Shown: positions 1 to 64,000 of the stretch, piece by piece
How the letters are laid out: every line of letters begins with the position of its first letter
Numbering within the stretch: position 1 is the first letter of the stretch
NCBI RefSeq assembly: GCF_003130585.1
Contig: NZ_QFKX01000001.1
Span: 806,001 to 870,000 of the forward strand
DNA length: 64,000 nucleotides
From: Brachybacterium endophyticum
GTDB taxonomy: Bacteria; Actinomycetota; Actinomycetes; Actinomycetales; Dermabacteraceae
Reading direction: 5' to 3'
The notes under the pieces: generated by a model
Seen by the model: only the letters and a program-made list of their open reading frames with translations
The model's database searches: none
Told to the model about the DNA's origin: nothing
Made by a program: the position numbers and the translations under genes

Positions 1-469
1 CGTCGACGGCCGGCGGGTTGTGCAGGGGTGCGAGCGAGCTCAGGTCCGAGATCTGGTCGCGCACCCACGAGTCGATGAGGGTGGGAGCGGAGAACCGCGC
101 GCCGCCCTGGACCACACGGTGGCCGACCGCGACCACGTTCGCGTCGGCGAGGGCCAGCCCGACCTGGTCGAACAGGGAGGTCACCACGCGCATCGCCTCG
201 ACGTGGTCGGGCACCTCGCCCTGGTGGGCGCCGTAGGCGTCGCCCGCGGTGATCCGGCCCATGCCCTGGTCCAGCCCGATGCGCTCGATGATCCCCGCGG
301 CGAACACCTGGTCGGCGTCCGGGTCGAGCAGCTGGAACTTCAGGGAGGAGGACCCGGAGTTGACCACCAGCACCGTCGCGGTGTCGGCGGCCGGTGTGGG
401 GGCGCCCTCCTCGGCGGCGTCGGAGGAGCCGGCGGCGCCGGTGGGGCCGGTGACGGGGGAGGTGCTCAT
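1..469 (-). CDS. ackA: Acetate kinase, N-terminal part (cut by window edge)
   Basis: Acetate kinase makes ATP and acetate from acetyl phosphate and ADP in the cytoplasm. Only the first ~156 residues lie in the window; the rest continues beyond position 1. After an unusual ~30-residue Ala/Gly/Thr-rich N-terminal extension comes the family signature VLVVNSGSSSLKFQL, then GHRVVQGGARF and the loop APLHNPPAV, all characteristic of AckA. The start ATG (469-467) overlaps the TGA of the upstream pta gene (ATGA), so the two are translationally coupled and form the Pta-AckA acetate pathway. The extension is poorly conserved, so the true start could be slightly later, but the overlap favours this one. 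Confidence 0.95.
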   Translation of the reverse strand, partial: MSTSPVTGPTGAAGSSDAAEEGAPTPAADTATVLVVNSGSSSLKFQLLDPDADQVFAAGIIERIGLDQGMGRITAGDAYGAHQGEVPDHVEAMRVVTSLFDQVGLALADANVVAVGHRVVQGGARFSAPTLIDSWVRDQISDLSSLAPLHNPPAVD

Positions 470-2577
470 GCCTGGTCCTTCGGCTGCTCGGAGGTGGGGG
501 CCTGGGCGTCGGCCGCCTGGGCCTGGATCGCGGTGATCACGACCGTGTTGATGATGTCGTCCACGAGCGCGCCGCGGGAGAGGTCGTTGACGGGCTTGTT
601 CAGTCCCTGCAGGACCGGCCCGATCGCGATCGCCCCGGCGCTGCGCTGCACGGCCTTGTAGGTGTTGTTGCCGGTGTTGAGGTCGGGGAAGACGAAGACC
701 GTCGCCCGCCCGGCGACCGCCGAGTCCGGCAGCTTGGTCTGGGCGACCGAGGCGTCCACGGCGGCGTCGTACTGGATCGGTCCCTCGACGTCGAGCTCGG
801 GGTGCTGGGAGCGCACCGTCCCGGTGGCCTCGCGCACCTTGTCGACGTCGGCTCCGGAGCCCGAGCTGCCGGTGGAGTAGGAGAGCATCGCGATCCGCGG
901 CTCCACGCCGAACTGGCGGGCGGTCTCGGCGGACTGCACCGCGATGTCGGCGAGCTGCTCGGCCGTGGGGGCGGGGTTCACGGCGCAGTCTCCGTAGACC
1001 AGCACGCGGTCCTGCAGCGCCATCAGGAACACCGAGGAGACGATCTTCGCCCCCGGCTTGGTCTTGATGATCTCGAAGCTGGGACGGATCGTGTGCGCGG
1101 TCGAGTGGACGGCGCCGGAGACCATGCCGTCGGCGCGTCCGGTCTGCACCATCATCGTGCCGAAGTAGGAGACGTCCTGGACCTTCTCCCGGGCCTGCTC
1201 GAGGGTCACGCCCTTCTTCGCCCGCAGCCGTGCGTACTCGGCGGCGAAGTCCTCGACCAGGTCGGGGTCCGACGGCGAGATCACGGTGGCCTCGGAGATG
1301 TCGTGGCCCAGCTGCGCGGCGCGCGAGCGGATCGTGGTCTCCTCGCCCAGCAGGACGAGGTCGGCGACGCCGCGGGCCAGGATCGCCTCGGCGGCGGCGA
1401 GGATCCTCGGTTCCTCGCCCTCGGGCAGCACGATCGTCTTCTTCTCCCCGCGGGCGCGCGCGAGCAGCTCGAACTCGAACATCATCGGGGTGACCACGTC
1501 GCTGCGGGTGACGTCCAGGGTCTCGAGCAGCTGCGACATCGGCAGGTGCTCGGCGACCGCGCGGCGTGCGGCGTCGAGCTTCTGGGGGCTGTCGGCCGTG
1601 AGGCGGCCGTGGGTGCCGGCGATCGCGACCGCCGCCTCGTACGTCGAGTCCTCGGTGGCGATGATCGGCAGGTCCTGCTGGACGCCCTCGATCAGCCGCG
1701 TCACCTCCGAGGGGATCTGGTAGCCGCCGGTCAGCACGATCGAGCTGAGGGCGGGGAAGGTGCCGGACTGCTGGGCGAGGAACAGGCCCGGCAGCAGGTC
1801 GTAGCGGTCGCCCGGGGCGATCACGGTGCAGTTCTCGGTGAGGCGCCGCAGCACGTTGGGAAGGCTCATCGCCGCCACCACGGTGCCCATCGCCACGCGC
1901 CCGAGCCATTCGGGGTTGCCCTGGACGAGGCTGCCGTTCACCGCGTCGGTGAGGGCCTGGACGGTGGGTGCCATGATCACGGGGTTCTCGGGGATCGTCG
2001 CGACCACCGTGCCCTCGGGGAGCCGCTCGGCGACGGCCCGACGGGTCGCGTCCAGCTGATCGGGGTCGGCGCGGTTGACCACCAGCGCGATCGGCACCGC
2101 GTGGTGGGAGGAGAACTCCTGCGAGCTGACCTGGGCGAGAGCCGCGACCTGGTCGGGGGTGCGGTCCAGGCCCGAGACCACGATCACCACGGGGGCCGAC
2201 AGGTTCGCGGCGACCTCGGCGTTGAAGGAGAGCTCGGTGGGATTGGCGATGTCGTCGTAGTCCGAGCCCAGCACGACCAGGGCCGAGTAGCGGTCGGCGA
2301 GGGCGTGGTAGCGGCGCAGGATCTCCTCGTGGGCCTCCTCTGGGGCCGCGAGCGCCCGCTGCAGGTCGACCCCGAGGGCCTCCTCGTAGCCCTGATCGAC
2401 CGCGGGATGGGAGGTCAGCAGATCGACCGAGGAGTCCCGGGTCTGGTCGGCCTTGAAGACCGGGCGGAACACCCCCACACGGTCGGAGCGGGCGGCGAGG
2501 GCCTCGAGCAGACCGAGCGCGACGCTCGACTTCCCGGTCATGCCCTCCGGACTGGCGACATACACGCTGTGCGACAC
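466..2577 (-). CDS. pta: Phosphate acetyltransferase (long form)
   Basis: Converts acetyl-CoA plus phosphate to acetyl phosphate and CoA, feeding ackA just downstream. It has 703 residues, the length of the three-domain Pta type: an N-terminal BioD-like P-loop domain (SPEGMTGKSS near residue 10), a central DRTGG regulatory domain (about 210-320), and the C-terminal PTA_PTB catalytic domain starting near LLARARGEKKTIVLPEG. The GTG start (2577-2575) was chosen because the P-loop domain begins right there and because a TATCCT hexamer (2584-2589, minus strand) ends 6 nt upstream, suggesting a leaderless mRNA. The frame stays open upstream, but that part is only the antisense of the SURF1-like gene. 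The stop overlaps the ackA start. Confidence 0.97.
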   Translation of the reverse strand: MSHSVYVASPEGMTGKSSVALGLLEALAARSDRVGVFRPVFKADQTRDSSVDLLTSHPAVDQGYEEALGVDLQRALAAPEEAHEEILRRYHALADRYSALVVLGSDYDDIANPTELSFNAEVAANLSAPVVIVVSGLDRTPDQVAALAQVSSQEFSSHHAVPIALVVNRADPDQLDATRRAVAERLPEGTVVATIPENPVIMAPTVQALTDAVNGSLVQGNPEWLGRVAMGTVVAAMSLPNVLRRLTENCTVIAPGDRYDLLPGLFLAQQSGTFPALSSIVLTGGYQIPSEVTRLIEGVQQDLPIIATEDSTYEAAVAIAGTHGRLTADSPQKLDAARRAVAEHLPMSQLLETLDVTRSDVVTPMMFEFELLARARGEKKTIVLPEGEEPRILAAAEAILARGVADLVLLGEETTIRSRAAQLGHDISEATVISPSDPDLVEDFAAEYARLRAKKGVTLEQAREKVQDVSYFGTMMVQTGRADGMVSGAVHSTAHTIRPSFEIIKTKPGAKIVSSVFLMALQDRVLVYGDCAVNPAPTAEQLADIAVQSAETARQFGVEPRIAMLSYSTGSSGSGADVDKVREATGTVRSQHPELDVEGPIQYDAAVDASVAQTKLPDSAVAGRATVFVFPDLNTGNNTYKAVQRSAGAIAIGPVLQGLNKPVNDLSRGALVDDIINTVVITAIQAQAADAQAPTSEQPKDQA

Positions 2578-2679
2578 GCCCCCAGGATAGGTGCACCGCC
2601 TGCGGATCCCCGGGGGAGTCATGTCACGTCCGTCCCCGGCTCCCGGGATGCTCCCACGTGCGCGCCCTACCATGGGCGC

Positions 2680-3573
2680 GTGCTCCGCGTCGCCCTCCGC
2701 CCCCGCTTCATGGGGCTGCTCGCCCTGATGGTGGTGGCGACGCTCGTCTGCGGGCTGCTGGCCACCTGGCAGTGGGACCGCGCGCATCGCGCCATGCAGC
2801 AGCAGAGCGCCGTGGATCGCAGCCTGGGCAGCATCCAGGACGTCGTCCAGCCCGGCGACGCGGTCACCAACTCGATCCAGGGCGGGATCGTCCGTGCCGA
2901 GGGCAGCTACGACCCCGACCAGCAGGTCCTCGTTCCCGGCCGTCGCATCGACGGCGAGGACGCCGTGATCGTCGTGACCGCGCTCCATGTCAGGACGGAC
3001 GACGGCACCACCGCGCTGCTGCCGGTCGCCCGGGGCTGGGTCCCCGAGGAAGACGTCACCGGGAAGGACGGACAGCCCGACCCCGGGCGCGCACCGGCGC
3101 CGCCGAGCGGACGCGTGGACGTCAGCGGACGCCTCGAGGCCAGCGAGTCCGCGAGCCAGGGCATCGAGCACGGCATCGCCCAGGAGATCGCGACCCCGCT
3201 GCTGGTCAACGAGTGGGGAGAGCCGATGTACGCCGGCTACGTGGGCGTCGACCACGCGGCCGACGGGCTGCGGGCCATGCCCGCCGCCGAGTCCGCGTTC
3301 TCCACGGGGCTGAACTGGCAGAACCTCGGATACGCCCTGCAGTGGGTGCTGTTCGGCGGCTTCTTCCTGTACCTGTGGTGGCGCTCCGTGCGCACGGCGT
3401 ACCTCGACGAGCTCGCCGAGCGCCGCGAGCGGATGCAGTCCCGCCTCGCCCTGGCAGAGGGTGAGGATCCCGTCGCCGCCCACGAGGACGACGACCATCC
3501 GACCGTCGGCCCTGCCGGGGCCGACCCGACCGTCAAGGGAGAGACCGGTGCCGACTCCGCGTCCACTCGATGA
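2680..3573 (+). CDS. SURF1-family cytochrome oxidase biogenesis protein
   Basis: A 297-residue membrane protein of the SURF1 type, which assists assembly of haem-copper cytochrome c oxidase. The architecture fits: a first membrane segment ending in ATWQWDRAH (residues ~8-30), a long extracytoplasmic domain with the typical RGWVPE motif, and a second membrane segment near residue 225 (GYALQWVLFGGFFLYLWW). A hydrophilic acidic tail of ~55 residues follows. The GTG start at 2680 follows TACCAT (2668-2673) by 6 nt, so it is probably leaderless. Its 3' end overlaps the DUF3817 gene by 26 nt. The membrane topology and N-terminal motif make the family call firm; the exact oxidase partner is not visible. 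Confidence 0.88.
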   Translation: MLRVALRPRFMGLLALMVVATLVCGLLATWQWDRAHRAMQQQSAVDRSLGSIQDVVQPGDAVTNSIQGGIVRAEGSYDPDQQVLVPGRRIDGEDAVIVVTALHVRTDDGTTALLPVARGWVPEEDVTGKDGQPDPGRAPAPPSGRVDVSGRLEASESASQGIEHGIAQEIATPLLVNEWGEPMYAGYVGVDHAADGLRAMPAAESAFSTGLNWQNLGYALQWVLFGGFFLYLWWRSVRTAYLDELAERRERMQSRLALAEGEDPVAAHEDDDHPTVGPAGADPTVKGETGADSASTR

Positions 3574-4024
3574 GGTGACCGCCCGCGCGTCCTTCGCGCG
3601 CTTCCGCTGGGCCGCGATCGCCGAGGGCATCGCCCTGCTGATCCTCGTGGCGATCATGGTGATGCGCTACGGCGTGTACGGCGGGGACCCCTGGTGGGAG
3701 TCCACCTCGGACCTGTGGTCGACGATCAGCAGCCGCTGGTCCCCGATCCACGGCGTGATCTACATGATCTACGTCGTCCTGGGCTTCGACCTGTGGATCA
3801 AGATGCGCTGGAAGCTCCCGCGCATGGTGCTGATCATGTTCTTCGGCGTGGTCCCCGTGCTGTCCTTCTTCGGCGAGCGCTACCTGCACTCCTCGATGGA
3901 GCGCGACCTCCGCCGCCGTCCCACGCTCCAGGACGCCGACGCCTCGGGCGCCGAGAGCTCCACCACGCGCGGTCCCGACACCGGGACCGGCGCGGCGGGC
4001 AGGGCCGACGGGACAGTAGACTGA
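3548..4024 (+). CDS. DUF3817 membrane protein
   Basis: A 158-residue protein with three hydrophobic segments (about residues 18-35, 65-80 and 88-110) and the DUF3817 pattern, including [17 protein letters not shown] and a basic stretch before the last membrane helix. The family is common in actinobacteria and has no established biochemical role. The chosen GTG start at 3548 has AAGGGAG 7-12 nt upstream and overlaps the SURF1 gene end, so the two are probably translated together; a second in-frame GTG at 3575 is possible. The C-terminal ~45 residues are low-complexity and hydrophilic. The gene ends 4 nt before guaA, and its last codons carry the guaA -10 element. Confidence 0.85.
4017..4022 (+). 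promoter_or_regulatory. -10 element TAGACT for guaA (leaderless)
   Basis: TAGACT lies inside the last codons of the upstream gene and ends 6 nt before the GTG of guaA. That is the spacing expected if transcription starts on the start codon itself. No Shine-Dalgarno sequence fits in the gap. The same arrangement recurs at many starts in this window. Confidence 0.7.
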
Positions 4025-4028
4025 AACG

Positions 4029-5642
4029 GTGACAGATACCGACGCCCGGCCCGTCCTCGTCGTCGACTTCGGCGCTCAGTACGCGCAGCTGATCGCACGC
4101 CGTGTCCGCGAGGCCCAGGTCTACTCCGAGATCGTTCCGCACACCGCCTCCACGCAGGACATCCTCGCCAAGGATCCGCGTGCGATCATCCTCTCCGGCG
4201 GCCCCTCCTCCGTCTACGCCGACGGCGCCCCGCGCCTGGACCCGGCACTGCTCGAAGCGGGTGTGCCCGTGCTGGGCCTGTGCTACGGCTTCCAGGCGAT
4301 GGCCGCGGCCCTGGACGGCACGGTCTCGCCGACCGGTGTGCGCGAGTACGGCGCCACCCGGCTCGAGGCCGTGGACGCCGCCAGCGAGCTGCTGCACGAG
4401 CAGGACATCGACCAGAACGTGTGGATGAGCCACGGCGACTCCGTGACCGAGGCCCCCAGCGGCTTCAGCGTGGTCGCGACCTCGTCGGCCTCCCCGGTCG
4501 CAGCCTTCGAGGACCCGGACAAGCACCTCTACGGCGTGCAGTGGCACCCCGAGGTCGGTCACTCCGACCGCGGCCAAGAGGTGCTCGAGAACTTCCTCTA
4601 CCAGGGAGCCGGGATCGCCCCCGAGTGGACCACCGGCAGCGTCATCGACGAGCAGGTCGCCCGCGTGCGCGAGCAGATCGGCGAGGGCACCGCGATCTGC
4701 GGGCTCTCCGGCGGGGTGGACTCCGCGGTCGCCGCGGCCCTCGTGCAGAAGGCCATCGGCGACCGTCTCACCTGCGTGTACGTGGACCACGGTCTGATGC
4801 GCCTGAACGAGTCCGAGCAGATCGAGAAGGCCTTCGGGGAGTCCACCGGCGGCGCGAAGCTCGTGGTCGTCGACACCGAGGAGCAGTTCCTCACGGCGCT
4901 CGAAGGGGTCACCGATCCCGAGCAGAAGCGCAAGATCATCGGCCGCGAGTTCATCCGCACCTTCGAGCGCGCCCAGGCCGACATCCTGCGCGAGCGCGGC
5001 GTCATCGAGGGCGAGGGCTCGCAGGCGCACACCTCGGCCGAGGGCGGCACCAAGACCTTCCTGGTCCAGGGCACCCTGTACCCCGACGTCGTCGAGTCCG
5101 GCGGCGGCGAGGGCGCGGCGAACATCAAGAGCCACCACAACGTGGGCGGCCTTCCCGACGACCTCTCCTTCGAGCTCGTCGAGCCGCTCCGCACCCTGTT
5201 CAAGGACGAGGTGCGCGCCGTGGGCGCCGAGCTCGGCCTGCCCGACGGCATCGTCTGGCGCCAGCCTTTCCCGGGGCCCGGCCTGGGCATCCGCATCATC
5301 GGCGAGGTCACCCGGGAGCGCCTGGACGTGCTGCGCCGGGCCGACGCGATCGCCCGCGAGGAGATGAAGGCCGCCGGGCTGGACCGCGAGATCTGGCAGT
5401 GCCCCGTGGTGCTGCTGGCCGACGTGCGGTCCGTGGGCGTGCAGGGCGACGGCCGCACCTACGGCCACCCGATCATGCTGCGCCCCGTCACCAGCGACGA
5501 CGCCATGACCGCCGACTGGGCGAAGCTCCCCTACGAGGTGCTGGGCCGCATCTCCACCCGCATCACCAACGAGGTCGCCGAGGTCAACCGCGTGGCCGTC
5601 GACATCACGAGCAAGCCCCCGGGCACCATCGAGTGGGAGTGA
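4029..5642 (+). CDS. guaA: GMP synthase (glutamine-hydrolysing)
   Basis: Amidates XMP to GMP using glutamine and ATP, the last step of guanine nucleotide synthesis. The 537 residues are the normal length. An N-terminal class I amidotransferase domain shows [16 protein letters not shown], the nucleophile motif GLCYGFQAM, and the partner histidine and glutamate in GVQWHPEVG. The ATP-pyrophosphatase domain begins with the PP-loop [12 protein letters not shown]. The C-terminal dimerisation domain includes [13 protein letters not shown] and ends in KPPGTIEWE, the invariant GuaA C-terminus. The GTG start follows a -10 hexamer directly. A gene-free gap with a large palindrome lies downstream, before a convergent gene. 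Confidence 0.98.
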
Positions 5643-5972
5643 GGCCGGGCCGGTGACGTCGCCGGGCGACGACCGGGTGGTGGCCGTCCGGCCGCGGCCG
5701 GGGCGCCGTCGTCGTCGGGCCGCCGTCGCCGGGGCGCCGTCATCGGGGCGCCACCTGGTCGCCGTGTCGGCGGCTTGTCGTCCGAGCCGTAGGCCGGCCG
5801 GGCCTCCGAGGGACTAATAGCGCATCATCTGCCATATATGGCAGATGATGCGCTATTAGTCCCTTCGCGGCCCGATCCGGACGCCGCAGCCGCGGGCGGG
5901 CCCGCCTACGCCTGGGCGTCGCTCACCCCTCAGTGCCCTCACTGCCCGCAGGCCCCGCAGCGCCCCCGCCGC
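5643..5972. other. Gene-free convergent gap, GC-rich repeats plus palindrome
   Basis: About 330 bp between the stops of guaA (plus) and the GNAT gene (minus). The first 165 bp is extremely GC-rich with imperfect repeats of GGGGCGCC and CCGTCGTCG. Then comes the perfect palindrome at 5810-5863, then about 110 bp with no recognisable feature. A plus-strand ORF begins at the palindrome centre, but it has no ribosome site or family resemblance and is not called. No convincing terminator other than the palindrome is visible. Confidence 0.7.
5810..5863. repeat. Perfect 54-bp palindrome with no loop
   Basis: Positions 5810-5836 are the exact reverse complement of 5837-5863: 27 bp per arm, no mismatch and no spacer. 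The outer end reads GGGACTAATAGCGC and the centre TGCCATATATGGCA. Its composition is close to half AT, in contrast with the very GC-rich DNA on both sides. It sits between the ends of two convergent genes, so a bidirectional terminator is one possibility. The absence of a loop and of a GC-rich stem is unlike the other terminators in this window. A protein-binding site or a small mobile palindromic element is equally possible. Confidence 0.97.
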
Positions 5973-7085
5973 CTACTCTCCCTCGACCCCCTCCGGCTCC
6001 AGGAGCCGCGAGGCGTGGGCCGAGGCGTCGGCGTGCCAGGACTGCGTGCGCTCGAACGTCTCCCAGCCCATCGACGTGTAGAGGCCGTCGGCGCCGGTGG
6101 GTGAGTCGGCGTCGACCTCGAGGTCGACGTGGTCGCGCCCGCGACGGGCGGCGTCGGCGATGGCGGCGTGCAGCAGGGCCTTGGCGACCCCGTGGCCGCG
6201 TGCGCTGCGGTGCACCCCGAGGTAGTCGAGGTAGGTGCCCTCGCCGAGGCTGCCGTGGGCGGGGGAGGTGGAGGCGACCAGACCGCCGGCGGGCAGCCAG
6301 CCGCCCTCGTCCTCCCCGTGGTCGACCTCGGCGATCCACCACAGGTCCCAGTCGGCCGTGCGGGGCGCCTCGAGCAGGCGCTGGGAGAACTCCGCGAAGG
6401 ATTCGCGGTAGGAGCTGAAGTGGTCCGCGAAGGACTCCTCGAGCATCCGGTGCACGCTGCGCACGTCCTGGGCGAGAGGCAGGCCCGAGGGATGACGGTG
6501 CACCCGGCGCACGCGGACCGACGGACGCGGGGCGGGGAGCGACGTGGCCTCCTCCGCGCGGGTGGGCCGGCGCATGTGGAGCCAGGTGCGCACCTGCTCG
6601 AGCCCGCCGGCTGCGAGCTGGGCGGCGCCGTCGGTATCCCGTTCGTCGATGTCGGCGGTCAGCTGGGTGGTCTCGACGCCGCGATGGCGCGCGAAGGAGC
6701 CCGCGACCTCGAACGCCCAGGTCATCAAGGTGGATGCGAGCTCCTGGCGCACGGGCGCGTCCGGGGCGATCACCCACTGCAGATCGGTGCGCCCGCGGGC
6801 GCGGTCCTCCAGGGCGATCCAGGCCAGGGGTGCCGCCTCGAGCGATGCGGTGCCGTCGGCCTCGGCGGGGACGATCACCACCTGCCGACGGGACCACGAG
6901 TGCAGCCCGACCATGCGGGAGCGCAGGTCCTCGACGTCCAGCGGGGTCTCCGGATCGATGGTGTCCAGGTGCGCGCGCAGCAGGCCGGCGACCCCGTCGA
7001 CATCGCTCTCGATCGGGACGCGGGAGGCCAGCGGGGCGCCAGGGGAGTCGGGGAGGCGAGGGGGGAAATGGTCGGTCAGCAGCAC
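5973..7085 (-). CDS. Two-domain GNAT N-acetyltransferase
   Basis: A 370-residue protein with two tandem GNAT-type domains, a layout shared with mycothiol synthase-like and other actinobacterial acetyltransferases. The C-terminal domain keeps the acetyl-CoA pyrophosphate loop (VHRSARGHGVAKALL) preceded by TYLDYLGV; the N-terminal domain is degenerate. The substrate cannot be told from the sequence. The GTG start at 7085 was preferred because AACGAT ends 6 nt upstream and because upstream residues are low-complexity. The gene converges on guaA. It is not adjacent to mycothiol genes, so an MshD role is not supported. Confidence 0.78.
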   Translation of the reverse strand: MLLTDHFPPRLPDSPGAPLASRVPIESDVDGVAGLLRAHLDTIDPETPLDVEDLRSRMVGLHSWSRRQVVIVPAEADGTASLEAAPLAWIALEDRARGRTDLQWVIAPDAPVRQELASTLMTWAFEVAGSFARHRGVETTQLTADIDERDTDGAAQLAAGGLEQVRTWLHMRRPTRAEEATSLPAPRPSVRVRRVHRHPSGLPLAQDVRSVHRMLEESFADHFSSYRESFAEFSQRLLEAPRTADWDLWWIAEVDHGEDEGGWLPAGGLVASTSPAHGSLGEGTYLDYLGVHRSARGHGVAKALLHAAIADAARRGRDHVDLEVDADSPTGADGLYTSMGWETFERTQSWHADASAHASRLLEPEGVEGE

Positions 7086-7176
7086 CGCCCTATCGTTGCA
7101 CGATGCGTCGGCCTCCTCGGCCTCCTCGGCCGACCTGCCCCCGCTCTCGGGACGGCCCCGCCTCCCCGGGAGCACT

Positions 7177-7210
7177 GCGGGCCCCGCACCAGGAGAGGTG
7201 CGGGGCCCGC
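7177..7210 (-). terminator. Hairpin terminator after the MFS gene
   Basis: A perfect 14-bp stem (GCGGGCCCCGCACC) with the 6-nt loop AGGAGA lies 20 nt past the stop of the minus-strand exporter gene and before the GNAT start. No long T-run follows, as is usual in high-GC actinobacteria. Confidence 0.75.
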
Positions 7211-7229
7211 GTGCCGGGAGAGGCCGTGC

Positions 7230-9265
<2,036 letters not shown>

Positions 9266-9298
9266 TTGCAGTGACTGCACTTTTCTCGTGAGGTCCGC

Positions 9299-9304
9299 TA
9301 CGGT
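9299..9304 (+). promoter_or_regulatory. -10 element TACGGT for the TetR gene
   Basis: TACGGT ends 7 nt before the GTG at 9312, the leaderless arrangement seen across this window. The double operator lies 19 bp upstream, so autorepression is likely. Confidence 0.6.
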
Positions 9305-9311
9305 CGTCGCC

Positions 9312-10067
9312 GTGGACAGCTCCCCCTCCGACGCCCCCACAGGTGCGTCCGACGCCCGCGCGGGCACCCCCGACGCCCCGACGGACACGACCGACGCCAC
9401 CGCCCCGGAATGCGGGCTGCGCGAGCGCAAGAAGCGCCAGGCCCGCGCCGCGATGCACCGCGCGGCGCTCGAACTGGTCGCCGAGCACGGCCTCGACGGC
9501 GTCACCGTCGAGATGATCGCCGAGCGCGCCGGGGTCTCGCCGCGCACGTTCTTCAACCACTGGGCGACGAAGGAGACCGCGATCCTCGGTCTCGTCATCG
9601 ACAGCCCCGAGGAGTTCCACCGCCGTCTGCTGACCGAGTCACCCGAATCGACGCCGGAGCAGGCGCTGCGCCAGGTGCTCCGCGAGATCATCCAGGTCGC
9701 CCAGACCGACCTGGACGTCCGGGAGCTGAAGAAGGAGGTGCTGCGGCGCGAGCCGCAGCTGCACGCGGTCAACGCCGGGCGCACCCATCACATCCAGGCC
9801 GCCCTGGTCACGGCCTTCGAGTACCGGGTGCGTCAGGGTGCGGTCGCTCCCGACCGTATCCCGTCGGCCGACGACGAGGCAGCCGGGGCATTCCCCGAGG
9901 GCCTGGGGGACGGCGGACCCGAGCACGCCCGCGCGGTGATCGCCGTGCAGATGGGCTTCGCCCTCACCCGCAGCGCCTTCTCGCTCTCGATGGCCGGCGG
10001 CACCGAGGTGGTCGACGAGTTCGACCGGATCCTGCGGATGGTCGACGCCGGGGACGTCCGCATCTGA
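9312..10067 (+). CDS. TetR-family repressor of the exporter
   Basis: A 251-residue TetR-type DNA-binding protein. After a ~37-residue Asp/Ala/Thr/Pro-rich N-terminal extension, the helix-turn-helix domain runs from LRERKKRQARAAMHRAAL to IAERAGVSPRTFFNHWATKE (about residues 36-90). The C-terminal ligand domain resembles the AcrR/MftR-like group, with no residue pattern that reveals a ligand. It is divergent from the DHA2 exporter and shares the operator region, so local repression of both genes is the simplest reading. The GTG start was chosen from the -10 spacing; an in-frame upstream ATG would place the operator inside the gene and is unlikely. A 17-bp tandem duplication spans its stop codon. 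Confidence 0.87.
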   Translation: MDSSPSDAPTGASDARAGTPDAPTDTTDATAPECGLRERKKRQARAAMHRAALELVAEHGLDGVTVEMIAERAGVSPRTFFNHWATKETAILGLVIDSPEEFHRRLLTESPESTPEQALRQVLREIIQVAQTDLDVRELKKEVLRREPQLHAVNAGRTHHIQAALVTAFEYRVRQGAVAPDRIPSADDEAAGAFPEGLGDGGPEHARAVIAVQMGFALTRSAFSLSMAGGTEVVDEFDRILRMVDAGDVRI

Positions 10068-10084
10068 GGGACGTCCGCATCTGA
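10051..10084 (+). repeat. 17-bp tandem duplication across a stop codon
   Basis: The 17-mer GGGACGTCCGCATCTGA occurs twice head-to-tail (10051-10067 and 10068-10084). The first copy ends with the stop codon of the TetR gene; the second is untranslated. It looks like a recent slippage duplication. Confidence 0.95.
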
Positions 10085-10090
10085 GGAACG

Positions 10091-10110
10091 GCCGGCCCGC
10101 GCGGGTCGGC
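10091..10110. terminator. Hairpin between convergent genes
   Basis: GCCGGCCCG and CGGGTCGGC (one G-U pair) form a 9-bp stem with a 2-nt loop, placed between the ends of the TetR gene and the minus-strand acyltransferase gene. It could terminate both. Confidence 0.45.
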
Positions 10111-10121
10111 TCCGGTACGGC

Positions 10122-11114
10122 TCAGCGCACGAGCACGCCGTGGCCCGTCCGCCACCCGCGACCGTCGGCCAGACGATCGCCGACCACCTTCTCGAGCCGT
10201 GTGCGGCGGGGACGCCGGATCGCCTCGGCGGAGCTGCGGGCGTGGAAGACGAAGAAGGCCGCGCCCTCGTCGTCGGCGTGGGAGTCGACGACGGTGAAGC
10301 GGTCCACGAAGGCCCCGATGTTCGAGTCGTCCCCGAGTTCGTCGACCAGGACCCTGTTCATCAGCCACGAATCGCACGTGAACTCACGACCGAAGGCGGG
10401 CATGTTCTCGGGGGCGGCGCGCACCAGGTCCGGGTAGGCGGCGGGGAAGTAGCGCTCCGCCTGCTCGAAGGACGCCTCGACCTCGCCGGGATCCAGCGGG
10501 CCCGTCGCGGGGATGTGCACGCCGATCACGGAGCGGCCGTCGGCCGCCGACCGGTGCAGGTCGAACTGCAGCCTGGCGAGGTGCACGAGGCGCCCGCGCC
10601 AGTTCATCGCCGTCCACGCCACCTGGTGCAGTCCCAGCCGCCCGCCCGTGCTCGCCCGGTGCACACGCATCTGCTGGCCGAGGTCGGCGAGCACCAGCCA
10701 GGACAGCTCCTCGCCGAGTCCGCGCTCCGCGTGCCAGGCGCGGACCACGTCGGTCGAGGCCAGGTGCGCGAGGATCGCCACCAGGCCCTCCCCGGGCAGG
10801 ACGCGCTCCTGCAGTGCGTCGTGGGCCGCGGCGAGCTCGGCCAGCGGTGCCGGCGGGACCTCGAGCCCGGCCGCGCGCAGCAGGTTCGCGGTGCGGGTGA
10901 CGGCGGTCAGGATCGCTGCGTCCTCGAGCGCCCGCGGGAGCACGGCCTCGAGCTCGCTGCGGTCCTCGCCGGTGATCCCGAGGCGCGGCAGCAGGACCTC
11001 GAGCGACGCGGGGGAGAGGCGCTCGCGCACCTGCGCCTCGTCCAGCGCATCGGGTGCCGCCAGCCCCGTGCTGAGCGGAGCGGGGGCGGGTCTCGATGCG
11101 TCGTCGCGGGTCAT
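10122..11114 (-). CDS. Acyltransferase-like protein (NAT_N/GNAT_C type)
   Basis: A 330-residue protein resembling actinobacterial acyltransferase-domain proteins. The N-terminal ~130 residues are helical (DALDEAQVRERLSPASLEVL). The C-terminal part from about 170 has the GNAT-C-like features GRLGLHQVAWTAMNWRGRL, GVHIPATGPLDPGEVEASF and YFPAAYPDL. No catalytic role has been read from the sequence. The ATG at 11114 follows TAGGCT (11121-11126, minus strand) by 6 nt, again leaderless. It is divergent from the HerA-like gene and convergent with the TetR gene. The family assignment is from memory of the motif layout and is moderate. Confidence 0.6.
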   Translation of the reverse strand: MTRDDASRPAPAPLSTGLAAPDALDEAQVRERLSPASLEVLLPRLGITGEDRSELEAVLPRALEDAAILTAVTRTANLLRAAGLEVPPAPLAELAAAHDALQERVLPGEGLVAILAHLASTDVVRAWHAERGLGEELSWLVLADLGQQMRVHRASTGGRLGLHQVAWTAMNWRGRLVHLARLQFDLHRSAADGRSVIGVHIPATGPLDPGEVEASFEQAERYFPAAYPDLVRAAPENMPAFGREFTCDSWLMNRVLVDELGDDSNIGAFVDRFTVVDSHADDEGAAFFVFHARSSAEAIRRPRRTRLEKVVGDRLADGRGWRTGHGVLVR

Positions 11115-11199
11115 GCCGGAAGCCTATGTCGTGAGTGGGCGCCTCCGCGGTCCCCGGCCCGCTACGATCGTCCCGATCCCAGCGCTGCGAGGAGGACCC

Positions 11200-12837
11200 A
11201 TGACCGACGAGACCGTCCAGCCCGACGAGACCGCACCTGACCTCGACGAGAAGGCGACCGCCGTGCGCGACGCCTACGCCTTCGAGGGCACCCGGATCCA
11301 CCTCGGCGCGCTGGTGCGCCACGACGAGCCCGACCCGCAGGTCCCCGTGAATCTCGCCCTGGGCATGCTGAACCGCCACGGCCTCATCGCCGGCGCGACC
11401 GGCAGCGGCAAGACCAAGACCCTGCAGGTCATCGCCGAGCAGGTCGCCGCCGCGGGGACCCCTGTCTTCGTCGCCGACATGAAGGGCGACCTCGCGGGCA
11501 TCGCGGTGCCGGGTGAGGGCAGCGAGAAGCTGACCGCCCGCGCGAGGGCACGCGGGCAGGAGTGGACGGCGCGCGCCGGCACCACCGAGATCTTCAGCCT
11601 GGGCGGGCAGGGGGCCGGCATCCCGATCCGCACCACCGTGAGTGACTTCGGGCCGGTGCTGATGGCCAAGACCCTGGGGTTGAACGGCACCCAGGAGTCC
11701 TCGCTCAGCCTGATCTTCCACTACGCCGACACCAAGGGCCTGGGACTGCTGGACCTCAAGGACCTGCGCGCCCTCATCCAGTTCCTCACCGACGACGAGG
11801 AGGGCAAGAAGGAGCTCAAGGGGATCGGCGGTGTCTCGGCCGCGACCGCCGGGGTGATCCTGCGCGAGCTCACCGAGTTCGAGAATTCCGGGGCCGACGT
11901 CTTCTTCGGCGAGCCCGCCTTCGACACCAAGGACCTGCTGCGCACCGCCGAGGACGGGACCGGCATCGTCTCGTGCCTCGAGCTGCCCGACGTCGCCACC
12001 CGGCCCACGCTGTTCTCGACCTTCATGATGTGGCTGCTGGCGGACCTCTACCAGGACCTCCCGGAGGTCGGCGACGCGGACAAGCCGAAGCTCGTGTTCT
12101 TCTTCGACGAGGCGCACCTGCTGTTCAAGGACGCCTCCAAGGCGTTCCTCGAGCGGGTCGTCCAGACCGTCCGGCTGATCCGCTCCAAGGGCGTCGGCAT
12201 CTTCTTCATCACCCAGACCCCCAAGGACGTGCCCGGCGACGTCCTCGCGCAGCTGGGCAACCGCGTCCAGCACTCCCTGCGGGCCTACACCCCGGAGGAC
12301 GCCAAGGCGCTCAAGGCGACCGCCTCCACGTTCCCCCGCAGTGACGACGACCTGGTCGAGGTGATCCCGGCACTGGGCACCGGTGAGGCCGTGGTGACCG
12401 TGATGAGCGAGGACGGCGCCCCGACCCCGGTCGCGGTCACGGCGGTGCGTGCCCCCGAGTCCTCGATGAACCCGGCGCCCGCCGAGGCCCTCGAGAAGAT
12501 CGTCGGCTCCTCGTCGCTCTCGGCCTACGCCGAGGTGGTCGATCGCGAATCGGCCTACGAGATCCTCGGCCGACGCGACGAGGGGGCGAGCGCCGGTGGC
12601 GGAGCGGGGGCCGACGCCGCGGGCGGCGCGCCGGCGGAGAGCGCACCGGCCCCCGAGCGGGCGGGGCCCGAGTCCGATGCGTCGGGGGAGGAGAAGCCCG
12701 CGCGCGCCTCGAAGTCCTCGAGGAAGGACGACGGGATCCTGGGCAACCCCGCGGTGCGGTCGTTCATGCGCTCGGCCGGCACCGCGCTCGGGCGCGAGAT
12801 CACCCGGTCCCTGTTCGGCACCCGCCGGCGCCGCTGA
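11200..12837 (+). CDS. HerA-like ATPase (DUF853 family)
   Basis: A 545-residue P-loop ATPase of the HerA/FtsK superfamily known as DUF853 (E. coli YjgR type). It has Walker A GATGSGKT near residue 65 followed by VFVADMKGDLAGIAVPG. Walker B is KLVFFFDEAHLLF near residue 300, and the sensor/arginine region is SKGVGIFFITQTPKDVP. The C-terminal ~75 residues are a low-complexity Ala/Gly/Glu linker followed by a basic helix (SFMRSAGTALGREITRSLFGTRRRR). The ATG at 11200 has GGAGGA 5-10 nt upstream. The cellular role of the family is not established; it is not next to a NurA nuclease gene here. Confidence 0.88.
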   Translation: MTDETVQPDETAPDLDEKATAVRDAYAFEGTRIHLGALVRHDEPDPQVPVNLALGMLNRHGLIAGATGSGKTKTLQVIAEQVAAAGTPVFVADMKGDLAGIAVPGEGSEKLTARARARGQEWTARAGTTEIFSLGGQGAGIPIRTTVSDFGPVLMAKTLGLNGTQESSLSLIFHYADTKGLGLLDLKDLRALIQFLTDDEEGKKELKGIGGVSAATAGVILRELTEFENSGADVFFGEPAFDTKDLLRTAEDGTGIVSCLELPDVATRPTLFSTFMMWLLADLYQDLPEVGDADKPKLVFFFDEAHLLFKDASKAFLERVVQTVRLIRSKGVGIFFITQTPKDVPGDVLAQLGNRVQHSLRAYTPEDAKALKATASTFPRSDDDLVEVIPALGTGEAVVTVMSEDGAPTPVAVTAVRAPESSMNPAPAEALEKIVGSSSLSAYAEVVDRESAYEILGRRDEGASAGGGAGADAAGGAPAESAPAPERAGPESDASGEEKPARASKSSRKDDGILGNPAVRSFMRSAGTALGREITRSLFGTRRRR

Positions 12838-12886
12838 GGTCGGCCCGGGAGCCCGGACTGCGTCTCACCAGAACCCGGGTGGCTTC

Positions 12887-13510
12887 TCACCAGAAGTAGC
12901 CGCGCCCCGCGCAGAAGGTCGCGACCTGCTGCGCGCTCAGCCACTGGCGCTGGGGGAGGGAATCCGAGAGCGTCGCACCGGCGGGATCGGCGATGCGCAG
13001 CGTGCCCTCGTCGGCGTTGTAGCCGTCGATGGTCAGGAAGTGCTGGACGTCCTTGTCGTTGCCGCCCCAGCCGGGGTACTCCCCGGGCAGCACCCACCAG
13101 TTCACAACCGTCGCGAAGCCGTTGTCGGCGTTGTTGGTGGCGCGCTGCCAGAGCAGGTCGGCGTCCTCCTTCGTCGCCGTCATCGACTCCATGAAGTGAT
13201 CCGTGTAGGTCTTGTCGGGGGTGTGGGCGTTCAGGACGGGTGAGATCGCACCGAAGGTGGTGCCGTCGTCGGTCGTGCCGAGCTCTCCGGCGAGGGAGTC
13301 GGGGGTGGGGGCCTCGCCGCGGGCGCTGAGGGCGATTGCGACCGCCGTCGGCCCGCACCAGTAGAGGGTCGACTGCTGCTGCCAGGTGGTCGGCAGCAGC
13401 GTCTCGCCGGCGGCAGCCGTCGCGGTCGCGGCGGGGAGGAGGGTCGTCCCGGCGCCCAGAGCGAGGGCGCTGAGTCCGGTGGTGCGGAGAAAAGTGCGAC
13501 GGTCCAGCAT
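12887..13510 (-). CDS. Tat-exported C39-family peptidase
   Basis: A 207-residue secreted cysteine peptidase-like protein. The N-terminus has a twin-arginine signal (DRRTFLRTTG, then a hydrophobic stretch ending at TATAAAG). The mature domain shows a C39/BtrH-like catalytic set: Cys52 in STLYWCGPTAV, His157 in DVQHFLTIDGYN and Asp175 in LRIADP. No ABC-transporter domain is attached, so it is a free extracellular hydrolase or a bacteriocin-like processing enzyme rather than a leader-peptide exporter. The ATG at 13510 has AAGGAG 6-11 nt upstream. A short repeat (TCTCACCAGAA) around its stop is duplicated 22 bp downstream. Confidence 0.82.
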   Translation of the reverse strand: MLDRRTFLRTTGLSALALGAGTTLLPAATATAAAGETLLPTTWQQQSTLYWCGPTAVAIALSARGEAPTPDSLAGELGTTDDGTTFGAISPVLNAHTPDKTYTDHFMESMTATKEDADLLWQRATNNADNGFATVVNWWVLPGEYPGWGGNDKDVQHFLTIDGYNADEGTLRIADPAGATLSDSLPQRQWLSAQQVATFCAGRGYFW

Positions 13511-13596
13511 GGGGGCTCCTTCGGGGAGGGGATGCGCGCCCGTCGTTGTGACGCGACGCACACCACTGTAGGGCCGGGCATCCCCGCGCAGGACGG

Positions 13597-13630
13597 GAAC
13601 GGCCCCCGGGGGATCCCCCGGGGGCCGTTC
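13597..13630 (-). terminator. 34-bp palindromic terminator after gpmA
   Basis: A perfect palindrome with arms GAACGGCCCCCGGGGGA lies about 50 nt past the gpmA stop and before the C39 peptidase start. As RNA it would form a very GC-rich hairpin with a tight centre (GATC). Confidence 0.75.
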
Positions 13631-13681
13631 TCCTCGTGCGCGCCGAGCGGTGTCGGCGCCGGCGTCGGCGTCTGGTCCGCC

Positions 13682-14428
13682 CTACTTCTTGCCCTGGTTG
13701 GCGACGGCCTCGGCGGCGGCCTTCGCAGCCACCGGGTCGAGGTAGCGGCCGCCCTTCTCGAGCGGCCGGAAGTCCTCGTCGAGCTCGTAGACCAGCGGCT
13801 GGCCGGTGGGGATGTTCAGCCCCGCGATCTCCTCGTCGCTGATGCCGTCGAGGTGCTTGACGAGGGCGCGCAGCGAGTTGCCGTGGGCGGCGACCAGCAC
13901 CGTCCTGCCCGCCTTCAGATCGGGCGTGATGCCCTCCTCCCAGTAGGGGAGGAAGCGCTCGACGACGTCCTTCAGGCACTCGGTGTGCGGCAGCTGCTCG
14001 CCCAGGTCGGCATAGCGGGGATCCTGGTCCTGGCTGAACTCGGTGCCGAACTCGATCTCGGGCGGCGGCACGTCGTAGGAGCGGCGCCAGGCCATGAACT
14101 GCTCCTCGCCGTACTTCTCGCGGATCTCCGCCTTGTCCAGACCCTGCAGGGCGCCGTAGTGGCGCTCGTTCAGGCGCCAGTCCCGGCGCACCGGGATCCA
14201 GTGGCGGTCGGCGGCGTCCAGCGAGAGGTTCGCCGTCATGATCGCGCGGCGCAGCAGAGAGGTGTGGACGACGTCGGGCAGCACGTCCTCGCGGGCCAGC
14301 AGCTCGCCGCCCGCGATCGCCTCGGCCTTCCCGGACTCCGACAGCGGCACGTCGACCCAGCCGGTGAAGAGGTTCTTCGCGTTCCATTCGCTCTCGCCGT
14401 GGCGGAGCAGCACGAGTGTGTAGGTCAT
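13682..14428 (-). CDS. gpmA: 2,3-bisphosphoglycerate-dependent phosphoglycerate mutase
   Basis: Interconverts 3- and 2-phosphoglycerate in glycolysis and gluconeogenesis. At 248 residues it has the usual dPGM length. The phosphohistidine motif is [12 protein letters not shown] (His ~10). It is followed by [14 protein letters not shown], the [19 protein letters not shown] block and the second catalytic histidine in [19 protein letters not shown]. The ATG at 14428 follows TACGCT (14435-14440, minus strand) by 6 nt. A strong palindromic terminator lies downstream. Confidence 0.97.
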
Positions 14429-14687
14429 GTCCCCAGCGTAATCCACCCTCTCGCCGTGAACCTGGTCGTGACCTCCTGTGCACTTGCTCTCCGGAAGTTC
14501 CAAGAGTCGTCCCAGCTGGCTACCATGGGAGAACCGGGCGCCCGGACGATGTCGACCGCCGCGCCGCCGCGACGCCCCGCGCGTCGCCTCCCTCTCACGA
14601 GCCGCGCCGAGGGTTCCTCTGCGCCGTCCGCGCGATCGCTTCCCTCGGGTGCCCGTCCACAGGACGGCCGACAGAGCGGAGCACAGC

Positions 14688-16886
14688 GTGCAGGATGCCG
14701 AGCAGACGACACCGAAGACCGTGGCGAGGGACCGCAGGGCCGCTGAGGGCCCGCGTGACGAGCGCCGCCCACCCTCGACGAGCGAGGAGATGCAGCGCGG
14801 TCCCACCGATCTGGGGCCCGCGGGCGGGATCACGGTCAACAAGGTCGTCCTCGGTGTCTCCTCCGCCGTCATCCTCGCGTTCTCGCTGTGGGCGATCCTG
14901 AGCCCGTCGGGTGCGCAGAGCACGCTCTCGGGGGTGGTCACCTGGATCTCCACGAACGTCGGCTGGTTCTACGTGCTCACCGTGACCGTGGTGATCGGCT
15001 TCGTGCTCTGGGTGGCGCTGTCCAAGCAGGGCACCGTGCGCCTGGGGCCGGACCACTCGCGGCCGCAGTACAGCCTGTTCACCTGGGTGGCGATGCTGTT
15101 CGCCGCGGGCGTCGGCATCGACATGCTGTTCTTCTCCGTCACCGGCCCTGTCACCCAGTACTACGCGCCGCCGACCCTCGACGCGGAGAGCGGCGAGGCG
15201 GCCCGTGACGCCGTGGTCTGGACGATCTTCCACTACGGGGTCGCCGGCTGGTCGATGTACTCGCTGCTGGGCATGGCCATGGGCTACTTCGCCTACCGCT
15301 GGGGGATGCCGCTGAGCATCCGCGCCGTGCTCTATCCGCTGTTCGGCAAGCGTGTGCGCGGTGCCACCGGGCACGTGATCGACATCGTCACCCTGGTGGG
15401 CACCGTGTTCGGGGTCGCCACCTCGATGGGCATCGGTGTGGTGCTGCTGAACATCGGCCTCGAGCACCTGCTGGGGCTGCCCGCGGGGCTGGCCGTGCAG
15501 ATCGCCCTGGTCGCCGTGGCCGTGGTGATGACCATCGCGGCCTGCACCTCGGGCGTGGACAAGGGCATCCGCCTGATCTCGGAGCTCAACATCTGGATCG
15601 CCGCCGCGATGCTGCTGTACATCATCGTCACCGGCCGCACCGCCTTCCTGCTCTCCGCGATCGTGGAGAACATCGGTCGCTTCGTCACCACGCTGCCCGG
15701 CCGCACCATGGAGACGATGGCCTACGAGTCCGGCGGCTCGGAGTGGATGGCCGGATGGACCCTGTTCTTCTGGGCGTTCTGGCTGGCCTGGGGCCCCTTC
15801 GTCGGCCTGTTCCTGGCCCGGATCTCCCGCGGGCGCACCCTGCGTGAGTTCGTGCTCGCGGCGATCACCGCACCCGTGCTGTGCGACCTGCTGATCGTCT
15901 CGGTGTTCGGCAACTCGGCGATGTCCGAGGTGCTGGGCGGCAACGACGCCTTCGGCAAGCTCGCGATGAAGAGTCCCGAGGAGGGCTGGTACGCGCTGCT
16001 GGAGATGTTCCCGGGCGCCTCCTTCCTGATCGGCCTGGCCACTCTCTCCGGGCTGCTCTTCTACCTGACCAGCGCGAACTCCGGGGCGATGGTGATGTCG
16101 AACTTCTCCTCGACGATCCGGGACCCCGGTGAGGACGGCCCCAAGTGGCTGCGCATCTACTGGGCGGTGCTCACCGCCGTGCTGACGGTCGCGATGCTGA
16201 TCGCCGGCGGGGTGACCACGATGGAGTACGCGACGCTGATCTTCGCGCTGCCCGTCACCGTCATCGCCTACCTGGTGATGTTCTCCTTCACCAAGGTGCT
16301 GCGGATGGAGGCCGCCGAGCGCGAGGGCTGGGCGCGGCTGCGCGCGGCCGGACTGCGTCGCGGCGGGGCCGGGCGCTCCTGGCGCCAGCGCATGGCCTCG
16401 ATCCGCGCCTACCCGGGACGCGATCAGGTCGCACAGTTCTCCGACTCCGTCGTCGGCCCCGCCCTCGAGGCGGTCGCCGAGGAGTTCCGTGCCTCGGGCA
16501 CGGCCGCCGCGGTCGAGCGCGCGGAGGAGCCGCTCACCGGGGTCGACGAGTACGTGCTGACCGTCCCGATGGGGGAGGAGCGCGACTTCCTCTACAAGGT
16601 CGCCTCCGTGCAGGCGCCCGTCCCGCAGATCGGCTCGAAGGCCTCCCGCGGCGAGACCCGCTACTGGCGCCTCGAGGTGTTCTCCCAGACCGGCTCGGCC
16701 GGGTACGACCTGATGGGGATGACCGACCAGCAGATCATCGAGGACGTCCTGGACTCCTACGAGGCGCACCTCGCCTTCCTGCACCTCAGCACCGAGCACG
16801 ACGGGCTCTCCTCGATCGCGCCGGTCGGTCTGGAGACCGGACAGGAGTCGATCGCCGGGGAGCCCGCGCCGCCACGGATCGGGTGA
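14688..16886 (+). CDS. BCCT transporter, BetT-like with C-terminal domain
   Basis: A 732-residue betaine/choline/carnitine-type sodium- or proton-coupled transporter. Twelve membrane helices span about residues 50-550. The family box in helix 8 reads [18 protein letters not shown] and is followed by [15 protein letters not shown]. The ~170-residue cytoplasmic tail ends with [16 protein letters not shown] and [19 protein letters not shown], which resembles the regulatory tail of E. coli BetT, so choline is a likely substrate. One residue of the tryptophan box is Phe, where glycine-betaine carriers usually have Trp. The GTG at 14688 was chosen for the GGAG 6 nt upstream; the open frame extends further up without a better start. 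Osmotic regulation is expected for the family. Confidence 0.85.
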
Positions 16887-16905
16887 GGGTCGGGGCGGGA
16901 CCCTC
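16885..16905. terminator. Short hairpin between convergent betT-like gene and dtd
   Basis: GAGGGTC and GACCCTC form a 7-bp stem with a 7-nt loop. It spans the 17-nt gap and both stop codons of the two convergent genes, so it could stop transcription from each side. Confidence 0.5.
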
Positions 16906-17329
16906 AGGCCTCCAGCAGGATCGTGAACGGCCCGTCGTTGGTCGAGGACACCTGCATGTGGGCGCCGAACCGGCCGGTGCCGACGGTGACACCGCGCTCG
17001 CGGATCGCGTCGACGAGCGCCTCGATCAAGGGTTCGGCGACATCACCCGGGGCGGCCTTCGACCACGAGGGACGGCGTCCCTTGCGGGCGTCGCCGTAGA
17101 GGGTGAACTGGGAGACCACGAGCACCTGCGCGTCCGCATCGAGCACCGAGCGCTCGCCCTCGAGGATCCGCAGCTCGCAGATCTTGCGGGCGAGCGTGGC
17201 GACCTGTTCGGCGCCGTCGTCATGGGTGGCCCCCACGAGGGCGAGGATTCCCTCGCCCTCGATGCTGCCGGTCACCTCCCCGTCGACCTCGACACGGGCA
17301 CCGGCGACTCTCTGCAGGACGGCTCGCAT
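16904..17329 (-). CDS. dtd: D-aminoacyl-tRNA deacylase
   Basis: Removes D-amino acids and glycine wrongly attached to tRNA. At 141 residues it has the normal Dtd size. It starts [17 protein letters not shown] and carries the first active-site motif [10 protein letters not shown] near residue 80 and the C-terminal NDGPFT loop, a variant of the usual NxGPVT. The ATG at 17329 follows TACCCT (17337-17342, minus strand) by 7 nt. It converges with the transporter gene. Upstream begins the repeat-rich island. Confidence 0.93.
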
Positions 17330-17454
17330 GGTGCCGAGGGTAGTCGGCTGTCGGCGTCGGCCGCGCCACCGTTTCAGCCGACGCCTGCGCTGGTTGACCA
17401 GCCCTGTGGCCGTGGCCGTGGTCGTGGCCGTTGCCTGCCCCGTGGTTGTGATGG

Positions 17455-17520
17455 CCGATGGCTCCTGGTGAGGTCTCAACCGCTGTGAGAACGTGAGCCC
17501 TCACCACGAGCCATCGAACG
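17455..17520. repeat. 66-bp hairpin repeat, copy 1
   Basis: It matches copy 2 (18856-18921) at 62 of 66 positions in the same orientation. Arms CGATGGCTCCTGGTGAGG (17456-17473) and its complement (17499-17516) pair over 18 bp with one mismatch. Inside, TCTCA and TGAGA can form a second small stem. The two copies lie on either side of the DUF559 nuclease-like gene, 1401 bp apart start to start. Confidence 0.95.
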
Positions 17521-17540
17521 ACAGCCCGAGCACGGCAGGG

Positions 17541-17585
17541 CGCCGGCGAACAGCGCGCCGGCGAACAGCGAACCGGCGAGCAGAG
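17541..17585. repeat. 15-bp tandem repeat, three units
   Basis: CGCCGGCGAACAGCG occurs twice exactly (17541-17555, 17556-17570), followed by a diverged third unit (17571-17585). It directly follows the hairpin repeat. Confidence 0.9.
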
Positions 17586-17669
17586 CATGGCCCGGGTGTC
17601 CGAGGCAGGTGCGCCGCGCGCCGACCGTAGATGTCTCACGATGTGCACCGCCCGCGCGAGCCTCCATCA

Positions 17670-18620
17670 TCAGCCCAGGCGCTCGACCGCGCGTCGCCCG
17701 TGGGGACCGAGCAGGCGGATCGTGTCACGCACGGCGAGCTGCGTGGCCTGCCAGTCGTGCCAGATCTGGTCGTAGCTGAGACGGAGCGTCTGCAGGCCGA
17801 GCCGGCGCAGCGCGAGATCGCGTCGCCGATCGCGGTCGAATGCGCCGGGGAGACTGTGCGGGCCGCGGCCGTCGATCTCGAGGAAGATCCCTCCCCCGTA
17901 GGCGTCCACGAATCCGACGTCCTCGACGAAGACCTGCTGCTCGACGCGGTAGCCGAGCCGTCGGAGCATCCTCACCACCCGTGTCTCGGATCCCGATCCG
18001 CTGGCGTCGGAGAGCCGTCCGATGCGGGATCTCAGATGGTCGGGCAGCGCTTCGACGATCGCAGCGATCTCCTCCGGGGTTCTGCGATTCTCGGCGAGGA
18101 CTGATTCGAGGACGATCGACGCCGATTCCCCGTCGAGACATCGCGCAGCGTGCGCGAGGCTGAGGTCGAGGGAGGCCACGAGGTCCTGCTCCGGCCAGGT
18201 CCTGAAATGGGCCGCGGGTGGAGGACGACGCCTGGCCCAGATGCGTGCGAGCGGGGGGGAGTAGAGATGCCGTCGGGAGATCTGATCCGCCGACGGCTCC
18301 GGCGTCCATACCTGGTGGCGCATCAGCGCGTCCCTGCAGGTGATCCTGGCGGATGCCCGAGCGGCGGTCACCACCTGCGGATCAGCATCGGGTCGGGCGT
18401 AGATGCCACGTGCGACCCGACGCAGGCGTCCGTCGGCCAGGCCCTTGCGAATCTCTGCCGCCGGCACGTCGGCCTCCACGAGCTGTGACCGGGTGAACAC
18501 GCCCAACGTGGCGGGCGACAGACGATCCTCGCGCGGATCGGCGGGGTGCGGCCGCTTCCACGGGAGTGCTCGGCTCGGAACTGCCATGGTGCTGGCGGTG
18601 TGCAGAGGGAGGGCAGTCAT
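17670..18620 (-). CDS. AbiEi/DUF559-type nuclease-like protein
   Basis: A 316-residue protein of a family very common in actinobacteria. Near residue 40 there is an AbiEi-like winged helix (GVFTRSQLVEADVPAAEI, then LRRVARGIYARP). The C-terminal ~100 residues resemble DUF559/Vsr-type endonucleases: FVDAYGGGIFLEIDGRG, an Arg-rich helix, then LGLQTLRLSYDQI. The carboxylates in VDAY and EIDG could bind metal. The start is uncertain: ATG 18620 is used, ATG 18587 is possible, and the frame stays open to 18905 inside the repeat through a Ser/Asp/Pro-rich stretch. No toxin partner gene is adjacent. Flanking hairpin repeats and low-complexity DNA suggest an acquired segment. Confidence 0.7.
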   Translation of the reverse strand: MTALPLHTASTMAVPSRALPWKRPHPADPREDRLSPATLGVFTRSQLVEADVPAAEIRKGLADGRLRRVARGIYARPDADPQVVTAARASARITCRDALMRHQVWTPEPSADQISRRHLYSPPLARIWARRRPPPAAHFRTWPEQDLVASLDLSLAHAARCLDGESASIVLESVLAENRRTPEEIAAIVEALPDHLRSRIGRLSDASGSGSETRVVRMLRRLGYRVEQQVFVEDVGFVDAYGGGIFLEIDGRGPHSLPGAFDRDRRRDLALRRLGLQTLRLSYDQIWHDWQATQLAVRDTIRLLGPHGRRAVERLG

Positions 18621-18714
18621 GGAGCGAGACTGGGCCAGGACGCCCCGGTACGGATCGCACGGGAGCACTCTGTGGACCACATAGGGGTGGGGAGGACGCC
18701 GCCCGAATCCTGAG

Positions 18715-18835
18715 TCTGAGGACGAGGACGAGGACGAGGACGAGGCCGGGGTCGGGCTCGGGTCCGGGTCCGAGTCCGAGTGCGAGTCCGGGATCGGGTG
18801 CGGGATCGGCCGCGGGCCGTCGGTCGCGTGCCGGC
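18715..18835. repeat. Low-complexity GACGAG / GTCCGA hexamer run
   Basis: Tandem GAGGAC units are followed by degenerate GGGTCC/GAGTCC units, over about 120 bp immediately left of hairpin repeat copy 2. On the minus strand the frame reads as Ser/Asp/Pro-rich peptide continuous with the DUF559 frame. The 387 bp from 18621 to 19007 hold only this run, the repeat and the unremarkable DNA around them. Confidence 0.85.
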
Positions 18836-18855
18836 CCATCGGCCTGATCGGTTCG

Positions 18856-18921
18856 CCGATGGTTCCTGGTGAGGTCTCAACCGCTGTGAGAGCTTGAGCC
18901 CTCACCAGGAGCCATCGAACG
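18856..18921. repeat. 66-bp hairpin repeat, copy 2
   Basis: This is the direct-orientation partner of 17455-17520, with four substitutions. Here the arms CGATGGTTCCTGGTGAGG and CCTCACCAGGAGCCATCG pair fully apart from one T-G wobble. The mismatch is at a different position from that in copy 1, so structure is kept while sequence drifts. Confidence 0.95.
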
Positions 18922-19007
18922 CAACAGATGGCCGATCCCCCACGCGAAACTCGCAGGACGAACGAGATCGGCCGGAAGGCGTAGGCCTCAGCCCGGTCTG
19001 CAAGGCC

Positions 19008-20537
19008 TCAGCGCGGGCCGCCAGGTGTGACGCGGCGCTCGAGAGTGGGGGAGTCGTCCCCCTCGGCTCCGGTGTCGCCGACGGGCCCGCCCTGCCCGGT
19101 CGGTCCGCCCTGCCCGGTCGGCCCGCCCGGCATCGACGGCGCGGCCTGCGCCGGTGCTCCAGTTCCTCCGGACGGTCCCGAGCCGCCAGGAACCCCTGCT
19201 GCCCCGCCGGACCCGTTGACCACAGGGCGCTCGCCGGACAGGGCGGCATTGTGCTCCCGCTCGGCCTCGCGGGCGATCTCGACCCAGCGTTCGGCGACCC
19301 GCACGATCGACTCGGTCGTCGCCTCCCAGGCCGCCTCCTGCTGGCGGTGCGGTCCGGTGGCGAGCGAGAGCACCACGCCGGCGCTGCGCAGCGCGAGCTC
19401 GGTGCGGTCCACGCGGCGCTCGAACACGCCGTGCCAGGCGTCGATGGCGTCCTGCACGCGCTGCTGGACCGCCGGGTCGACCCGCCTGGTGCTGCCGTCG
19501 TCGGCCAGCACGCTGAGGTGGGCGAGCAGGCAGGCCAGGTCGTCGGCCCGGCGGCCGGGGCCCACGGTGTCGATGTCGAGGACGCCGACCACCTCACCGT
19601 TCTCGACGAACACCTGCGCCTCGTAGAAGTCGCCATGGACCACGTCGTGCGCCGACATGTCCAGACGTCGGCCGACGGCGGCGAGACCCTCACGGATCTC
19701 CCGCACCAGAGCGTCCACGCGCGGCCCGAGCGAGGGCAGCGAGGAGCTGACGATCCCCGCGTAGAACTCGATCGAGTCCGTCCACGGCGCACGCAGCGGC
19801 AGCGGGAACAGGGACGCGGGCAGGCGGTCGAGCATCCCCACCAGGTCCTCGGCCCGGCAGGCCCGGATGCCCTCGTCCAGGATCGCGCGCGACAGCGGCA
19901 CGCCCGGCAGCTCCTCGAGCACCACGAGTCCCTCGTAATGAGCCAGCACGCGGGGCACCGGGACGCCTGCCGAGAGCAGGTGCCGGTGGCGCTCGACGAT
20001 CTCGCCGGAACGGCGCGGCTGCATGACCTTCAGGTACAGCCCGCGATCCGGGAGCTGCGCCCGCAGCACGGCGCGGCGGCCCGGGCGGTAGGAGATCACC
20101 TCGATGGGCACGTGGGCGGCGGCCTCGGGCGGCAGCTGCACGCCCATGTCCAGCAGCGTGCGGCCGACGACGTCGGGGTAGCAGACCCTCGCGAGCATCG
20201 GCAGCCAGGGGTCGTGCGGGTAGCGCCAGACCCGCACGTTGATGTCGCCGTCGGTCATCATCATCGAGTTCTCGGCGTCCAGGAGGTCCTTCTCCTGCTC
20301 GCCCACGTGGGCGCTCGCGCCGAACAGCTCCTCGCGGGCGGGTGCCTGCGGTCCGTCGATCTCGGGCCAGGTGACCGTGGTGCGGTACAGGGCCTTCGTG
20401 GAACGACCGGGCCGGTGGTCGACATGATCGAGCTCCCACGTGCGCAGCACGCCGCCGGCGTTGCCCACTGCCGAGCGCAGCAGCCCCCCGGCTCCGGGTC
20501 CGGTCAGCAGCTCGGACCCGTCGGATGTTCGATCCAT
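19008..20537 (-). CDS. Aminoglycoside phosphotransferase-like kinase
   Basis: A 509-residue protein with a kinase fold of the APH/choline kinase type. The nucleotide-binding half lies about 150-260 (RAVLRAQLPDRGLYLKVMQP). The catalytic loop is VVHGDFYEAQVFV and the metal-binding motif VLDIDTVGPG near residue 340. In the catalytic loop the usual Asn is Gln, a variant that may be normal for this subgroup. The last ~75 residues are Gly/Pro-rich with GGPTGQ repeats encoded by 18-bp tandem units (19085-19120). The ATG at 20537 follows TAGAAA by 6 nt. No substrate is evident; a resistance role should not be assumed. Confidence 0.8.
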   Translation of the reverse strand: MDRTSDGSELLTGPGAGGLLRSAVGNAGGVLRTWELDHVDHRPGRSTKALYRTTVTWPEIDGPQAPAREELFGASAHVGEQEKDLLDAENSMMMTDGDINVRVWRYPHDPWLPMLARVCYPDVVGRTLLDMGVQLPPEAAAHVPIEVISYRPGRRAVLRAQLPDRGLYLKVMQPRRSGEIVERHRHLLSAGVPVPRVLAHYEGLVVLEELPGVPLSRAILDEGIRACRAEDLVGMLDRLPASLFPLPLRAPWTDSIEFYAGIVSSSLPSLGPRVDALVREIREGLAAVGRRLDMSAHDVVHGDFYEAQVFVENGEVVGVLDIDTVGPGRRADDLACLLAHLSVLADDGSTRRVDPAVQQRVQDAIDAWHGVFERRVDRTELALRSAGVVLSLATGPHRQQEAAWEATTESIVRVAERWVEIAREAEREHNAALSGERPVVNGSGGAAGVPGGSGPSGGTGAPAQAAPSMPGGPTGQGGPTGQGGPVGDTGAEGDDSPTLERRVTPGGPR

Positions 20538-20609
20538 GCCTTGTTTCTACCAGCTGGCGTGCTCCGGCACACAGCCCGCGCAGGATCCGTCGCCGCCTAC
20601 GATGGACAC

Positions 20610-21038
20610 ATGAACGAGACCTCGCGCCCGATCGGGACCGACAACCTGCTGGGAATCCCGCCGACCCGCCTCCCCGAGGACCACCCGGACGTCGCCGTGG
20701 CAGCCGCCCTGGCCGACGGTGCCGACGCCCGCGACCTCGCCGCTCGCTACCCGGCCTCCTCCCTGGCCTGGGCCGAGCTCGCCCAGGAGGCCTTCGACGC
20801 CGAGGACCCGGTCGCCGCCTACGCCTACGCCCGCACCGGCTACCACCGGGGTCTCGACGCACTGCGTCGTGCCGGCTGGAAGGGGCAGGGACCCGTCCCC
20901 GCCTCGCACGCCCCCAACCGCGGCTTCCTCAAGGCCCTCGCCCTGCTCGGCGAGGCCGCCGGCCGCATCGGCGAGAGGGACGAGGCCGAGCGCATCCGTG
21001 ACTTCATCCACGACGCGGATCCGAGCCTGCTGGGCTGA
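20610..21038 (+). CDS. DUF3151 protein
   Basis: A 142-residue actinobacterial protein of unknown function, recognised by NLLGIPPTRLPED near the start, the motif YPASSLAWAELAQEAF and the C-terminal NRGFLKALALLGEAAGRIGE. It is soluble and mostly helical, with no membrane segment. The family is often found near purine genes in actinobacteria, and purA follows here. The ATG at 20610 comes 6 nt after TACGAT (20598-20603), so it is probably leaderless. It is divergent from the kinase-like gene, with only 72 bp between starts. Confidence 0.85.
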   Translation: MNETSRPIGTDNLLGIPPTRLPEDHPDVAVAAALADGADARDLAARYPASSLAWAELAQEAFDAEDPVAAYAYARTGYHRGLDALRRAGWKGQGPVPASHAPNRGFLKALALLGEAAGRIGERDEAERIRDFIHDADPSLLG

Positions 21039-21083
21039 GACCCGCCCGGCGCCCCGGGGCATCCTCCCCGGGCCCGGATTGCT

Positions 21084-21089
21084 AGACTC
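21084..21089 (+). promoter_or_regulatory. -10 element TAGACT upstream of purA
   Basis: TAGACT sits 68 nt before the purA ATG, so unlike most genes here purA would have a ~60-nt leader and a normal ribosome site (GCAGGAG). No clear -35 is seen. A GC-rich hairpin just upstream (about 21050-21075) may end the DUF3151 transcript. Confidence 0.5.
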
Positions 21090-21157
21090 TCTGCGGCCCA
21101 TCCGCCGCTCGCGCGGTCGGGTCACCCACCCGCCCTCCACCCTTTGCAGGAGCTGCC

Positions 21158-22450
21158 ATGCCGGCCGTCGTGATCGTCGGAGCCCAATGGGGGGACGAGG
21201 GGAAGGGCAAGGCGACCGACCTGCTCGGTGAGCGAGTCGACTACGTCGTCAAGCCCAACGGCGGCAACAACGCCGGCCACACCGTCGTCGTCCGCGGCGA
21301 GAAGTTCGAGCTGAAGCTCCTGCCGGCGGGCATCCTCTCCGAGCGCGTGACCCCCGTGATCGGCAACGGGGTGGTGGTGAACCTCGAGGCGCTGTTCGAG
21401 GAGATCGCGACGCTGAAGTCCCGCGGCGTGGACACCGACCGCCTGCGCATCAGTGCGAACGCGCACGTCGTGGCCTCCTACCACCAGACCCTCGACAAGG
21501 TCACCGAGCGCTTCCTGGGCAAGCGCGCCATCGGCACCACCGGGCGCGGCATCGGCCCGGCCTACATGGACAAGGTGGGTCGCCTCGGCATCCGCGTGCA
21601 GGACCTGTTCGACGCCTCGATCCTGCGCCAGAAGGTCGAGGGCGCCCTGCGCCAGAAGAACGAGTTGCTGGTCAAGCTGTACAACCGGCGCTCCGTCGAG
21701 GTCGAGGAGATCGTCGAGGAGCTGCTGGCCTACGCCGATCGTCTGCGGCCGATGGTCGTGGACACCGTCGAGATGCTCAACGTGGCCCTCGACCGCGACG
21801 AGGTGGTCCTCATGGAGGGCGGCCAGGCCACCTACCTCGACGTCGATCACGGCACCTACCCGTTCGTCACCAGCTCCAACCCGACCGCCGGCGGAGCCTG
21901 CATCGGCGCGGGCATCGGCCCCACCCGCATCGACCGGGTGATCGGGATCGTCAAGGCCTACACCACCCGCGTGGGGGCCGGCCCGTTTCCCACCGAGCTC
22001 GAGGACAAGTGGGGCGAGTACCTGCAGACCACCGGCGGCGAGGTGGGCGTGAACACCGGCCGCCCCCGGCGCTGCGGCTGGTACGACGCCCTGATGATCC
22101 GCCACGCGGTGCGCATCAACGGCTTCACCGACATCGTCCTGACCAAGCTCGACGTCCTCACCGGCATCGAGGAGGTCCCGATCTGCACCGGGTACGACGT
22201 GGACGGCGTGATCCATGACGAGATGCCGATGACGCAGACCGAGTTCCACCACGCGACGCCGGTCTACGAGACCCTTCCCGGCTGGAGCGAGGACATCTCC
22301 ACCTGCCGCGCCCTCGAGGACCTGCCCGAGAACGCGCGGGCGTACGTGGCCCGGCTCGAGGAGCTCGCCGGCTGCCGCATCAGTGCGATCGGGGTGGGGC
22401 CCGACCGCGAGGACACCATCACCGTGCACGACCTGCTGCCGGAGCGATGA
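21158..22450 (+). CDS. purA: Adenylosuccinate synthetase
   Basis: Joins IMP and aspartate with GTP to make adenylosuccinate on the way to AMP. At 430 residues it is full-length. The sequence starts [20 protein letters not shown] with the GTP-binding loop. It goes on with [24 protein letters not shown], the switch region [14 protein letters not shown] and the base-recognition TKLDVLTG near the C-terminus. The ATG at 21158 has AGGAG 7-11 nt upstream. The next gene begins 1 nt after its stop, so the SCP-like gene is probably cotranscribed. Confidence 0.98.
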
Positions 22451-22451
22451 G

Positions 22452-22880
22452 ATGACCATCCGCCGACGCACCGACCCCGCTGACGGCGACCAGGCACTGC
22501 GCAGCTGGGCCGCGGATCCCGCGGGCGCGACCCGCTCCGTGCTCGCCCCCGCGGTGCGCCACACCCTCGAACTCGTCGCGGAGGAGCAGCCCGGCAACTC
22601 CGTCGAGCTGCGGGTCCCGCCCTACGGCGCCGTACAGGCGATCGCGGGAGTCCGCCACACCCGCGGCACCCCACCCGCGATCGTCGAGACCGACGCGGCG
22701 ACGTGGCTCGCGCTCGCCGTCGGGGACCTCGGCTGGGACGAGGCCGTGGACGCCGGACGCGTGAGCGCGAGCGGTGAGCGCTCCGACCTCACCGAGCTGC
22801 TGCCGCTCCCGGGCCCGCGCCGCGTGGTCCGCACGGCGCGCGAGAGCGCGCACGGAGACCCGACGGGGGAGTCGCGATGA
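22452..22880 (+). CDS. Sterol-carrier-family (SCP-like) protein
   Basis: A 142-residue protein resembling the actinobacterial SCP_3 sterol-carrier family: SVELRVPPYGAVQAI, then a strand-rich core and ATWLALAVGDLGWDEAVDAGRV. The name refers to the fold; no lipid ligand is shown. It starts 1 nt after purA and overlaps cutC by ATGA, so it sits in a tight purA-SCP-cutC-membrane protein run. In related genomes this family often lies beside purine genes; a functional link is not known. Confidence 0.7.
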   Translation: MTIRRRTDPADGDQALRSWAADPAGATRSVLAPAVRHTLELVAEEQPGNSVELRVPPYGAVQAIAGVRHTRGTPPAIVETDAATWLALAVGDLGWDEAVDAGRVSASGERSDLTELLPLPGPRRVVRTARESAHGDPTGESR

Positions 22881-23758
22881 GCGTCGCCGTCGAGATCGCG
22901 GTGCAGGACCTCGAGGGGCTGCGCATCGCCGCCCATGCCGGAGCGGACCGCGTCGAGCTGTGCAGTGACCTCGCCCGTGGCGGGCTGACGCCCGATCCGG
23001 AGCTGATCGGTGCCTGCGTCGCCGAGGCCGCCCGGCTGCGGGAGAGCCGCGACGCCAAACCCGCCTTCGACGTGCACGTGCTGATCCGCTCCCGTGCCGG
23101 GGACGGCGACCTGCGCGAGACGGACGGGGAGTTCGTCTACGACGAGGCGGAGATCGCCCGGATGGCCGAGCAGGCCGCGGGGGCCGTCGGCGCCGGCGCC
23201 GCGGGCGTCGTGATCGGCGCTCTCACCGAGCAGCGCACGCTCGACGTCCCGGCCCTGGAGGCCCTGCGGGACGCCGCCCTGCAGGCCGGCTCCGATGCCC
23301 TGCGTGGCGTGCACCTGACGTGCCACCGCGCCGTCGACGCCCTCGTGGACGACGACGCGCGCGAGGCCGCCGTGACGACCCTGCTCGCTCTGGGGTTCCA
23401 CCGGGTGCTGAGCTCCGGGGGAGCGCGCAGTGCGCTCGAGGGCGCCGCCTGCCTGTCCCGCATCGTCGACGCGGCGGACGGCCTGATCGACATCTGCGCC
23501 GGAGCGGGCATCCGACCGGTCGACGTCCCGCAGCTGGTGGGCACGACAGGGGTCGGCGACATCCATCTCTCGGCCCGCCGCCGCTCCGCCGACGCCGGCT
23601 CCGGGCCCGGCACCGGCTCCCAGACCAGTACCGACGCCCCGACGTCCGATGCCCCACCGGCAGGGACGTCCCCCCTGCCCGACGGTCCCGCAGCGGACCC
23701 GTTCCGTACCGATCCCGCGGTCGTTCAGGCCGTGGTCGACGCCGCAGGAGAAGTGTGA
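22877..23758 (+). CDS. cutC: CutC-family protein
   Basis: A 293-residue TIM-barrel protein of the CutC family. Recognisable blocks are VEIAVQDLEGLRIAAHAGAD, RVELCSDLARGGLTPD, HVLIRSRAGDG, LTCHRAVDAL and RVLSSGGARSALEG. Although named for copper homeostasis, its enzyme activity is uncertain. A ~45-residue low-complexity insertion rich in Ser, Thr, Pro and Gly precedes the last helix (AVVQAVVDAAGEV) and is unusual for the family. It overlaps both neighbours by 4 nt (ATGA and GTGA), indicating coupled translation. Confidence 0.88.
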   Translation: MSVAVEIAVQDLEGLRIAAHAGADRVELCSDLARGGLTPDPELIGACVAEAARLRESRDAKPAFDVHVLIRSRAGDGDLRETDGEFVYDEAEIARMAEQAAGAVGAGAAGVVIGALTEQRTLDVPALEALRDAALQAGSDALRGVHLTCHRAVDALVDDDAREAAVTTLLALGFHRVLSSGGARSALEGAACLSRIVDAADGLIDICAGAGIRPVDVPQLVGTTGVGDIHLSARRRSADAGSGPGTGSQTSTDAPTSDAPPAGTSPLPDGPAADPFRTDPAVVQAVVDAAGEV

Positions 23759-24144
23759 CCTCGCAGCCCAGCCCCGAGACCGCCCAGGACCCCCAGGAGA
23801 CCGGCGGTCGCCCGTCCGCCTCGCCGGCCGACGGCCCCGTCCCGGCCCATGCCTCGAAGGACCGCGCCCCCGAGTCGGCGGAGGATCGCGGTGCGCCCGA
23901 CGAGGGGACCGTCCTGTACGTCCGGCGCCGTCGCGTGCCCACCCTGGGCTTCTGGGTGACCCTCTCGATCATCGTCGGCCTCCTCGCCGGGGCCGTCACC
24001 GCCCTGATCACGCGCGTGGACTCGGCAGGCGGGGTCATCTACTTCGCGGTCACCGGTGCGGTCTTCATCGGGCTGCCGCTCGCCCTGATCGCGGCGGTCG
24101 TCGATGCGGTGATCCACCGCGGGGAGCGCCGCAGGCCGCGCTGA
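23755..24144 (+). CDS. Small two-TM membrane protein
   Basis: A 129-residue protein with a ~55-residue charged N-terminal region and two hydrophobic segments (TLGFWVTLSIIVGLLAGAV and IYFAVTGAVFIGLPLALIAAV) joined by a short loop. It ends in a basic tail. I do not recognise a family. The GTG start overlaps the cutC stop (GTGA) and has AGGAG 5 nt upstream. It is the last gene of the purA run before purF. Confidence 0.75.
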   Translation: MTSQPSPETAQDPQETGGRPSASPADGPVPAHASKDRAPESAEDRGAPDEGTVLYVRRRRVPTLGFWVTLSIIVGLLAGAVTALITRVDSAGGVIYFAVTGAVFIGLPLALIAAVVDAVIHRGERRRPR

Positions 24145-24245
24145 GCGCGCCGCGCCCGCGACGTCCCTGCGGTGCCGTGCCGGGGTGCCCCGCGTGCCCG
24201 TGGACGCCGTCTCGGCATCCGAGTCGGGTGTGAGATGATCGGGCC

Positions 24246-25778
24246 GTGGCACGCGGTGACGGAATGCTCTCGCACGATCTGCTCCCCGGTGAGAAGGGGC
24301 CCCAGGACTCCTGTGGGGTCTTCGGCGTCTTCGCCCCCGGCGAGGAGGTCGCCAAGCTCACCTACTACGGTCTGTACGCCCTGCAGCACCGCGGACAGGA
24401 GTCCGCGGGCATCGCTGCGAGCGACGGCGAGCAGATCATGGTGTACAAGGACATGGGCCTGGTCTCCCAGGTCTTCGACGAGTCTGCCCTGAGCTCCCTG
24501 ACCGGGCACATCGCCGTCGGGCACGCGCGCTATTCGACGACCGGAGGCTCGTTCTGGTCGAACGCGCAGCCCACGCTCGGCCCGCGGCCCGACGGGACCG
24601 TCGCCCTCGCCCACAACGGCAACCTCGTCAACACCGGTGAGCTCGTGGACCTGCTGCTCGAGCGCAACGGCGGTCGCAACCCGGACAAGGGCGAGATCTC
24701 GCGCGGGAACACGACCGACACCGCCCTGGTCACCGCGCTCCTGGACAACGGTGACTCGCTCGAGGACGCGCTGCGCGAGCTGATGGGGCATCTGCGCGGC
24801 GCCTACTGCTTCACCCTCATGGACGAGGACACCCTGTACGCCGCCCGCGATCCGCAGGGGATCCGTCCCCTCGTGCTCGGCCGACTCGAGCGCGGCTGGG
24901 TGGTCGCCTCCGAGACGGCGGCCCTGGACATCTGCGGTGCGAGCTTCGTGCGCGAGGTCGCCCCGGGCGAGATGATCACGATCGACGCCCAGGGCCTGCG
25001 CAGCCAGCAGGTGCTCGAGCCGCGACCGAAGGGCTGCGTCTTCGAGTACGTCTACCTCGCCCGGCCCGACACCGAGATCGCCGGCCGCAGCGTGAACGCC
25101 TCGCGGGTCGAGATGGGTCGCCAGCTGGCCCGCGAGCACCCCGTCGAGGCGGACCTGGTGATCCCGACCCCCGAGTCCGGCACGCCGGCGGCGATCGGCT
25201 ACGCGCAGGAGTCCGGCATCCCCTACGGCCAGGGCATGGTCAAGAACGCCTATGTGGGCCGCACCTTCATCCAGCCCAGCCAGACCATCCGTCAGCTGGG
25301 GATCCGCCTGAAGCTCAACCCGTTGAAGGAGATCATCGCCGGCAAGCGGCTCGTGGTGATCGACGACTCCGTGGTGCGGGGCAACACCCAGCGCCAGGTG
25401 GTGCGGATGCTGCGCGAGGCCGGTGCCGCGGAGGTCCATGTGCGGATCTCCTCGCCGCCGGTGCGGTGGCCCTGCTACTACGGCATCGATTTCGCCAGCC
25501 GCGCGGAGCTGATCGCCAACGGTCTCGGCCCCGAGGAGATCGCCCGTTCGCTGGGTGCCGACTCCCTCGGGTACATCTCCGAGGACGGGATGGTCGCAGC
25601 CACCGAGCAGCCCCGCGAGGCCCTGTGCACCGCGTGCTTCAGCGGCGAGTACCCCGTGCCCCTCCCTGACCCCACCGTCCTGGGCAAGAGCGTCCTGGAG
25701 GCACGCCGCGACGACCAGCGCGCGGCCCTCTCTGACGCGTCCCACGCCCCCGTCCGCCAGGAGACCGCGACCGCATGA
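24246..25778 (+). CDS. purF: Amidophosphoribosyltransferase
   Basis: Catalyses the first step of purine synthesis, PRPP plus glutamine to phosphoribosylamine. It has 510 residues. The N-terminal nucleophile is Cys23 in PQDSCGVFGVFAPG, so a 22-residue propeptide should be removed. The glutaminase domain continues with LYALQHRGQESAGI and HARYSTTGG. The PRPP-binding loop is VVIDDSVVRGNTQ near residue 375, and Cys residues follow in the C-terminal region. The GTG at 24246 follows GATGAT by 6 nt. It overlaps purM by ATGA. Confidence 0.98.
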   Translation: MARGDGMLSHDLLPGEKGPQDSCGVFGVFAPGEEVAKLTYYGLYALQHRGQESAGIAASDGEQIMVYKDMGLVSQVFDESALSSLTGHIAVGHARYSTTGGSFWSNAQPTLGPRPDGTVALAHNGNLVNTGELVDLLLERNGGRNPDKGEISRGNTTDTALVTALLDNGDSLEDALRELMGHLRGAYCFTLMDEDTLYAARDPQGIRPLVLGRLERGWVVASETAALDICGASFVREVAPGEMITIDAQGLRSQQVLEPRPKGCVFEYVYLARPDTEIAGRSVNASRVEMGRQLAREHPVEADLVIPTPESGTPAAIGYAQESGIPYGQGMVKNAYVGRTFIQPSQTIRQLGIRLKLNPLKEIIAGKRLVVIDDSVVRGNTQRQVVRMLREAGAAEVHVRISSPPVRWPCYYGIDFASRAELIANGLGPEEIARSLGADSLGYISEDGMVAATEQPREALCTACFSGEYPVPLPDPTVLGKSVLEARRDDQRAALSDASHAPVRQETATA

Positions 25779-26920
25779 CCTCCACCTCGCCGAGCCCCGC
25801 GCCCGCCCTGACCTACGCCGAGGCCGGCGTCGACACCGCCGCCGGAGACAAGGCCGTCGACCTGATGAAGGCCGCGGTCGCCGCGACCCACGGCCCCGAG
25901 GTGCTCGGTGGAGTGGGGGCCTTCGCCGGGCTGCTCGACGTCAGCGCCCTCAAGACCTACGAGCGCCCGCTGCTGGCCTCCTCGACCGACGGCGTCGGCA
26001 CCAAGATCGCGATCGCCCGCGCCCTCGACGTCCACGACACCATCGGCCAGGACCTCGTGGGCATGGTGGTCGACGACATCATCGTGGTCGGGGCGAGGCC
26101 GCTGGCCATGACCGACTACATCGCCTGCGGGAAGGTCGTGCCCGAGCGGGTGGCCGACATCGTCCGCGGCATCGCCGAGGGCTGCCGGATGGCGGGCTGT
26201 GCGCTCGTGGGCGGCGAGACCGCCGAGCACCCCGGACTGATGGCCGCCGAGGACTACGACGTCGCGGGCGCGGCCGTCGGCGTGGTCGAGGCCTCCGCGA
26301 TGCTGGGTGCCCACCGCGTGCGCCCCGGTGATGCGATCATCGGCATGGACTCCTCGGGCCTGCATTCCAACGGCTACTCCCTGGTGCGCGCGGTGATCGA
26401 GGCCCAGGGCCTCGGACTGGACACGGAGGTCCCCGAGCTCGGCCGGACGCTGGGGGAGGAGCTGCTCGAGCCCACCCGCATCTACACCGGGGACCTGCTC
26501 TCCCTGCTCGACTCGTCCGCGGGGAAGGGGCTGCACGCCCTCAGCCACGTCACCGGCGGCGGGCTCGCCGCGAACCTCGCGCGCGTGCTGCCCGAGGGTG
26601 TCACCGCACGGGTGGATCGCGGCAGCTGGCAGCCGGCCCCGGTCTTCGAGCGCGTCGCCGCCTGGGGAGGCGTGCCGCTCCACGATCTCGAGGCGACGCT
26701 GAACATGGGCATCGGGATGGTCGCCGCCGTCTCCGCCGAGCGGGTCGACGCCACCCTCGAGCACCTGCGGGGACGAGGCCTGCCGAGCCGTGTCATCGGC
26801 GAGGTGCTCGAGAGCGCCGAGGCGCCGGGCGTCACGGACCGCGACGTGCTCGTGTCCGGGGCGAAGGGCGTCGACGGGGGAGAGGTCCTGCTCACCGGCA
26901 CGCACGAGGGCTGGGCCTGA
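25775..26920 (+). CDS. purM: Phosphoribosylformylglycinamidine cyclo-ligase (AIR synthetase)
   Basis: Forms the imidazole ring of AIR from FGAM with ATP. At 381 residues it is slightly longer than the usual ~350 because of a short N-terminal extension. Family blocks are LTYAEAGVDTAAGDKAVDLM, LASSTDGVGTKIAIA, DLVGMVVDDIIVVGARPLAM and the LVGGETAEHPG motif. Later come DSSGLHSNGYSLVRAV and ALSHVTGGGLAANL. Its start overlaps the purF stop. A strong hairpin terminator begins 24 nt after its stop, closing the purF-purM unit. Confidence 0.98.
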   Translation: MTSTSPSPAPALTYAEAGVDTAAGDKAVDLMKAAVAATHGPEVLGGVGAFAGLLDVSALKTYERPLLASSTDGVGTKIAIARALDVHDTIGQDLVGMVVDDIIVVGARPLAMTDYIACGKVVPERVADIVRGIAEGCRMAGCALVGGETAEHPGLMAAEDYDVAGAAVGVVEASAMLGAHRVRPGDAIIGMDSSGLHSNGYSLVRAVIEAQGLGLDTEVPELGRTLGEELLEPTRIYTGDLLSLLDSSAGKGLHALSHVTGGGLAANLARVLPEGVTARVDRGSWQPAPVFERVAAWGGVPLHDLEATLNMGIGMVAAVSAERVDATLEHLRGRGLPSRVIGEVLESAEAPGVTDRDVLVSGAKGVDGGEVLLTGTHEGWA

Positions 26921-26944
26921 GGGCCTGGAATCCTGCCCGTGCAC

Positions 26945-26980
26945 GTGAAGAGGGCGACCCCTCGGGGTCGCCCTCTTCAC
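26945..26980. terminator. Strong bidirectional hairpin after purM
   Basis: A perfect 17-bp stem (GTGAAGAGGGCGACCCC) with a 2-nt loop lies between convergent purM and the DUF3073 gene. In the minus direction the left arm ends in CTCTTCAC, without a T-run. Confidence 0.85.
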
Positions 26981-27014
26981 AGGGAGTATGCGGGGCCGAT
27001 CGGCCCGGTGCTTC

Positions 27015-27218
27015 TCAGTGGCGGTTCGCAGCCGTCGAGGTGGAGCCGTCCTCGGCCCAGTCCGTGGCCTCGTCGTCCTCGGGGCCGTCGTGCTCGGTGT
27101 CGGCCGACTGGTGCGACTGCAGCTCGCGCTGGAGGGCGGAGAGGTCCGTCGGCGGGCTGTAGTACTTGAGGTCCCGTGCCACCTTGGTCTGCTTGGCTTT
27201 CTGTCGGCCACGACCCAT
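27015..27218 (-). CDS. DUF3073 small protein
   Basis: A 67-residue basic-then-acidic protein of the actinobacterial DUF3073 family, recognised by its start MGRGRQKAKQTKVARDLKYY and SPPTDLSALQREL. The C-terminal half is Asp/Glu-rich. Its function is unknown. The family is characteristically next to bldC and purM in actinobacteria, as here. A candidate -10 (TAGGAT, 27287-27292 on the minus strand) gives a leader of about 60 nt. Confidence 0.9.
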   Translation of the reverse strand: MGRGRQKAKQTKVARDLKYYSPPTDLSALQRELQSHQSADTEHDGPEDDEATDWAEDGSTSTAANRH

Positions 27219-27504
27219 GGATCTGACCCCCTGTGCGTCGGCTGGCGGGCGCGCGAGCCCGGACGATGGCAATGTTTCGGAACCCGATCCTACATCGCAA
27301 TCGGCGTCGCCAGCCAACCGACGGGAGTGGTGTGAGCAACGCCCACGGCGTACTGCGGGGTTCCTGTGACGCCGCCGACGCGCCGATCGTGCTCGGGACG
27401 CGAAGTCTCGCCGGGGCTCCGGCGCCCGTACGAGCGAACACCCCCGTCATGTCCGATTTTCGTCCTTTAGTGCCTGTAGGGGGCGGTGCGAAGGGCCCTG
27501 GCAT

Positions 27505-27533
27505 GAAAGTTTCCAGTCGGTATTGGAACTTTC
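27505..27533. promoter_or_regulatory. Imperfect inverted repeat upstream of bldC
   Basis: GAAAGTTTCCA and TGGAACTTTC face each other across an 8-nt spacer, with one extra T in the left arm. The repeat lies 30 bp upstream of the candidate bldC -10 box, a usual place for an activator or repressor site. The binding protein is unknown. Confidence 0.5.
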
Positions 27534-27562
27534 GTCCGTGTCGTCTGCTCTGTCCGTCTTGC

Positions 27563-27568
27563 TACGAT
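27563..27568 (+). promoter_or_regulatory. -10 element TACGAT for bldC
   Basis: TACGAT lies 48 nt before the bldC start, giving a leader of about 40 nt that ends in a good ribosome site (GAAAGGGG). No convincing -35 is visible. Confidence 0.5.
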
Positions 27569-27616
27569 AGATGTGCAACCTTGGCCCCAAGCACCCAGAG
27601 AAAGGGGACCCCCCCA

Positions 27617-27844
27617 ATGGCTGCAACGATTGAACAGCACTCGATGGAGAGCTCGTCGGCGTACACGGCGCTGCTCACCCCGGCAGAGGTCGCCCGGTTG
27701 TTCCGGGTCGACCCCAAGACAGTGACCCGTTGGGCGCAGTCCGGCAAGCTCTCGCCGCTGCGCACGCTCGGCGGACATCGTCGCTACAGGCGCGAGGAGG
27801 TCGAGCGGCTCCTGACCGAGAGCACCGGTGAAGACGCCAACTGA
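27617..27844 (+). CDS. bldC: BldC-type MerR-like developmental regulator
   Basis: A 75-residue single-domain DNA-binding protein, essentially only the winged helix-turn-helix of the MerR superfamily: LLTPAEVARLFRVDPKTVTR, then SGKLSPLRTLGGHRRYRREE. There is no ligand domain, as in Streptomyces BldC, which binds DNA cooperatively at direct repeats. The start was chosen for the AAAGGGG 8-14 nt upstream. In non-sporulating relatives the gene is retained, and what it controls there is unclear. It is divergent from DUF3073 and ends before a strong terminator. Confidence 0.93.
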   Translation: MAATIEQHSMESSSAYTALLTPAEVARLFRVDPKTVTRWAQSGKLSPLRTLGGHRRYRREEVERLLTESTGEDAN

Positions 27845-27894
27845 GGCCTTCACCGCCCCCGGGAGTCCCCTGCGCTGACAGGCGCGCCTGGTCC

Positions 27895-27928
27895 GACGGC
27901 CCGCGATCCACACGGATCGCGGGCCGTC
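27895..27928. terminator. Bidirectional hairpin after bldC
   Basis: A perfect 15-bp stem (GACGGCCCGCGATCC) with loop ACAC, between convergent bldC and the minus-strand membrane-protein gene. Confidence 0.8.
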
Positions 27929-27981
27929 GTACTGTGCGCAGCATCGTCCGCCCGGACCCGGCCTCGTCCCCGGGTCCGCGC

Positions 27982-29118
27982 TCAGCGTCGGCGCGTCGCC
28001 AGTTCCCGGAGTCCGAGCGCGGCCCCCAGGACGACGGGGACCACGAGGGCGCTCGCACCCAGCACGAGGGAGGCCGCGGCCGCCGTCGCCGGCGCGGTCC
28101 CCAGGGAGACCAGGAGCAGGGCGAGCGCCGTCTCGGTGAGTCCGCCACCGCCAGGGGTCACCGGCACCAGGGAGACGGCGCGCCCGACCAGGAACACGCC
28201 CAGGAGGGGCAGGAGCCCCACGTCCGCGCCGAGGGAGCGGAGCGTGATCACCAGCACGGCGAACTGCGCCGCCCGTCCCAGCAGCAGAGGGATCAGGACG
28301 CCTGCCCAGCGTCGGGCCAGGAGGCCGGCCACACGGTCGCGGACCTCGAGGGCAGCGGTGGCGGGCGCACCGCCGTCCGCACTCCCGCCGGCTGCGCTCC
28401 CGCCGCCGCGTCCCGTCATCTCGAGCACCGAGGTGATCGTCGGCCCCAGGGCGTCGAGGACACGGACCGCCGACGGGCGATGGAGCACGAGGACCCCCGC
28501 CGCGAGTGTCGCCAGCACGCCGAGCAGCCCCAGCACGACCGCTCCCACCGAGCCGGGGAGATCGTGGTCGCGGCCCAGGAGCCCGTAGGCGAGCAGCGCC
28601 AGGAGCGGTATGGCCACCCCGCTGAACAGGACGTCGGTCAGGGAGAAGGCTGCGATGCCGCTCGCGACGGTACGCGTGGGCACACGCCGACGGCGCAGGG
28701 TGGTCGCCACGATCGCGATCCCCAGCAGGGAGCCTCCCGGGATCACCAGGGCAGTCGCACCGGCCGCCGCCTGTGCCCGGAGGGTGGGGGCCACGGGGGC
28801 TCCGGGAAGCACGGCGCGAGCCGCTGCTCCCTCGAGCAGGACCGAGAGAGCCCCGAGCGCGACCGCGAGCAGCAGCACCGTGCCGGGCACCGAGGCCAGG
28901 GTCGTCCCGATCCGGGGGAGATCGAGGTCCAGGGCACGGGGGAGGAGCCAGAGCAGCAGCAGTGTCAGCAGCAGCACTGAAGCGGCAGCGATCAGGAGGC
29001 GGGAGCGCGTGGGACGCGGGGTGCGCGTGAGCCCGAGTGCGCCGGCGAGCAGGGCGTCCGCACCGCCTGCAGGGGGATCCGGGACCCTCGGGTCGTGGTC
29101 CGGGTCGGTGCGCGCCAT
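27982..29118 (-). CDS. LPG synthase TM-region/flippase-like membrane protein
   Basis: A 378-residue integral membrane protein of the UPF0104 / lysylphosphatidylglycerol synthase TM family, with about eight hydrophobic segments. The family motif near the C-terminus is LVPVTPGGGGLTETAL (PxxPGG). The first ~40 residues are cytoplasmic and hydrophilic. The catalytic synthase domain is absent, so the protein is probably a lipid or polyprenol-linked substrate flippase or an accessory rather than an aminoacyl transferase. A Gly/Ser-rich loop (about 235-255) is low-complexity. ATG 29118 follows GAGAAT by 7 nt. It is divergent from the helicase gene. Confidence 0.8.
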   Translation of the reverse strand: MARTDPDHDPRVPDPPAGGADALLAGALGLTRTPRPTRSRLLIAAASVLLLTLLLLWLLPRALDLDLPRIGTTLASVPGTVLLLAVALGALSVLLEGAAARAVLPGAPVAPTLRAQAAAGATALVIPGGSLLGIAIVATTLRRRRVPTRTVASGIAAFSLTDVLFSGVAIPLLALLAYGLLGRDHDLPGSVGAVVLGLLGVLATLAAGVLVLHRPSAVRVLDALGPTITSVLEMTGRGGGSAAGGSADGGAPATAALEVRDRVAGLLARRWAGVLIPLLLGRAAQFAVLVITLRSLGADVGLLPLLGVFLVGRAVSLVPVTPGGGGLTETALALLLVSLGTAPATAAAASLVLGASALVVPVVLGAALGLRELATRRR

Positions 29119-29231
29119 GCTCGGGATTCTCCCATGCGCCGGGGGATCCGGGACCGCTCACGGGGCGGGTGTCCCCGCGCCGAGGGGCGGGGGCGCGGGA
29201 CGTCCGGCTCTCCGCCTATCCTGAGTGGGCC

Positions 29232-31865
29232 ATGAGCTCTCTGTTCGACGACATGTCCCTGCCCGACTCCTTCCGCGCGCTCAGCGGGGTCCGGGTCGAG
29301 CCCGGCGCGCCCGACGACTCGATGGCGCCGCCGCCGGAGGACGACGCACCCCCGCCGGAGGACGACGCGCCCCCGCCCGAGGAGGAGCCGCCGCCGGAAC
29401 ACGACGAGCGCCCTGCTCCGAGTGCCTGGGGCCCCACCGCGTGGGCGCCCAGCGGCCCCGCGGACGCGAGCGATCTCGTGGACGGGCTGAACCCGCCCCA
29501 GCGCGAGGCGGTCGAGCACCGCGGCAGCCCCCTGCTGATCGTCGCGGGTGCGGGATCGGGCAAGACCCGAGTCCTCACCCGCCGCATCGCGCACCTGCTG
29601 CGCACCGGTGAGGCGCTGCCCGGGGAGATCCTCGCGATCACCTTCACCAACAAGGCCGCCGCAGAGATGCGCGAGAGGGTCGAGGAGCTCGTGGGCCCCG
29701 CCGGTCGCGGCATGTGGGTCTCGACCTTCCACTCGGCGTGCGTGCGGATCCTGCGCCGCGAGCACGCGGCCGTCGGGCTGAAGAGCTCGTTCACCATCTA
29801 CGACTCGGCCGATTCCCTGCGGCTGATCACGAACATCGCCAAGGACTTCGGGCTCGACACCAAGAAGAACCCGCCGCGGGGCATCGCCTCGAAGGTCAGC
29901 TCGCTGAAGAACGAGCTCGTCGATCCGATCGACTACGCGGACGAGGCCGAGACCGCCAAGAACCCGTTCGAGAAGTCCATCGCGCAGGTCTACACCGCCT
30001 ACACCGAGCGTCTGCGCCAGGCCAACGCCGTGGACTTCGACGACCTCATCGGCCTGACCGTCACGCTGATGCGGGAGAACCCTGCGGTGCGCGAGAGCTA
30101 CCGTCGGCGCTTCCGCCACGTGCTCGTGGACGAGTACCAGGACACCAACCACGCCCAGTACTCCCTGGTGAGGGAGCTGGTGGGCGAGGACCCCCGCGCC
30201 GACCTCACCGTGGTCGGCGACTCCGACCAGTCGATCTACGCCTTCCGCGGCGCCACCATCCGCAACATCGTCGAGTTCGAGCAGGACTACCCCTCGGCGC
30301 GCACGATCGTCCTGGAGCAGAACTACCGCTCCACCCAGAACGTGCTCAGCGCGGCCAACGCGGTGATCGAGGAGAACCAGGGGCGGCGCAAGAAGAACCT
30401 GTGGACGGACCACGGCGAGGGCGAGAAGGTCACCCTCTACGTCGCCGACGACGAGCAGGCCGAGGCACGCTACATCGGCCGGCAGATCGACGCCCTGGTC
30501 GACGGCGGCCGGCGGGCCAGCGACATCGCGATCTTCTATCGCGCCAACGCGCAGTCACGTGCCCTCGAGGACCAGCTGATCCGGGTGGGCCTGCCCTACC
30601 GCGTGGTGGGCGGCACCCGCTTCTACGAGCGTCGCGAGATCAAGGACGCCGTCGCCTACCTGCAGGTCGTCGCCAATCCCGACGACGAGATCAACCTGCG
30701 CCGCATCCTCAACGTGCCCAAGCGCGGCATCGGCGACCGCGCCGAGGCGGCCATCGCCCTGCTGGCGGAGCAGGACCGCATCAGCTTCGGCGATGCGCTG
30801 CGCCGGGCCGAGGAGGCTCCGGGCATCGCCACCCGCTCCCTGAAGTCGGTGCGCGGCTTCGTGTCGATGCTCGACGACCTCCGCGAGCTGTACGAGCAGG
30901 GGACCGGCCCCGCCGAGCTGGTCGAGCAGATCCTGCAGCGCTCGGGCTACTACGCCGAGCTGCAGGGCAGCGACGACCCGCAGGACGAGTCCCGCCTGGA
31001 GAACCTCGCGGAGCTGGTGGGGGTGGCGAGCGAGTTCGAGGCCGAGGCCGAGGCCGGCGCCGCGGCGGCGAGCGAGTTCGAGGAGACGGAGGAGAACGCC
31101 GGCGACGGGGAGGACGGCTCCGCCCTGCCCGCGACCGACGATCCCGAGGCGCCCATGCTCGACCAGTTCCTCGAGAAGGTCTCCCTGGTCGCCGACGCCG
31201 ACCAGATCCCCGGCGGCGAGGACCAGTTCGTCACCCTGATGACGCTGCACACCGCCAAGGGGCTCGAGTTCCCGGTCGTCTTCCTCACCGGGCTCGAGGA
31301 CGGCACCTTCCCCCATCAGCGCACCCTCGCCGACCCCGAGCAGCTCGAGGAGGAGCGGCGACTGGCTTACGTTGGCATCACCCGTGCGCGGGAGAAGCTC
31401 TACCTGACGCGTGCGCAGATGCGCGCCACCTGGGGCGCCCCGCAGTTCTTCCCCGGCAGCCGGTTCCTCGACGAGATCCCCGAGGGCGTCCTCGACGTGG
31501 CCCGCGCCGGCTCGTCCCTGTCCGGGGTCGGCTACGGCGGGTCCGGGCGCGGCTACGGCGGCGGAGGCCACGGAGGTGGTGGCTACGGCGGCGGCTCCTC
31601 GCGAGGACCCTCGTTCAGCGGCGGCACCGCCGGTGGCCGCCGGGACGTCTCCCGGCCCTCCTTCGGCTCGGGGCGTGCGGCGCGCTCCGCGGTCGACATG
31701 CCGTCCTTCGCGGTCGGCGACCGCGTCACCCACGACAGCTTCGGGATGGGGACGGTCACCGAGGTCGCCGGGCAGGACGAGAAGACCCAGGTCGAGGTCC
31801 AGTTCAAGGCTCCGCACGGCACCAAGCGCCTGTTGCTGCGCTACGCCCCGCTCACCAAGCTCTGA
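29232..31865 (+). CDS. pcrA: UvrD/PcrA-type DNA helicase
   Basis: An 877-residue ATP-dependent 3'-5' helicase of superfamily 1, used in nucleotide excision repair and removal of blocked polymerases. After an ~80-residue extension comes LNPPQREAVEHRGSPLL and Walker A VAGAGSGKTRVL. These are followed by AITFTNKAAAEMRERV, motif II VLVDEYQDTNHAQY and GDSDQSIYAFRGA. Motifs V and VI are TLHTAKGLEFP and RRLAYVGITRARE. The C-terminal ~50 residues form the Tudor-like RNA polymerase-binding domain (VGDRVTHDSFGMGTV). Two unusual low-complexity parts are a Pro/Asp/Glu repeat at residues 34-58 and a Gly/Tyr-rich linker at about 758-795. TATCCT lies 9 nt before the ATG. Confidence 0.95.
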   Translation: MSSLFDDMSLPDSFRALSGVRVEPGAPDDSMAPPPEDDAPPPEDDAPPPEEEPPPEHDERPAPSAWGPTAWAPSGPADASDLVDGLNPPQREAVEHRGSPLLIVAGAGSGKTRVLTRRIAHLLRTGEALPGEILAITFTNKAAAEMRERVEELVGPAGRGMWVSTFHSACVRILRREHAAVGLKSSFTIYDSADSLRLITNIAKDFGLDTKKNPPRGIASKVSSLKNELVDPIDYADEAETAKNPFEKSIAQVYTAYTERLRQANAVDFDDLIGLTVTLMRENPAVRESYRRRFRHVLVDEYQDTNHAQYSLVRELVGEDPRADLTVVGDSDQSIYAFRGATIRNIVEFEQDYPSARTIVLEQNYRSTQNVLSAANAVIEENQGRRKKNLWTDHGEGEKVTLYVADDEQAEARYIGRQIDALVDGGRRASDIAIFYRANAQSRALEDQLIRVGLPYRVVGGTRFYERREIKDAVAYLQVVANPDDEINLRRILNVPKRGIGDRAEAAIALLAEQDRISFGDALRRAEEAPGIATRSLKSVRGFVSMLDDLRELYEQGTGPAELVEQILQRSGYYAELQGSDDPQDESRLENLAELVGVASEFEAEAEAGAAAASEFEETEENAGDGEDGSALPATDDPEAPMLDQFLEKVSLVADADQIPGGEDQFVTLMTLHTAKGLEFPVVFLTGLEDGTFPHQRTLADPEQLEEERRLAYVGITRAREKLYLTRAQMRATWGAPQFFPGSRFLDEIPEGVLDVARAGSSLSGVGYGGSGRGYGGGGHGGGGYGGGSSRGPSFSGGTAGGRRDVSRPSFGSGRAARSAVDMPSFAVGDRVTHDSFGMGTVTEVAGQDEKTQVEVQFKAPHGTKRLLLRYAPLTKL

Positions 31866-31909
31866 GCTGCTCTCGGGGGCACCCGCGGACGCTTCCGTGG
31901 CTCCCGCGC

Positions 31910-31939
31910 GTGCCGTTACAGTGCGTGCCGTTCCAGTGC
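31910..31939. repeat. 15-bp tandem repeat after pcrA
   Basis: GTGCCGTTACAGTGC and GTGCCGTTCCAGTGC (one difference) lie head to tail between the convergent helicase and membrane-protein genes. A partial third unit follows. No hairpin terminator is evident in this gap. Confidence 0.85.
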
Positions 31940-31946
31940 GTGCTGC

Positions 31947-32534
31947 TCACGCCGCTCGTGTCGCGGAGGTCGCTCGGGCGTCGAGCGGGGTGCGACGGCG
32001 CCAGTACCCGATCAGGGCGGCGATGATCGCGAGCGGCCAGAGCAGGAACGGGACGTAGCAGACCAGCAGCAGGGCACGGTCCCCGGCTCCCATCCCGCGA
32101 TCGGGGGTCCATCCCGTGCGCAGGCCCAGCCACGTGGTCGCCAGCGAGACGATCAGCGAGGCCCAGATGGCGAGCATCGTCAGCACGCCGGCGGTCCCGA
32201 TGGCGGTGGGCAGCCAGCGCGGGATCACGCGCCCGCCGGCGCCCGGCACGAATCCCGGGACCCTCTCGCCCCAGCGCATGGCGAGCCCCAGGCAGGCCAG
32301 CCCCACGATGATCTCGACCAGGTCGAGGCCGATCACGTACCGCACCGCCTCGGCGCTGCCGCGGAACAGCGGGGCATCGGCGAAGCCGACGTCCACACCG
32401 CTGAGCATGAGCACCCGCCAGAGCACTGAGGGCAGGGGGAGCAGCAGGCACAGCCAGGTGGCCGTCCGCGCCCAGGGCTGCACGCTGCGGTCGACTGCCC
32501 CGAGACTAAATAGAGACGCTGTTCCAGAACGCAT
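31947..32534 (-). CDS. Four-TM membrane protein beside a TetR gene
   Basis: A 195-residue protein with four hydrophobic segments (about residues 25-40, 60-82, 105-130 and 160-180) and a basic C-terminus. I do not recognise the family. It is divergent from a TetR gene with 28 bp between starts, the classic arrangement of a repressor with its target. So it may be a transporter-like or stress membrane protein controlled by that repressor. ATG 32534 was chosen because AGTAT lies 7 nt upstream; the open frame continues upstream only as antisense of the TetR gene. Confidence 0.75.
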   Translation of the reverse strand: MRSGTASLFSLGAVDRSVQPWARTATWLCLLLPLPSVLWRVLMLSGVDVGFADAPLFRGSAEAVRYVIGLDLVEIIVGLACLGLAMRWGERVPGFVPGAGGRVIPRWLPTAIGTAGVLTMLAIWASLIVSLATTWLGLRTGWTPDRGMGAGDRALLLVCYVPFLLWPLAIIAALIGYWRRRTPLDARATSATRAA

Positions 32535-32562
32535 GCTCTGATACTGCACTAGGATTCCCGGC

Positions 32563-33153
32563 ATGGCAAGACCCGCACGCTTCACCGCGGACGACATCCT
32601 CGACGGAGCCGCCCGCGCTCTCCTGTCCATCGGCCCCTCGCTCACCATCGCCGACATCGCCCGCGCGATCGAGGGCCCGAGCGGATCGATCTATCACCGC
32701 TTCGCCTCCCGGGAGGAGCTCCTGGGCCGACTGTGGCTGCGGTCCATCGGCCGCTTCCACGAGGACCTGCTGGAGGCGATGGCCCTGCCCGATCCCTGGG
32801 CGGCGATCGCCGCGAGCGCGCGCTGCGTCCCCGACTTCTGTCGGCGTCACCCCGCCCAGGCCCGGTCGATGCTGCTGTTCAGCAGGGCTCGCCTCCTCGA
32901 GGCGGGGCCCGCCTCCCTGCGGGAGGACGCCCGCGGCGTCAACGACGCGATCGACGAGGCCCAGGTCGATCTCGCGCAGCGCGCGTACGGAGCAGAGGCC
33001 GACGCCAGGCTCGAGGTGCTCTCGGTCGCGATCCGGCAGTCCCCCTACGGGATCACTCGTCCCTTCATCGGGCGGGAGATGCCGCCCTGGTTGGACGACG
33101 CCGTGGTCGCGGCGTCCCTCGCGATCGCGCGGCTCGAGGTCCGTCCGGACTAG
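32563..33153 (+). CDS. TetR-family regulator
   Basis: A 196-residue TetR-type protein. The helix-turn-helix spans residues ~10-52 (TADDILDGAARALLSIG, then IADIARAIEGPSGSIYHRF). The effector domain has no recognisable ligand signature; Cys residues occur at ~89 and ~94. ATG 32563 follows TAGGAT (32550-32555) by 7 nt. The short shared region with the divergent membrane-protein gene, including CAGAACGCATGCTCTG (32526-32541), is the probable operator region. It converges with the YVTN gene. Confidence 0.88.
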   Translation: MARPARFTADDILDGAARALLSIGPSLTIADIARAIEGPSGSIYHRFASREELLGRLWLRSIGRFHEDLLEAMALPDPWAAIAASARCVPDFCRRHPAQARSMLLFSRARLLEAGPASLREDARGVNDAIDEAQVDLAQRAYGAEADARLEVLSVAIRQSPYGITRPFIGREMPPWLDDAVVAASLAIARLEVRPD

Positions 33154-33173
33154 GCCGGGGCGGGCGATGCCCG

Positions 33174-34553
33174 TCAGGAATCCCGTGCGGCGCTCTCGTC
33201 GGAGCTCTGCCCCGAGGGCCGCCCGAAGCTCCCGCCCGAGCTCTTCCTCGAGCCCGAGTCCGTGTCGCCGGGCCGGGAGTCGTCCAGGACGTCGATGCTG
33301 CCGGCGTAGTTCGCGACCCACACGCTCGCCGTCGTCGGCTCGTAGGCGACCCCCACCGGGTTGCGCCCGACCTTCTCGCGCTGGACCTCCGAGAGCGTCT
33401 CGACGTCGAACTTCGAGACCGAGTCCTCGTAGTAGTTCACGACGTACAGCGCAGTGCCGTCGGGGGAGATGTCCATCGAACGCGGTTCGCGCCCGGTGTC
33501 GACCTGGCGCAGCACCTCCCCGGTCCTCGCATCCATCTCGAGCAGCCGGTCTGAGCCGGCCTCGGTGAGGTACATGCGGGTGCCGTCGGGGGAGAGGACG
33601 AGGTGGCGGGGCTTGCGGCCGGTGTCGCGCACCAGTTCGCTGGTGCCCTTGTCGACGTCGATGCGGAACAGCTCATCGGCGTACATCGCCGTGACGTAGG
33701 CGGTGTTGTCGTCGGGCAGGATCACGATGCCGCGCGGGGCCGAGTCGACGTCGATCTCCTTGGTCACCTCGCCCTTCGCCAGGTCGACGACGGAGACCGT
33801 CTTGTCGCACCAGTTGGAGACCAGCGCGGAGGACTGGTCCGGCGAGATGGCGACGTACTTGGGCACGCGTCCCACCTCGATCGCCTGGTCCCAGCTCATC
33901 GTGGCGGTGTCCAGACGCAGCAGCGCGCTGCGCCCCGTCTTCTCACCGTTGCGGCAGTCGTCGTTGCCGGAGGCGCCGTGCCCCTCGCCCTTCATCTGGT
34001 ACTGCGAGACGTAGGCGTAGCGCCCGTCCGAGGTCCAGTCGGCCTCCACCGGCGCCCCCTGCGAGGCCCCCGGGTAGTCGGGGAAGCCCAGATCGTCCAT
34101 CTGCACGGTGTCCTCGACCGTCGCGTGCAGGTCGCGGTCGGCGGCGTCGTAGACGGTCACCGAGTGGGCGTAGAGCATGTTGTTCGCGATCACCAGTCCA
34201 TGGCCGTTGCTGACCACGGATTTCGGAGTGATGTCCCCGGTGATCCGGTGCCGATCACCCATGCGGGTCTGCGCGGAGGGGACGTCGAGCTCGGCGGACT
34301 GCGCCCAGGGCAGGTCCTCGGCCCAGGCGGGCGTGGCGCCGGCCCTCGTGCCGTCGTCCTCGCCGGCGGAGGTCGAATCGCCGTCCAGGATGCCCGTGCG
34401 TCGGAGGGCGACCAGGGTGAGCGCGGCGACCAGGGCGAGACACACCAGGATCGCCAGCAGGGGGATCAGGGGCGAACGGCCGACACCGCCCGTCGGATCC
34501 CGTCTCGCATGTCGTCCGGCGAGCCTCGTCGCACTCCGGCGCCCCGGGGTCAT
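33174..34553 (-). CDS. Membrane-anchored YVTN beta-propeller protein
   Basis: A 459-residue protein with an N-terminal membrane anchor (residues ~27-50, PLIPLLAILVCLALVAALTL). A large extracytoplasmic part follows, made of YVTN-type propeller repeats: KYVAISPDQSSALVSNW, RGIVILPDDNTAYVTAMY, RHLVLSPDGTRMYLTEAG, RSMDISPDGTALYVVNY. The C-terminus is Ser/Gly-rich. Such proteins bind or sense extracellular ligands or act as redox-enzyme relatives; none is visible here. Its ATG overlaps the stop of the gene upstream (ATGA), placing it last in a three-gene membrane cluster. Confidence 0.82.
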   Translation of the reverse strand: MTPGRRSATRLAGRHARRDPTGGVGRSPLIPLLAILVCLALVAALTLVALRRTGILDGDSTSAGEDDGTRAGATPAWAEDLPWAQSAELDVPSAQTRMGDRHRITGDITPKSVVSNGHGLVIANNMLYAHSVTVYDAADRDLHATVEDTVQMDDLGFPDYPGASQGAPVEADWTSDGRYAYVSQYQMKGEGHGASGNDDCRNGEKTGRSALLRLDTATMSWDQAIEVGRVPKYVAISPDQSSALVSNWCDKTVSVVDLAKGEVTKEIDVDSAPRGIVILPDDNTAYVTAMYADELFRIDVDKGTSELVRDTGRKPRHLVLSPDGTRMYLTEAGSDRLLEMDARTGEVLRQVDTGREPRSMDISPDGTALYVVNYYEDSVSKFDVETLSEVQREKVGRNPVGVAYEPTTASVWVANYAGSIDVLDDSRPGDTDSGSRKSSGGSFGRPSGQSSDESAARDS

Positions 34554-35122
34554 CGCCCTCGGCCCGTGCCCCGGTCCCGCACCCGCTCGAGCTCCTCGGA
34601 CCTGCGGCGTCCGGCCTGGTCCGAGGGGTCGTACTCGCGCTCGCGTGCCTCGCTCGTCGTCTCCTCCGCCTCATCGGCCTCGTCCTCGCCGCCGAGTCCT
34701 GCGAACAGGGCCCAGCCGAAGCGCAGCACCATCAGCAGCAGCACCACGATGAGCACAGCGGTGATGGGGATCTGCACCCCGGTGCGGGTGACGACGAACC
34801 AGATCACGCCGATCGAGGCACCCATGATGAGCGCGTCGCGCAGGGCGGCGAGCAGTCGCTGCCCGATCCGTGCCCGCTTGAGGTGACGTCGGGTGACCTC
34901 CGTGTAGGCCGCCGCGTCCCGGCGGTAGCGCACCCCGCGCTCGCGCAGATGCCGGCGTGAGTCGCGGGTGCCGCCCTCGGCGGCCCGCCCGGCGGCGCGG
35001 GCATAGTCCCCGGCGCGCTGCGAGGAGCGGCGCACGGAATCGCGCGCCTGCCGCGAGAGATCGGGTGCCTGGCGCCGGGCGGTGTTGCGGGCCGCTCGCG
35101 CGTACGTCTTCCAGCTGCTCAT
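34550..35122 (-). CDS. Membrane protein of unknown function
   Basis: A 190-residue protein. The first ~90 residues are strongly basic and helical (repeated Arg, RRQ and RHL). Two hydrophobic segments follow ([19 protein letters not shown] and [20 protein letters not shown]), and the tail is acidic then basic. I do not recognise a family; the basic domain could contact nucleic acid or anionic lipid. The ATG has GGAGGAACC directly upstream. It is coupled to the YVTN gene by a 4-nt overlap and lies 15 nt after the small DUF4229-like gene, so the three are probably one operon. Confidence 0.75.
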
Positions 35123-35137
35123 GGTTCCTCCCGCGCC

Positions 35138-35407
35138 TCAGCGATCGTCGTCGCGCCAGCGGATGTCCCCGCGATCCCCGTCCCGGTCGCGGGGAGGGCG
35201 CCGACGGGCGTGCTCGGCCCTGCGCTCGCCGATGTAGGACAGGCCCACGTTCAGCGCGATCGTGAGCGCGACCGACAGCACCAGGCCCGCGACCGACGAG
35301 CGGACGCCGAACACCCGGAGCACCAGGAACAGCACCAGGACGGCGACCAGGCTGAAGCCGACCTGGTCGCGGATCCGGCGGGTGAGACGACGTCTTGGTG
35401 GGGCCAC
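35138..35407 (-). CDS. Small DUF4229-like membrane protein
   Basis: An 89-residue protein with two hydrophobic segments ([20 protein letters not shown] and [20 protein letters not shown]) and a highly charged Arg/Asp tail. It resembles actinobacterial DUF4229 proteins; the match is by layout only. GTG 35407 follows TACGCT (35414-35419, minus strand) by 6 nt, so this is the probable promoter of the three-gene cluster. It is divergent from sucC. Confidence 0.65.
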
Positions 35408-35533
35408 CGTCACAGCGTAGCCGCGCGGTGCGGGCACCGGGGTGCACGGCGATATGGTGGAGGCGTTCGAGGGGTGGTTCGAGGACCGACGAGGGTCCGC
35501 CGCCCGCCTACGACAACGGAAGGACGGACATCC

Positions 35534-36703
35534 GTGGACCTGTTCGAGTACCAGGCCCGCGATCTCTTCGAGAAGCACGGCGTCCCCGTGCTCCCCGGGA
35601 TCGTCGCGGAGGACCCCCAGGCGGCCAGGGAGGCCGCCGAGACCATCGGGACACCGGTGGTGGTCGTCAAGGCCCAGGTGAAGGTCGGCGGCCGTGGCAA
35701 GGCCGGCGGTGTGAAGATCGCGAAGTCCCCCGAGGAGGCCGAGCAGAAGGCCTCCGAGATCCTCGGGATGGACATCAAGGGCCACACGGTCCACCGCGTG
35801 ATGATCGCCGGAGGCGCCGACATCGCCTCCGAGTACTACTTCTCGCTGCTGCTGGACCGTGCGAACCGCAACTACCTCGCCATGTGCTCCGTCGAGGGAG
35901 GCATGGAGATCGAGCAGCTCGCCGTCGAGCGCCCGGAGGCGCTCGCGCGCGTGGCCGTGGATCCCAACACCGGCATCGACGAGGCCACCGCGAAGACCAT
36001 CGTCGAGACCGCGGGCTTCGACGCCGAGACCGGCGCGAAGGTGGTCCCCGTCCTGCAGAAGCTCTGGGACGTCTACCGCGAGGAGGACGCCACCCTCGTC
36101 GAGGTCAACCCGCTCGTGCAGACCGGCTCGGGCGAGATCGTCGCCCTGGACGGCAAGGTCACGCTGGACGACAACGCCTCGTTCCGGCACGAGGACCACG
36201 AGGGCCTCGTCGACACCAAGGCCGAGGACCCGCTGGAGGCCAAGGCCAAGGCGCTCGACCTCAACTACGTCAAGCTCGACGGCGAGGTCGGGATCATCGG
36301 CAACGGCGCGGGTCTGGTCATGTCGACCCTGGACGTCGTCGCGTACGCCGGTGAGAAGCACTCGGTCAAGCCCGCGAACTTCCTGGACATCGGCGGTGGC
36401 GCGAGCGCCGAGGTGATGGCCAACGGACTCGACGTGATCCTCGGTGACGAGCAGGTATCCGCGGTCTTCGTGAACGTCTTCGGCGGCATCACCGCGTGCG
36501 ACGCGGTGGCCAACGGGATCGTGGGCGCCCTGGAGAAGCTGGGCGATGCCGCGACCAAGCCGCTGGTCGTCCGTCTCGACGGCAACAACGTCGAGGAAGG
36601 GCGGAAGATCCTCGCGGACGCCGCCCACCCGCTCGTCACTCTGGCCGACACGATGGACGGCGGTGCGGCCAAGGTCGCCGAGCTCGCCGCCGCAGGAAAG
36701 TGA
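35534..36703 (+). CDS. sucC: Succinyl-CoA synthetase beta subunit
   Basis: Together with SucD it makes succinate, CoA and ATP (or GTP) from succinyl-CoA in the TCA cycle. At 389 residues it has the normal length. It starts [18 protein letters not shown], typical of SucC. The ATP-grasp region includes [18 protein letters not shown] and VEVNPLV, and the C-terminal domain has [31 protein letters not shown] and [13 protein letters not shown]. The GTG start has AAGGA 11-15 nt upstream. sucD follows after 9 nt. Confidence 0.97.
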
Positions 36704-36712
36704 GGGACCGTC

Positions 36713-37603
36713 ATGTCGATCTTCCTCGATGAGAACAGCAAGGTCATCGTCCAGGGCATGACGGGCTCGGAGGGCATGAAGCACTCCCAGCGCATGCTCG
36801 ATTCCGGCACCAACGTGGTCGGAGGCGTGAACCCCCGCAAGGCCGGGCAGAGCGTGTCCTTCGAAGGTGGCCACGAGGTCCCCGTCTTCGGGTCCGTCGC
36901 CGAGGCCATGGAGGCCACCGGCGCCAACGTCTCGGTGGTCTTCGTGCCCCCGAAGTTCGCCAAGTCCGCGGCGATCGAGGCGATCGACGCCGAGATGCCG
37001 CTGCTCGTGGTGATCACCGAGGGCATCCCGGTCAAGGACTCGGCCGAGTTCTTCAACTACGCCAAGGGCAAGGGGACCACGCGCATCATCGGCCCCAACT
37101 GCCCGGGCCTGATCAGCCCCGGGAAGTCCAACGCGGGTATCACCCCGGCCAACATCACCGGTCCCGGCAAGCTGGGCCTGGTCTCGAAGTCCGGCACGCT
37201 GACCTACCAGATGATGTACGAGCTGGCCGACCTCGGCTTCACCACGTGCATCGGCATCGGCGGCGATCCGGTCATCGGCACCACCCACATCGACGCGCTC
37301 GAGGCGTTCGAGAACGACCCCGACACGGTGGGCGTGGTGATGATCGGCGAGATCGGCGGCGACGCCGAGGAGCGGGCCGCCGCGTACATCAAGGACAACA
37401 TGTCCAAGCCGGTGGTCGGCTACGTCGCGGGCTTCACCGCCCCCGAGGGCAAGACCATGGGGCACGCGGGCGCGATCGTCTCCGGCTCCGCCGGCACCGC
37501 GCAGGCGAAGAAGGAGGCCCTCGAGGCCGCGGGCGTGAAGGTCGGCAAGACGCCGACCGAGGCCGCCGATCTCATGCGCGAGATCGTCGGCGGCGCGGCC
37601 TGA
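36713..37603 (+). CDS. sucD: Succinyl-CoA synthetase alpha subunit
   Basis: The CoA-binding, phosphohistidine-carrying subunit. It has 296 residues. Key parts are [47 protein letters not shown] and [13 protein letters not shown]. The phosphorylated histidine lies in [20 protein letters not shown] near residue 244. It is cotranscribed with sucC, with AGGGA upstream of the ATG. A strong terminator follows. Confidence 0.97.
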
Positions 37604-37621
37604 TCAGCCGGGACCTCCACC

Positions 37622-37667
37622 GACGGCGGACGGGCGGGCACCCTCGGGTGTCCGCCTGTCCGCCGTC
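37622..37667 (+). terminator. Terminator after sucD
   Basis: A 20-bp stem with two G-U pairs (left arm 37622-37641, right arm 37648-37667) and the loop CCTCGG, 18 nt after the sucD stop. Confidence 0.8.
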
Positions 37668-37805
37668 TTCGGCCTCGGACGAACACGCCGGTGACGTCGG
37701 TACGAACAGGTACGGTAGAGGGCATCGGCGGCGCGAGTGCGTGAGGACGATCCGAGCACGTCGCGCCCGACGGCCGCCACCCGAGCGAGAGATGGAGCAG
37801 CACGC

Positions 37806-38534
37806 ATGAGCAGCGATCTGGTCGACACCACCGAGATGTATCTCAAGACGGTGTTCGAACTGCATGAGGCGGGCATCCCTCCGATGCGCGCGAGGATCGC
37901 CGATCGTCTCGGGCATTCCGGCCCCACGGTCTCCCAGACCGTGGCGCGCATGGAGCGCGACGACCTCCTGCACCTGGACGACGAGCGCAGGATCATGCTG
38001 ACCGAGAAGGGGCAGTCGATCGCCACGGACGTGATGCGCAAGCACCGTCTGGCCGAGCGTCACCTGATCGAGCAGGTGGGTCTGCCCTTCGAGCTCGTCC
38101 ACGAGGAAGCCTGCCGCTGGGAGCACGTGATGAGCCGCGAGGTCGAGGAGCGCATCGCCCAGCAGATCTCCGCACCGTTCGTCGACCCCTACGGCAACCC
38201 GATCCCGGGCCTGCCCGAGCTCGGCATCGACGTCGGCGACGAGACCGGCGTCACTGCCGAAGGTCAAGACTCGGCAAGCTGGCACGGCACCCTCGACCGC
38301 GCTCTGGGCGGCTCCGGCTCCCTCGAGCTGCGGCTGCGCAGGATCGGGGAGACCGCTCAGACCCATGTCGAGCTCCTGCGGGATCTCGCAGGTCACGGGA
38401 TCCTCCCAGGAAAGACCTTCCGCGCGGAGCGGGATCCTGCGGGCTTCCGTCTGACCGGCGGTGGCCAGGAGCCGGTGATCGTCGACGAGGAGACCGCCGG
38501 CCAGCTGGTCGTCACGCCTGCGAGGGCCGAGTAA
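37806..38534 (+). CDS. ideR: DtxR/IdeR-type iron-dependent regulator
   Basis: A 242-residue metal-dependent repressor. The winged helix is at residues 1-65 (DTTEMYLKTVFELHE, HSGPTVSQTVARMERD). The metal ligands of IdeR/DtxR are all present with numbering shifted by one: Met11, Cys103, Glu106 and His107 for the primary site, and His80, Glu84 and His99 for the ancillary site. The SH3-like third domain follows a flexible linker (about 150-165) and is present. So it should be a functional iron sensor of the DtxR type rather than MntR. No iron box was recognised in this window. Confidence 0.9.
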   Translation: MSSDLVDTTEMYLKTVFELHEAGIPPMRARIADRLGHSGPTVSQTVARMERDDLLHLDDERRIMLTEKGQSIATDVMRKHRLAERHLIEQVGLPFELVHEEACRWEHVMSREVEERIAQQISAPFVDPYGNPIPGLPELGIDVGDETGVTAEGQDSASWHGTLDRALGGSGSLELRLRRIGETAQTHVELLRDLAGHGILPGKTFRAERDPAGFRLTGGGQEPVIVDEETAGQLVVTPARAE

Positions 38535-38543
38535 AGAGTCGGC

Positions 38544-38562
38544 AAGGTCTTCCCCAGACCTT
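38544..38562 (+). terminator. Small hairpin after the DtxR gene
   Basis: AAGGTCT and AGACCTT form a 7-bp stem with loop TCCCC, 10 nt after the stop codon, followed by CCC. It is a weak terminator candidate. Confidence 0.45.
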
Positions 38563-38579
38563 CCCAGGATCGGCATCGA

Positions 38580-38727
38580 GCACGGGCTCGGCTCCTTAGA
38601 GTCGAGCCCGTGCCGTATTCCGGAGGGGTCGGCACGGGCCACCGGGTCCGGCGCGCAGCGCCCCGGCCGGCCATCCGATGACGAAGCCGAATTCTCCGCC
38701 TGTGCGGAGGCACAGGGGAGCCCTTAC
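38580..38727 (+). promoter_or_regulatory. Structured leader of the NlpC/P60 gene, possible riboswitch or attenuator
   Basis: Three segments compete for pairing: GCACGGGCTCG (38580-38590) pairs perfectly with CGAGCCCGTGC (38603-38613). The overlapping GCCCGTGCCG can instead pair with CGGCACGGGC about 15 nt further on. A possible -10, TAGAGT, is at 38597-38602; if used, only the second hairpin would be in the RNA. Further down, GCCGAAT, a CCTGTGC/GCACAGG hairpin with GCGGAGG, and GGGGAGCC recall the 5' half of the ydaO (c-di-AMP) riboswitch that often precedes actinobacterial cell-wall hydrolase genes. The remaining ydaO parts are not seen before the start codon, so that identity is weak. Confidence 0.35.
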
Positions 38728-39765
38728 GTGTCGAAGACTGCGATGAACACGCACCGCCGAGCCATGCGCCCGGTGACGCCCGCCGCCCGCGCCGGACGCA
38801 CCGCTGCCGGTGCCGCGATCGCCGCCACCATGCTGTTCGGCGGCTCCGCTGTCGCCTCGGCCGACGGCTCCACCGAGGCCGGCACCGCCAACGGTGTCGC
38901 AGCCGGTGGCGAGGCACCCGCGAAGCTCCCGGCGCCGGCCGCCACGTCGACCACGCTGAAGACTCTCGAGAAGTCCAAGGACGTTTCCCCGGAGAGCCTG
39001 AAGAGCGCGAAGGTCTCCGGCTCCATGAACGTGGTCTCCGGGGAGCAGATCCGGGAGCAGAAGGAGCAGGAGCGCCAGGAGAAGAAGGCGCAGGAGCAGC
39101 GCGAGCAGGAGCAGCAGGCGTCCTCCGAGGACACCGCCGACTCCCAGGAGCGCAGCGAGCAGGGCGGCCAGAGCCAGCGGGCCCAGGGCGACGAGCAGCA
39201 GAGCGCGCAGCAGGAGAGCACGGAGCAGCAGGACCAGGGCACTGAGCAGGCCTCCTCCTCGCACAGCTCGCGTGGGCAGTCCTCGAGCACCGCCGGCTCC
39301 TCGCACTCCAGCCGCTCCACCGGTGAGTCCGCGAGCTCGTCCTCGACCTCGACCTCGACCTCCTCGAAGCCCGCCAAGAAGAAGCCCTCGGAGTCCTCCT
39401 CCTCCGACGCTCCCGCCTCCTCGAGCGCGTCGGGCAGCGGGCTCGCCGGCACCGCGCAGACCGGTATCGGCACCCCGTACGTCTTCGGCGGCACCAGCAC
39501 CAGCGGCTGGGACTGCTCGGGCTTCACCCAGTGGGTCTACGCCCAGAACGGGATCAGCATCCCCCGCACCGACTCGGCGCAGGCCGCGGCCGGTCGCACG
39601 ATCTCCAAGTCCGAGGCCCGCCCCGGCGACATCATCCGCAAGCCCGGCCACGTCGGCATCTACATGGGCGGTGACATGATGATCGACGCGGGCAACCCGC
39701 GCGTGGACACGACCTACCGCCACATCTACTCGGGCAACTGGACGTTCCACACCTACACCCACTGA
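38728..39765 (+). CDS. Secreted NlpC/P60 peptidoglycan hydrolase
   Basis: A 345-residue exported protein. It has a signal peptide (residues ~1-45, hydrophobic core AAGAAIAATMLFGGSAVASA). A Gln/Glu-rich predicted coil (108-175) and a Ser/Thr-rich linker (176-235) follow. The C-terminal NlpC/P60 domain (238-345) is expected to cut peptidoglycan stem peptides (D-Glu-mDAP-type bonds). The catalytic Cys263 is in WDCSGFTQWVY, and His308 is in KPGHVGIYMGG; the third polar residue is probably Asn323. The GTG start has AGGGGAG 8 nt upstream; the ATG at 38743 is an alternative. A strong terminator follows. Confidence 0.9.
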   Translation: MSKTAMNTHRRAMRPVTPAARAGRTAAGAAIAATMLFGGSAVASADGSTEAGTANGVAAGGEAPAKLPAPAATSTTLKTLEKSKDVSPESLKSAKVSGSMNVVSGEQIREQKEQERQEKKAQEQREQEQQASSEDTADSQERSEQGGQSQRAQGDEQQSAQQESTEQQDQGTEQASSSHSSRGQSSSTAGSSHSSRSTGESASSSSTSTSTSSKPAKKKPSESSSSDAPASSSASGSGLAGTAQTGIGTPYVFGGTSTSGWDCSGFTQWVYAQNGISIPRTDSAQAAAGRTISKSEARPGDIIRKPGHVGIYMGGDMMIDAGNPRVDTTYRHIYSGNWTFHTYTH

Positions 39766-39781
39766 TCCCTCCCCCGCGATC

Positions 39782-39822
39782 GCAGGTCGGCCCCGCACTC
39801 CCGGAGTGCGGGGCCGACCTGC
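39782..39822 (+). terminator. Terminator after the NlpC/P60 gene
   Basis: A perfect 18-bp GC-rich stem with the 5-nt loop CCCGG, 16 nt past the stop codon. Confidence 0.85.
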
Positions 39823-39957
39823 ATCCACCCCACGTCCGGCCGGGTCGAGGTCCCTCCGGCGGATCCACAGCCCGGCGTGGCAGGCTGTCGGTGGTCATCG
39901 GCCGACGGGGGAGTGCGCCCTGGTGCCGACGATGTCGGGATCGAGAGAGGAACAGCG

Positions 39958-40791
39958 ATGAGTGCTCTGCGTCAGCTGGCCGCCGGCCTGCTGCTCGTGC
40001 TGGCCGCCGTGGTCGGGACGGCATGGTTGCCGGGCACCTGGCTGCAGCACAACGTGGTCGAGCGCGAGGGCTTCCTCGCGGTCGCCGAGCCGCTGGGGGA
40101 GGACTCCTCGACCCAGGACGCGCTCAGCGACGCCGCCATCGATCAGGTGCTGGGCAACGGGATGATCCCCGATGCGGCCCGCGAGTCGGTGACCCCCGTC
40201 GCCCAGGAGCAGGCTGCCTCGTTCACCACGACGAGCAGCTACCAGCAGATGTGGGACACGACGATGGGATCCCTCCACGACGGTCTCTTCGCCCAGGGTG
40301 ACTCGACGGTCGAGGTCGACCTCTCCCCGGCGGTAGACGCGATCGTCGACCCGATCGAGGACAAGCTGCCCTTCGGCCTGACGCTGCCGCGGCCCGATCA
40401 TCCGACGGTGACGCTGACGACCATCCCGGATCTCCCGGTCCTGCGGGGAGCGGCCGAGGCGCTGCCGTACGCGAGCTGGGCGCTGCCGACCATGATCGGG
40501 CTGATCCTGCTCGCCCTGCTGATCGCCTCCCGTCGGCGCTCCGCGCTGGTGGGCGCCGGGATCGCGACCCTCGTCGCCGGGGGCATCGGGCTCCTGCTCG
40601 CTGCGGGGATCGGTGCGATCGTGCCCGGGTCCGTGGACGGCTCGGAGTTCCTGGGACCGATCGTGCAGGGATTCGAGGCCCGCTTCAGCGCCGACATCGC
40701 GCCCCGCGCCATCGTGATGACCGGTATCGGTGCCGTCGTGATCGTGATCGGTGCGGTGCTGCTGGGTGTGGACCGTCGGCCCCGGCGGTAG
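39958..40791 (+). CDS. Membrane protein with extracytoplasmic domain
   Basis: A 277-residue protein. It has an N-terminal membrane helix (residues ~5-27) and an extracytoplasmic region of about 140 residues containing AVDAIVDPIEDKLPFGLTLP. Three C-terminal membrane helices follow (about 175-195, 203-228 and 250-270) and a short basic tail. I do not recognise a named family, though similar single-domain proteins are common in Micrococcales. ATG 39958 has AGAGGAA 6-12 nt upstream. Both neighbours are separated from it by hairpins or a convergent gene. Confidence 0.72.
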   Translation: MSALRQLAAGLLLVLAAVVGTAWLPGTWLQHNVVEREGFLAVAEPLGEDSSTQDALSDAAIDQVLGNGMIPDAARESVTPVAQEQAASFTTTSSYQQMWDTTMGSLHDGLFAQGDSTVEVDLSPAVDAIVDPIEDKLPFGLTLPRPDHPTVTLTTIPDLPVLRGAAEALPYASWALPTMIGLILLALLIASRRRSALVGAGIATLVAGGIGLLLAAGIGAIVPGSVDGSEFLGPIVQGFEARFSADIAPRAIVMTGIGAVVIVIGAVLLGVDRRPRR

Positions 40792-40812
40792 CCCGCCCGC
40801 AGTCGGACGGGA

Positions 40813-41075
40813 TCACTCGGACCGACGAGCCTCCGGTGACTCCTGCGCGTCCCAGCTCTGCGCAACCGGGTCCCGATACGCAGCGACGAGAGCGTGCACA
40901 TCGGCGGTCTGACGCCGGATCCAGAGAGCTGCCAGGACCAGGACGAGCAGCAGACCTGGCTGATCCACGAGTGCAGGAGCCGCTCGCCGGGCCACCACAG
41001 CCATAGGAGCCCCGCGAACACCACCGGTCGCACTGTCACCTTCGCCCACAGCAGGCGTAGACCGTCCCGGCTCAT
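40813..41075 (-). pseudogene. Small two-TM protein gene with apparent frameshift
   Basis: An ATG at 41075, 7 nt after a good leaderless -10 (TATCGT, 41083-41088 on the minus strand), starts a frame encoding SRDGLRLLWAKVTVRPVVF and a hydrophobic stretch ending LLHSWI. From about 40963 the sensible sequence moves to another frame: VDQPGLLLVLVLAALWIRRQ, a second membrane helix and a polar tail ending EARRSE with stop at 40813. Joined, they give an ~87-residue two-helix membrane protein. Alone, the first frame runs on as nonsense antisense of the upstream gene. It may be a true frameshift, a sequencing error or a programmed shift. Confidence 0.5.
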
Positions 41076-41152
41076 GCTCGCCACGATATCGGGCCTCGTC
41101 CCGAAGCACGATGACGGGTCTCCTCCCAGGGGATGAACTGACGCTGAAAGGG

Positions 41153-41181
41153 TTCAACCCGGGATCGGGGGAGGCTACGTT
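41153..41181 (+). promoter_or_regulatory. Promoter of the secreted tendamistat-like gene
   Basis: TTCAAC (41153-41158) and TACGTT (41176-41181) are 17 bp apart. The -35 is embedded in the small inverted repeat GGGTTCAACCC. The leader would be about 43 nt. Confidence 0.5.
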
Positions 41182-41230
41182 GAGCGGGACGCGCGCCACA
41201 GACAGTCCACCACCGATGGAAGTGACACTC

Positions 41231-41551
41231 ATGCACGCGAAACTCTCACCCGCCAAGATCGGTCTGGCCCTGGCCGCAGCAGTCCTCACGATGGGCGCTG
41301 CACTGCCGGCGACGGCCGCCCCGACGGCGTCGGCTGACGACGGTCCGTCCACCAAGGACGTCCCGCAGTGCGTCTGGGCCTGGTCCAACGAGTACGACGA
41401 CGTCATCGTCCACAACGCATGCGGCAACTACCAGCGCTACAAGGTCGTCATGGCCTTCGGGCCCGACTTGCCGTGCGCCACGCTGGCGCCGGGTCAGGAG
41501 CACAGCTGGAGAGACCCTTCAGGACGGTTCGACGGACTCGTCTCCTGCTGA
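41231..41551 (+). CDS. Secreted small disulphide protein, tendamistat-like
   Basis: A 106-residue exported protein with a signal peptide (hydrophobic core IGLALAAAVLTMGAALP, cleavage probably after ATAA or TASA). The mature ~70 residues contain four cysteines (47, 64, 82, 106) spaced 17/18/24, close to the 16/18/28 of the alpha-amylase inhibitor tendamistat. There is local similarity at YKVVMAFGPDLPCATLAPGQ. The WRY triplet that blocks amylase in tendamistat is not present between the first two cysteines (WAWSNEYDD instead), so amylase inhibition should not be assumed. The fold assignment is from pattern only. ATG 41231 was chosen over 41216 because GGAAGTG precedes it. Confidence 0.6.
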   Translation: MHAKLSPAKIGLALAAAVLTMGAALPATAAPTASADDGPSTKDVPQCVWAWSNEYDDVIVHNACGNYQRYKVVMAFGPDLPCATLAPGQEHSWRDPSGRFDGLVSC

Positions 41552-41563
41552 CGCCCGCACGGC

Positions 41564-41600
41564 GAACGCCCCTGCTTCCTCCGAGGATGCAGGGGCGTTC
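41564..41600 (+). terminator. Terminator after the tendamistat-like gene
   Basis: GAACGCCCCTGC and GCAGGGGCGTTC form a perfect 12-bp stem. The 13-nt interior (TTCCTCCGAGGAT) can itself pair partly. TTC follows the stem. Confidence 0.8.
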
Positions 41601-41630
41601 TTCGCGATCGCCGAACTGCGTGGTCATCGG

Positions 41631-41703
41631 TGCCCCCGGCGCGATTCGAACGCGCGACACCCGCTTTAGGAGAGCGGTGCTCTATCCCCTGAGCTACGGG
41701 GGC
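41631..41703 (-). tRNA. tRNA-Arg, anticodon CCU
   Basis: A 73-nt cloverleaf on the minus strand. The acceptor stem is GCCCCCG/CGGGGGC, the D arm contains AGCTCAGGGGATAGAGC, and the anticodon arm is CCGCT-CTCCTAA-AGCGG with anticodon CCT. The T arm is GCGCG-TTCGAAT-CGCGC and the discriminator is A. It decodes AGG, a rare arginine codon in GC-rich actinobacteria. The CCA end is not encoded (the next bases are CCG). Confidence 0.95.
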
Positions 41704-41772
41704 GGAACCGCCGACCATCCTACGGTACGGAGCACCCTGGGCCGCTCCCGCCCTGCGTGACAGGATCGGGGA

Positions 41773-42579
41773 GTGAGCACCTCCACCCTGCCCGTCGCCC
41801 TGGCTCAGATCGTCGTGGACGAGGAGCCTGACCGGGCCCGCGAACGGGCGGTCGCAGCCCTCGAGGAGGGCATCGCCTCGGGTGCCCGTCTCGTCGTCCT
41901 GCCCGAGGCGACCCTCGCCCCCTTCGGCACCGATCTGGGTGCTGCGGCGCGTGTGCACGCGGCCGCGCTCGACGAGGCGCTGACCGCGGTGGCCGAGGAG
42001 GCCGGCGTGGTCGTGGTCGCCGGATCCTTCGAGGCCGCCGACGACGGGCGCGTGCACAACACGCTGATCGCCCGTGGCCCCGACGTGCACCGCGACTACC
42101 GGAAGATCCACCTCTACGACGCCTTCGGGGCGGATGAGTCACGGACCATCGCACCGGGGGAGGAGTTGGCGCTGATCGAGGTCGAAGGCACCACCGTCGC
42201 GCTCGCGACCTGCTACGACATCCGCTTCCCCGAGCAGTTCGTGGCTCTCGCGCGTGGGGGAGCGGACGTCATCGCGGTCCCGATGGCCTGGGGCGCCGGC
42301 CCCGGCAAGTCGGAGCAGCTGCGGGTGCTGCAGCGCGCCCGGGCCCTGGACTCCACCAGTCTGCTGGTGGCCGCGGACCAGATCGCGCCCCGGGACCACG
42401 AGGGGAAGGCCCCTCGCGGGGTCGGCGGAACCGTGGCCGTCTCGGCGCTGGGTGAGGTGATCGCGCATGCGCGCGACGGGGAGCAGATCCTGCGGGTCGA
42501 CCTGGACGTCGGCTCCGTCGCCGAGGTGCGTCGAACCCTGCCGGTGCTCGAGGGGCGCCCGTCGATCCCGCGGGCTTGA
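41773..42579 (+). CDS. Carbon-nitrogen hydrolase (nitrilase superfamily)
   Basis: A 268-residue amidase-type enzyme with the complete nitrilase triad: Glu45 in VVLPEATLAPFG, Lys111 in DYRKIHLYDAFG and Cys147 in VALATCYDIRFPEQF. This pattern matches the Nit/omega-amidase-like branch, which hydrolyses small amides such as deaminated glutathione or alpha-ketoglutaramate. The precise substrate is not determined by the sequence. The GTG start follows CAGGAT by 6 nt. The gene stands alone between the tRNA and a terminator shared with the next gene. Confidence 0.9.
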   Translation: MSTSTLPVALAQIVVDEEPDRARERAVAALEEGIASGARLVVLPEATLAPFGTDLGAAARVHAAALDEALTAVAEEAGVVVVAGSFEAADDGRVHNTLIARGPDVHRDYRKIHLYDAFGADESRTIAPGEELALIEVEGTTVALATCYDIRFPEQFVALARGGADVIAVPMAWGAGPGKSEQLRVLQRARALDSTSLLVAADQIAPRDHEGKAPRGVGGTVAVSALGEVIAHARDGEQILRVDLDVGSVAEVRRTLPVLEGRPSIPRA

Positions 42580-42653
42580 TCCGACCTGAGCCCAGGGGCG
42601 GCACGAGGGGCACTGTGTGCTGTTGTGCGGACGGGCAGCATGCGGACAGACGA

Positions 42654-42683
42654 ACGGCGCCGGACCCGAAGGTCCGGCGCCGT
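42654..42683. terminator. Bidirectional hairpin after the nitrilase gene
   Basis: ACGGCGCCGGACC and its complement form a perfect 13-bp stem closed by the tetraloop CGAA, between two convergent genes. Confidence 0.85.
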
Positions 42684-42712
42684 CGTGACGGCCGATCGGC
42701 CGTGGAGCGGTC

Positions 42713-42889
42713 TCAGAGGTTGCCGAGGCCGTCCTTCGCCTGGTCGGCGCCCTTACCGATCGCGTCGTCGAACTGATCGGGGGCAGCGTCCTGCGCCTTG
42801 TCCGAGGCGCCGTCGATGCCCTTCTCGACCTGATCCGAGTGCTCGGATGCGAAGTCCTTGCCCTTGTCGAAAGCGTCGTTGAGGCCCAT
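42713..42889 (-). CDS. Rv0909/MT0933-type antitoxin-like small protein
   Basis: A 58-residue acidic amphipathic protein (MGLNDAFDKGKDFASEHSDQ, then GASDKAQDA and QAKDGLGNL). It resembles the actinobacterial MT0933-type antitoxin family, named after M. tuberculosis Rv0909. Such proteins are also similar to CsbD-like stress proteins, and here no toxin gene is adjacent, so an orphan stress protein is at least as likely. ATG 42889 has AAGGAG 7-12 nt upstream. Confidence 0.75.
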   Translation of the reverse strand: MGLNDAFDKGKDFASEHSDQVEKGIDGASDKAQDAAPDQFDDAIGKGADQAKDGLGNL

Positions 42890-43051
42890 GAGGAGCTCCT
42901 TTCGTCGGCTGACTCGCTCCGGTCGGAGCGACACAGCTCACGCTAGAAGGGAGTCGCCACCGATCGCAAAGAATCCGTCCACACTCCGCCATATCTGACG
43001 GTTCGCGCGCACTTGCGGCGAGAACCGGCCAGCAACAGGCATGATGTGTGC

Positions 43052-43861
43052 ATGGATTCGATCGAACGCCCCAAGGACAGGAGTGGGCGCTGGGACCGTG
43101 TGCTCGCGATGCTCGCCCAGCACCGCAGCCTGAGCGTCACCGAGGTCGCCCGTGAGCTCGGGATCAGCGAGTCGACCGTGCGCCGCGACTTCGTGGAGAT
43201 GGAGCGCGCCCAGCTCGGCCGCCGCACCCACGGCGGCATCGTCGCGATCGACGTCGCCTACTCGCTGGCCACCACGCCGCGGGACAACGACGACGCCGCG
43301 GCCGACCGCGAGCGGGTCGCTGCCGCGGCGGCAGCGCTCGTGCGTCCGGGCCAGATCGTGGGCTTCAACGGCGGGCGGACGACGACGGCCACCGCTCGCC
43401 GCGCCGTCTCCCGCCCCGACATCGACTCCCGCGACGGCGCCCCCGGCATGACCGTCGTCTGCGCGGCCCTGAACATCGCGACCGAGGCCGTCCTGCGGCC
43501 GGCGGTGCGCACAGTGGTGCTCGGCGGGGTCGCAGAGCCCTACTCCTTCGAGCTCACCGGGCCGCTCGCCACCGCCACCATGCGGGACCTCTGGTTGGAC
43601 ACGATGTTCGTGGGCATGATCGGCCTGGACGTCGATGCCGGGCTGACCTGCAACTCGGATGCGGAGGCAGGGGTCACGCGCACGATGATCGGCCACTCGC
43701 GGCGGGTCGTCGGCCTCGCCACGGCCGACAAGTTCGGCCTGCGCGCGCTCGCGGGCATCTGCCCGGTCGCCGCGCTCACGGACCTGGTGATCGCCGGTGG
43801 GGTCGCAGAGCCCCTGCGGGAGCATCTCGCCGAGCACGAGGTGCGGCTCCACGAGGTCTGA
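43052..43861 (+). CDS. DeoR-family sugar-type regulator
   Basis: A 269-residue repressor with the DeoR helix-turn-helix near the N-terminus (SVTEVARELGISESTVRRDF, RTHGGIV). The DeoRC effector domain follows, which normally senses a sugar phosphate: GQIVGFNGGRTTTATAR, FVGMIGLDVDAGLTCNSDAEAG and ATADKFGLRALAGICPV. The ATG at 43052 follows CATGAT by 6 nt. It stands alone, with no sugar operon nearby, so its target is elsewhere or is itself. Confidence 0.88.
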   Translation: MDSIERPKDRSGRWDRVLAMLAQHRSLSVTEVARELGISESTVRRDFVEMERAQLGRRTHGGIVAIDVAYSLATTPRDNDDAAADRERVAAAAAALVRPGQIVGFNGGRTTTATARRAVSRPDIDSRDGAPGMTVVCAALNIATEAVLRPAVRTVVLGGVAEPYSFELTGPLATATMRDLWLDTMFVGMIGLDVDAGLTCNSDAEAGVTRTMIGHSRRVVGLATADKFGLRALAGICPVAALTDLVIAGGVAEPLREHLAEHEVRLHEV

Positions 43862-43986
43862 GGTCCCGTCCGGGAACGGCGCGCGCCCTGTCGCGCGCGT
43901 GCATGTGACGAACCCTTGCGTGCCTGCATCCCGTGGCGCGGCACGCCTGCACGCCGGACACCGTCCCTGCCGGTAGCGTGGCCACC

Positions 43987-46900
43987 ATGTGGAGACTGCT
44001 GCGTGGGAAGAAGCACGCCGACGAGGGGCGCGACGCCGTCCGCGGCGCATCGCAGGAGGGGCCCGGGAGCCGGGCCGAGGACCATGACCAGGCCGCGGCG
44101 GCCGCGGCCCCGGATGCCCGCTCCTCCCGCCCCGGGTCGGTCCGCAGCGGCGCGAGCGCCGCGAGCGCGGACCCCGCCGACACCGGCGTGCACATCTCCA
44201 TCCAGCACCGCCTGGGCCCCACCGGAGCCGACGTCGCACCGGTGCAGGAGGAGGACAGCCTCCCGCGCCGCCGCGTGGACGATGCGCCGCTCAGCCGCCC
44301 CGACCGCGTCGGCAGCGCGCTGGACCGCTGGATGCTCCAGATCGCCGGGACCCGCAACGAGCCCTCCTTCCTCACGCGCATGCGCGCGGGCGAGCACGTG
44401 CTGGACCTGACCCACTGCCACCCCTCCGGTCTCGCCCAGCTCCTCGCGGGCCGTGGGCCGACGCGACTGTCCTCCCTCGTGCGCGAGGTCGGAGCACTCG
44501 CCGATGCGCGTGCCGAGGCGCGCGCGATCCGGGAGATCGCCGAGCGCCAGGCGGAGGAGGTGGGCCTGAGCACCTGCCATCTGGGCATCGGCGAGGCCAC
44601 CTGGATCCCCGAGGAGGGCGGGGAGCCCTTCCACGCCCCCGTGCTGGTCCGGCCGATCACGCTGCGGCTGCGCGGCAGCGCCCGCGAGGACGTCGACCTG
44701 GACCTGGACGCCACCGTCGACGTCAACCCGGTGCTGCTGCGCGCGCTGCGCGAGGCCGGGATCGCGGTGGATGCACGTGCGCTGCTGGCCACCACCGAGG
44801 GGCCCTACGGCTTCGACCCCACGCCGGTGATCGACGCCTTCAAGTCCCTCGGCCAGCCCCTTCCCGGCTTCCGCGTCGCCCAGGCCCTCGTGATCGGCAA
44901 CCTCATGGACGCCGCCGGCCAGCTCGTCGAGGACCTGCGGACCGAGCCGGCCGAATGGGCCGACAGCGACCTGGTGGCCGCGCTCGCCGGTGACCCCGAG
45001 GCGCGCGCCGCGATCACCGCGCGCAGCGAGCAGGCCCCCGCCGCGCCCGAGGAGTCCGACATGGTCACGGCGCTCTCGCCGGACCGGATGAACGTCCTCG
45101 CCCACGTGCTCGGCGGGGCCGACCTCGCCGTCTCGGCACCCCCCGGCACGGACCCGATCGACTTCGTCATCGATCTGGCCGCCGAGGCCAACGCACGCGG
45201 CAAGAGCGTCCTGGTGGTCTCCCAGCGTCGGCGGAACCTCGCCCATCTCGCGTCGATCGCCCGGGAGCGGGGGCTGGAGGACCTGGTCTTCGACCTCTCC
45301 CCGGACCCTTCCCTGCAGCGCAACGCCTCGCAGGCTCTCCTGCACAGCCTGCGCCGAGCGGGCTCCTTCAGCGCGCCGGTCTCCACCGAGGTGCCGCAGG
45401 AGCTCGCCGAGACGCGCAGCATCCTCAGCGGTCACGTCGAGGCGATGCACCGCATCCAGCAGCCCTGGAACGCCTCCGCGCACGACGCCCTCTCGGCGCT
45501 CGCGGCCCTGACCCGCATGCGTCCGGCTCCGCGCACCGAGGTGCGACTGGGCGCGGATGTCGCCGCGACGATGGTCGGCGAGGACCGTGAGCGCGGGGCC
45601 GAGGCGCTGCGCGAGGCCGCCCGCATCGGCGTGCTCTCGATCGGACCGGACGACACCGCCTGGTACGGCGCCCGCATCACCTCCGACACGCAGGCCGAGC
45701 ACGCTCTCGCCCTGGTCGGACGCCTGCGCGAGACCCTGCTGCCGCAGCTGCGCCGGGTCATCGAGCGCACCGGACCCGCGATCGGCCTCTCCGAGGCCCG
45801 CACCCTCGAGGCCATGATCGCCCGGGTGCAGCTGCTGCACCGTGTGCGCGGTGTGCTCTCGGTCTTCCAGTCGGCCGTGTTCAACGCCCCGCTGGACGAC
45901 CTGATCGCTGCGACGGCCGAGAAGGACTGGCGGCGCGAGCACGGTGTGGTCATGAGCTTCACGACCCGCCGACGGCTGCGCAAGGAGGCCGCTGCCCTGC
46001 AGCGCCCCGCGTCGCTGGCTCCCGACCTGCACGACTCCCTGCGCACCGTGCGGTCCGTGCGCGACGAGTGGCGAGCGGCCGACGGCGGCTCCGGGGCCTC
46101 GCCGAGCGTGCCCGACACGCTCGAGAACGCCGAACAGGTGCTCGAGAAGCTGCAGTCCCTGTGCGACGAGCTCGCCGTGCTGCTCGAGGGCACCCCGGCA
46201 GGCGGGGCGCTCACCCGCACCGATGTCGACGAGCTCGCCGCGCGTGCGGACGATCTGCACGCGGACCGGTCGGACCTCGTCGAGCTGCCCCGACGCACAA
46301 CGCTGCTGCGCTCGCTGGCCGCGGACGGACTGGGGGACCTCGTCGAGGACCTGCGCTCGCGCGGCGTGCGCGAGAAGCACGTCGGCGCCGAGCTGGACCT
46401 GGCCTGGTGGCAGAGCGTGCTCGAGCTGATCGCGCGCGCCGAGCCCACCATCTCGCAGTACGACGGCACCAGCCTCTCCCAGGTCGCCGAGCGGTTCCGC
46501 CGCCTCGACGCCGAGCACATGGAACGTGCGGCCTACCGCGTGCGCGGGGCGAGCGACGACCGCCTGGTCTCGACGATGAAGACCTTCCCGGACACCTCGC
46601 GGGCCGCGATCGCCGAGCTCGCACGCTCCTCGACCGTCTCCGTGCGCGACCTCGCCGCGAAGTACGAGGACATCCTGTTCGCCGCCCGCCCCACCTGGCT
46701 GGCCTCCCCGTACCTGGTGCCCCAGGTGGTCCCGCGCGGCCGCCACTTCGACCTTCTGATCGTCGCCGACGGCGGGCGCCTGCCGACGGCGGCTGCCCTC
46801 CCGGCCATCGCCCGCGCCGACCAGACCGTCGTCATCGGTGACGTGCTGGACCATGCGGAGTTCGAGGGGCCGGTGCTGCTGGACGACATGCTCGAGGTCG

Positions 46901-48843
46901 CCCCGCACGTGCCCCTGCTGCGCGACCCGCGACCGGCGACGTCCGCGCTGCGGGCCTTCGCGCAGCGCCGCGGTCTCGTGGGCGAGGCGCTCTCCACCCC
47001 GAGCCCCTCGGTGACCGATCCCGACCGGCTGGTCGTGGTCGAGAACGCACGGGGAGCCGTCCCCACCGGCAGCGAGCTCGTCGAGAGCACCGAGGCCGAG
47101 CTGCGCCGAGTCACCGACCTCGTGATCGAGCACGCCCGTCACCGCCCCGAGCACTCGCTCGCCGTCTTCACCCTCACCGCCGAGCACGCCCGCAAGGTCA
47201 TGGAGAGGATCATGCACACCGTCTCGGTGGTGCCCGGGCTGCGCGAGTTCTTCGATGCCGGCAGCGCCGAGTACTTCACCGTGCTCCCCGCCTCGCGCGC
47301 ATCGGGCGTGGTGCGCGACGAGGTCATCGTGTCGCTGGGCTTCGGGAAGACGCCGCACGGCCGGCTGCTGCACCGCTTCGGCCCGCTCTCCGCGCCTGAC
47401 GGCCGCAAGGCCCTCGCGACCGTGCTCACCCGCGCGCGGGGCCGCACCACCGTGGTCTCCGCCTTCGACGTCGAGGATCTCGATCCCTCGCGCCTGAAGA
47501 GCGATGGCGCGCGCGACCTGCGTGCGATGCTCGTCGTCCTCCACGGCGGCGCCGACGAGGCGATCAGCGCCACGGGTCCCGCGACGCAGGGCCCGCGGGA
47601 CCATGACGAGGCGGCGGTCCGGGAGGACTCGGGACCGCAGTCAACGGACCTCGCCCACGAGGAGCCCGCTCCGGGGGATCCCGGGGCGAGCGCGGGCGGC
47701 CAGACCGCGTCCGAGGTCGAGGCCGAGGTCGACGCGGGATCCGTCGACGATCAGATCGAGGCAGCCCTCGCCGCTGCCGACGCCGATGCTGATGCCCAGG
47801 CGCCGGCACCCACGGCGGCGGACGTGGAGACGGGCTCGGGAACTGCCGAGGCCGAGAACGGGTCCGCCGGGAGCGGTGCGACCGCGTCCGATCCAGCGGC
47901 ACCCCGTTCCCCGGGATCCGTGTCCGCAGGCTCCGTCGCCGTCGGGGCTCCCGGCGCCGAGGGCGTCGAGGGCGTCGCGGACGACCCGGCCGAGGAGAGG
48001 GACGCCGAGGCGCCCACCCCCGAGGCATCTGCTCCGGCGGCGTCGGAGTCCGGGGCTCCCGGCACCGATGCAGCGCTCCCTGCGGAGACCGTTGCCGACG
48101 CCCCCGCCGGGGATGAGGACTCGGACGGGACGTCCGAGGGAGCGTCCGACACTGCCGACACTGCCGACACTGCCGATACTGCCGGCACTGCCGACGCCAC
48201 GGAATCCGACGCCGAGACGGAGGACGCCGTCTCCGCGCCCGCACTGGAGACGAACGCTCTGGTCAACGACCTCGCGGATCGTCTGTGGCGACTCGGCCTC
48301 GTGGTCGAGACCGACTTCGGGGAGACCTCGGACCGTATCGACCTGGCCCTCGGCCACCCCGACCTGCCCGGCCGCTACCTGCTCGCCGTCGACACCGACG
48401 GGGAGCAGTACGTCGCGACCGCCGGGCAGCGCGAGCGGGACCGGCTGCGGGCCGAGCGGCTCGAGGCGGCCGGCTGGGCGACCGAGCGCGTGTGGTCCTG
48501 GGCTCTGTTCATCGATCCCGACGGCGAGGCGGACCGGATCCGCCGCGGCGTCGACCGTGCGCTCCTGCTCTACCGCACCGAGGCCGAGCAGGCCGCGCTC
48601 GAAGGAACCGGGGGAGCGCGTCACCGGCTGCCGCGGCCGCAGATCCCGGCCGGGCACCCGCTCGAGTTCTACTCGAGCGAGGACTTCGACGAGGTCGTGG
48701 AGTACATCGCCTCCGACGGCCGCGCCCGGCTCGAGGACCACCTGGCGGCCGAGGTGCGCAGCTTCCTCGGGTTCACGCAGCGCTCCGTGCTGCTGGACGT
48801 CTCGGTCAGCAGCGCCATCCGCCGCTTCCAGGAACGGCAATGA
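43987..48843 (+). CDS. Giant SF1-helicase-like protein with degenerate ATPase and nuclease-like end
   Basis: A 1618-residue protein shaped like DUF4011/SF1 helicases (family name by resemblance). It opens with a low-complexity segment, then a helicase body with long helical middle. The expected Walker A (GPPGTGKT) reads SAPPGTDPIDF near residue 385, with the catalytic Lys absent. The expected DEAS/DEAQ box reads LLIVADGGRLP near 925. Later motifs remain better preserved: VIVSLGFGKTPHGRLLHRFGP, then VLTRARGR. After a 220-residue Ala/Asp/Glu linker (with a 9-nt tandem repeat) comes a Vsr-like nuclease domain. Its signature is DRIDLALG, LLAVDTDGEQYV, RERDRLRAERLEAAGW; the usual ECDG-x-Y-H is DTDG-x-Q-Y. 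ATG 43987 is 7 nt after TAGCGT. It probably binds nucleic acid or a partner without helicase activity. Confidence 0.75.
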   Translation: MWRLLRGKKHADEGRDAVRGASQEGPGSRAEDHDQAAAAAAPDARSSRPGSVRSGASAASADPADTGVHISIQHRLGPTGADVAPVQEEDSLPRRRVDDAPLSRPDRVGSALDRWMLQIAGTRNEPSFLTRMRAGEHVLDLTHCHPSGLAQLLAGRGPTRLSSLVREVGALADARAEARAIREIAERQAEEVGLSTCHLGIGEATWIPEEGGEPFHAPVLVRPITLRLRGSAREDVDLDLDATVDVNPVLLRALREAGIAVDARALLATTEGPYGFDPTPVIDAFKSLGQPLPGFRVAQALVIGNLMDAAGQLVEDLRTEPAEWADSDLVAALAGDPEARAAITARSEQAPAAPEESDMVTALSPDRMNVLAHVLGGADLAVSAPPGTDPIDFVIDLAAEANARGKSVLVVSQRRRNLAHLASIARERGLEDLVFDLSPDPSLQRNASQALLHSLRRAGSFSAPVSTEVPQELAETRSILSGHVEAMHRIQQPWNASAHDALSALAALTRMRPAPRTEVRLGADVAATMVGEDRERGAEALREAARIGVLSIGPDDTAWYGARITSDTQAEHALALVGRLRETLLPQLRRVIERTGPAIGLSEARTLEAMIARVQLLHRVRGVLSVFQSAVFNAPLDDLIAATAEKDWRREHGVVMSFTTRRRLRKEAAALQRPASLAPDLHDSLRTVRSVRDEWRAADGGSGASPSVPDTLENAEQVLEKLQSLCDELAVLLEGTPAGGALTRTDVDELAARADDLHADRSDLVELPRRTTLLRSLAADGLGDLVEDLRSRGVREKHVGAELDLAWWQSVLELIARAEPTISQYDGTSLSQVAERFRRLDAEHMERAAYRVRGASDDRLVSTMKTFPDTSRAAIAELARSSTVSVRDLAAKYEDILFAARPTWLASPYLVPQVVPRGRHFDLLIVADGGRLPTAAALPAIARADQTVVIGDVLDHAEFEGPVLLDDMLEVAPHVPLLRDPRPATSALRAFAQRRGLVGEALSTPSPSVTDPDRLVVVENARGAVPTGSELVESTEAELRRVTDLVIEHARHRPEHSLAVFTLTAEHARKVMERIMHTVSVVPGLREFFDAGSAEYFTVLPASRASGVVRDEVIVSLGFGKTPHGRLLHRFGPLSAPDGRKALATVLTRARGRTTVVSAFDVEDLDPSRLKSDGARDLRAMLVVLHGGADEAISATGPATQGPRDHDEAAVREDSGPQSTDLAHEEPAPGDPGASAGGQTASEVEAEVDAGSVDDQIEAALAAADADADAQAPAPTAADVETGSGTAEAENGSAGSGATASDPAAPRSPGSVSAGSVAVGAPGAEGVEGVADDPAEERDAEAPTPEASAPAASESGAPGTDAALPAETVADAPAGDEDSDGTSEGASDTADTADTADTAGTADATESDAETEDAVSAPALETNALVNDLADRLWRLGLVVETDFGETSDRIDLALGHPDLPGRYLLAVDTDGEQYVATAGQRERDRLRAERLEAAGWATERVWSWALFIDPDGEADRIRRGVDRALLLYRTEAEQAALEGTGGARHRLPRPQIPAGHPLEFYSSEDFDEVVEYIASDGRARLEDHLAAEVRSFLGFTQRSVLLDVSVSSAIRRFQERQ
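48151..48195 (+). repeat. 9-nt tandem repeat inside the linker
   Basis: Five units of ACTGCCGAC (two with one substitution each) encode Asp-Thr-Ala repeats in the low-complexity linker of the giant helicase-like gene. The length of this run is likely to vary between strains. Confidence 0.9.
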
Positions 48844-49079
48844 GCTCCCGTCGCGTGGTGATCTCCTCGATCACCGGCAAGCCGATCCCCTGGGACGACG
48901 GTACGCCCGCCGCCGGCGCTGACGACGGAGCCGAGCGGTCGGGTCGACGCGCCGGCGCGGCCGGCCCACCGGTGATCCCGAACAAGGCCGGTGAGGACGC
49001 GCCGGAAGCAGGGGAGACGGGCTCCCGCGAGGCACAGATCCTGCGGGACGTGCCCCCGCACTGGGGGACCGGGGGCTGA
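48840..49079 (+). CDS. Small protein coupled to the helicase-like gene
   Basis: A 79-residue hydrophilic protein starting MSSRRVVISSITGKPIPWDD and ending REAQILRDVPPHWGTGG, with a low-complexity middle. Its ATG overlaps the TGA of the giant gene (ATGA), which indicates translational coupling and a common role. The conserved-looking ends suggest two short binding motifs on a flexible link. I do not recognise a family. Confidence 0.75.
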   Translation: MSSRRVVISSITGKPIPWDDGTPAAGADDGAERSGRRAGAAGPPVIPNKAGEDAPEAGETGSREAQILRDVPPHWGTGG

Positions 49080-49124
49080 CCTGCCCCCGCGTCCGAGAGG
49101 AGAGGAGGGGCCGCGTCCCGGCCC

Positions 49125-49634
49125 TCAGTCCTCCGTCGGCGTCAGGAGATCCGTGAGGATGCGCGCCTGACCCGGCCGGGCGGTGCGCAGGGCGACTTCG
49201 GGAGTCAGCAGCTCCGCGCGGCAGATCTCCCGACTCTCCAGCAGCGACTGATCGGGTGCCTCCGTGATGTCCAGGCTGCCCAGCAGCCAGATCTCCACCC
49301 GGTGGCGCTGACCGCCCTCCCCGGCGACCACCCGCACCACACGGAGGTCACGGGCCCGCAGTCCGCACTCCTCGCGCAGCTCACGAGCGGCAGCGGCCGC
49401 CGGCGTCTCGCCGTGGCGCATGTGCCCCGAGGGGACGCCCCAGCGGCCGTCCTGCCAGAAGCGGTGCTCGAACAGCAGCACCCGGCCGTCGGCCGATCGC
49501 AGCACCGCGCACACCGTCACCAGGAATCGGGGCTGACTCGCCAGGACGGCGCCCCACACGAGCTTGCGGCGCACCACATCGGGCAGGACGTCCAGCAGAC
49601 GGGTGAGAGCACGCACGGCGGGCGACAGGGGCAT
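49125..49634 (-). CDS. Nudix hydrolase
   Basis: A 169-residue protein with a full Nudix box (GHMRHGETPAAAAAREL then REECGL), preceded by a ~45-residue N-terminal helical part. It should cleave a nucleoside diphosphate linked to another group; the substrate is not evident. ATG 49634 follows TACACT (49642-49647, minus strand) by 7 nt. It is divergent from proC, the two starts being only 58 bp apart. Confidence 0.9.
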   Translation of the reverse strand: MPLSPAVRALTRLLDVLPDVVRRKLVWGAVLASQPRFLVTVCAVLRSADGRVLLFEHRFWQDGRWGVPSGHMRHGETPAAAAARELREECGLRARDLRVVRVVAGEGGQRHRVEIWLLGSLDITEAPDQSLLESREICRAELLTPEVALRTARPGQARILTDLLTPTED

Positions 49635-49692
49635 GGGCCGCAGTGTACGGGCGGTTGAATCCGGCCTTCGAGCTCGTCCTAGAGTGGTGATC

Positions 49693-50541
49693 ATGAACGA
49701 CACCACGACGAACGAGACCAGCAGCAGCGCCCCCGACCTCGCCGACGTCCGCGTGACGGTGCTCGGCGCGGGGAACATGGGCGGCGCGTTCGTGCGCGCC
49801 ATGCTCTCCGCCGGCGTCACCGCGCAGAACCTGCGGATCGTGAACTCCTCCGAGGAGTCCTCGCAGCGCGCGGCCGAGGAGCTCGGTGCGAGCGCCGGCA
49901 CCCCCGAGGACCTCTCCGGGGCCGACGTCATCGTGCTGGGCGTGAAGCCCTACCAGCTGGAGTCGGTGCTGCCCACCGTCCGCGAGGCCCTGCAGGAGGA
50001 CACCGTGGTGGTGTGCATCGCCGCGGGCACCACCCTGGACTCGCTCGCTGAGCCGCTGGGCGGCCACCCCCAGGTCCTCCGCGCGATGCCGAACACGCCG
50101 ATGGCGATCGGCGAGGGCGTCACCCACCTGATGGCCTCGCCCGACGCCTCCGAGGCATCGAAGGACCTCGCCCGGGCGCTGCTCTCCGCGGCCGGCATCG
50201 TCGTCGACCTGCCCGAGGACAAGGGCCACGCGATGATCGGTGCCGCCGGGAGCGCGAGCGCCTTCGTGTTCACCGTCGTGGACGCGATGATCGACGAGGC
50301 CGTGCGTCAGGGGCTTCCCCGCCCCGAGGCGACGCGCGTGATCCTGCAGACCGTGAAGGGCGCCTCGATGCTCCTGCAGGAGACGGGCGACCACCCGGCC
50401 GTGGCCCGCGGGAAGGTGATGAGCCCCGGCGGCACCACGGCCGAGGGCATCGCCGCGCTCGAGGAGGCAGGCATCCGCCCCGCCCTGGCCGCCGCGATGA
50501 ACGCCGCTGCGCAGAAGTCCCGCGCGATGTCGGGGGAGTGA
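49693..50541 (+). CDS. proC: Pyrroline-5-carboxylate reductase
   Basis: Makes proline from pyrroline-5-carboxylate with NAD(P)H. At 282 residues it has the usual length plus ~15 residues. The Rossmann start is VTVLGAGNMGGAFVRAMLS. Later motifs are IVLGVKPYQLESVL, RAMPNTPMAIGEG and the C-terminal dimer region GHAMIGAAGSASAFVFTVVD, VMSPGGTTAEGIAALEEAG. ATG 49693 follows TAGAGT (49680-49685) by 7 nt. It converges with trkA, 9 nt apart. Confidence 0.97.
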   Translation: MNDTTTNETSSSAPDLADVRVTVLGAGNMGGAFVRAMLSAGVTAQNLRIVNSSEESSQRAAEELGASAGTPEDLSGADVIVLGVKPYQLESVLPTVREALQEDTVVVCIAAGTTLDSLAEPLGGHPQVLRAMPNTPMAIGEGVTHLMASPDASEASKDLARALLSAAGIVVDLPEDKGHAMIGAAGSASAFVFTVVDAMIDEAVRQGLPRPEATRVILQTVKGASMLLQETGDHPAVARGKVMSPGGTTAEGIAALEEAGIRPALAAAMNAAAQKSRAMSGE

Positions 50542-50550
50542 AACTTCCGG

Positions 50551-51216
50551 CTACGGCCGGTTCGAGAAGCGCTCGATGAGCTCCGTGTGCCCCGAGACGA
50601 TCACCAGGTCGTGCTGGGAGACCTTGGTCTGCGCGTCGGCGTAGGTGAAGTCCCGACCCGGGGACTTCACGCCCACCACGGTCACGCCGTACTTGGCGCG
50701 GATGTCGGACTCCTGCAGCGAGAAGCCGACGATCTCCTTCGGGGGCCGCATCTTCACGATCGCGAAGCCGTCGTCGAACTCGATGAAGTCGATCAGGCGG
50801 CCGTTGACCAGGTGCGCGACGCGCTGCCCGGCGTCCTTCTCGGGGAAGACCACGTGGTGGGCGCCGATGCGCTCGAGGATCTTGCCGTGGGGGACGCTGA
50901 TGGCCTTCGCCCAGATCACGGGCTTGCCCAGGTCCACGAGGTTCGCGGTGATCAGCACGCTCGCCTCGAGGGAGGTGCCCACCCCGACCACGGCGACGGA
51001 GAAATCGGCGGCGCCCACCTGGGCGAGCGACTCCATCTGGGTGCCGTCGGCCTCGACCACGTGGGTCAGGCGTCCCGAGTACTCCTGGACGAGGTCGGCG
51101 CGGGTGTCCATTGCCAGCACGTTGGTGCCCAGCTCCTCGAGGGTGAGGGCCAGGGAGGCGCCGAAGCGTCCCAGACCCACCACGAGTGCTCCGCTGCTGC
51201 CACGGGGTCGGGCCAC
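50551..51216 (-). CDS. trkA: Trk-type potassium uptake regulatory subunit
   Basis: A 221-residue cytoplasmic gating protein for the TrkH channel. The RCK N domain begins with LVVGLGRFGASLALTLEELG (nucleotide-binding GxGxxG) and ends about residue 130. The C domain follows (FSLQESDIRAKYGVTVVGVK). The GTG at 51216 has CAGGAG 6-11 nt upstream and fits the start of the Rossmann fold; an upstream ATG is not needed. It lies downstream of trkH on the same strand, separated by 171 bp, so the pair forms a Trk/Ktr system. Confidence 0.92.
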   Translation of the reverse strand: MARPRGSSGALVVGLGRFGASLALTLEELGTNVLAMDTRADLVQEYSGRLTHVVEADGTQMESLAQVGAADFSVAVVGVGTSLEASVLITANLVDLGKPVIWAKAISVPHGKILERIGAHHVVFPEKDAGQRVAHLVNGRLIDFIEFDDGFAIVKMRPPKEIVGFSLQESDIRAKYGVTVVGVKSPGRDFTYADAQTKVSQHDLVIVSGHTELIERFSNRP

Positions 51217-51387
51217 GCTCACTCCTGATGTGCTCGGTGCGCGGCGCGTCGGGGACCGATCGCGCCGCGCCACAGTCTAGGCCCGCGGGTTCCGCGGTCG
51301 TGGCGGCCCCGCCACGTTCAGCGTGCCCGGCCTCGCCGCGCGTCCTCCTCGTCCAGCGCGCGAAGCGTCGGATCGCGCTCCGCGGCG

Positions 51388-52806
51388 TCAGCCGACGATC
51401 GGACGCTCGCTGGGCAGACGCACCACTCGCGAGCGGGATCGCAGCGCGAGTGCCGCCCCCAGCGTCATCGGGCCGATCCTGCCCAGGTACATGCACACGA
51501 TCAGCACGAAGCTCGCCGCATCGCCCAGGTGCGGGGTGATCCCTGTGGACAGGCCCACGGTGCCGAAGGCCGAGAGCACCTCGAAGAGCACCTCGTCGAG
51601 GCTGAACGGCGTCATCTCCAGCACCAGGAAGGTGGACACGAAGACGACGGACGCGCTCATCACGAGTACGCCGATCGCCTGGCGGATGGTCTCGTGCGGG
51701 ATCCGCCGGCCGAACACCTCGACGTCGCGGTCGCCGCGGGCCTCCGCGACGATCGACAGCGCGAGCAGCGCGAACGTGGTCACCTTGATGCCGCCGCCGG
51801 TGGATCCGGAGCCGCCGCCGATGAACATCAGCAGGTCGGTGAACAGACGGGTCTGCGGTTCGAGGGCGGAGATGTCGAGGGTCGCGAAGCCCCCGGACCT
51901 CGGCATCACCGAGGCGAACAGGGAGGCCAGCACCTTGGAGCCGAAGCCCTCCGCGCCCAGGGTGCGCGGGTTCGACCACTCCATCGCCAGGTACCCCAGC
52001 AGGCCCGCGACCAGCAGGATCCCGGAGGTGGCGAGGGTGAGCTTGGCGTGCAGCGTCCAGTGCCGCGGCGTGCGCCATTTCTTGACCAGCACCAGGATCA
52101 CGGGGAACCCCAGCGAGCCGACGAACACGGCGGTCGAGATCGGGATCGTGAAGAACGGGTCGGCCAGGTACTGGGTGATGCCGCCCGGCTCGGGCACGAA
52201 GCCGGCGTTGTTGAAGGCGCTGATCGCGTAGAACGCCCCGTAGAACAGCGACGCGCCGGTGCTGTGGTCGGTCGCGAACATGTACGGCACCAGGGCCAGG
52301 AAGGTGATCACCTCGAAGGTGGTCGAGGTGATCACGATCGTGCGCAGCACCCCGCCGACCTCCGCCAGGCGCTCGGCGCGGGTCTCACGGGCGGTGATGA
52401 TGCGCTGGGCGAGACCCATCGAGCGCATCACCGACAGTCCCAGCAAGGAGGCGAGCGTCAACACGCCGAGGCCGCCGATCTTCATCGCGATCATGATCAC
52501 CACCAGGCCCGCGGTGGACCAGTGGGAGGCGGTGTCCACGGTGGTCAGTCCCGTCACGCAGATCGCCGAGACCGAGGTGAACAGCGCGTCGCGGAACGAG
52601 GTGGGGGTGCCCTCGGCCGCGGCGACGGGCGACATCAGCAGGGCCGTGACCAGGCCGATCATCACCGTGAAGACGGTGAGCGCGAGCCGGGCAGGGGAGT
52701 TGCGGGCGGAGGTCAGCACCGCGGATCGCCACACGTGGCGGAGGTGCTCGGCCAGAGCTCCCGGCGACCTCACGGCCCGCCCGCCCTGCTCACCGCCCTC
52801 GCTCAT
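51388..52806 (-). CDS. trkH: Trk/Ktr-type potassium channel subunit
   Basis: A 472-residue membrane protein with four pseudo-repeated M1-P-M2 units and about ten helices. Selectivity filter motifs are visible: AICVTGLTTVD, AFNNAGFVPE, GGGSGSTGGGIKV and AFGTVGLSTGIT. It is the ion-conducting subunit for K+ uptake, partnered with the TrkA protein encoded downstream. ATG 52806 has GGAGG 8-12 nt upstream. The 171 bp between trkH and trkA contain no recognisable terminator. Confidence 0.95.
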   Translation of the reverse strand: MSEGGEQGGRAVRSPGALAEHLRHVWRSAVLTSARNSPARLALTVFTVMIGLVTALLMSPVAAAEGTPTSFRDALFTSVSAICVTGLTTVDTASHWSTAGLVVIMIAMKIGGLGVLTLASLLGLSVMRSMGLAQRIITARETRAERLAEVGGVLRTIVITSTTFEVITFLALVPYMFATDHSTGASLFYGAFYAISAFNNAGFVPEPGGITQYLADPFFTIPISTAVFVGSLGFPVILVLVKKWRTPRHWTLHAKLTLATSGILLVAGLLGYLAMEWSNPRTLGAEGFGSKVLASLFASVMPRSGGFATLDISALEPQTRLFTDLLMFIGGGSGSTGGGIKVTTFALLALSIVAEARGDRDVEVFGRRIPHETIRQAIGVLVMSASVVFVSTFLVLEMTPFSLDEVLFEVLSAFGTVGLSTGITPHLGDAASFVLIVCMYLGRIGPMTLGAALALRSRSRVVRLPSERPIVG

Positions 52807-52982
52807 CGACCGCCTCCAGACTCGTGCACCGCGCCCGGCGGGCACGTCGATCCGTCGCGCAGTCTACGTCGCACCCAGGCGGCGCCCACGCCCTCCCGCG
52901 ACCACGCCCCGGACCCGTCCTCACCGCGGCCGGAACACGGACGATGCGGCCTGCGTCCACGGTGCTGGGTAGCCTTCCTCGC

Positions 52983-54233
52983 ATGGTCCCCGCTCCCCAC
53001 GGCACGCCCCGCCGTGCGCCCGGCAGCGGCGTCGTCTGGGACGACGCCCTCGCGCAGTACGACTTCGGCCCGTACCACCCGATGTCGCCGGTGCGGCTGC
53101 AGCTCACGCACCTGCTCGCCCGGACCGCCGGGCTGCTCGATCGTCCCGGCGTGGAGATCCTGCCCGCCCCGGTCGCCGCCGACGCCGAGCTGCTGAGCGT
53201 GCACACGCCCGAGCTGCTCGCCGCCGTGCGCCGTGCCTCGCAGCCGGGCGCCGGCCTCGACGAGGACTCCCTGATCTCCTTCGGCATCGGCGGTGACGAC
53301 GTCCCCGCCTTCCCGGGCATGCACGAGGCGAGCGCCCGCCTCGTCGGCGGATCGCTGGCGGCGATCGATGCGATCACCTCGGGCCGCCTGGCACGGGCGG
53401 TGAACTTCGCCGGCGGCATGCACCATGCACGCCCCGCCCAGGCCGCCGGCTTCTGCGTGTACAACGACGCCGCGGTCGCGATCCGGCACGCGCTCGCGGC
53501 GGGGGAGGAGCGGATCCTCTACGTCGACCTCGACGTCCACCACGGCGACGGCGTCGAGCGCGCCCTGTGGGACGAGCCCCGCGCCGTGACCCTCTCGATC
53601 CACGAGACCGGGGAGCGGCTGTACCCGGGGACCGGGTTCGTCCAGGACACCGGCGGTGCAGGTGCCCAGGGGAGCGCCATCAACGTTCCGCTGCCGCCGC
53701 GCACCGATGCGGACGGCTGGCTGCGCGCGATCGGCGCCACCGTTCCCGCCCTCGCCCGGGCCGTCCGCCCGACGCTGCTGGTCACCCAGCACGGGGCCGA
53801 CAGTCACCGCAGCGACCCGCTCGCGGACTTCGGCGTCACCCTCGAGGCGCAGCGCGCCGCCATGCTGTTGATGCGGGAGGTCGCCGAGGAGTCCGCCGGC
53901 GGTCGCTGGCTCGCCCTCGGCGGAGGCGGGTACGCCGTCACCGACGTCGTCCCCCGTTCCTGGGCGCACCTGGTCGCCGTGATCACCGGCGAGCCCCTGC
54001 CCGAGGAGGGCGAGACCCCTGCCGCCTACGCCGAGGAGGCCCGCGAGCTGCTGCGCGCGCACGGGCTGCTGGATCCCGAGGCCCCCGCGGAGATGGGCCT
54101 GGGCGAGCAGCGTCCCCTCGCTGTGCGCGACTGGTCGACCGGGTTCGACCCGGCCGACGACCTCGACCGGGCGATCCAGGCCGCACGCCGTACGGCCTTC
54201 CCCGAATGGGGGCTCGACCCGTTCTACGACTGA
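52983..54233 (+). CDS. AcuC-type histone deacetylase family protein
   Basis: A 416-residue zinc deacetylase-fold protein. The active-site motifs are complete: FAGGMHHARPAQAAGFCVYN (tandem His), VDLDVHHGDGVE (Asp and His zinc ligands), LSIHETG, and QHGADSHRSDPL (second Asp). AcuC proteins in bacteria remove acetyl groups from enzymes such as acetyl-CoA synthetase; the target here is unknown. ATG 52983 is 7 nt after TAGCCT (52970-52975). The next gene, a GTPase, begins 59 nt after its stop. Confidence 0.92.
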   Translation: MVPAPHGTPRRAPGSGVVWDDALAQYDFGPYHPMSPVRLQLTHLLARTAGLLDRPGVEILPAPVAADAELLSVHTPELLAAVRRASQPGAGLDEDSLISFGIGGDDVPAFPGMHEASARLVGGSLAAIDAITSGRLARAVNFAGGMHHARPAQAAGFCVYNDAAVAIRHALAAGEERILYVDLDVHHGDGVERALWDEPRAVTLSIHETGERLYPGTGFVQDTGGAGAQGSAINVPLPPRTDADGWLRAIGATVPALARAVRPTLLVTQHGADSHRSDPLADFGVTLEAQRAAMLLMREVAEESAGGRWLALGGGGYAVTDVVPRSWAHLVAVITGEPLPEEGETPAAYAEEARELLRAHGLLDPEAPAEMGLGEQRPLAVRDWSTGFDPADDLDRAIQAARRTAFPEWGLDPFYD

Positions 54234-54292
54234 TCGGCGAGCAGCGCGCCCCGTGAGTGGGTCCCGCGCGACGGGACTGCCACAATGACCGG

Positions 54293-56122
54293 ATGAGTCA
54301 GCACACCCCGCGCCCTGCGGATCCTCCGCCGCCCGCGGAGCGGCCCGCCGCGGTGCTCGACGACGTCGCCGCCGATCTCGACGGGGTACGTCTGGAGCTG
54401 GAGACCACCGATGCCCGGGCCATGCGCTCGCGGGTCACCGCGGCCTCCGCCCAGCTCGAGGACCACCTGATCCCGCGTCTGCAGTCCGTGGACGCGCCGC
54501 TGCTGGTGGTCGTCGGCGGGTCGACCGGAGCCGGCAAGTCCACGATCATCAACGCCCTGGTCGGGGAGGAGGTCACCCGCGCCGGGGCGATCCGCCCCAC
54601 CACCCGCAGGCCCGTCCTGCTGCACAACCCCGCCGACGCCCCCTGGTTCGAGGGCACCCGCATCCTGCCCGGCCTCTCCCGCGTGCATCCGGACTCGGCC
54701 CCGGCCACCGCAGGACCCGGAACGGCCGGCGATGCCGCAGGGTCCGCAGGGCCCGCGGGGGACGACGAACCGGCCACCGAGCTCGAGCTGCGCGCCCAGG
54801 AGTCCGTCCCCGAGGGACTCGCCCTGCTCGATGCCCCGGACATCGACTCCGTGGCCGCCGGCAACCGGGAGCTCGCCCGCCAGCTGCTGCGCGCCGCGGA
54901 CCTCTGGCTGTTCGTGACCACCGCCAACCGGTACGCCGACGCCGTGCCGTGGCAGGTGCTCACCACGGCGGTGGAGCGGGACGCGACGGTGGCCGTGGTG
55001 ATGAACCGCATCCCCGATCGGCCCGGCGTCGCCGACGAGCTCGCCGGGGACCTGCACGACATGCTCGCGCGCCACCGGCTCGACCCCGCTCGTCTCTTCC
55101 GGATCCGCGAGACCGCGCCGGCACGGGCGGGAGCGCCCGCGGCCGAGGACGTGGCGCCGCTGCGGGACTGGCTGACGGCGCTCGCCGAGGACCAGGACGC
55201 ACGCGGCGCGATCGCGCGGCGCACCCTCGCGGGCTCCCTCGACGAGCTCGCCGACGGACTGGGCGCCCTCGCCGAGGGGGTCGACGAGCAGGACGCGCTG
55301 CGCACGCACCTGGACGAGGAGATCGACGCCGCCTTCGAGGAGGCCCGCGAACGCATCGAGCAGGCCGTCGGCGACGGATCCCTGCTGCGCGGCGAGGTGC
55401 TGGCCCGCTGGCAGGACGTCGTGGGGACCGGGGAGATCATCCGCTCCCTCGAATCCTTCGTGGGGCGTGTCCGGGACCGCCTGGCGCGGAGTCTGCGCGG
55501 CGAGGGGAAGCCCGCGGTCGCCGCCCAGGACGCCCTCGAGACCGGACTCGTGCACGTGGTGGTCGACGAGACCGCCCGCGGCGCCGAGCGGGTCGAGCAG
55601 AGCTGGCGTTCCGAGACGGCGGGCCGGGTGCTCGTGGAGGGCGAGGACCTCGCGCGGATGCCCGAGGGATACCCGGAGGAGGTCTCCCGGGCCGTCCGCG
55701 CCTGGCAGGGCGACGTCCTCGAGCTGGTCCGGAGCGAGGGCGCCGACCGCCGCACGAAGGCCCGCGTGCTCTCGCTCGGCGTCAACGCGGTCGGCGTGGC
55801 CCTGATGGTCGTCGTCTTCGCCTCCACCGCGTTCATCCCCACCGGCCTCGAGGTGGGGACGGGCGCCGCGACCGCGATCGTGGGACAGAAGCTGCTGGAG
55901 ACGATCTTCGGCGAGGACGCGGTGCGCCGACTGGCCAGGACCGCCCGGGAGCGACTCGTCGAGCGCCTGCACGACCTCGTCGAGGACCGCGCCGCGCCCT
56001 TCCGCGACCGCCTCGACGCCGTTCCCGAGGGGACCGCCGCCGACGACCTGCGCGAGGACTCCCGCGCCCTGGCCGAGCTCGCCCGCCGCATCCGCGCCGA
56101 GGCGCAGGAGGCACAGTCATGA
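54293..56122 (+). CDS. Dynamin-like GTPase, first of a pair
   Basis: A 609-residue GTPase of the large dynamin-like kind found in actinobacteria. The P-loop is VVVGGSTGAGKSTIINALVG near residue 75; switch II has LLDAPDID, and the base motif is degenerate (VVMNRIPDRP). A low-complexity insertion lies in the switch region (about 140-165). The C-terminal half is a long helical bundle with one hydrophobic hairpin (about 500-530, VGVALMVVVFASTAFIPTG), likely a membrane-contact site. Its end overlaps the next GTPase by ATGA. Such tandem pairs can assemble together on membranes; the exact task is unknown. Confidence 0.82.
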   Translation: MSQHTPRPADPPPPAERPAAVLDDVAADLDGVRLELETTDARAMRSRVTAASAQLEDHLIPRLQSVDAPLLVVVGGSTGAGKSTIINALVGEEVTRAGAIRPTTRRPVLLHNPADAPWFEGTRILPGLSRVHPDSAPATAGPGTAGDAAGSAGPAGDDEPATELELRAQESVPEGLALLDAPDIDSVAAGNRELARQLLRAADLWLFVTTANRYADAVPWQVLTTAVERDATVAVVMNRIPDRPGVADELAGDLHDMLARHRLDPARLFRIRETAPARAGAPAAEDVAPLRDWLTALAEDQDARGAIARRTLAGSLDELADGLGALAEGVDEQDALRTHLDEEIDAAFEEARERIEQAVGDGSLLRGEVLARWQDVVGTGEIIRSLESFVGRVRDRLARSLRGEGKPAVAAQDALETGLVHVVVDETARGAERVEQSWRSETAGRVLVEGEDLARMPEGYPEEVSRAVRAWQGDVLELVRSEGADRRTKARVLSLGVNAVGVALMVVVFASTAFIPTGLEVGTGAATAIVGQKLLETIFGEDAVRRLARTARERLVERLHDLVEDRAAPFRDRLDAVPEGTAADDLREDSRALAELARRIRAEAQEAQS

Positions 56123-57807
56123 GGCGCCGCCGGATCCCGGTCTCCGAACGCCGGGACGCCCTGGAGCGTGCCCGCGCGGACCTCGCCGACATCGCCCCCG
56201 CCGCCGCGCTCGAGCGCGCCGACGCGGTGCTCGAGAGGATCGACGCACGCAGCGCGCTCTCGGCCGAGCACGTCGTGGTGGGCTTCTTCGGAGCCACCGG
56301 CTCAGGGAAGTCCTCCCTGGTCAACGCTCTCGTCGGCCAGGAGATCTCCCCGGCGGCGGTGCGTCGCCCCACCACCTCGACCCCGCATGCCGCAGTCGTG
56401 GGAGGGATGGGCGCCGACGCGCTCCTGGACTGGCTCGAGGTCCCCGACCGCCACGAGCTGACGGGAGGGCCGCTGGTCGCGGCCGGAACGGGCCGCCGCG
56501 GGCAGTCGCCTCCCGGGCTGGTGCTGCTGGACCTCCCTGACCTGGACTCCGTGCAGGGCGACCACCGGGCCGTGGCCGAGCGGATGACCGGCATGGTCGA
56601 CGTGCTGGTGTGGGTGACCGATCCGCAGAAGTACGCCGACCGGGTGCTCCACCGCGATTTCGTCGAGCCCTTCGCCGGTCATGACGCCGTCACCCTGGTG
56701 CTGCTCAACCAGATCGACACCGTGCGGGAGGACGAGCGCGGGGCGCTGCGTGCCTCGCTCACGGACCTGATGCGCCGCGACGGCCTCGAGGCGGCACCCG
56801 TGCTCACCGTCTCCGCCGAGAGCGGCGAGGGCCTGGACGAGCTGCGCACACGGCTCGTCGACCTGGCCCGCGCGCAGGAGGCCGTCGCCGAGCGTCAGCG
56901 CGCGGACCTCACCGGTGCGGCCGACGCCCTGCGCGACTCCGCCGACCCCGGCGGACTGCCCGAGCGGGTCGATGCCGCCTCCGAGAAGCAGCTGTGCACC
57001 GCCCTGGAGGGCGCGGCGCGCGTGGAACCCGTCGTCCAGGCCGTCGGGCGTGCCTACCGGCACCGGGCCGACGCCCGCAGCGGCTGGCCCGTGGTGCGCT
57101 GGATCCGCCGGGTGCGCCCCGATCCGCTGGGCCGTCTGCACCTGGGCGGCAGCGGGCCGGCCGGACGCCGCGGGGAGCGGGAGGACGGCGCCGCGGCGTC
57201 CGCCCGGTCCTCGCTGCCCGCCCCCGATGCCGCGAGCGCGGCCCGCGCCTCCGAGGGCATGCGGGCCTTCGCCGACACCCTCAGCCACCGCGGCAGCGAT
57301 CCCTGGCGTGCCGACCTGCGCCGCGCCGCGCGCGCCCGCGAGGACGAGCTGCCCGACGCACTGGACCAGGCCGTCGTCGGCGCCGACCTCTCGCGTCGCA
57401 CCCGCGGCTGGTGGTGGCCGGTGCTGGACGTCCTGCAGTGGCTCGCACTCGCCGCCTGGGTGGTCGGCCTGGGCTGGCTCGCCCTGAACGCCGTGCTGGG
57501 CTTCTTCCAGATCCCGGCTCCGCCGATGCCGATGATCCGCGAGCTGTGGGTGCCGATCCCGCTGCCCACGGCGCTGGTCGCGGTCGGCATCGGCGCCGGG
57601 ATACTGCTCGCCCTGCTGGGCGGGGCCGTGGCGGCGCTCGTCTCCCGGCTGCATGCCGCCCGCGCCCGACGTCTGCTGCGGGGCCGGGTCCGGGACGTCG
57701 CCCGTGACCTCGTGATCGCACCCGTCGATGCCCGCCTCGAGGCCGCGCAGCGCTCTGCGACGGATCTCGCAGCCGCGGGCGGCGACGCGACCTCCCGGCG
57801 CGTGTAG
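56119..57807 (+). CDS. Dynamin-like GTPase, second of a pair
   Basis: A 562-residue partner of the preceding GTPase. The P-loop is [20 protein letters not shown] near residue 55; switch II has LLDLPDLD, and the base motif LLNQIDTV is better kept than in the first. It ends with a helical region containing two hydrophobic hairpins (about 435-465 and 480-520, e.g. [20 protein letters not shown]), so it is probably membrane-anchored. Translation is coupled to the first gene. The stop codon lies within the next -10 box (TAGACT). Confidence 0.82.
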
Positions 57808-57968
57808 ACTCGGGCGTCGACTGTGGCACGGGCCCTGGACTCGTGGTGCTCCTGTGTGGGCGCCGCGCCGATCCTCCGGCTGCCGGGAGCACCGCTTGTG
57901 GGCCGGGCCGCGTGCAGTCCGCTCTCCGTCCGAGACCGCAGGCTCCGGCCTGCAGAACAGGGGTCCCC
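57805..57968 (+). promoter_or_regulatory. Promoter (TAGACT) and structured leader of bTHXc gene
   Basis: TAGACT (57805-57810) overlaps the stop codon of the preceding gene. The ~150-nt leader contains a hairpin GGTGCTCC/GGAGCACC (57845-57852 with 57886-57893) and a second short stem (GCAGG/CCTGC) just before the ribosome site. The leader is long compared with the 99-nt gene. Confidence 0.5.
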
Positions 57969-58067
57969 ATGGGTTCCGTGATCAAGAAGCGTCGCAAGCG
58001 CATGTCGAAGAAGAAGCACCGCAAGCTGCTTCGCCGCACGCGCCACCAGCGCCGCAACAAGAAGTGA
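57969..58067 (+). CDS. bTHXc / AURKAIP1-domain ribosomal mini-protein
   Basis: Only 32 residues, extremely basic: [20 protein letters not shown] followed by [12 protein letters not shown]. This matches the actinobacterial AURKAIP1/COX24-domain protein, a small 30S-subunit protein (bTHX-like) present throughout the phylum. The start has AGGGG 6-10 nt upstream. It is too short to be found by length alone but is unmistakable in composition. Confidence 0.93.
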
Positions 58068-58129
58068 CCTCGCGCGCCCTCAGGGCGCGACCGTCCCGGG
58101 CCCCGCGCCCGACGGGCGGACCGAGGTGA

Positions 58130-58166
58130 CGAAGGGCCCCGCCGGATCATCCGGCGGGGCCCTTCG
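58130..58166. terminator. Terminator after the bTHXc gene
   Basis: A perfect 17-bp stem (CGAAGGGCCCCGCCGGA) with loop TCA, between the bTHXc gene and the convergent glutaredoxin-like gene. Confidence 0.85.
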
Positions 58167-58173
58167 CCTCGTC

Positions 58174-58488
58174 TCAGCGCCTCAGCAGGCGGCGCCACCA
58201 GCTGCGGCGGGCGAGGGCGGCGCGCAGCGCCGGGGCCTCCACGCGGTACCGCGCGTGCACGACGCCGTCGACCACGACCACGGGCACGTGCTCGTTCCAG
58301 TCCTCGGCGAGCCGCGGGTCCTCGTCGATGTCGCGCACCTCGACGGAAGTGCCGGCCCGGTCGGCCTCCGCCCGCACCACGGGCAGGGCGACGTCGCACA
58401 GATGGCAGCCGGGACGCGTGAGGTAGAGGACCCGGGCGTCGGCGTCCTGGGGGCGAGGCGGGGTCGGGAGCGAGGTGGGGGAGTTCAC
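58174..58488 (-). CDS. Glutaredoxin-family protein
   Basis: A 104-residue thioredoxin-fold protein with the redox motif CHLC in YLTRPGCHLCDVALPVV, followed by VRDIDEDPRLAEDW, a conserved HVPVVVVDG cis-Pro loop and RYRVEAPALRAAL. It is of the DUF836-like short type. GTG 58488 follows TATCCT (58495-58500, minus strand) by 6 nt. A role in disulphide or mycothiol-linked reduction is possible but not shown. Confidence 0.85.
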   Translation of the reverse strand: MNSPTSLPTPPRPQDADARVLYLTRPGCHLCDVALPVVRAEADRAGTSVEVRDIDEDPRLAEDWNEHVPVVVVDGVVHARYRVEAPALRAALARRSWWRRLLRR

Positions 58489-58503
58489 CGGGCCAGGATA
58501 CGG

Positions 58504-58541
58504 CGAACGGGCCGCCCACCCGCAGGTGGACGGCCCGTTCG
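58504..58541 (-). terminator. Terminator after the YceI gene
   Basis: Arms 58504-58520 and 58525-58541 pair over 17 bp with one wobble (CGAACGGGCCGCCCACC against its complement), with loop CGCA. It lies 13 nt past the YceI stop on the minus strand. Confidence 0.75.
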
Positions 58542-58553
58542 GGCGAGGGGTCG

Positions 58554-59096
58554 TCAGGCCGCGGTGGGGGCGCTGAACTCGGCCTCGATGGTGATCTTGA
58601 CCTCGTCGGAGACGAGGACGCCGCCGGCCTCGAGGGCTGCGTTCCAGGTCAGCCCGAAGTCCTTGCGGGAGATCTTCGTGGAGGCCGTGAAGCCCGCACG
58701 GTAGGTGTCGAACGGGTCGGTCGCGGCGCCCTCGTAGTCGTACTCGAGGGTCACGGACTGGGTGACGCCGCTGATGGTCAGGTCGCCGGTGATCTCGCCG
58801 GAGGCGACCTTGGTGGAGGAGAAGGTGATCTCCGGGTTCGACTCGGCGTCGAAGAAGTCGGCCGAGCGCAGGTGGTTGTCGCGGTCCTCGTTGCCGGTGG
58901 AGACCGACGCGGTCTTCAGGGTGGCCTCGAAGCGGCTGGACTCCAGGTCCTCGCCCGCGACGAACGAGCCCTCGAGGTCGGCGAAGTGGCCGCGGACCTT
59001 CGAGATGCCCGCGTGGCGGACGGTGAAGCCGGCGTTGGTGTGGGTGGGGTCGAGAGACCAGGTGCCCTGGCTGATGCCGTCGGGGAGAGCAGTCAT
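58554..59096 (-). CDS. YceI-family protein
   Basis: A 180-residue lipocalin-like beta-barrel of the YceI family, which binds isoprenoid-type molecules. Family motifs are GTWSLDPTHTNAGFTVRH at the start, SRFEATLKTASVSTGNEDR, DNHLRSADFFDAE and the C-terminal SRKDFGLTWNAAL. There is no signal peptide, so it is probably cytoplasmic. ATG 59096 has AGAGGA 6-11 nt upstream. It is divergent from a MarR gene with overlapping -10 boxes; the MarR protein is the likely controller. Confidence 0.93.
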   Translation of the reverse strand: MTALPDGISQGTWSLDPTHTNAGFTVRHAGISKVRGHFADLEGSFVAGEDLESSRFEATLKTASVSTGNEDRDNHLRSADFFDAESNPEITFSSTKVASGEITGDLTISGVTQSVTLEYDYEGAATDPFDTYRAGFTASTKISRKDFGLTWNAALEAGGVLVSDEVKITIEAEFSAPTAA

Positions 59097-59142
59097 CGTG
59101 TCCTCTTTCCGTGATCGGTGGACGAAGCTTGTGCTTGAAAGG

Positions 59143-59149
59143 TAAACTA
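59143..59149. promoter_or_regulatory. Overlapping divergent -10 boxes, YceI / MarR
   Basis: TAAACTA reads TAAACT (59143-59148) for the MarR gene and TAGTTT (59144-59149, minus strand) for YceI. The overlap means only one polymerase can use the site at a time, and a repressor bound nearby would control both. Confidence 0.55.
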
Positions 59150-59196
59150 TGACGCGTCGGAGATGCAAGGCCCCTGAGGGCCGGAAGGAGATCGTG

Positions 59197-59754
59197 ATGC
59201 CGGTCACCGAGGATACGAGGTCGGGCGGGACGTCCGCAGCGGATGACGCGAACGGGACACCGGAGGCGCCGTGGCTGAGCGCGGAGGAGCAGGGTGCGTG
59301 GAGGACCTTCCTCTACGGCGTGAACCTGCTCATGGAGAACATCTCCGCCGCGCTCGAGCAGGACCCCCGCTTCGATCTCTCGCTGGACGAGTACGAGATC
59401 CTGGTGCGGCTGTCCGAGGCGCCCGGGGGCAGGATCCGGATGTCGAGCCTGGCCGATCAGGTCGTCCACTCCCGCTCGCGACTGACCCATACCGTGGCTC
59501 GGCTCGAGAAGCGCGGCATCCTCGAGCGTGTGCGCTGCACGGGCGACGGCCGCGGGCGCGAGGCCGTGCTCACGGACGAGGGGATGGCCCTGCTGCGCGA
59601 GGCCGCCCCGGTGCACGTCGCCTCCGTGCGGAGCCACCTGGTGGACGCGGTCGGGACGCAGGGTCTGCTCGAGCTGGGGCAGATCATGGGTCGCACGATC
59701 CCCGAGGACGCCCCCGTGACCCGTGGCACCGTCACATCCGACGTCAAGGATTGA
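59197..59754 (+). CDS. MarR-family regulator
   Basis: A 185-residue winged-helix regulator: LDEYEILVRLSEAPGGRIRM, then SSLADQVVHSRSRLTHTVARL (recognition helix) and the wing CTGDGRGREAVLTDEG. No cysteine suggests peroxide sensing in the usual position, though Cys occurs in the wing (VRCTGDG). ATG 59197 has AAGGAG 7-12 nt upstream. It is divergent from YceI; MarR-YceI pairs are common and suggest joint control. Confidence 0.9.
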   Translation: MPVTEDTRSGGTSAADDANGTPEAPWLSAEEQGAWRTFLYGVNLLMENISAALEQDPRFDLSLDEYEILVRLSEAPGGRIRMSSLADQVVHSRSRLTHTVARLEKRGILERVRCTGDGRGREAVLTDEGMALLREAAPVHVASVRSHLVDAVGTQGLLELGQIMGRTIPEDAPVTRGTVTSDVKD

Positions 59755-59811
59755 TTGGTACGTTGAGGCGGTTCACCCTCACCTGCGGTTTTCGCGGAGG
59801 TTCCCGCGCTC

Positions 59812-60459
59812 ATGAGCTCGACCGTCATCCACCTCGTCCGTCACGGCGAGGTGAACAATCCCGAGAAGATCCTCTACGGCAGACTCCCGGGCTACCACCT
59901 GAGCGAACGCGGCCAGAAGATGGCGCAGCTGGCGGCCGATCACCTGGCCCCGCGCGACATCCGTGCCGTCCGCACCTCCCCGCTGCTGCGCGCCCAGCAG
60001 ACGGCCGCGCCCATCGCCGCGATCCACGGACTGCCGGTCCTCGAGGACCCGCGCCTGATCGAGTCCGGTAACCACTTCGAGGGGCAGCGGATGGGTCACG
60101 GGGACGCCCGGTTCAACGACCCGCGCAACTGGCGCTGGTTCCTGAACCCCTTCCGCCCCTCCTGGGGCGAGTCCTACCGCGACCAGGCCGCTCGCGTGAT
60201 CTCCGCCGTGCAGTCCGCGCGCGAGGAGGTCGAGGGGCACGAGGCCGTTCTCGTCCTGCACCAGCTCCCGATCTGGGTCACACGGCTCTCCGCCGAGGGC
60301 AGGAGCCTGGTCCACGACCCCCGGCGCCGCCAGTGCCGACTCTGCTCGATCACGAGCCTGCGGTTCGTCGGCCCGCACCTCGCGGGCATCGACTACGCGG
60401 AGCCCGCCGCGGAGCTCTACCCGGGCGCCGTCGACGCCACCGGCGGGAAGCGCGCATGA
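59812..60459 (+). CDS. Histidine phosphatase family protein in the cytochrome c cluster
   Basis: A 215-residue phosphatase of the phosphoglycerate mutase-like superfamily with the catalytic motif HLVRHGEVNNPEKILYGRLPG (nucleophile His ~10) and later LLRAQQTAAPI. The second catalytic His lies in VLVLHQLPIWV instead of the usual GHG context. It opens the cytochrome c maturation operon and overlaps the next gene by ATGA. A homologue is regularly found at this place in actinobacterial ccs clusters; its substrate is unknown. Confidence 0.88.
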   Translation: MSSTVIHLVRHGEVNNPEKILYGRLPGYHLSERGQKMAQLAADHLAPRDIRAVRTSPLLRAQQTAAPIAAIHGLPVLEDPRLIESGNHFEGQRMGHGDARFNDPRNWRWFLNPFRPSWGESYRDQAARVISAVQSAREEVEGHEAVLVLHQLPIWVTRLSAEGRSLVHDPRRRQCRLCSITSLRFVGPHLAGIDYAEPAAELYPGAVDATGGKRA

Positions 60460-61073
60460 GCCCGCGCAGCCTGACCCGGCGCCGACTCTTCGCCGCGACC
60501 ACCACGGGCGCGGGCGCCCTGCTGCTGGCCGCCTGCGGCGCGGACACCTCCGATCGTTACGGCGGCGGCAAGAGCGGCGGAGGTGACGGCGGCGACAAGG
60601 GGTTCGTCTCCGGCGACGGCGTCACCACCGAGATCGACCCGAAGGACCGCAGCGAGCCCGTGGAGTTCTCCGGGACCACCTACGAGGGCGCGAAGTTCTC
60701 GAGCACGCAGGCCCGCGGCTCGATCCTGGTGCTGAACATCTGGTACGCCTCGTGCGCCCCCTGCCGCAAGGAGGCCCCGGACCTCGTGAAGATCGCCGAG
60801 AAGTACGCCGCCAAGGGCGTGCGCTTCATCGGGATCAACGTGCGTGACGAGTCCGGCCCCGCGCTCGCCTTCCAGAAGAAGTACGCCCTGCCGTACCACT
60901 CCCTCCCGGATCTCGATTCGAAGATCCTCTTCTCGCTGCGTGGGCAGGTCTCGCCCAACGCCGTCCCCTCGACCCTCGTCCTGGATGAGAAGGGCAGGGT
61001 GGCCGCCCGGATCTCCGGCGCCGCCGACCCCTCCATCCTGCGCTCGATGATCGACACCGTGCTGGACGAATGA
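60456..61073 (+). CDS. TlpA/ResA-like thiol-disulphide lipoprotein
   Basis: A 205-residue exported thioredoxin-like protein, probably a lipoprotein (signal with LLLAACG near residue 27). The active site is CAPC in LNIWYASCAPCRKEAPDL, followed by VRFIGINVRDESG and the cis-Pro loop VPSTLVLDEKG. It should keep apocytochrome c cysteines reduced for haem attachment, taking electrons from the CcdA protein encoded next. It overlaps both neighbours by 4 nt. Confidence 0.92.
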   Translation: MSPRSLTRRRLFAATTTGAGALLLAACGADTSDRYGGGKSGGGDGGDKGFVSGDGVTTEIDPKDRSEPVEFSGTTYEGAKFSSTQARGSILVLNIWYASCAPCRKEAPDLVKIAEKYAAKGVRFIGINVRDESGPALAFQKKYALPYHSLPDLDSKILFSLRGQVSPNAVPSTLVLDEKGRVAARISGAADPSILRSMIDTVLDE

Positions 61074-61855
61074 GCGCGATGGACATCGGACAAGCCTTCT
61101 CCACATCGATCCTCTCGGGATCGCTGTGGGTCGCCCTCGCGGTCGCCGCGGCCGCGGGCATCGTCGCCTTCGTCTCGCCGTGCGTGCTGCCCGTGGTCCC
61201 GGGGTATCTCGGATACGTCTCGGGGCTCGCTGGCCAGGACGCCGCGGCAGGCGGCGCCCGCAGTGGTCGCCGCAGCGGCTCCTCCCGGATGGCGCTCGGC
61301 GCGGTGCTGTTCGTGCTCGGCTTCGCCCTCGTGTTCATGGTCCTCGGCGGGTTCGTCGGCGCCCTCGGCCACGTGGTGCAGTCCCACGCGGTCTGGGTGA
61401 ACCGCATCTCCGGCGTCCTCGTGATCGCGATGGGGCTGCTCTTCCTGGGTCTGTTCCCCTCGCTCAGCGGCGAGAAACGCCTGCGCCACCGGCCCGACGC
61501 CGGGCTCTGGGGCGCCCCGCTGATGGGGATCGTCTTCGGGTTCTCCTGGACCCCATGCATCGGCCCGACGTACGCCGCGGTGGTCGCCCTCTCCCTGGAC
61601 GGGGCCTCCCCGCTGCGCGGCGCCCTGCTCGCCCTCGCGTACTCGCTGGGGCTCGGGATCCCGTTCGTCCTGTTCGCGCTGCTGTTCCAGCGCGCGCTCG
61701 CGGCCAGCCGTGCGCTGGCCCGGCACCGCCGCGCGATCTCCCTGATCAGCGGCGCACTCCTGATCGCGATCGGCGTCCTGCTGCTCACGGGCACCTGGAC
61801 GGCCTGGATGGCACAGCTGCAGAGCCTCATCGGCGGATTCGAGACGGTGGTGTGA
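61070..61855 (+). CDS. ccdA: Cytochrome c biogenesis protein CcdA
   Basis: A 261-residue, six-helix membrane protein that passes electrons from cytoplasmic thioredoxin to the outside. It has the conserved cysteine-proline motifs FVSPCVLPVVPGYLGYVSG in the first helix and FSWTPCIGPTYAAV in the fourth. The second helix begins RMALGAVLFVLGFALVFMV. It is coupled with the TlpA-like gene upstream and resB downstream by overlapping codons. Confidence 0.95.
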   Translation: MSAMDIGQAFSTSILSGSLWVALAVAAAAGIVAFVSPCVLPVVPGYLGYVSGLAGQDAAAGGARSGRRSGSSRMALGAVLFVLGFALVFMVLGGFVGALGHVVQSHAVWVNRISGVLVIAMGLLFLGLFPSLSGEKRLRHRPDAGLWGAPLMGIVFGFSWTPCIGPTYAAVVALSLDGASPLRGALLALAYSLGLGIPFVLFALLFQRALAASRALARHRRAISLISGALLIAIGVLLLTGTWTAWMAQLQSLIGGFETVV

Positions 61856-63633
61856 TGAGTCGTAGGAAGCACGCGGGCCGCGGAGCCGCGAAGCCGGACC
61901 CGTCGGCCGAGGACGCCGAGCAGCAGAAGGAGCAGATGGGCACCGCCGGCGGACGCGACCGCCGCATCGCCCCGGAGGCCAGCGACCTGCGACAGTCGGG
62001 GTCAGGGAAGCCCTCGCTGCCGAAGCTCGGCGTGCGCGGGACGCTGCTCTTCCTGTGGCGCCAGCTCACCAGCATGCAGACCGCCCTGTTCCTGCTGCTC
62101 CTGCTCGCGATCGCCGCGGTCCCCGGCTCGCTCTACCCCCAGCGCAACGTCGACCCCTCGAAGACCGACCAGTACCTCTCCGAGCACGGGTCCTGGGCGA
62201 AGTTCCTGGACGCCCTGGGCTTCTTCGACGTCTTCTCCTCGGTGTGGTTCTCGGCGATCTACCTGCTGCTGTTCGTCTCCCTCGTGGGCTGCGTGGTGCC
62301 GCGGCTGAACGTGCACCTGCGGCAGATGCGCTCGCGGCCCCCGCGCACGCCCTCACGGCTGAATCGCTTCGTCGGCCACACCCGGGTGCACGTCGAGGGC
62401 GTCGACGCCGAGACGCTCACCGCGCAGGCGCACCGCCGGCTGCGCCGTGGCCGGTACCGCGTGGACACGCTCGAGGAGCCCGGCGGCGCCCGCTCGGTCA
62501 CCGCCGAGCGCGGCTACCTCCGCGAGACCGGCAACCTGCTGTTCCACATCGCTCTGCTGTGCGTGCTGATCGGGGTCGCCGCCGGCGGCCTCACGCAGTA
62601 CCGCGGGCAGATCTCGGTCGTCGAGGGCCAGGGCTTCTCGAACTCCCTGGCGGAGTACGACTCGTTCGACAAGGGAGCCTGGTACGACGACTCGAACCTG
62701 CCGCCCTTCCGGTTCACCCTCGACGACTTCCGCGCCGAGTACGACACCAGCCAGAACGAGCACCGTTTCGGCCAGCCCACGAAGTTCGAGGCCGACGTCA
62801 GCGTCGATGACCCGGACAAGGGCGAGTTCAGCAAGACGCTGCGCCTCAACCATCCGCTGCACGTGGCCGGATCCACCATGTACCTGTTGGGCAACGGGTA
62901 CGCCCCGGAGATCACCGTGAAGGACCCGAAGGGGAACGTGGTCGCGCAGGGCCCTGTGCACGCCGTCCCCACCGGTGACATGGGGTACACCTCGCAGGTC
63001 GTCATCAAGGCCCCCGACGCCCAGCCGCAGCAGATGGCCGTGGTCGGCTTCTTCCTGCCCACCGGCGTGATCGACGAGAAGGGCCCGCATTCGCAGTTCC
63101 CGGGATTGGTGAACCCCGAGCTCGCCCTCACCGTCTACAACGGCGACCTGGGGCTGGACGGCGGGACACCGCAGAACGCCTACCAGGTCGACGTGTCCTC
63201 GCTGACCCCCGTGCAGGACGAGGACGGGAACCAGTCGCTGCTGCGGATGTCGCCGGGGGATTCGACCACCCTGGCCGACGGCTCCTCGGTCTCCTTCGAC
63301 GGCGTCAAGCGCTACGCGGCCTTCGACGTCCGCCGTGACCCCTTCCAGGGGTTCACCCTGGTCGCCGCGCTGAGCTCCGTGCTGGGCCTCGTCCTCTCCC
63401 TGTACGTCCCGCGTCGTCGCGTCTGGGTGCGTGCCGTCCCCGAGGGCGACGGCGTCGTCCTGGAGGTGGCGGGACTGGCCCGCAGCGACGATGATCGTCT
63501 CCAGGACGACGTCCGCGCCCTCGCCCACGACCTCGCGCCCGAACCGGCGGACGCACCCGACGCGGCACGGCCGCCCGCTCCCGGCGCCGACTCCACGGAG
63601 CCCCGCCCCTCCCACGAAGGACCAGCCCAGTGA
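61855..63633 (+). CDS. resB: ResB-like cytochrome c biogenesis protein
   Basis: A 592-residue membrane protein of System II haem attachment, partner of CcsB. After an ~70-residue charged extension come the typical ResB helices (SMQTALFLLLLLAIAAVPGS, WFSAIYLLLFVSLVGCVVP, LFHIALLCVLIGVAAGG). A large extracytoplasmic domain (about 255-500) follows, then a last helix near 515 (LVAALSSVLGLVLSLYVPRR). It starts on the ccdA stop (TGATG) and ends on the ccsB start. Confidence 0.93.
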   Translation: MSRRKHAGRGAAKPDPSAEDAEQQKEQMGTAGGRDRRIAPEASDLRQSGSGKPSLPKLGVRGTLLFLWRQLTSMQTALFLLLLLAIAAVPGSLYPQRNVDPSKTDQYLSEHGSWAKFLDALGFFDVFSSVWFSAIYLLLFVSLVGCVVPRLNVHLRQMRSRPPRTPSRLNRFVGHTRVHVEGVDAETLTAQAHRRLRRGRYRVDTLEEPGGARSVTAERGYLRETGNLLFHIALLCVLIGVAAGGLTQYRGQISVVEGQGFSNSLAEYDSFDKGAWYDDSNLPPFRFTLDDFRAEYDTSQNEHRFGQPTKFEADVSVDDPDKGEFSKTLRLNHPLHVAGSTMYLLGNGYAPEITVKDPKGNVVAQGPVHAVPTGDMGYTSQVVIKAPDAQPQQMAVVGFFLPTGVIDEKGPHSQFPGLVNPELALTVYNGDLGLDGGTPQNAYQVDVSSLTPVQDEDGNQSLLRMSPGDSTTLADGSSVSFDGVKRYAAFDVRRDPFQGFTLVAALSSVLGLVLSLYVPRRRVWVRAVPEGDGVVLEVAGLARSDDDRLQDDVRALAHDLAPEPADAPDAARPPAPGADSTEPRPSHEGPAQ

Positions 63634-64000
63634 TCGACCAGCAGCTCGCGCAGCTCTCGAACCTCCTGATCATCCTCACGATCGTCCTGTACGTGCTCGC
63701 CCTGATCGGATTCGGCGCCGACCTCTCCGGGGTCACCCAGCGCCGCAGCGACCAGAAGCTGCGCGCGCGGACGCGGGAGCGGGCCGAGCTCGCGACCGTC
63801 GGCGCCGACGCCCCGCGCTCCGCATCGCCGGGCGTCGGTGCGGCCGCCGCCCCGACGGCGACGGGTCCCGAGGACTCCGCGGCCCCCGCGGCGGGGACCA
63901 CCACCAGCTCGCTGGGCCCCCGCGGCTTCGGCTACGTGATGGCCTCGATCGGCGCGGTCCTCCACATCACCGCCATGGTGCTGCGCGGCGTGGCCACCGG
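63630..64000 (+). CDS. ccsB: CcsB/CcsA cytochrome c haem lyase subunit, partial
   Basis: The gene starts with GTG overlapping the resB stop and runs off the window. The first ~124 residues show an opening membrane helix (LLIILTIVLYVLALIGFGAD), a low-complexity hydrophilic loop and the start of the second helix (VMASIGAVLHITAMVLRG), as in actinobacterial CcsB. The tryptophan-rich haem motif lies beyond the edge. With resB it forms the haem delivery and attachment complex. Confidence 0.9.
   Translation, partial: MIDQQLAQLSNLLIILTIVLYVLALIGFGADLSGVTQRRSDQKLRARTRERAELATVGADAPRSASPGVGAAAAPTATGPEDSAAPAAGTTTSSLGPRGFGYVMASIGAVLHITAMVLRGVAT

Follow-up and report, generated by a model that had tools for sequence, protein, structure and literature searches.

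The question raised by this locus is what a long and perfect palindrome of unusual composition represents in the genome of Brachybacterium endophyticum (G000). The window is the whole stretch of DNA that was analysed, 64,000 nucleotides in length. Sequence comparison showed that positions 5810-5863 are their own reverse complement across all 54 bases, and the sequence-only reading, which described 27-bp arms without mismatch or spacer, was correct on this point. The G+C content of the palindrome is 48%, compared with 72% for the window, in agreement with the earlier description of about half AT in a GC-rich setting. By arithmetic on uniform bases, about 4e-12 such palindromes would be expected by chance per 64 kb. 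An inverted-repeat scan of the window gave its longest hit here, with the palindrome as the core. The guaA stop lies 168 bp away on one side and the end of the GNAT gene 110 bp away on the other, the two genes being convergent as had been noted. Imperfect outer arms of 10 bp are conserved in other copies, so the full element is 74 bp in length (5800-5873). The features of the locus are as follows.

4029-5642, plus strand: upstream gene (ORF), guaA (GMP synthase) by the naming of the sequence-only reading only
5800-5809, no strand: left outer arm, tip GGGC and 6-nt imperfectly paired zone, conserved in 25 aligned copies
5810-5863, no strand: perfect palindromic core of 54 bp, from self-complementarity and an inverted-repeat scan
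5864-5873, no strand: right outer arm, 6-nt imperfectly paired zone and tip GCCC, conserved in 25 aligned copies
5973-7175, minus strand: convergent GNAT-type gene (ORF), again by the naming of the sequence-only reading only

The earlier statement that all other hairpins here are GC-rich and shorter did not hold, as 61-bp hairpins of a second family are present at 17456-17516 (62% G+C) and 18857-18917. A further long GC-rich hairpin, with 29-nt arms that are 90% complementary, was observed at 13585-13642.

Three identities had been offered for the palindrome: a terminator, a protein-binding site or a small mobile palindromic unit. The last fits best. The sequence-only reading had proposed to search for the arm in the genome and in its relatives, and the results showed that the element is dispersed in its own genome. 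With up to three mismatches, the 27-base arm had 45 matches in G000, all within 25 palindromic copies, and a covariance model of the 74-bp element found it at 28 places (56 matches on both strands). By crude gene calls, the surrounding gene pair is convergent for 11 of the 25 copies, co-directional for 9 and divergent for 5. The 23-base arm, again with up to three mismatches, had no match in 57 relatives. Different but related families are present in the genus. Covariance model R1 matched 8 of 38 Brachybacterium genomes, and model R2, which was built from 44 copies of eight genomes and gives rough E-values, matched 25 of 38, four of them with one or two matches; both counts include G000. The copies analysed below are a part of the R2 matches, taken from among the matches listed.

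The families differ in sequence between species, which may explain the empty exact-arm searches elsewhere. The exact 23-mer arm had no match in the genome contig collection, a 36-mer had none in viral contigs, and blastn found none among plasmids and phages; the window's own or near records were possibly omitted from all three. A search of genome contigs with an 18-mer core returned 13 stretches, 7 of them in Brachybacterium halotolerans, and the other 6, in unrelated records, were taken as chance. In a 297-genome sample of the order, R2 with stricter filters matched 14 genomes, of which 10 were Brachybacterium. The four matches outside the genus (three genera) were not accepted; that in G146 did not centre as a palindrome. 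The match in G267, also outside Brachybacterium, looks like a real palindrome.

The plan of the element is fixed across species: a 4-bp tip, a 6-bp zone and 27-bp arms. The tips are TGTC/GACA across species and GGGC/GCCC in G000, and at the centre of the arms there is a palindrome (CATATATG) in some copies and a loop (GAAATGCT and others) in the rest. In a gap-free alignment of 44 out of 60 copies, 86.6% of cells pair, compared with 65.3% after shuffling and 31-43% when the arms are slid. The arms covary: both sides had changed in 343 cells, against 143 in shuffled alignments. Pairing reaches 92.6% of cells in the stem, 58.7% in the zone and 90.9% in the tips. The likeness of the two core arms of the same copy in G000 was 0.92, and that between copies was 0.83 (0 of 2000 shuffles). 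The cores of G026, G030 (B. halotolerans MASK1Z-5) and G017 gave the same direction, likewise with 0 of 2000 shuffles. This indicates that the symmetry itself is maintained. It is kept even at variable positions, which is consistent with passage through a hairpin or cruciform stage, or with one arm serving as template for the other. In the outer zone of G000, the arms were less alike than shuffled arms (middle 0.35 versus 0.51, 0 of 2000 shuffles as low); the direction was the same in G026, G030 and G017, where it was not significant. Several G000 copies, such as L064 and L065, are mosaics of one common-type arm and one other arm.

Shared flanking DNA identified corresponding sites in G000 and in G026 and G030 (L074/L100/L111, L076/L102/L112, L081/L103/L117 and L131/L105/L113). 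These sites are occupied, and the element sequences differ between species, which indicates concerted evolution. Two G000 loci (L062 1322-2082 and L079 1380-2082) share about 760 bp at 89% identity with an element in each, a segmental duplication. The gap corresponding to the window's own copy was located in other species with the C-terminal end of guaA as the query, and the GNAT-type gene was matched in 37 of 38 Brachybacterium genomes, some matches being weak or partial. The gap in G017 was considered as an empty site and rejected: the palindrome is missing there, and by eye the right end of the G030-type element is apparently kept, so it looks like a deletion. In G030, this gap (L147) carries a different long palindrome that shares GGCTCCTGGTGAGG with the second family of the window. 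The gaps of G007, G029 and G018 (L153, L161 and L167) have a common hairpin, TGTGAGCTGGGGACC..., which is possibly a further family or a terminator.

One gene stands out beside the dispersed copies. The G000 elements at C11:292281 and 293559 are 1.3 kb apart and enclose a single gene of 306 aa, referred to here as the type-A nuclease. Among the 28 copies, this pair is the second closest; the members of the closest are separated by 184 bp, with no gene called between them. In G026 and G030, elements likewise stand on both sides of the orthologues. The type-A gene is 68-69% identical to these at the DNA level, the next gene on one side 89-90% and the stretch on the other side 83-86%. The protein matched PF18741 (REase_MTES_1575) with an E-value of 6e-7 and DUF559 weakly, both below the curated cut-off. 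No AbiEi domain was found in it with Pfam at E up to 1, and NCBIfam and a phmmer search of the PDB gave no match. The nuclease of about 305 aa is predicted to have a Vsr/EDxHD-type catalytic fold and is placed in that group on this prediction; the closest solved domain to its nuclease domain is that of I-Bth0305I. From gene layout, the type-A gene is free between the palindromes, with no sign of an intron or intein.

Many nuclease genes of the genus are flanked on both sides. Over 30 nuclease loci, R2, whose alignment includes the nuclease flanks of G026 and G030, found two-sided elements at 8 and a one-sided element at 1 other, plus one hit with an E-value of 1.8. A model-free palindrome scan found both sides in 11 of 50 nuclease loci; one more two-sided locus (L263) has a G-run artefact on one side. 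The sequences of two-sided palindromes vary by genome and mostly agree between the sides of one locus. The same scan of 29 GNAT loci found 7 palindromes in 6 loci, two-sided in none. A flank score, the repeat common to both 500-bp flanks with a threshold of 22, was at least 22 in 32 of 48 Brachybacterium nuclease loci, compared with 0 of 28 GNAT loci, 13 of 300 cross pairs and 3 of 95 near-far pairs. Three of 51 nuclease loci were left out for short flanks, as were the window's own locus and L174 from the 30 GNAT loci. The remaining 16 of 48 nuclease loci had no detected flank repeat.

A second system of this kind was found inside the window itself, with these features.

17456-17516, no strand: family-2 palindromic element on one side of the window nuclease, 61-bp hairpin, 62% G+C
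17670-18587, minus strand: second nuclease gene, 305 aa, AbiEi-like winged helix and MTES_1575 (Vsr-like) nuclease by domain matches
18857-18917, no strand: family-2 palindromic element on the other side, 61-bp hairpin

This paralogue is 30% identical to the type-A nuclease flanked by the family of the 54-bp palindrome. It matched AbiEi_4 (2.2e-7) and PF18741 MTES_1575 (1.2e-7, below the curated cut-off). Its frame is free-standing, and Rfam matched no intron within the window. The 17-base arm of family 2, with up to two mismatches, had 30 matches in G000 versus 2, 1 and 0 in G030, G026 and G017, and a reversed-pattern control had 2, 1, 2 and 0 in G000, G030, G026 and G017. Seventeen palindromic copies of family 2 were found in the G000 loci fetched. 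The flank score of the window nuclease was 57 with the gene end set at 18600 and 14 when the ORF was begun at 18905; it was at most 17 for 47 other window genes. A further PF18741 domain (66.7 bits) was observed at 48268-48543 on the plus strand, in an open frame of 1644 aa.

The link between nucleases and palindromes was also examined across genomes. All 10 genomes whose nuclease is 61% identical or more had R2 matches, as did 15 of the 28 others. By sequence comparison, dispersed copies matched the nuclease flanks of their own genome in most genomes compared. The best match was to the own flanks alone for 54 of 78 copies, against a mean of 13.8 and a maximum of 23 in 2000 shuffles. Of the 24 misses, 13 fall between the sister species G026 and G030; all copies of G003 (3 of 3) and G024 (1 of 1) were misses, and L074, which has a 2-bp deletion at its centre and was mis-centred, was entered as a miss. 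This test dropped 22 of 100 copies (6 that are nuclease flanks, 14 whose genomes had no flank sampled and 2 from outside the genus), and G028 was outside the comparison. No R2 match was obtained in G008, yet an arm taken from its own nuclease flanks occurs 16 times at 12 places in that genome, two of which are the flanks. The same arm had 8 hits in 37 other genomes, all with three mismatches. The nuclease link thus predicted a dispersed family that the models had missed in this genome, and that family was then found. In the fragmented genomes G006 and G059, elements are present and a nuclease match is absent.

We consider it probable, with some reserve, that the palindrome represents one copy of a small element, dispersed in the genome, that serves as the DNA partner of a homing-type endonuclease. 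The two-sided flanking suggests a selfish partnership of palindrome and nuclease, with an enzyme unlike those of the known REP/transposase pairs. We propose a system resembling REP/RAYT and driven by a homing-type nuclease, whose action on the palindrome and role in its movement we infer. The nuclease would combine a DNA-binding AbiEi-like winged helix, recognised in the window paralogue, with a domain of predicted Vsr/EDxHD fold, and its gene sits between two complete elements as a RAYT gene does between REPs. The enzyme is probably dimeric, given that I-Bth0305I, which has the closest solved domain, binds its target of nearly 60 bp as a dimer, and it may recognise the two-fold symmetric core or its hairpin or cruciform form. 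The enzyme would nick or cut at the recognised element. Repair or template switching with another copy or with the opposite arm would then homogenise copies and make the arms symmetric again. Occasionally a new intergenic site may receive a copy of the element alone or of the nuclease gene together with both flanking elements, and the mismatched outer zone may lend the hairpin a direction. No movement was seen, and several element sites are common to different species.

Other explanations have to be weighed against this partnership. If the AbiEi-like winged helix binds palindromes, the copies could be regulatory or nucleoid sites of a regulon, not mobile DNA. We regard this operator reading as unlikely, because the elements flank the gene on both sides and, by crude gene calls, 11 of 25 copies are in convergent gaps, which are not expected to hold a promoter of either neighbour. 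In addition, the two arms covary where the copies differ from one another, a property not required of a simple binding site, and Pfam gave no AbiEi domain for the type-A protein. The same convergent copies would favour a role at the RNA level, in which a strong bidirectional 3'-end hairpin (a terminator, or an mRNA stabiliser or RNase III site) is under selection and the nuclease association is secondary; so would the different long hairpins that several other species carry at the guaA-GNAT gap. We give this a similarly low probability. A T-run after the hairpin is absent on both strands of the window copy (TTCGCGGCCC on the plus strand and TCGGAGGCCC on the minus strand), and the crude calls place 5 of 25 copies in divergent gaps, so a terminator as the defining role, the first of the identities offered, is unsupported. 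Core mismatches of the types G.T and A.C are about equal (73 and 62 of 2328 cells in 97 copies, L074 being omitted), which gives no sign of RNA-level selection with transcript orientation unseparated. An Rfam search of the window matched only a tRNA, and nuclease flanking and within-genome likeness are left unexplained.

Dispersal and TIR-like tips (GGGC..GCCC and TGTC..GACA) would also fit a MITE or the remnant of an IS, consisting of 37-bp inverted repeats without an interior and mobilised by a classical transposase. We think this very unlikely. Each of the 45 arm matches in G000 belongs to a palindromic copy, and none stands apart as an IS end would; no autonomous transposon sharing the terminal repeats was found in that genome. 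No transposase was recognised beside the copies, by eye on part of the frames. The target-site duplication search also gave no signal (97 copies, L074 again omitted; k of 2-10 and seven boundaries; best z 2.2 of 63 tests), although old copies may have lost the duplication. A REP or REPIN moved by a Y1 (RAYT/TnpA-REP) transposase would have the same genomic arrangement. Nevertheless, PF01797 was found in 0 of 38 genomes of the genus compared with 5 of 14 control genomes, and the GTAG tag is absent, which makes this reading extremely improbable.

The proposed nuclease partnership can be compared with known systems. REPtrons consist of short dispersed extragenic palindromes in species-specific families, with a single gene flanked by elements (PMC3733652, PMC3116915, PMC6006769). 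Here, too, an enzyme gene is flanked by repeats, and the enzyme is an unrelated nuclease: RAYTs are HUH/Y1 enzymes, whereas the fold predicted here is Vsr/EDxHD. The repeats also differ, being 20-40 bp hairpins with an unpaired GTAG/CGTC tag in REPtrons and 74-bp units with a paired tip for type A. CGTC-tagged REPs, mainly in Proteobacteria, apparently have no dedicated transposase (PMC3733652). They are likewise dispersed palindromes, and some tips here are CGTC or TGTC, but they belong to other phyla and have another size and an unpaired tag. Unlike I-Bth0305I and Vsr, the gene here appears, from its layout, to be free between palindromes with no sign of an intron or intein, and a winged helix (in the window paralogue) and many short partner elements elsewhere in the genome are present. 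The nuclease domain belongs to the REase_MTES_1575 (PF18741)/DUF559 group. MTES_1575 was named as a novel Vsr REase whose domain is fused to HEPN and others, and the available part of that description contains no link to palindromic repeats (PMC3710099). A link of Vsr/EDxHD/DUF559 nucleases to dispersed palindromes was not found in the accessible text of the open-licence literature. In the portions of the literature compared, REP-like palindromes with a known partner enzyme pair with HUH/Y1 transposases (RAYTs); in this genus without a detected RAYT, palindromes are paired with a different nuclease fold. If the nuclease acts on the palindromes, it would open a second, independent route for the spread and concerted evolution of short palindromes, and a role could be assigned to a common group of small Vsr-like proteins in actinobacteria. 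The concerted evolution of dispersed repeats would become directly testable.

A broader version of this idea is possible, and we hold it tentatively, at somewhat less than even chance. Small Vsr/EDxHD-fold nucleases of the MTES_1575/DUF559 group would be a second, non-HUH class of palindrome-mobilising enzymes. Each lineage would have a co-evolving hairpin family, cut as a long symmetric or hairpin target and spread and homogenised by break-repair copying. Other palindromic repeats that are 'orphans' could likewise have such nucleases as their missing enzymes. PF18741 was matched in all 119 sampled genomes of the order (99 over the cut-off), many matches being in long multidomain frames and the best-scoring ones in long frames mostly of more than 1000 aa. 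Twenty loci from other genera were selected on frame length (about 280-460 aa), blind to their flanks, with start codons set to give about 300 aa. The flank score reached 22 in 12 of these 20 loci, one or two of which (L369) look by eye like simple repeats and not palindromes, versus 1 of 40 near-far pairs. The other 8 loci had no detected flank repeat.

Two loci in another genus were also noted. The repeat that flanks the nuclease of L352 (G114), GGGGAATAGCGCAAACC...GGTTTGCACTATAACCCC, is similar to the Brachybacterium core GGGACTAATAGCGC, and L364 (G127) carries a related repeat.
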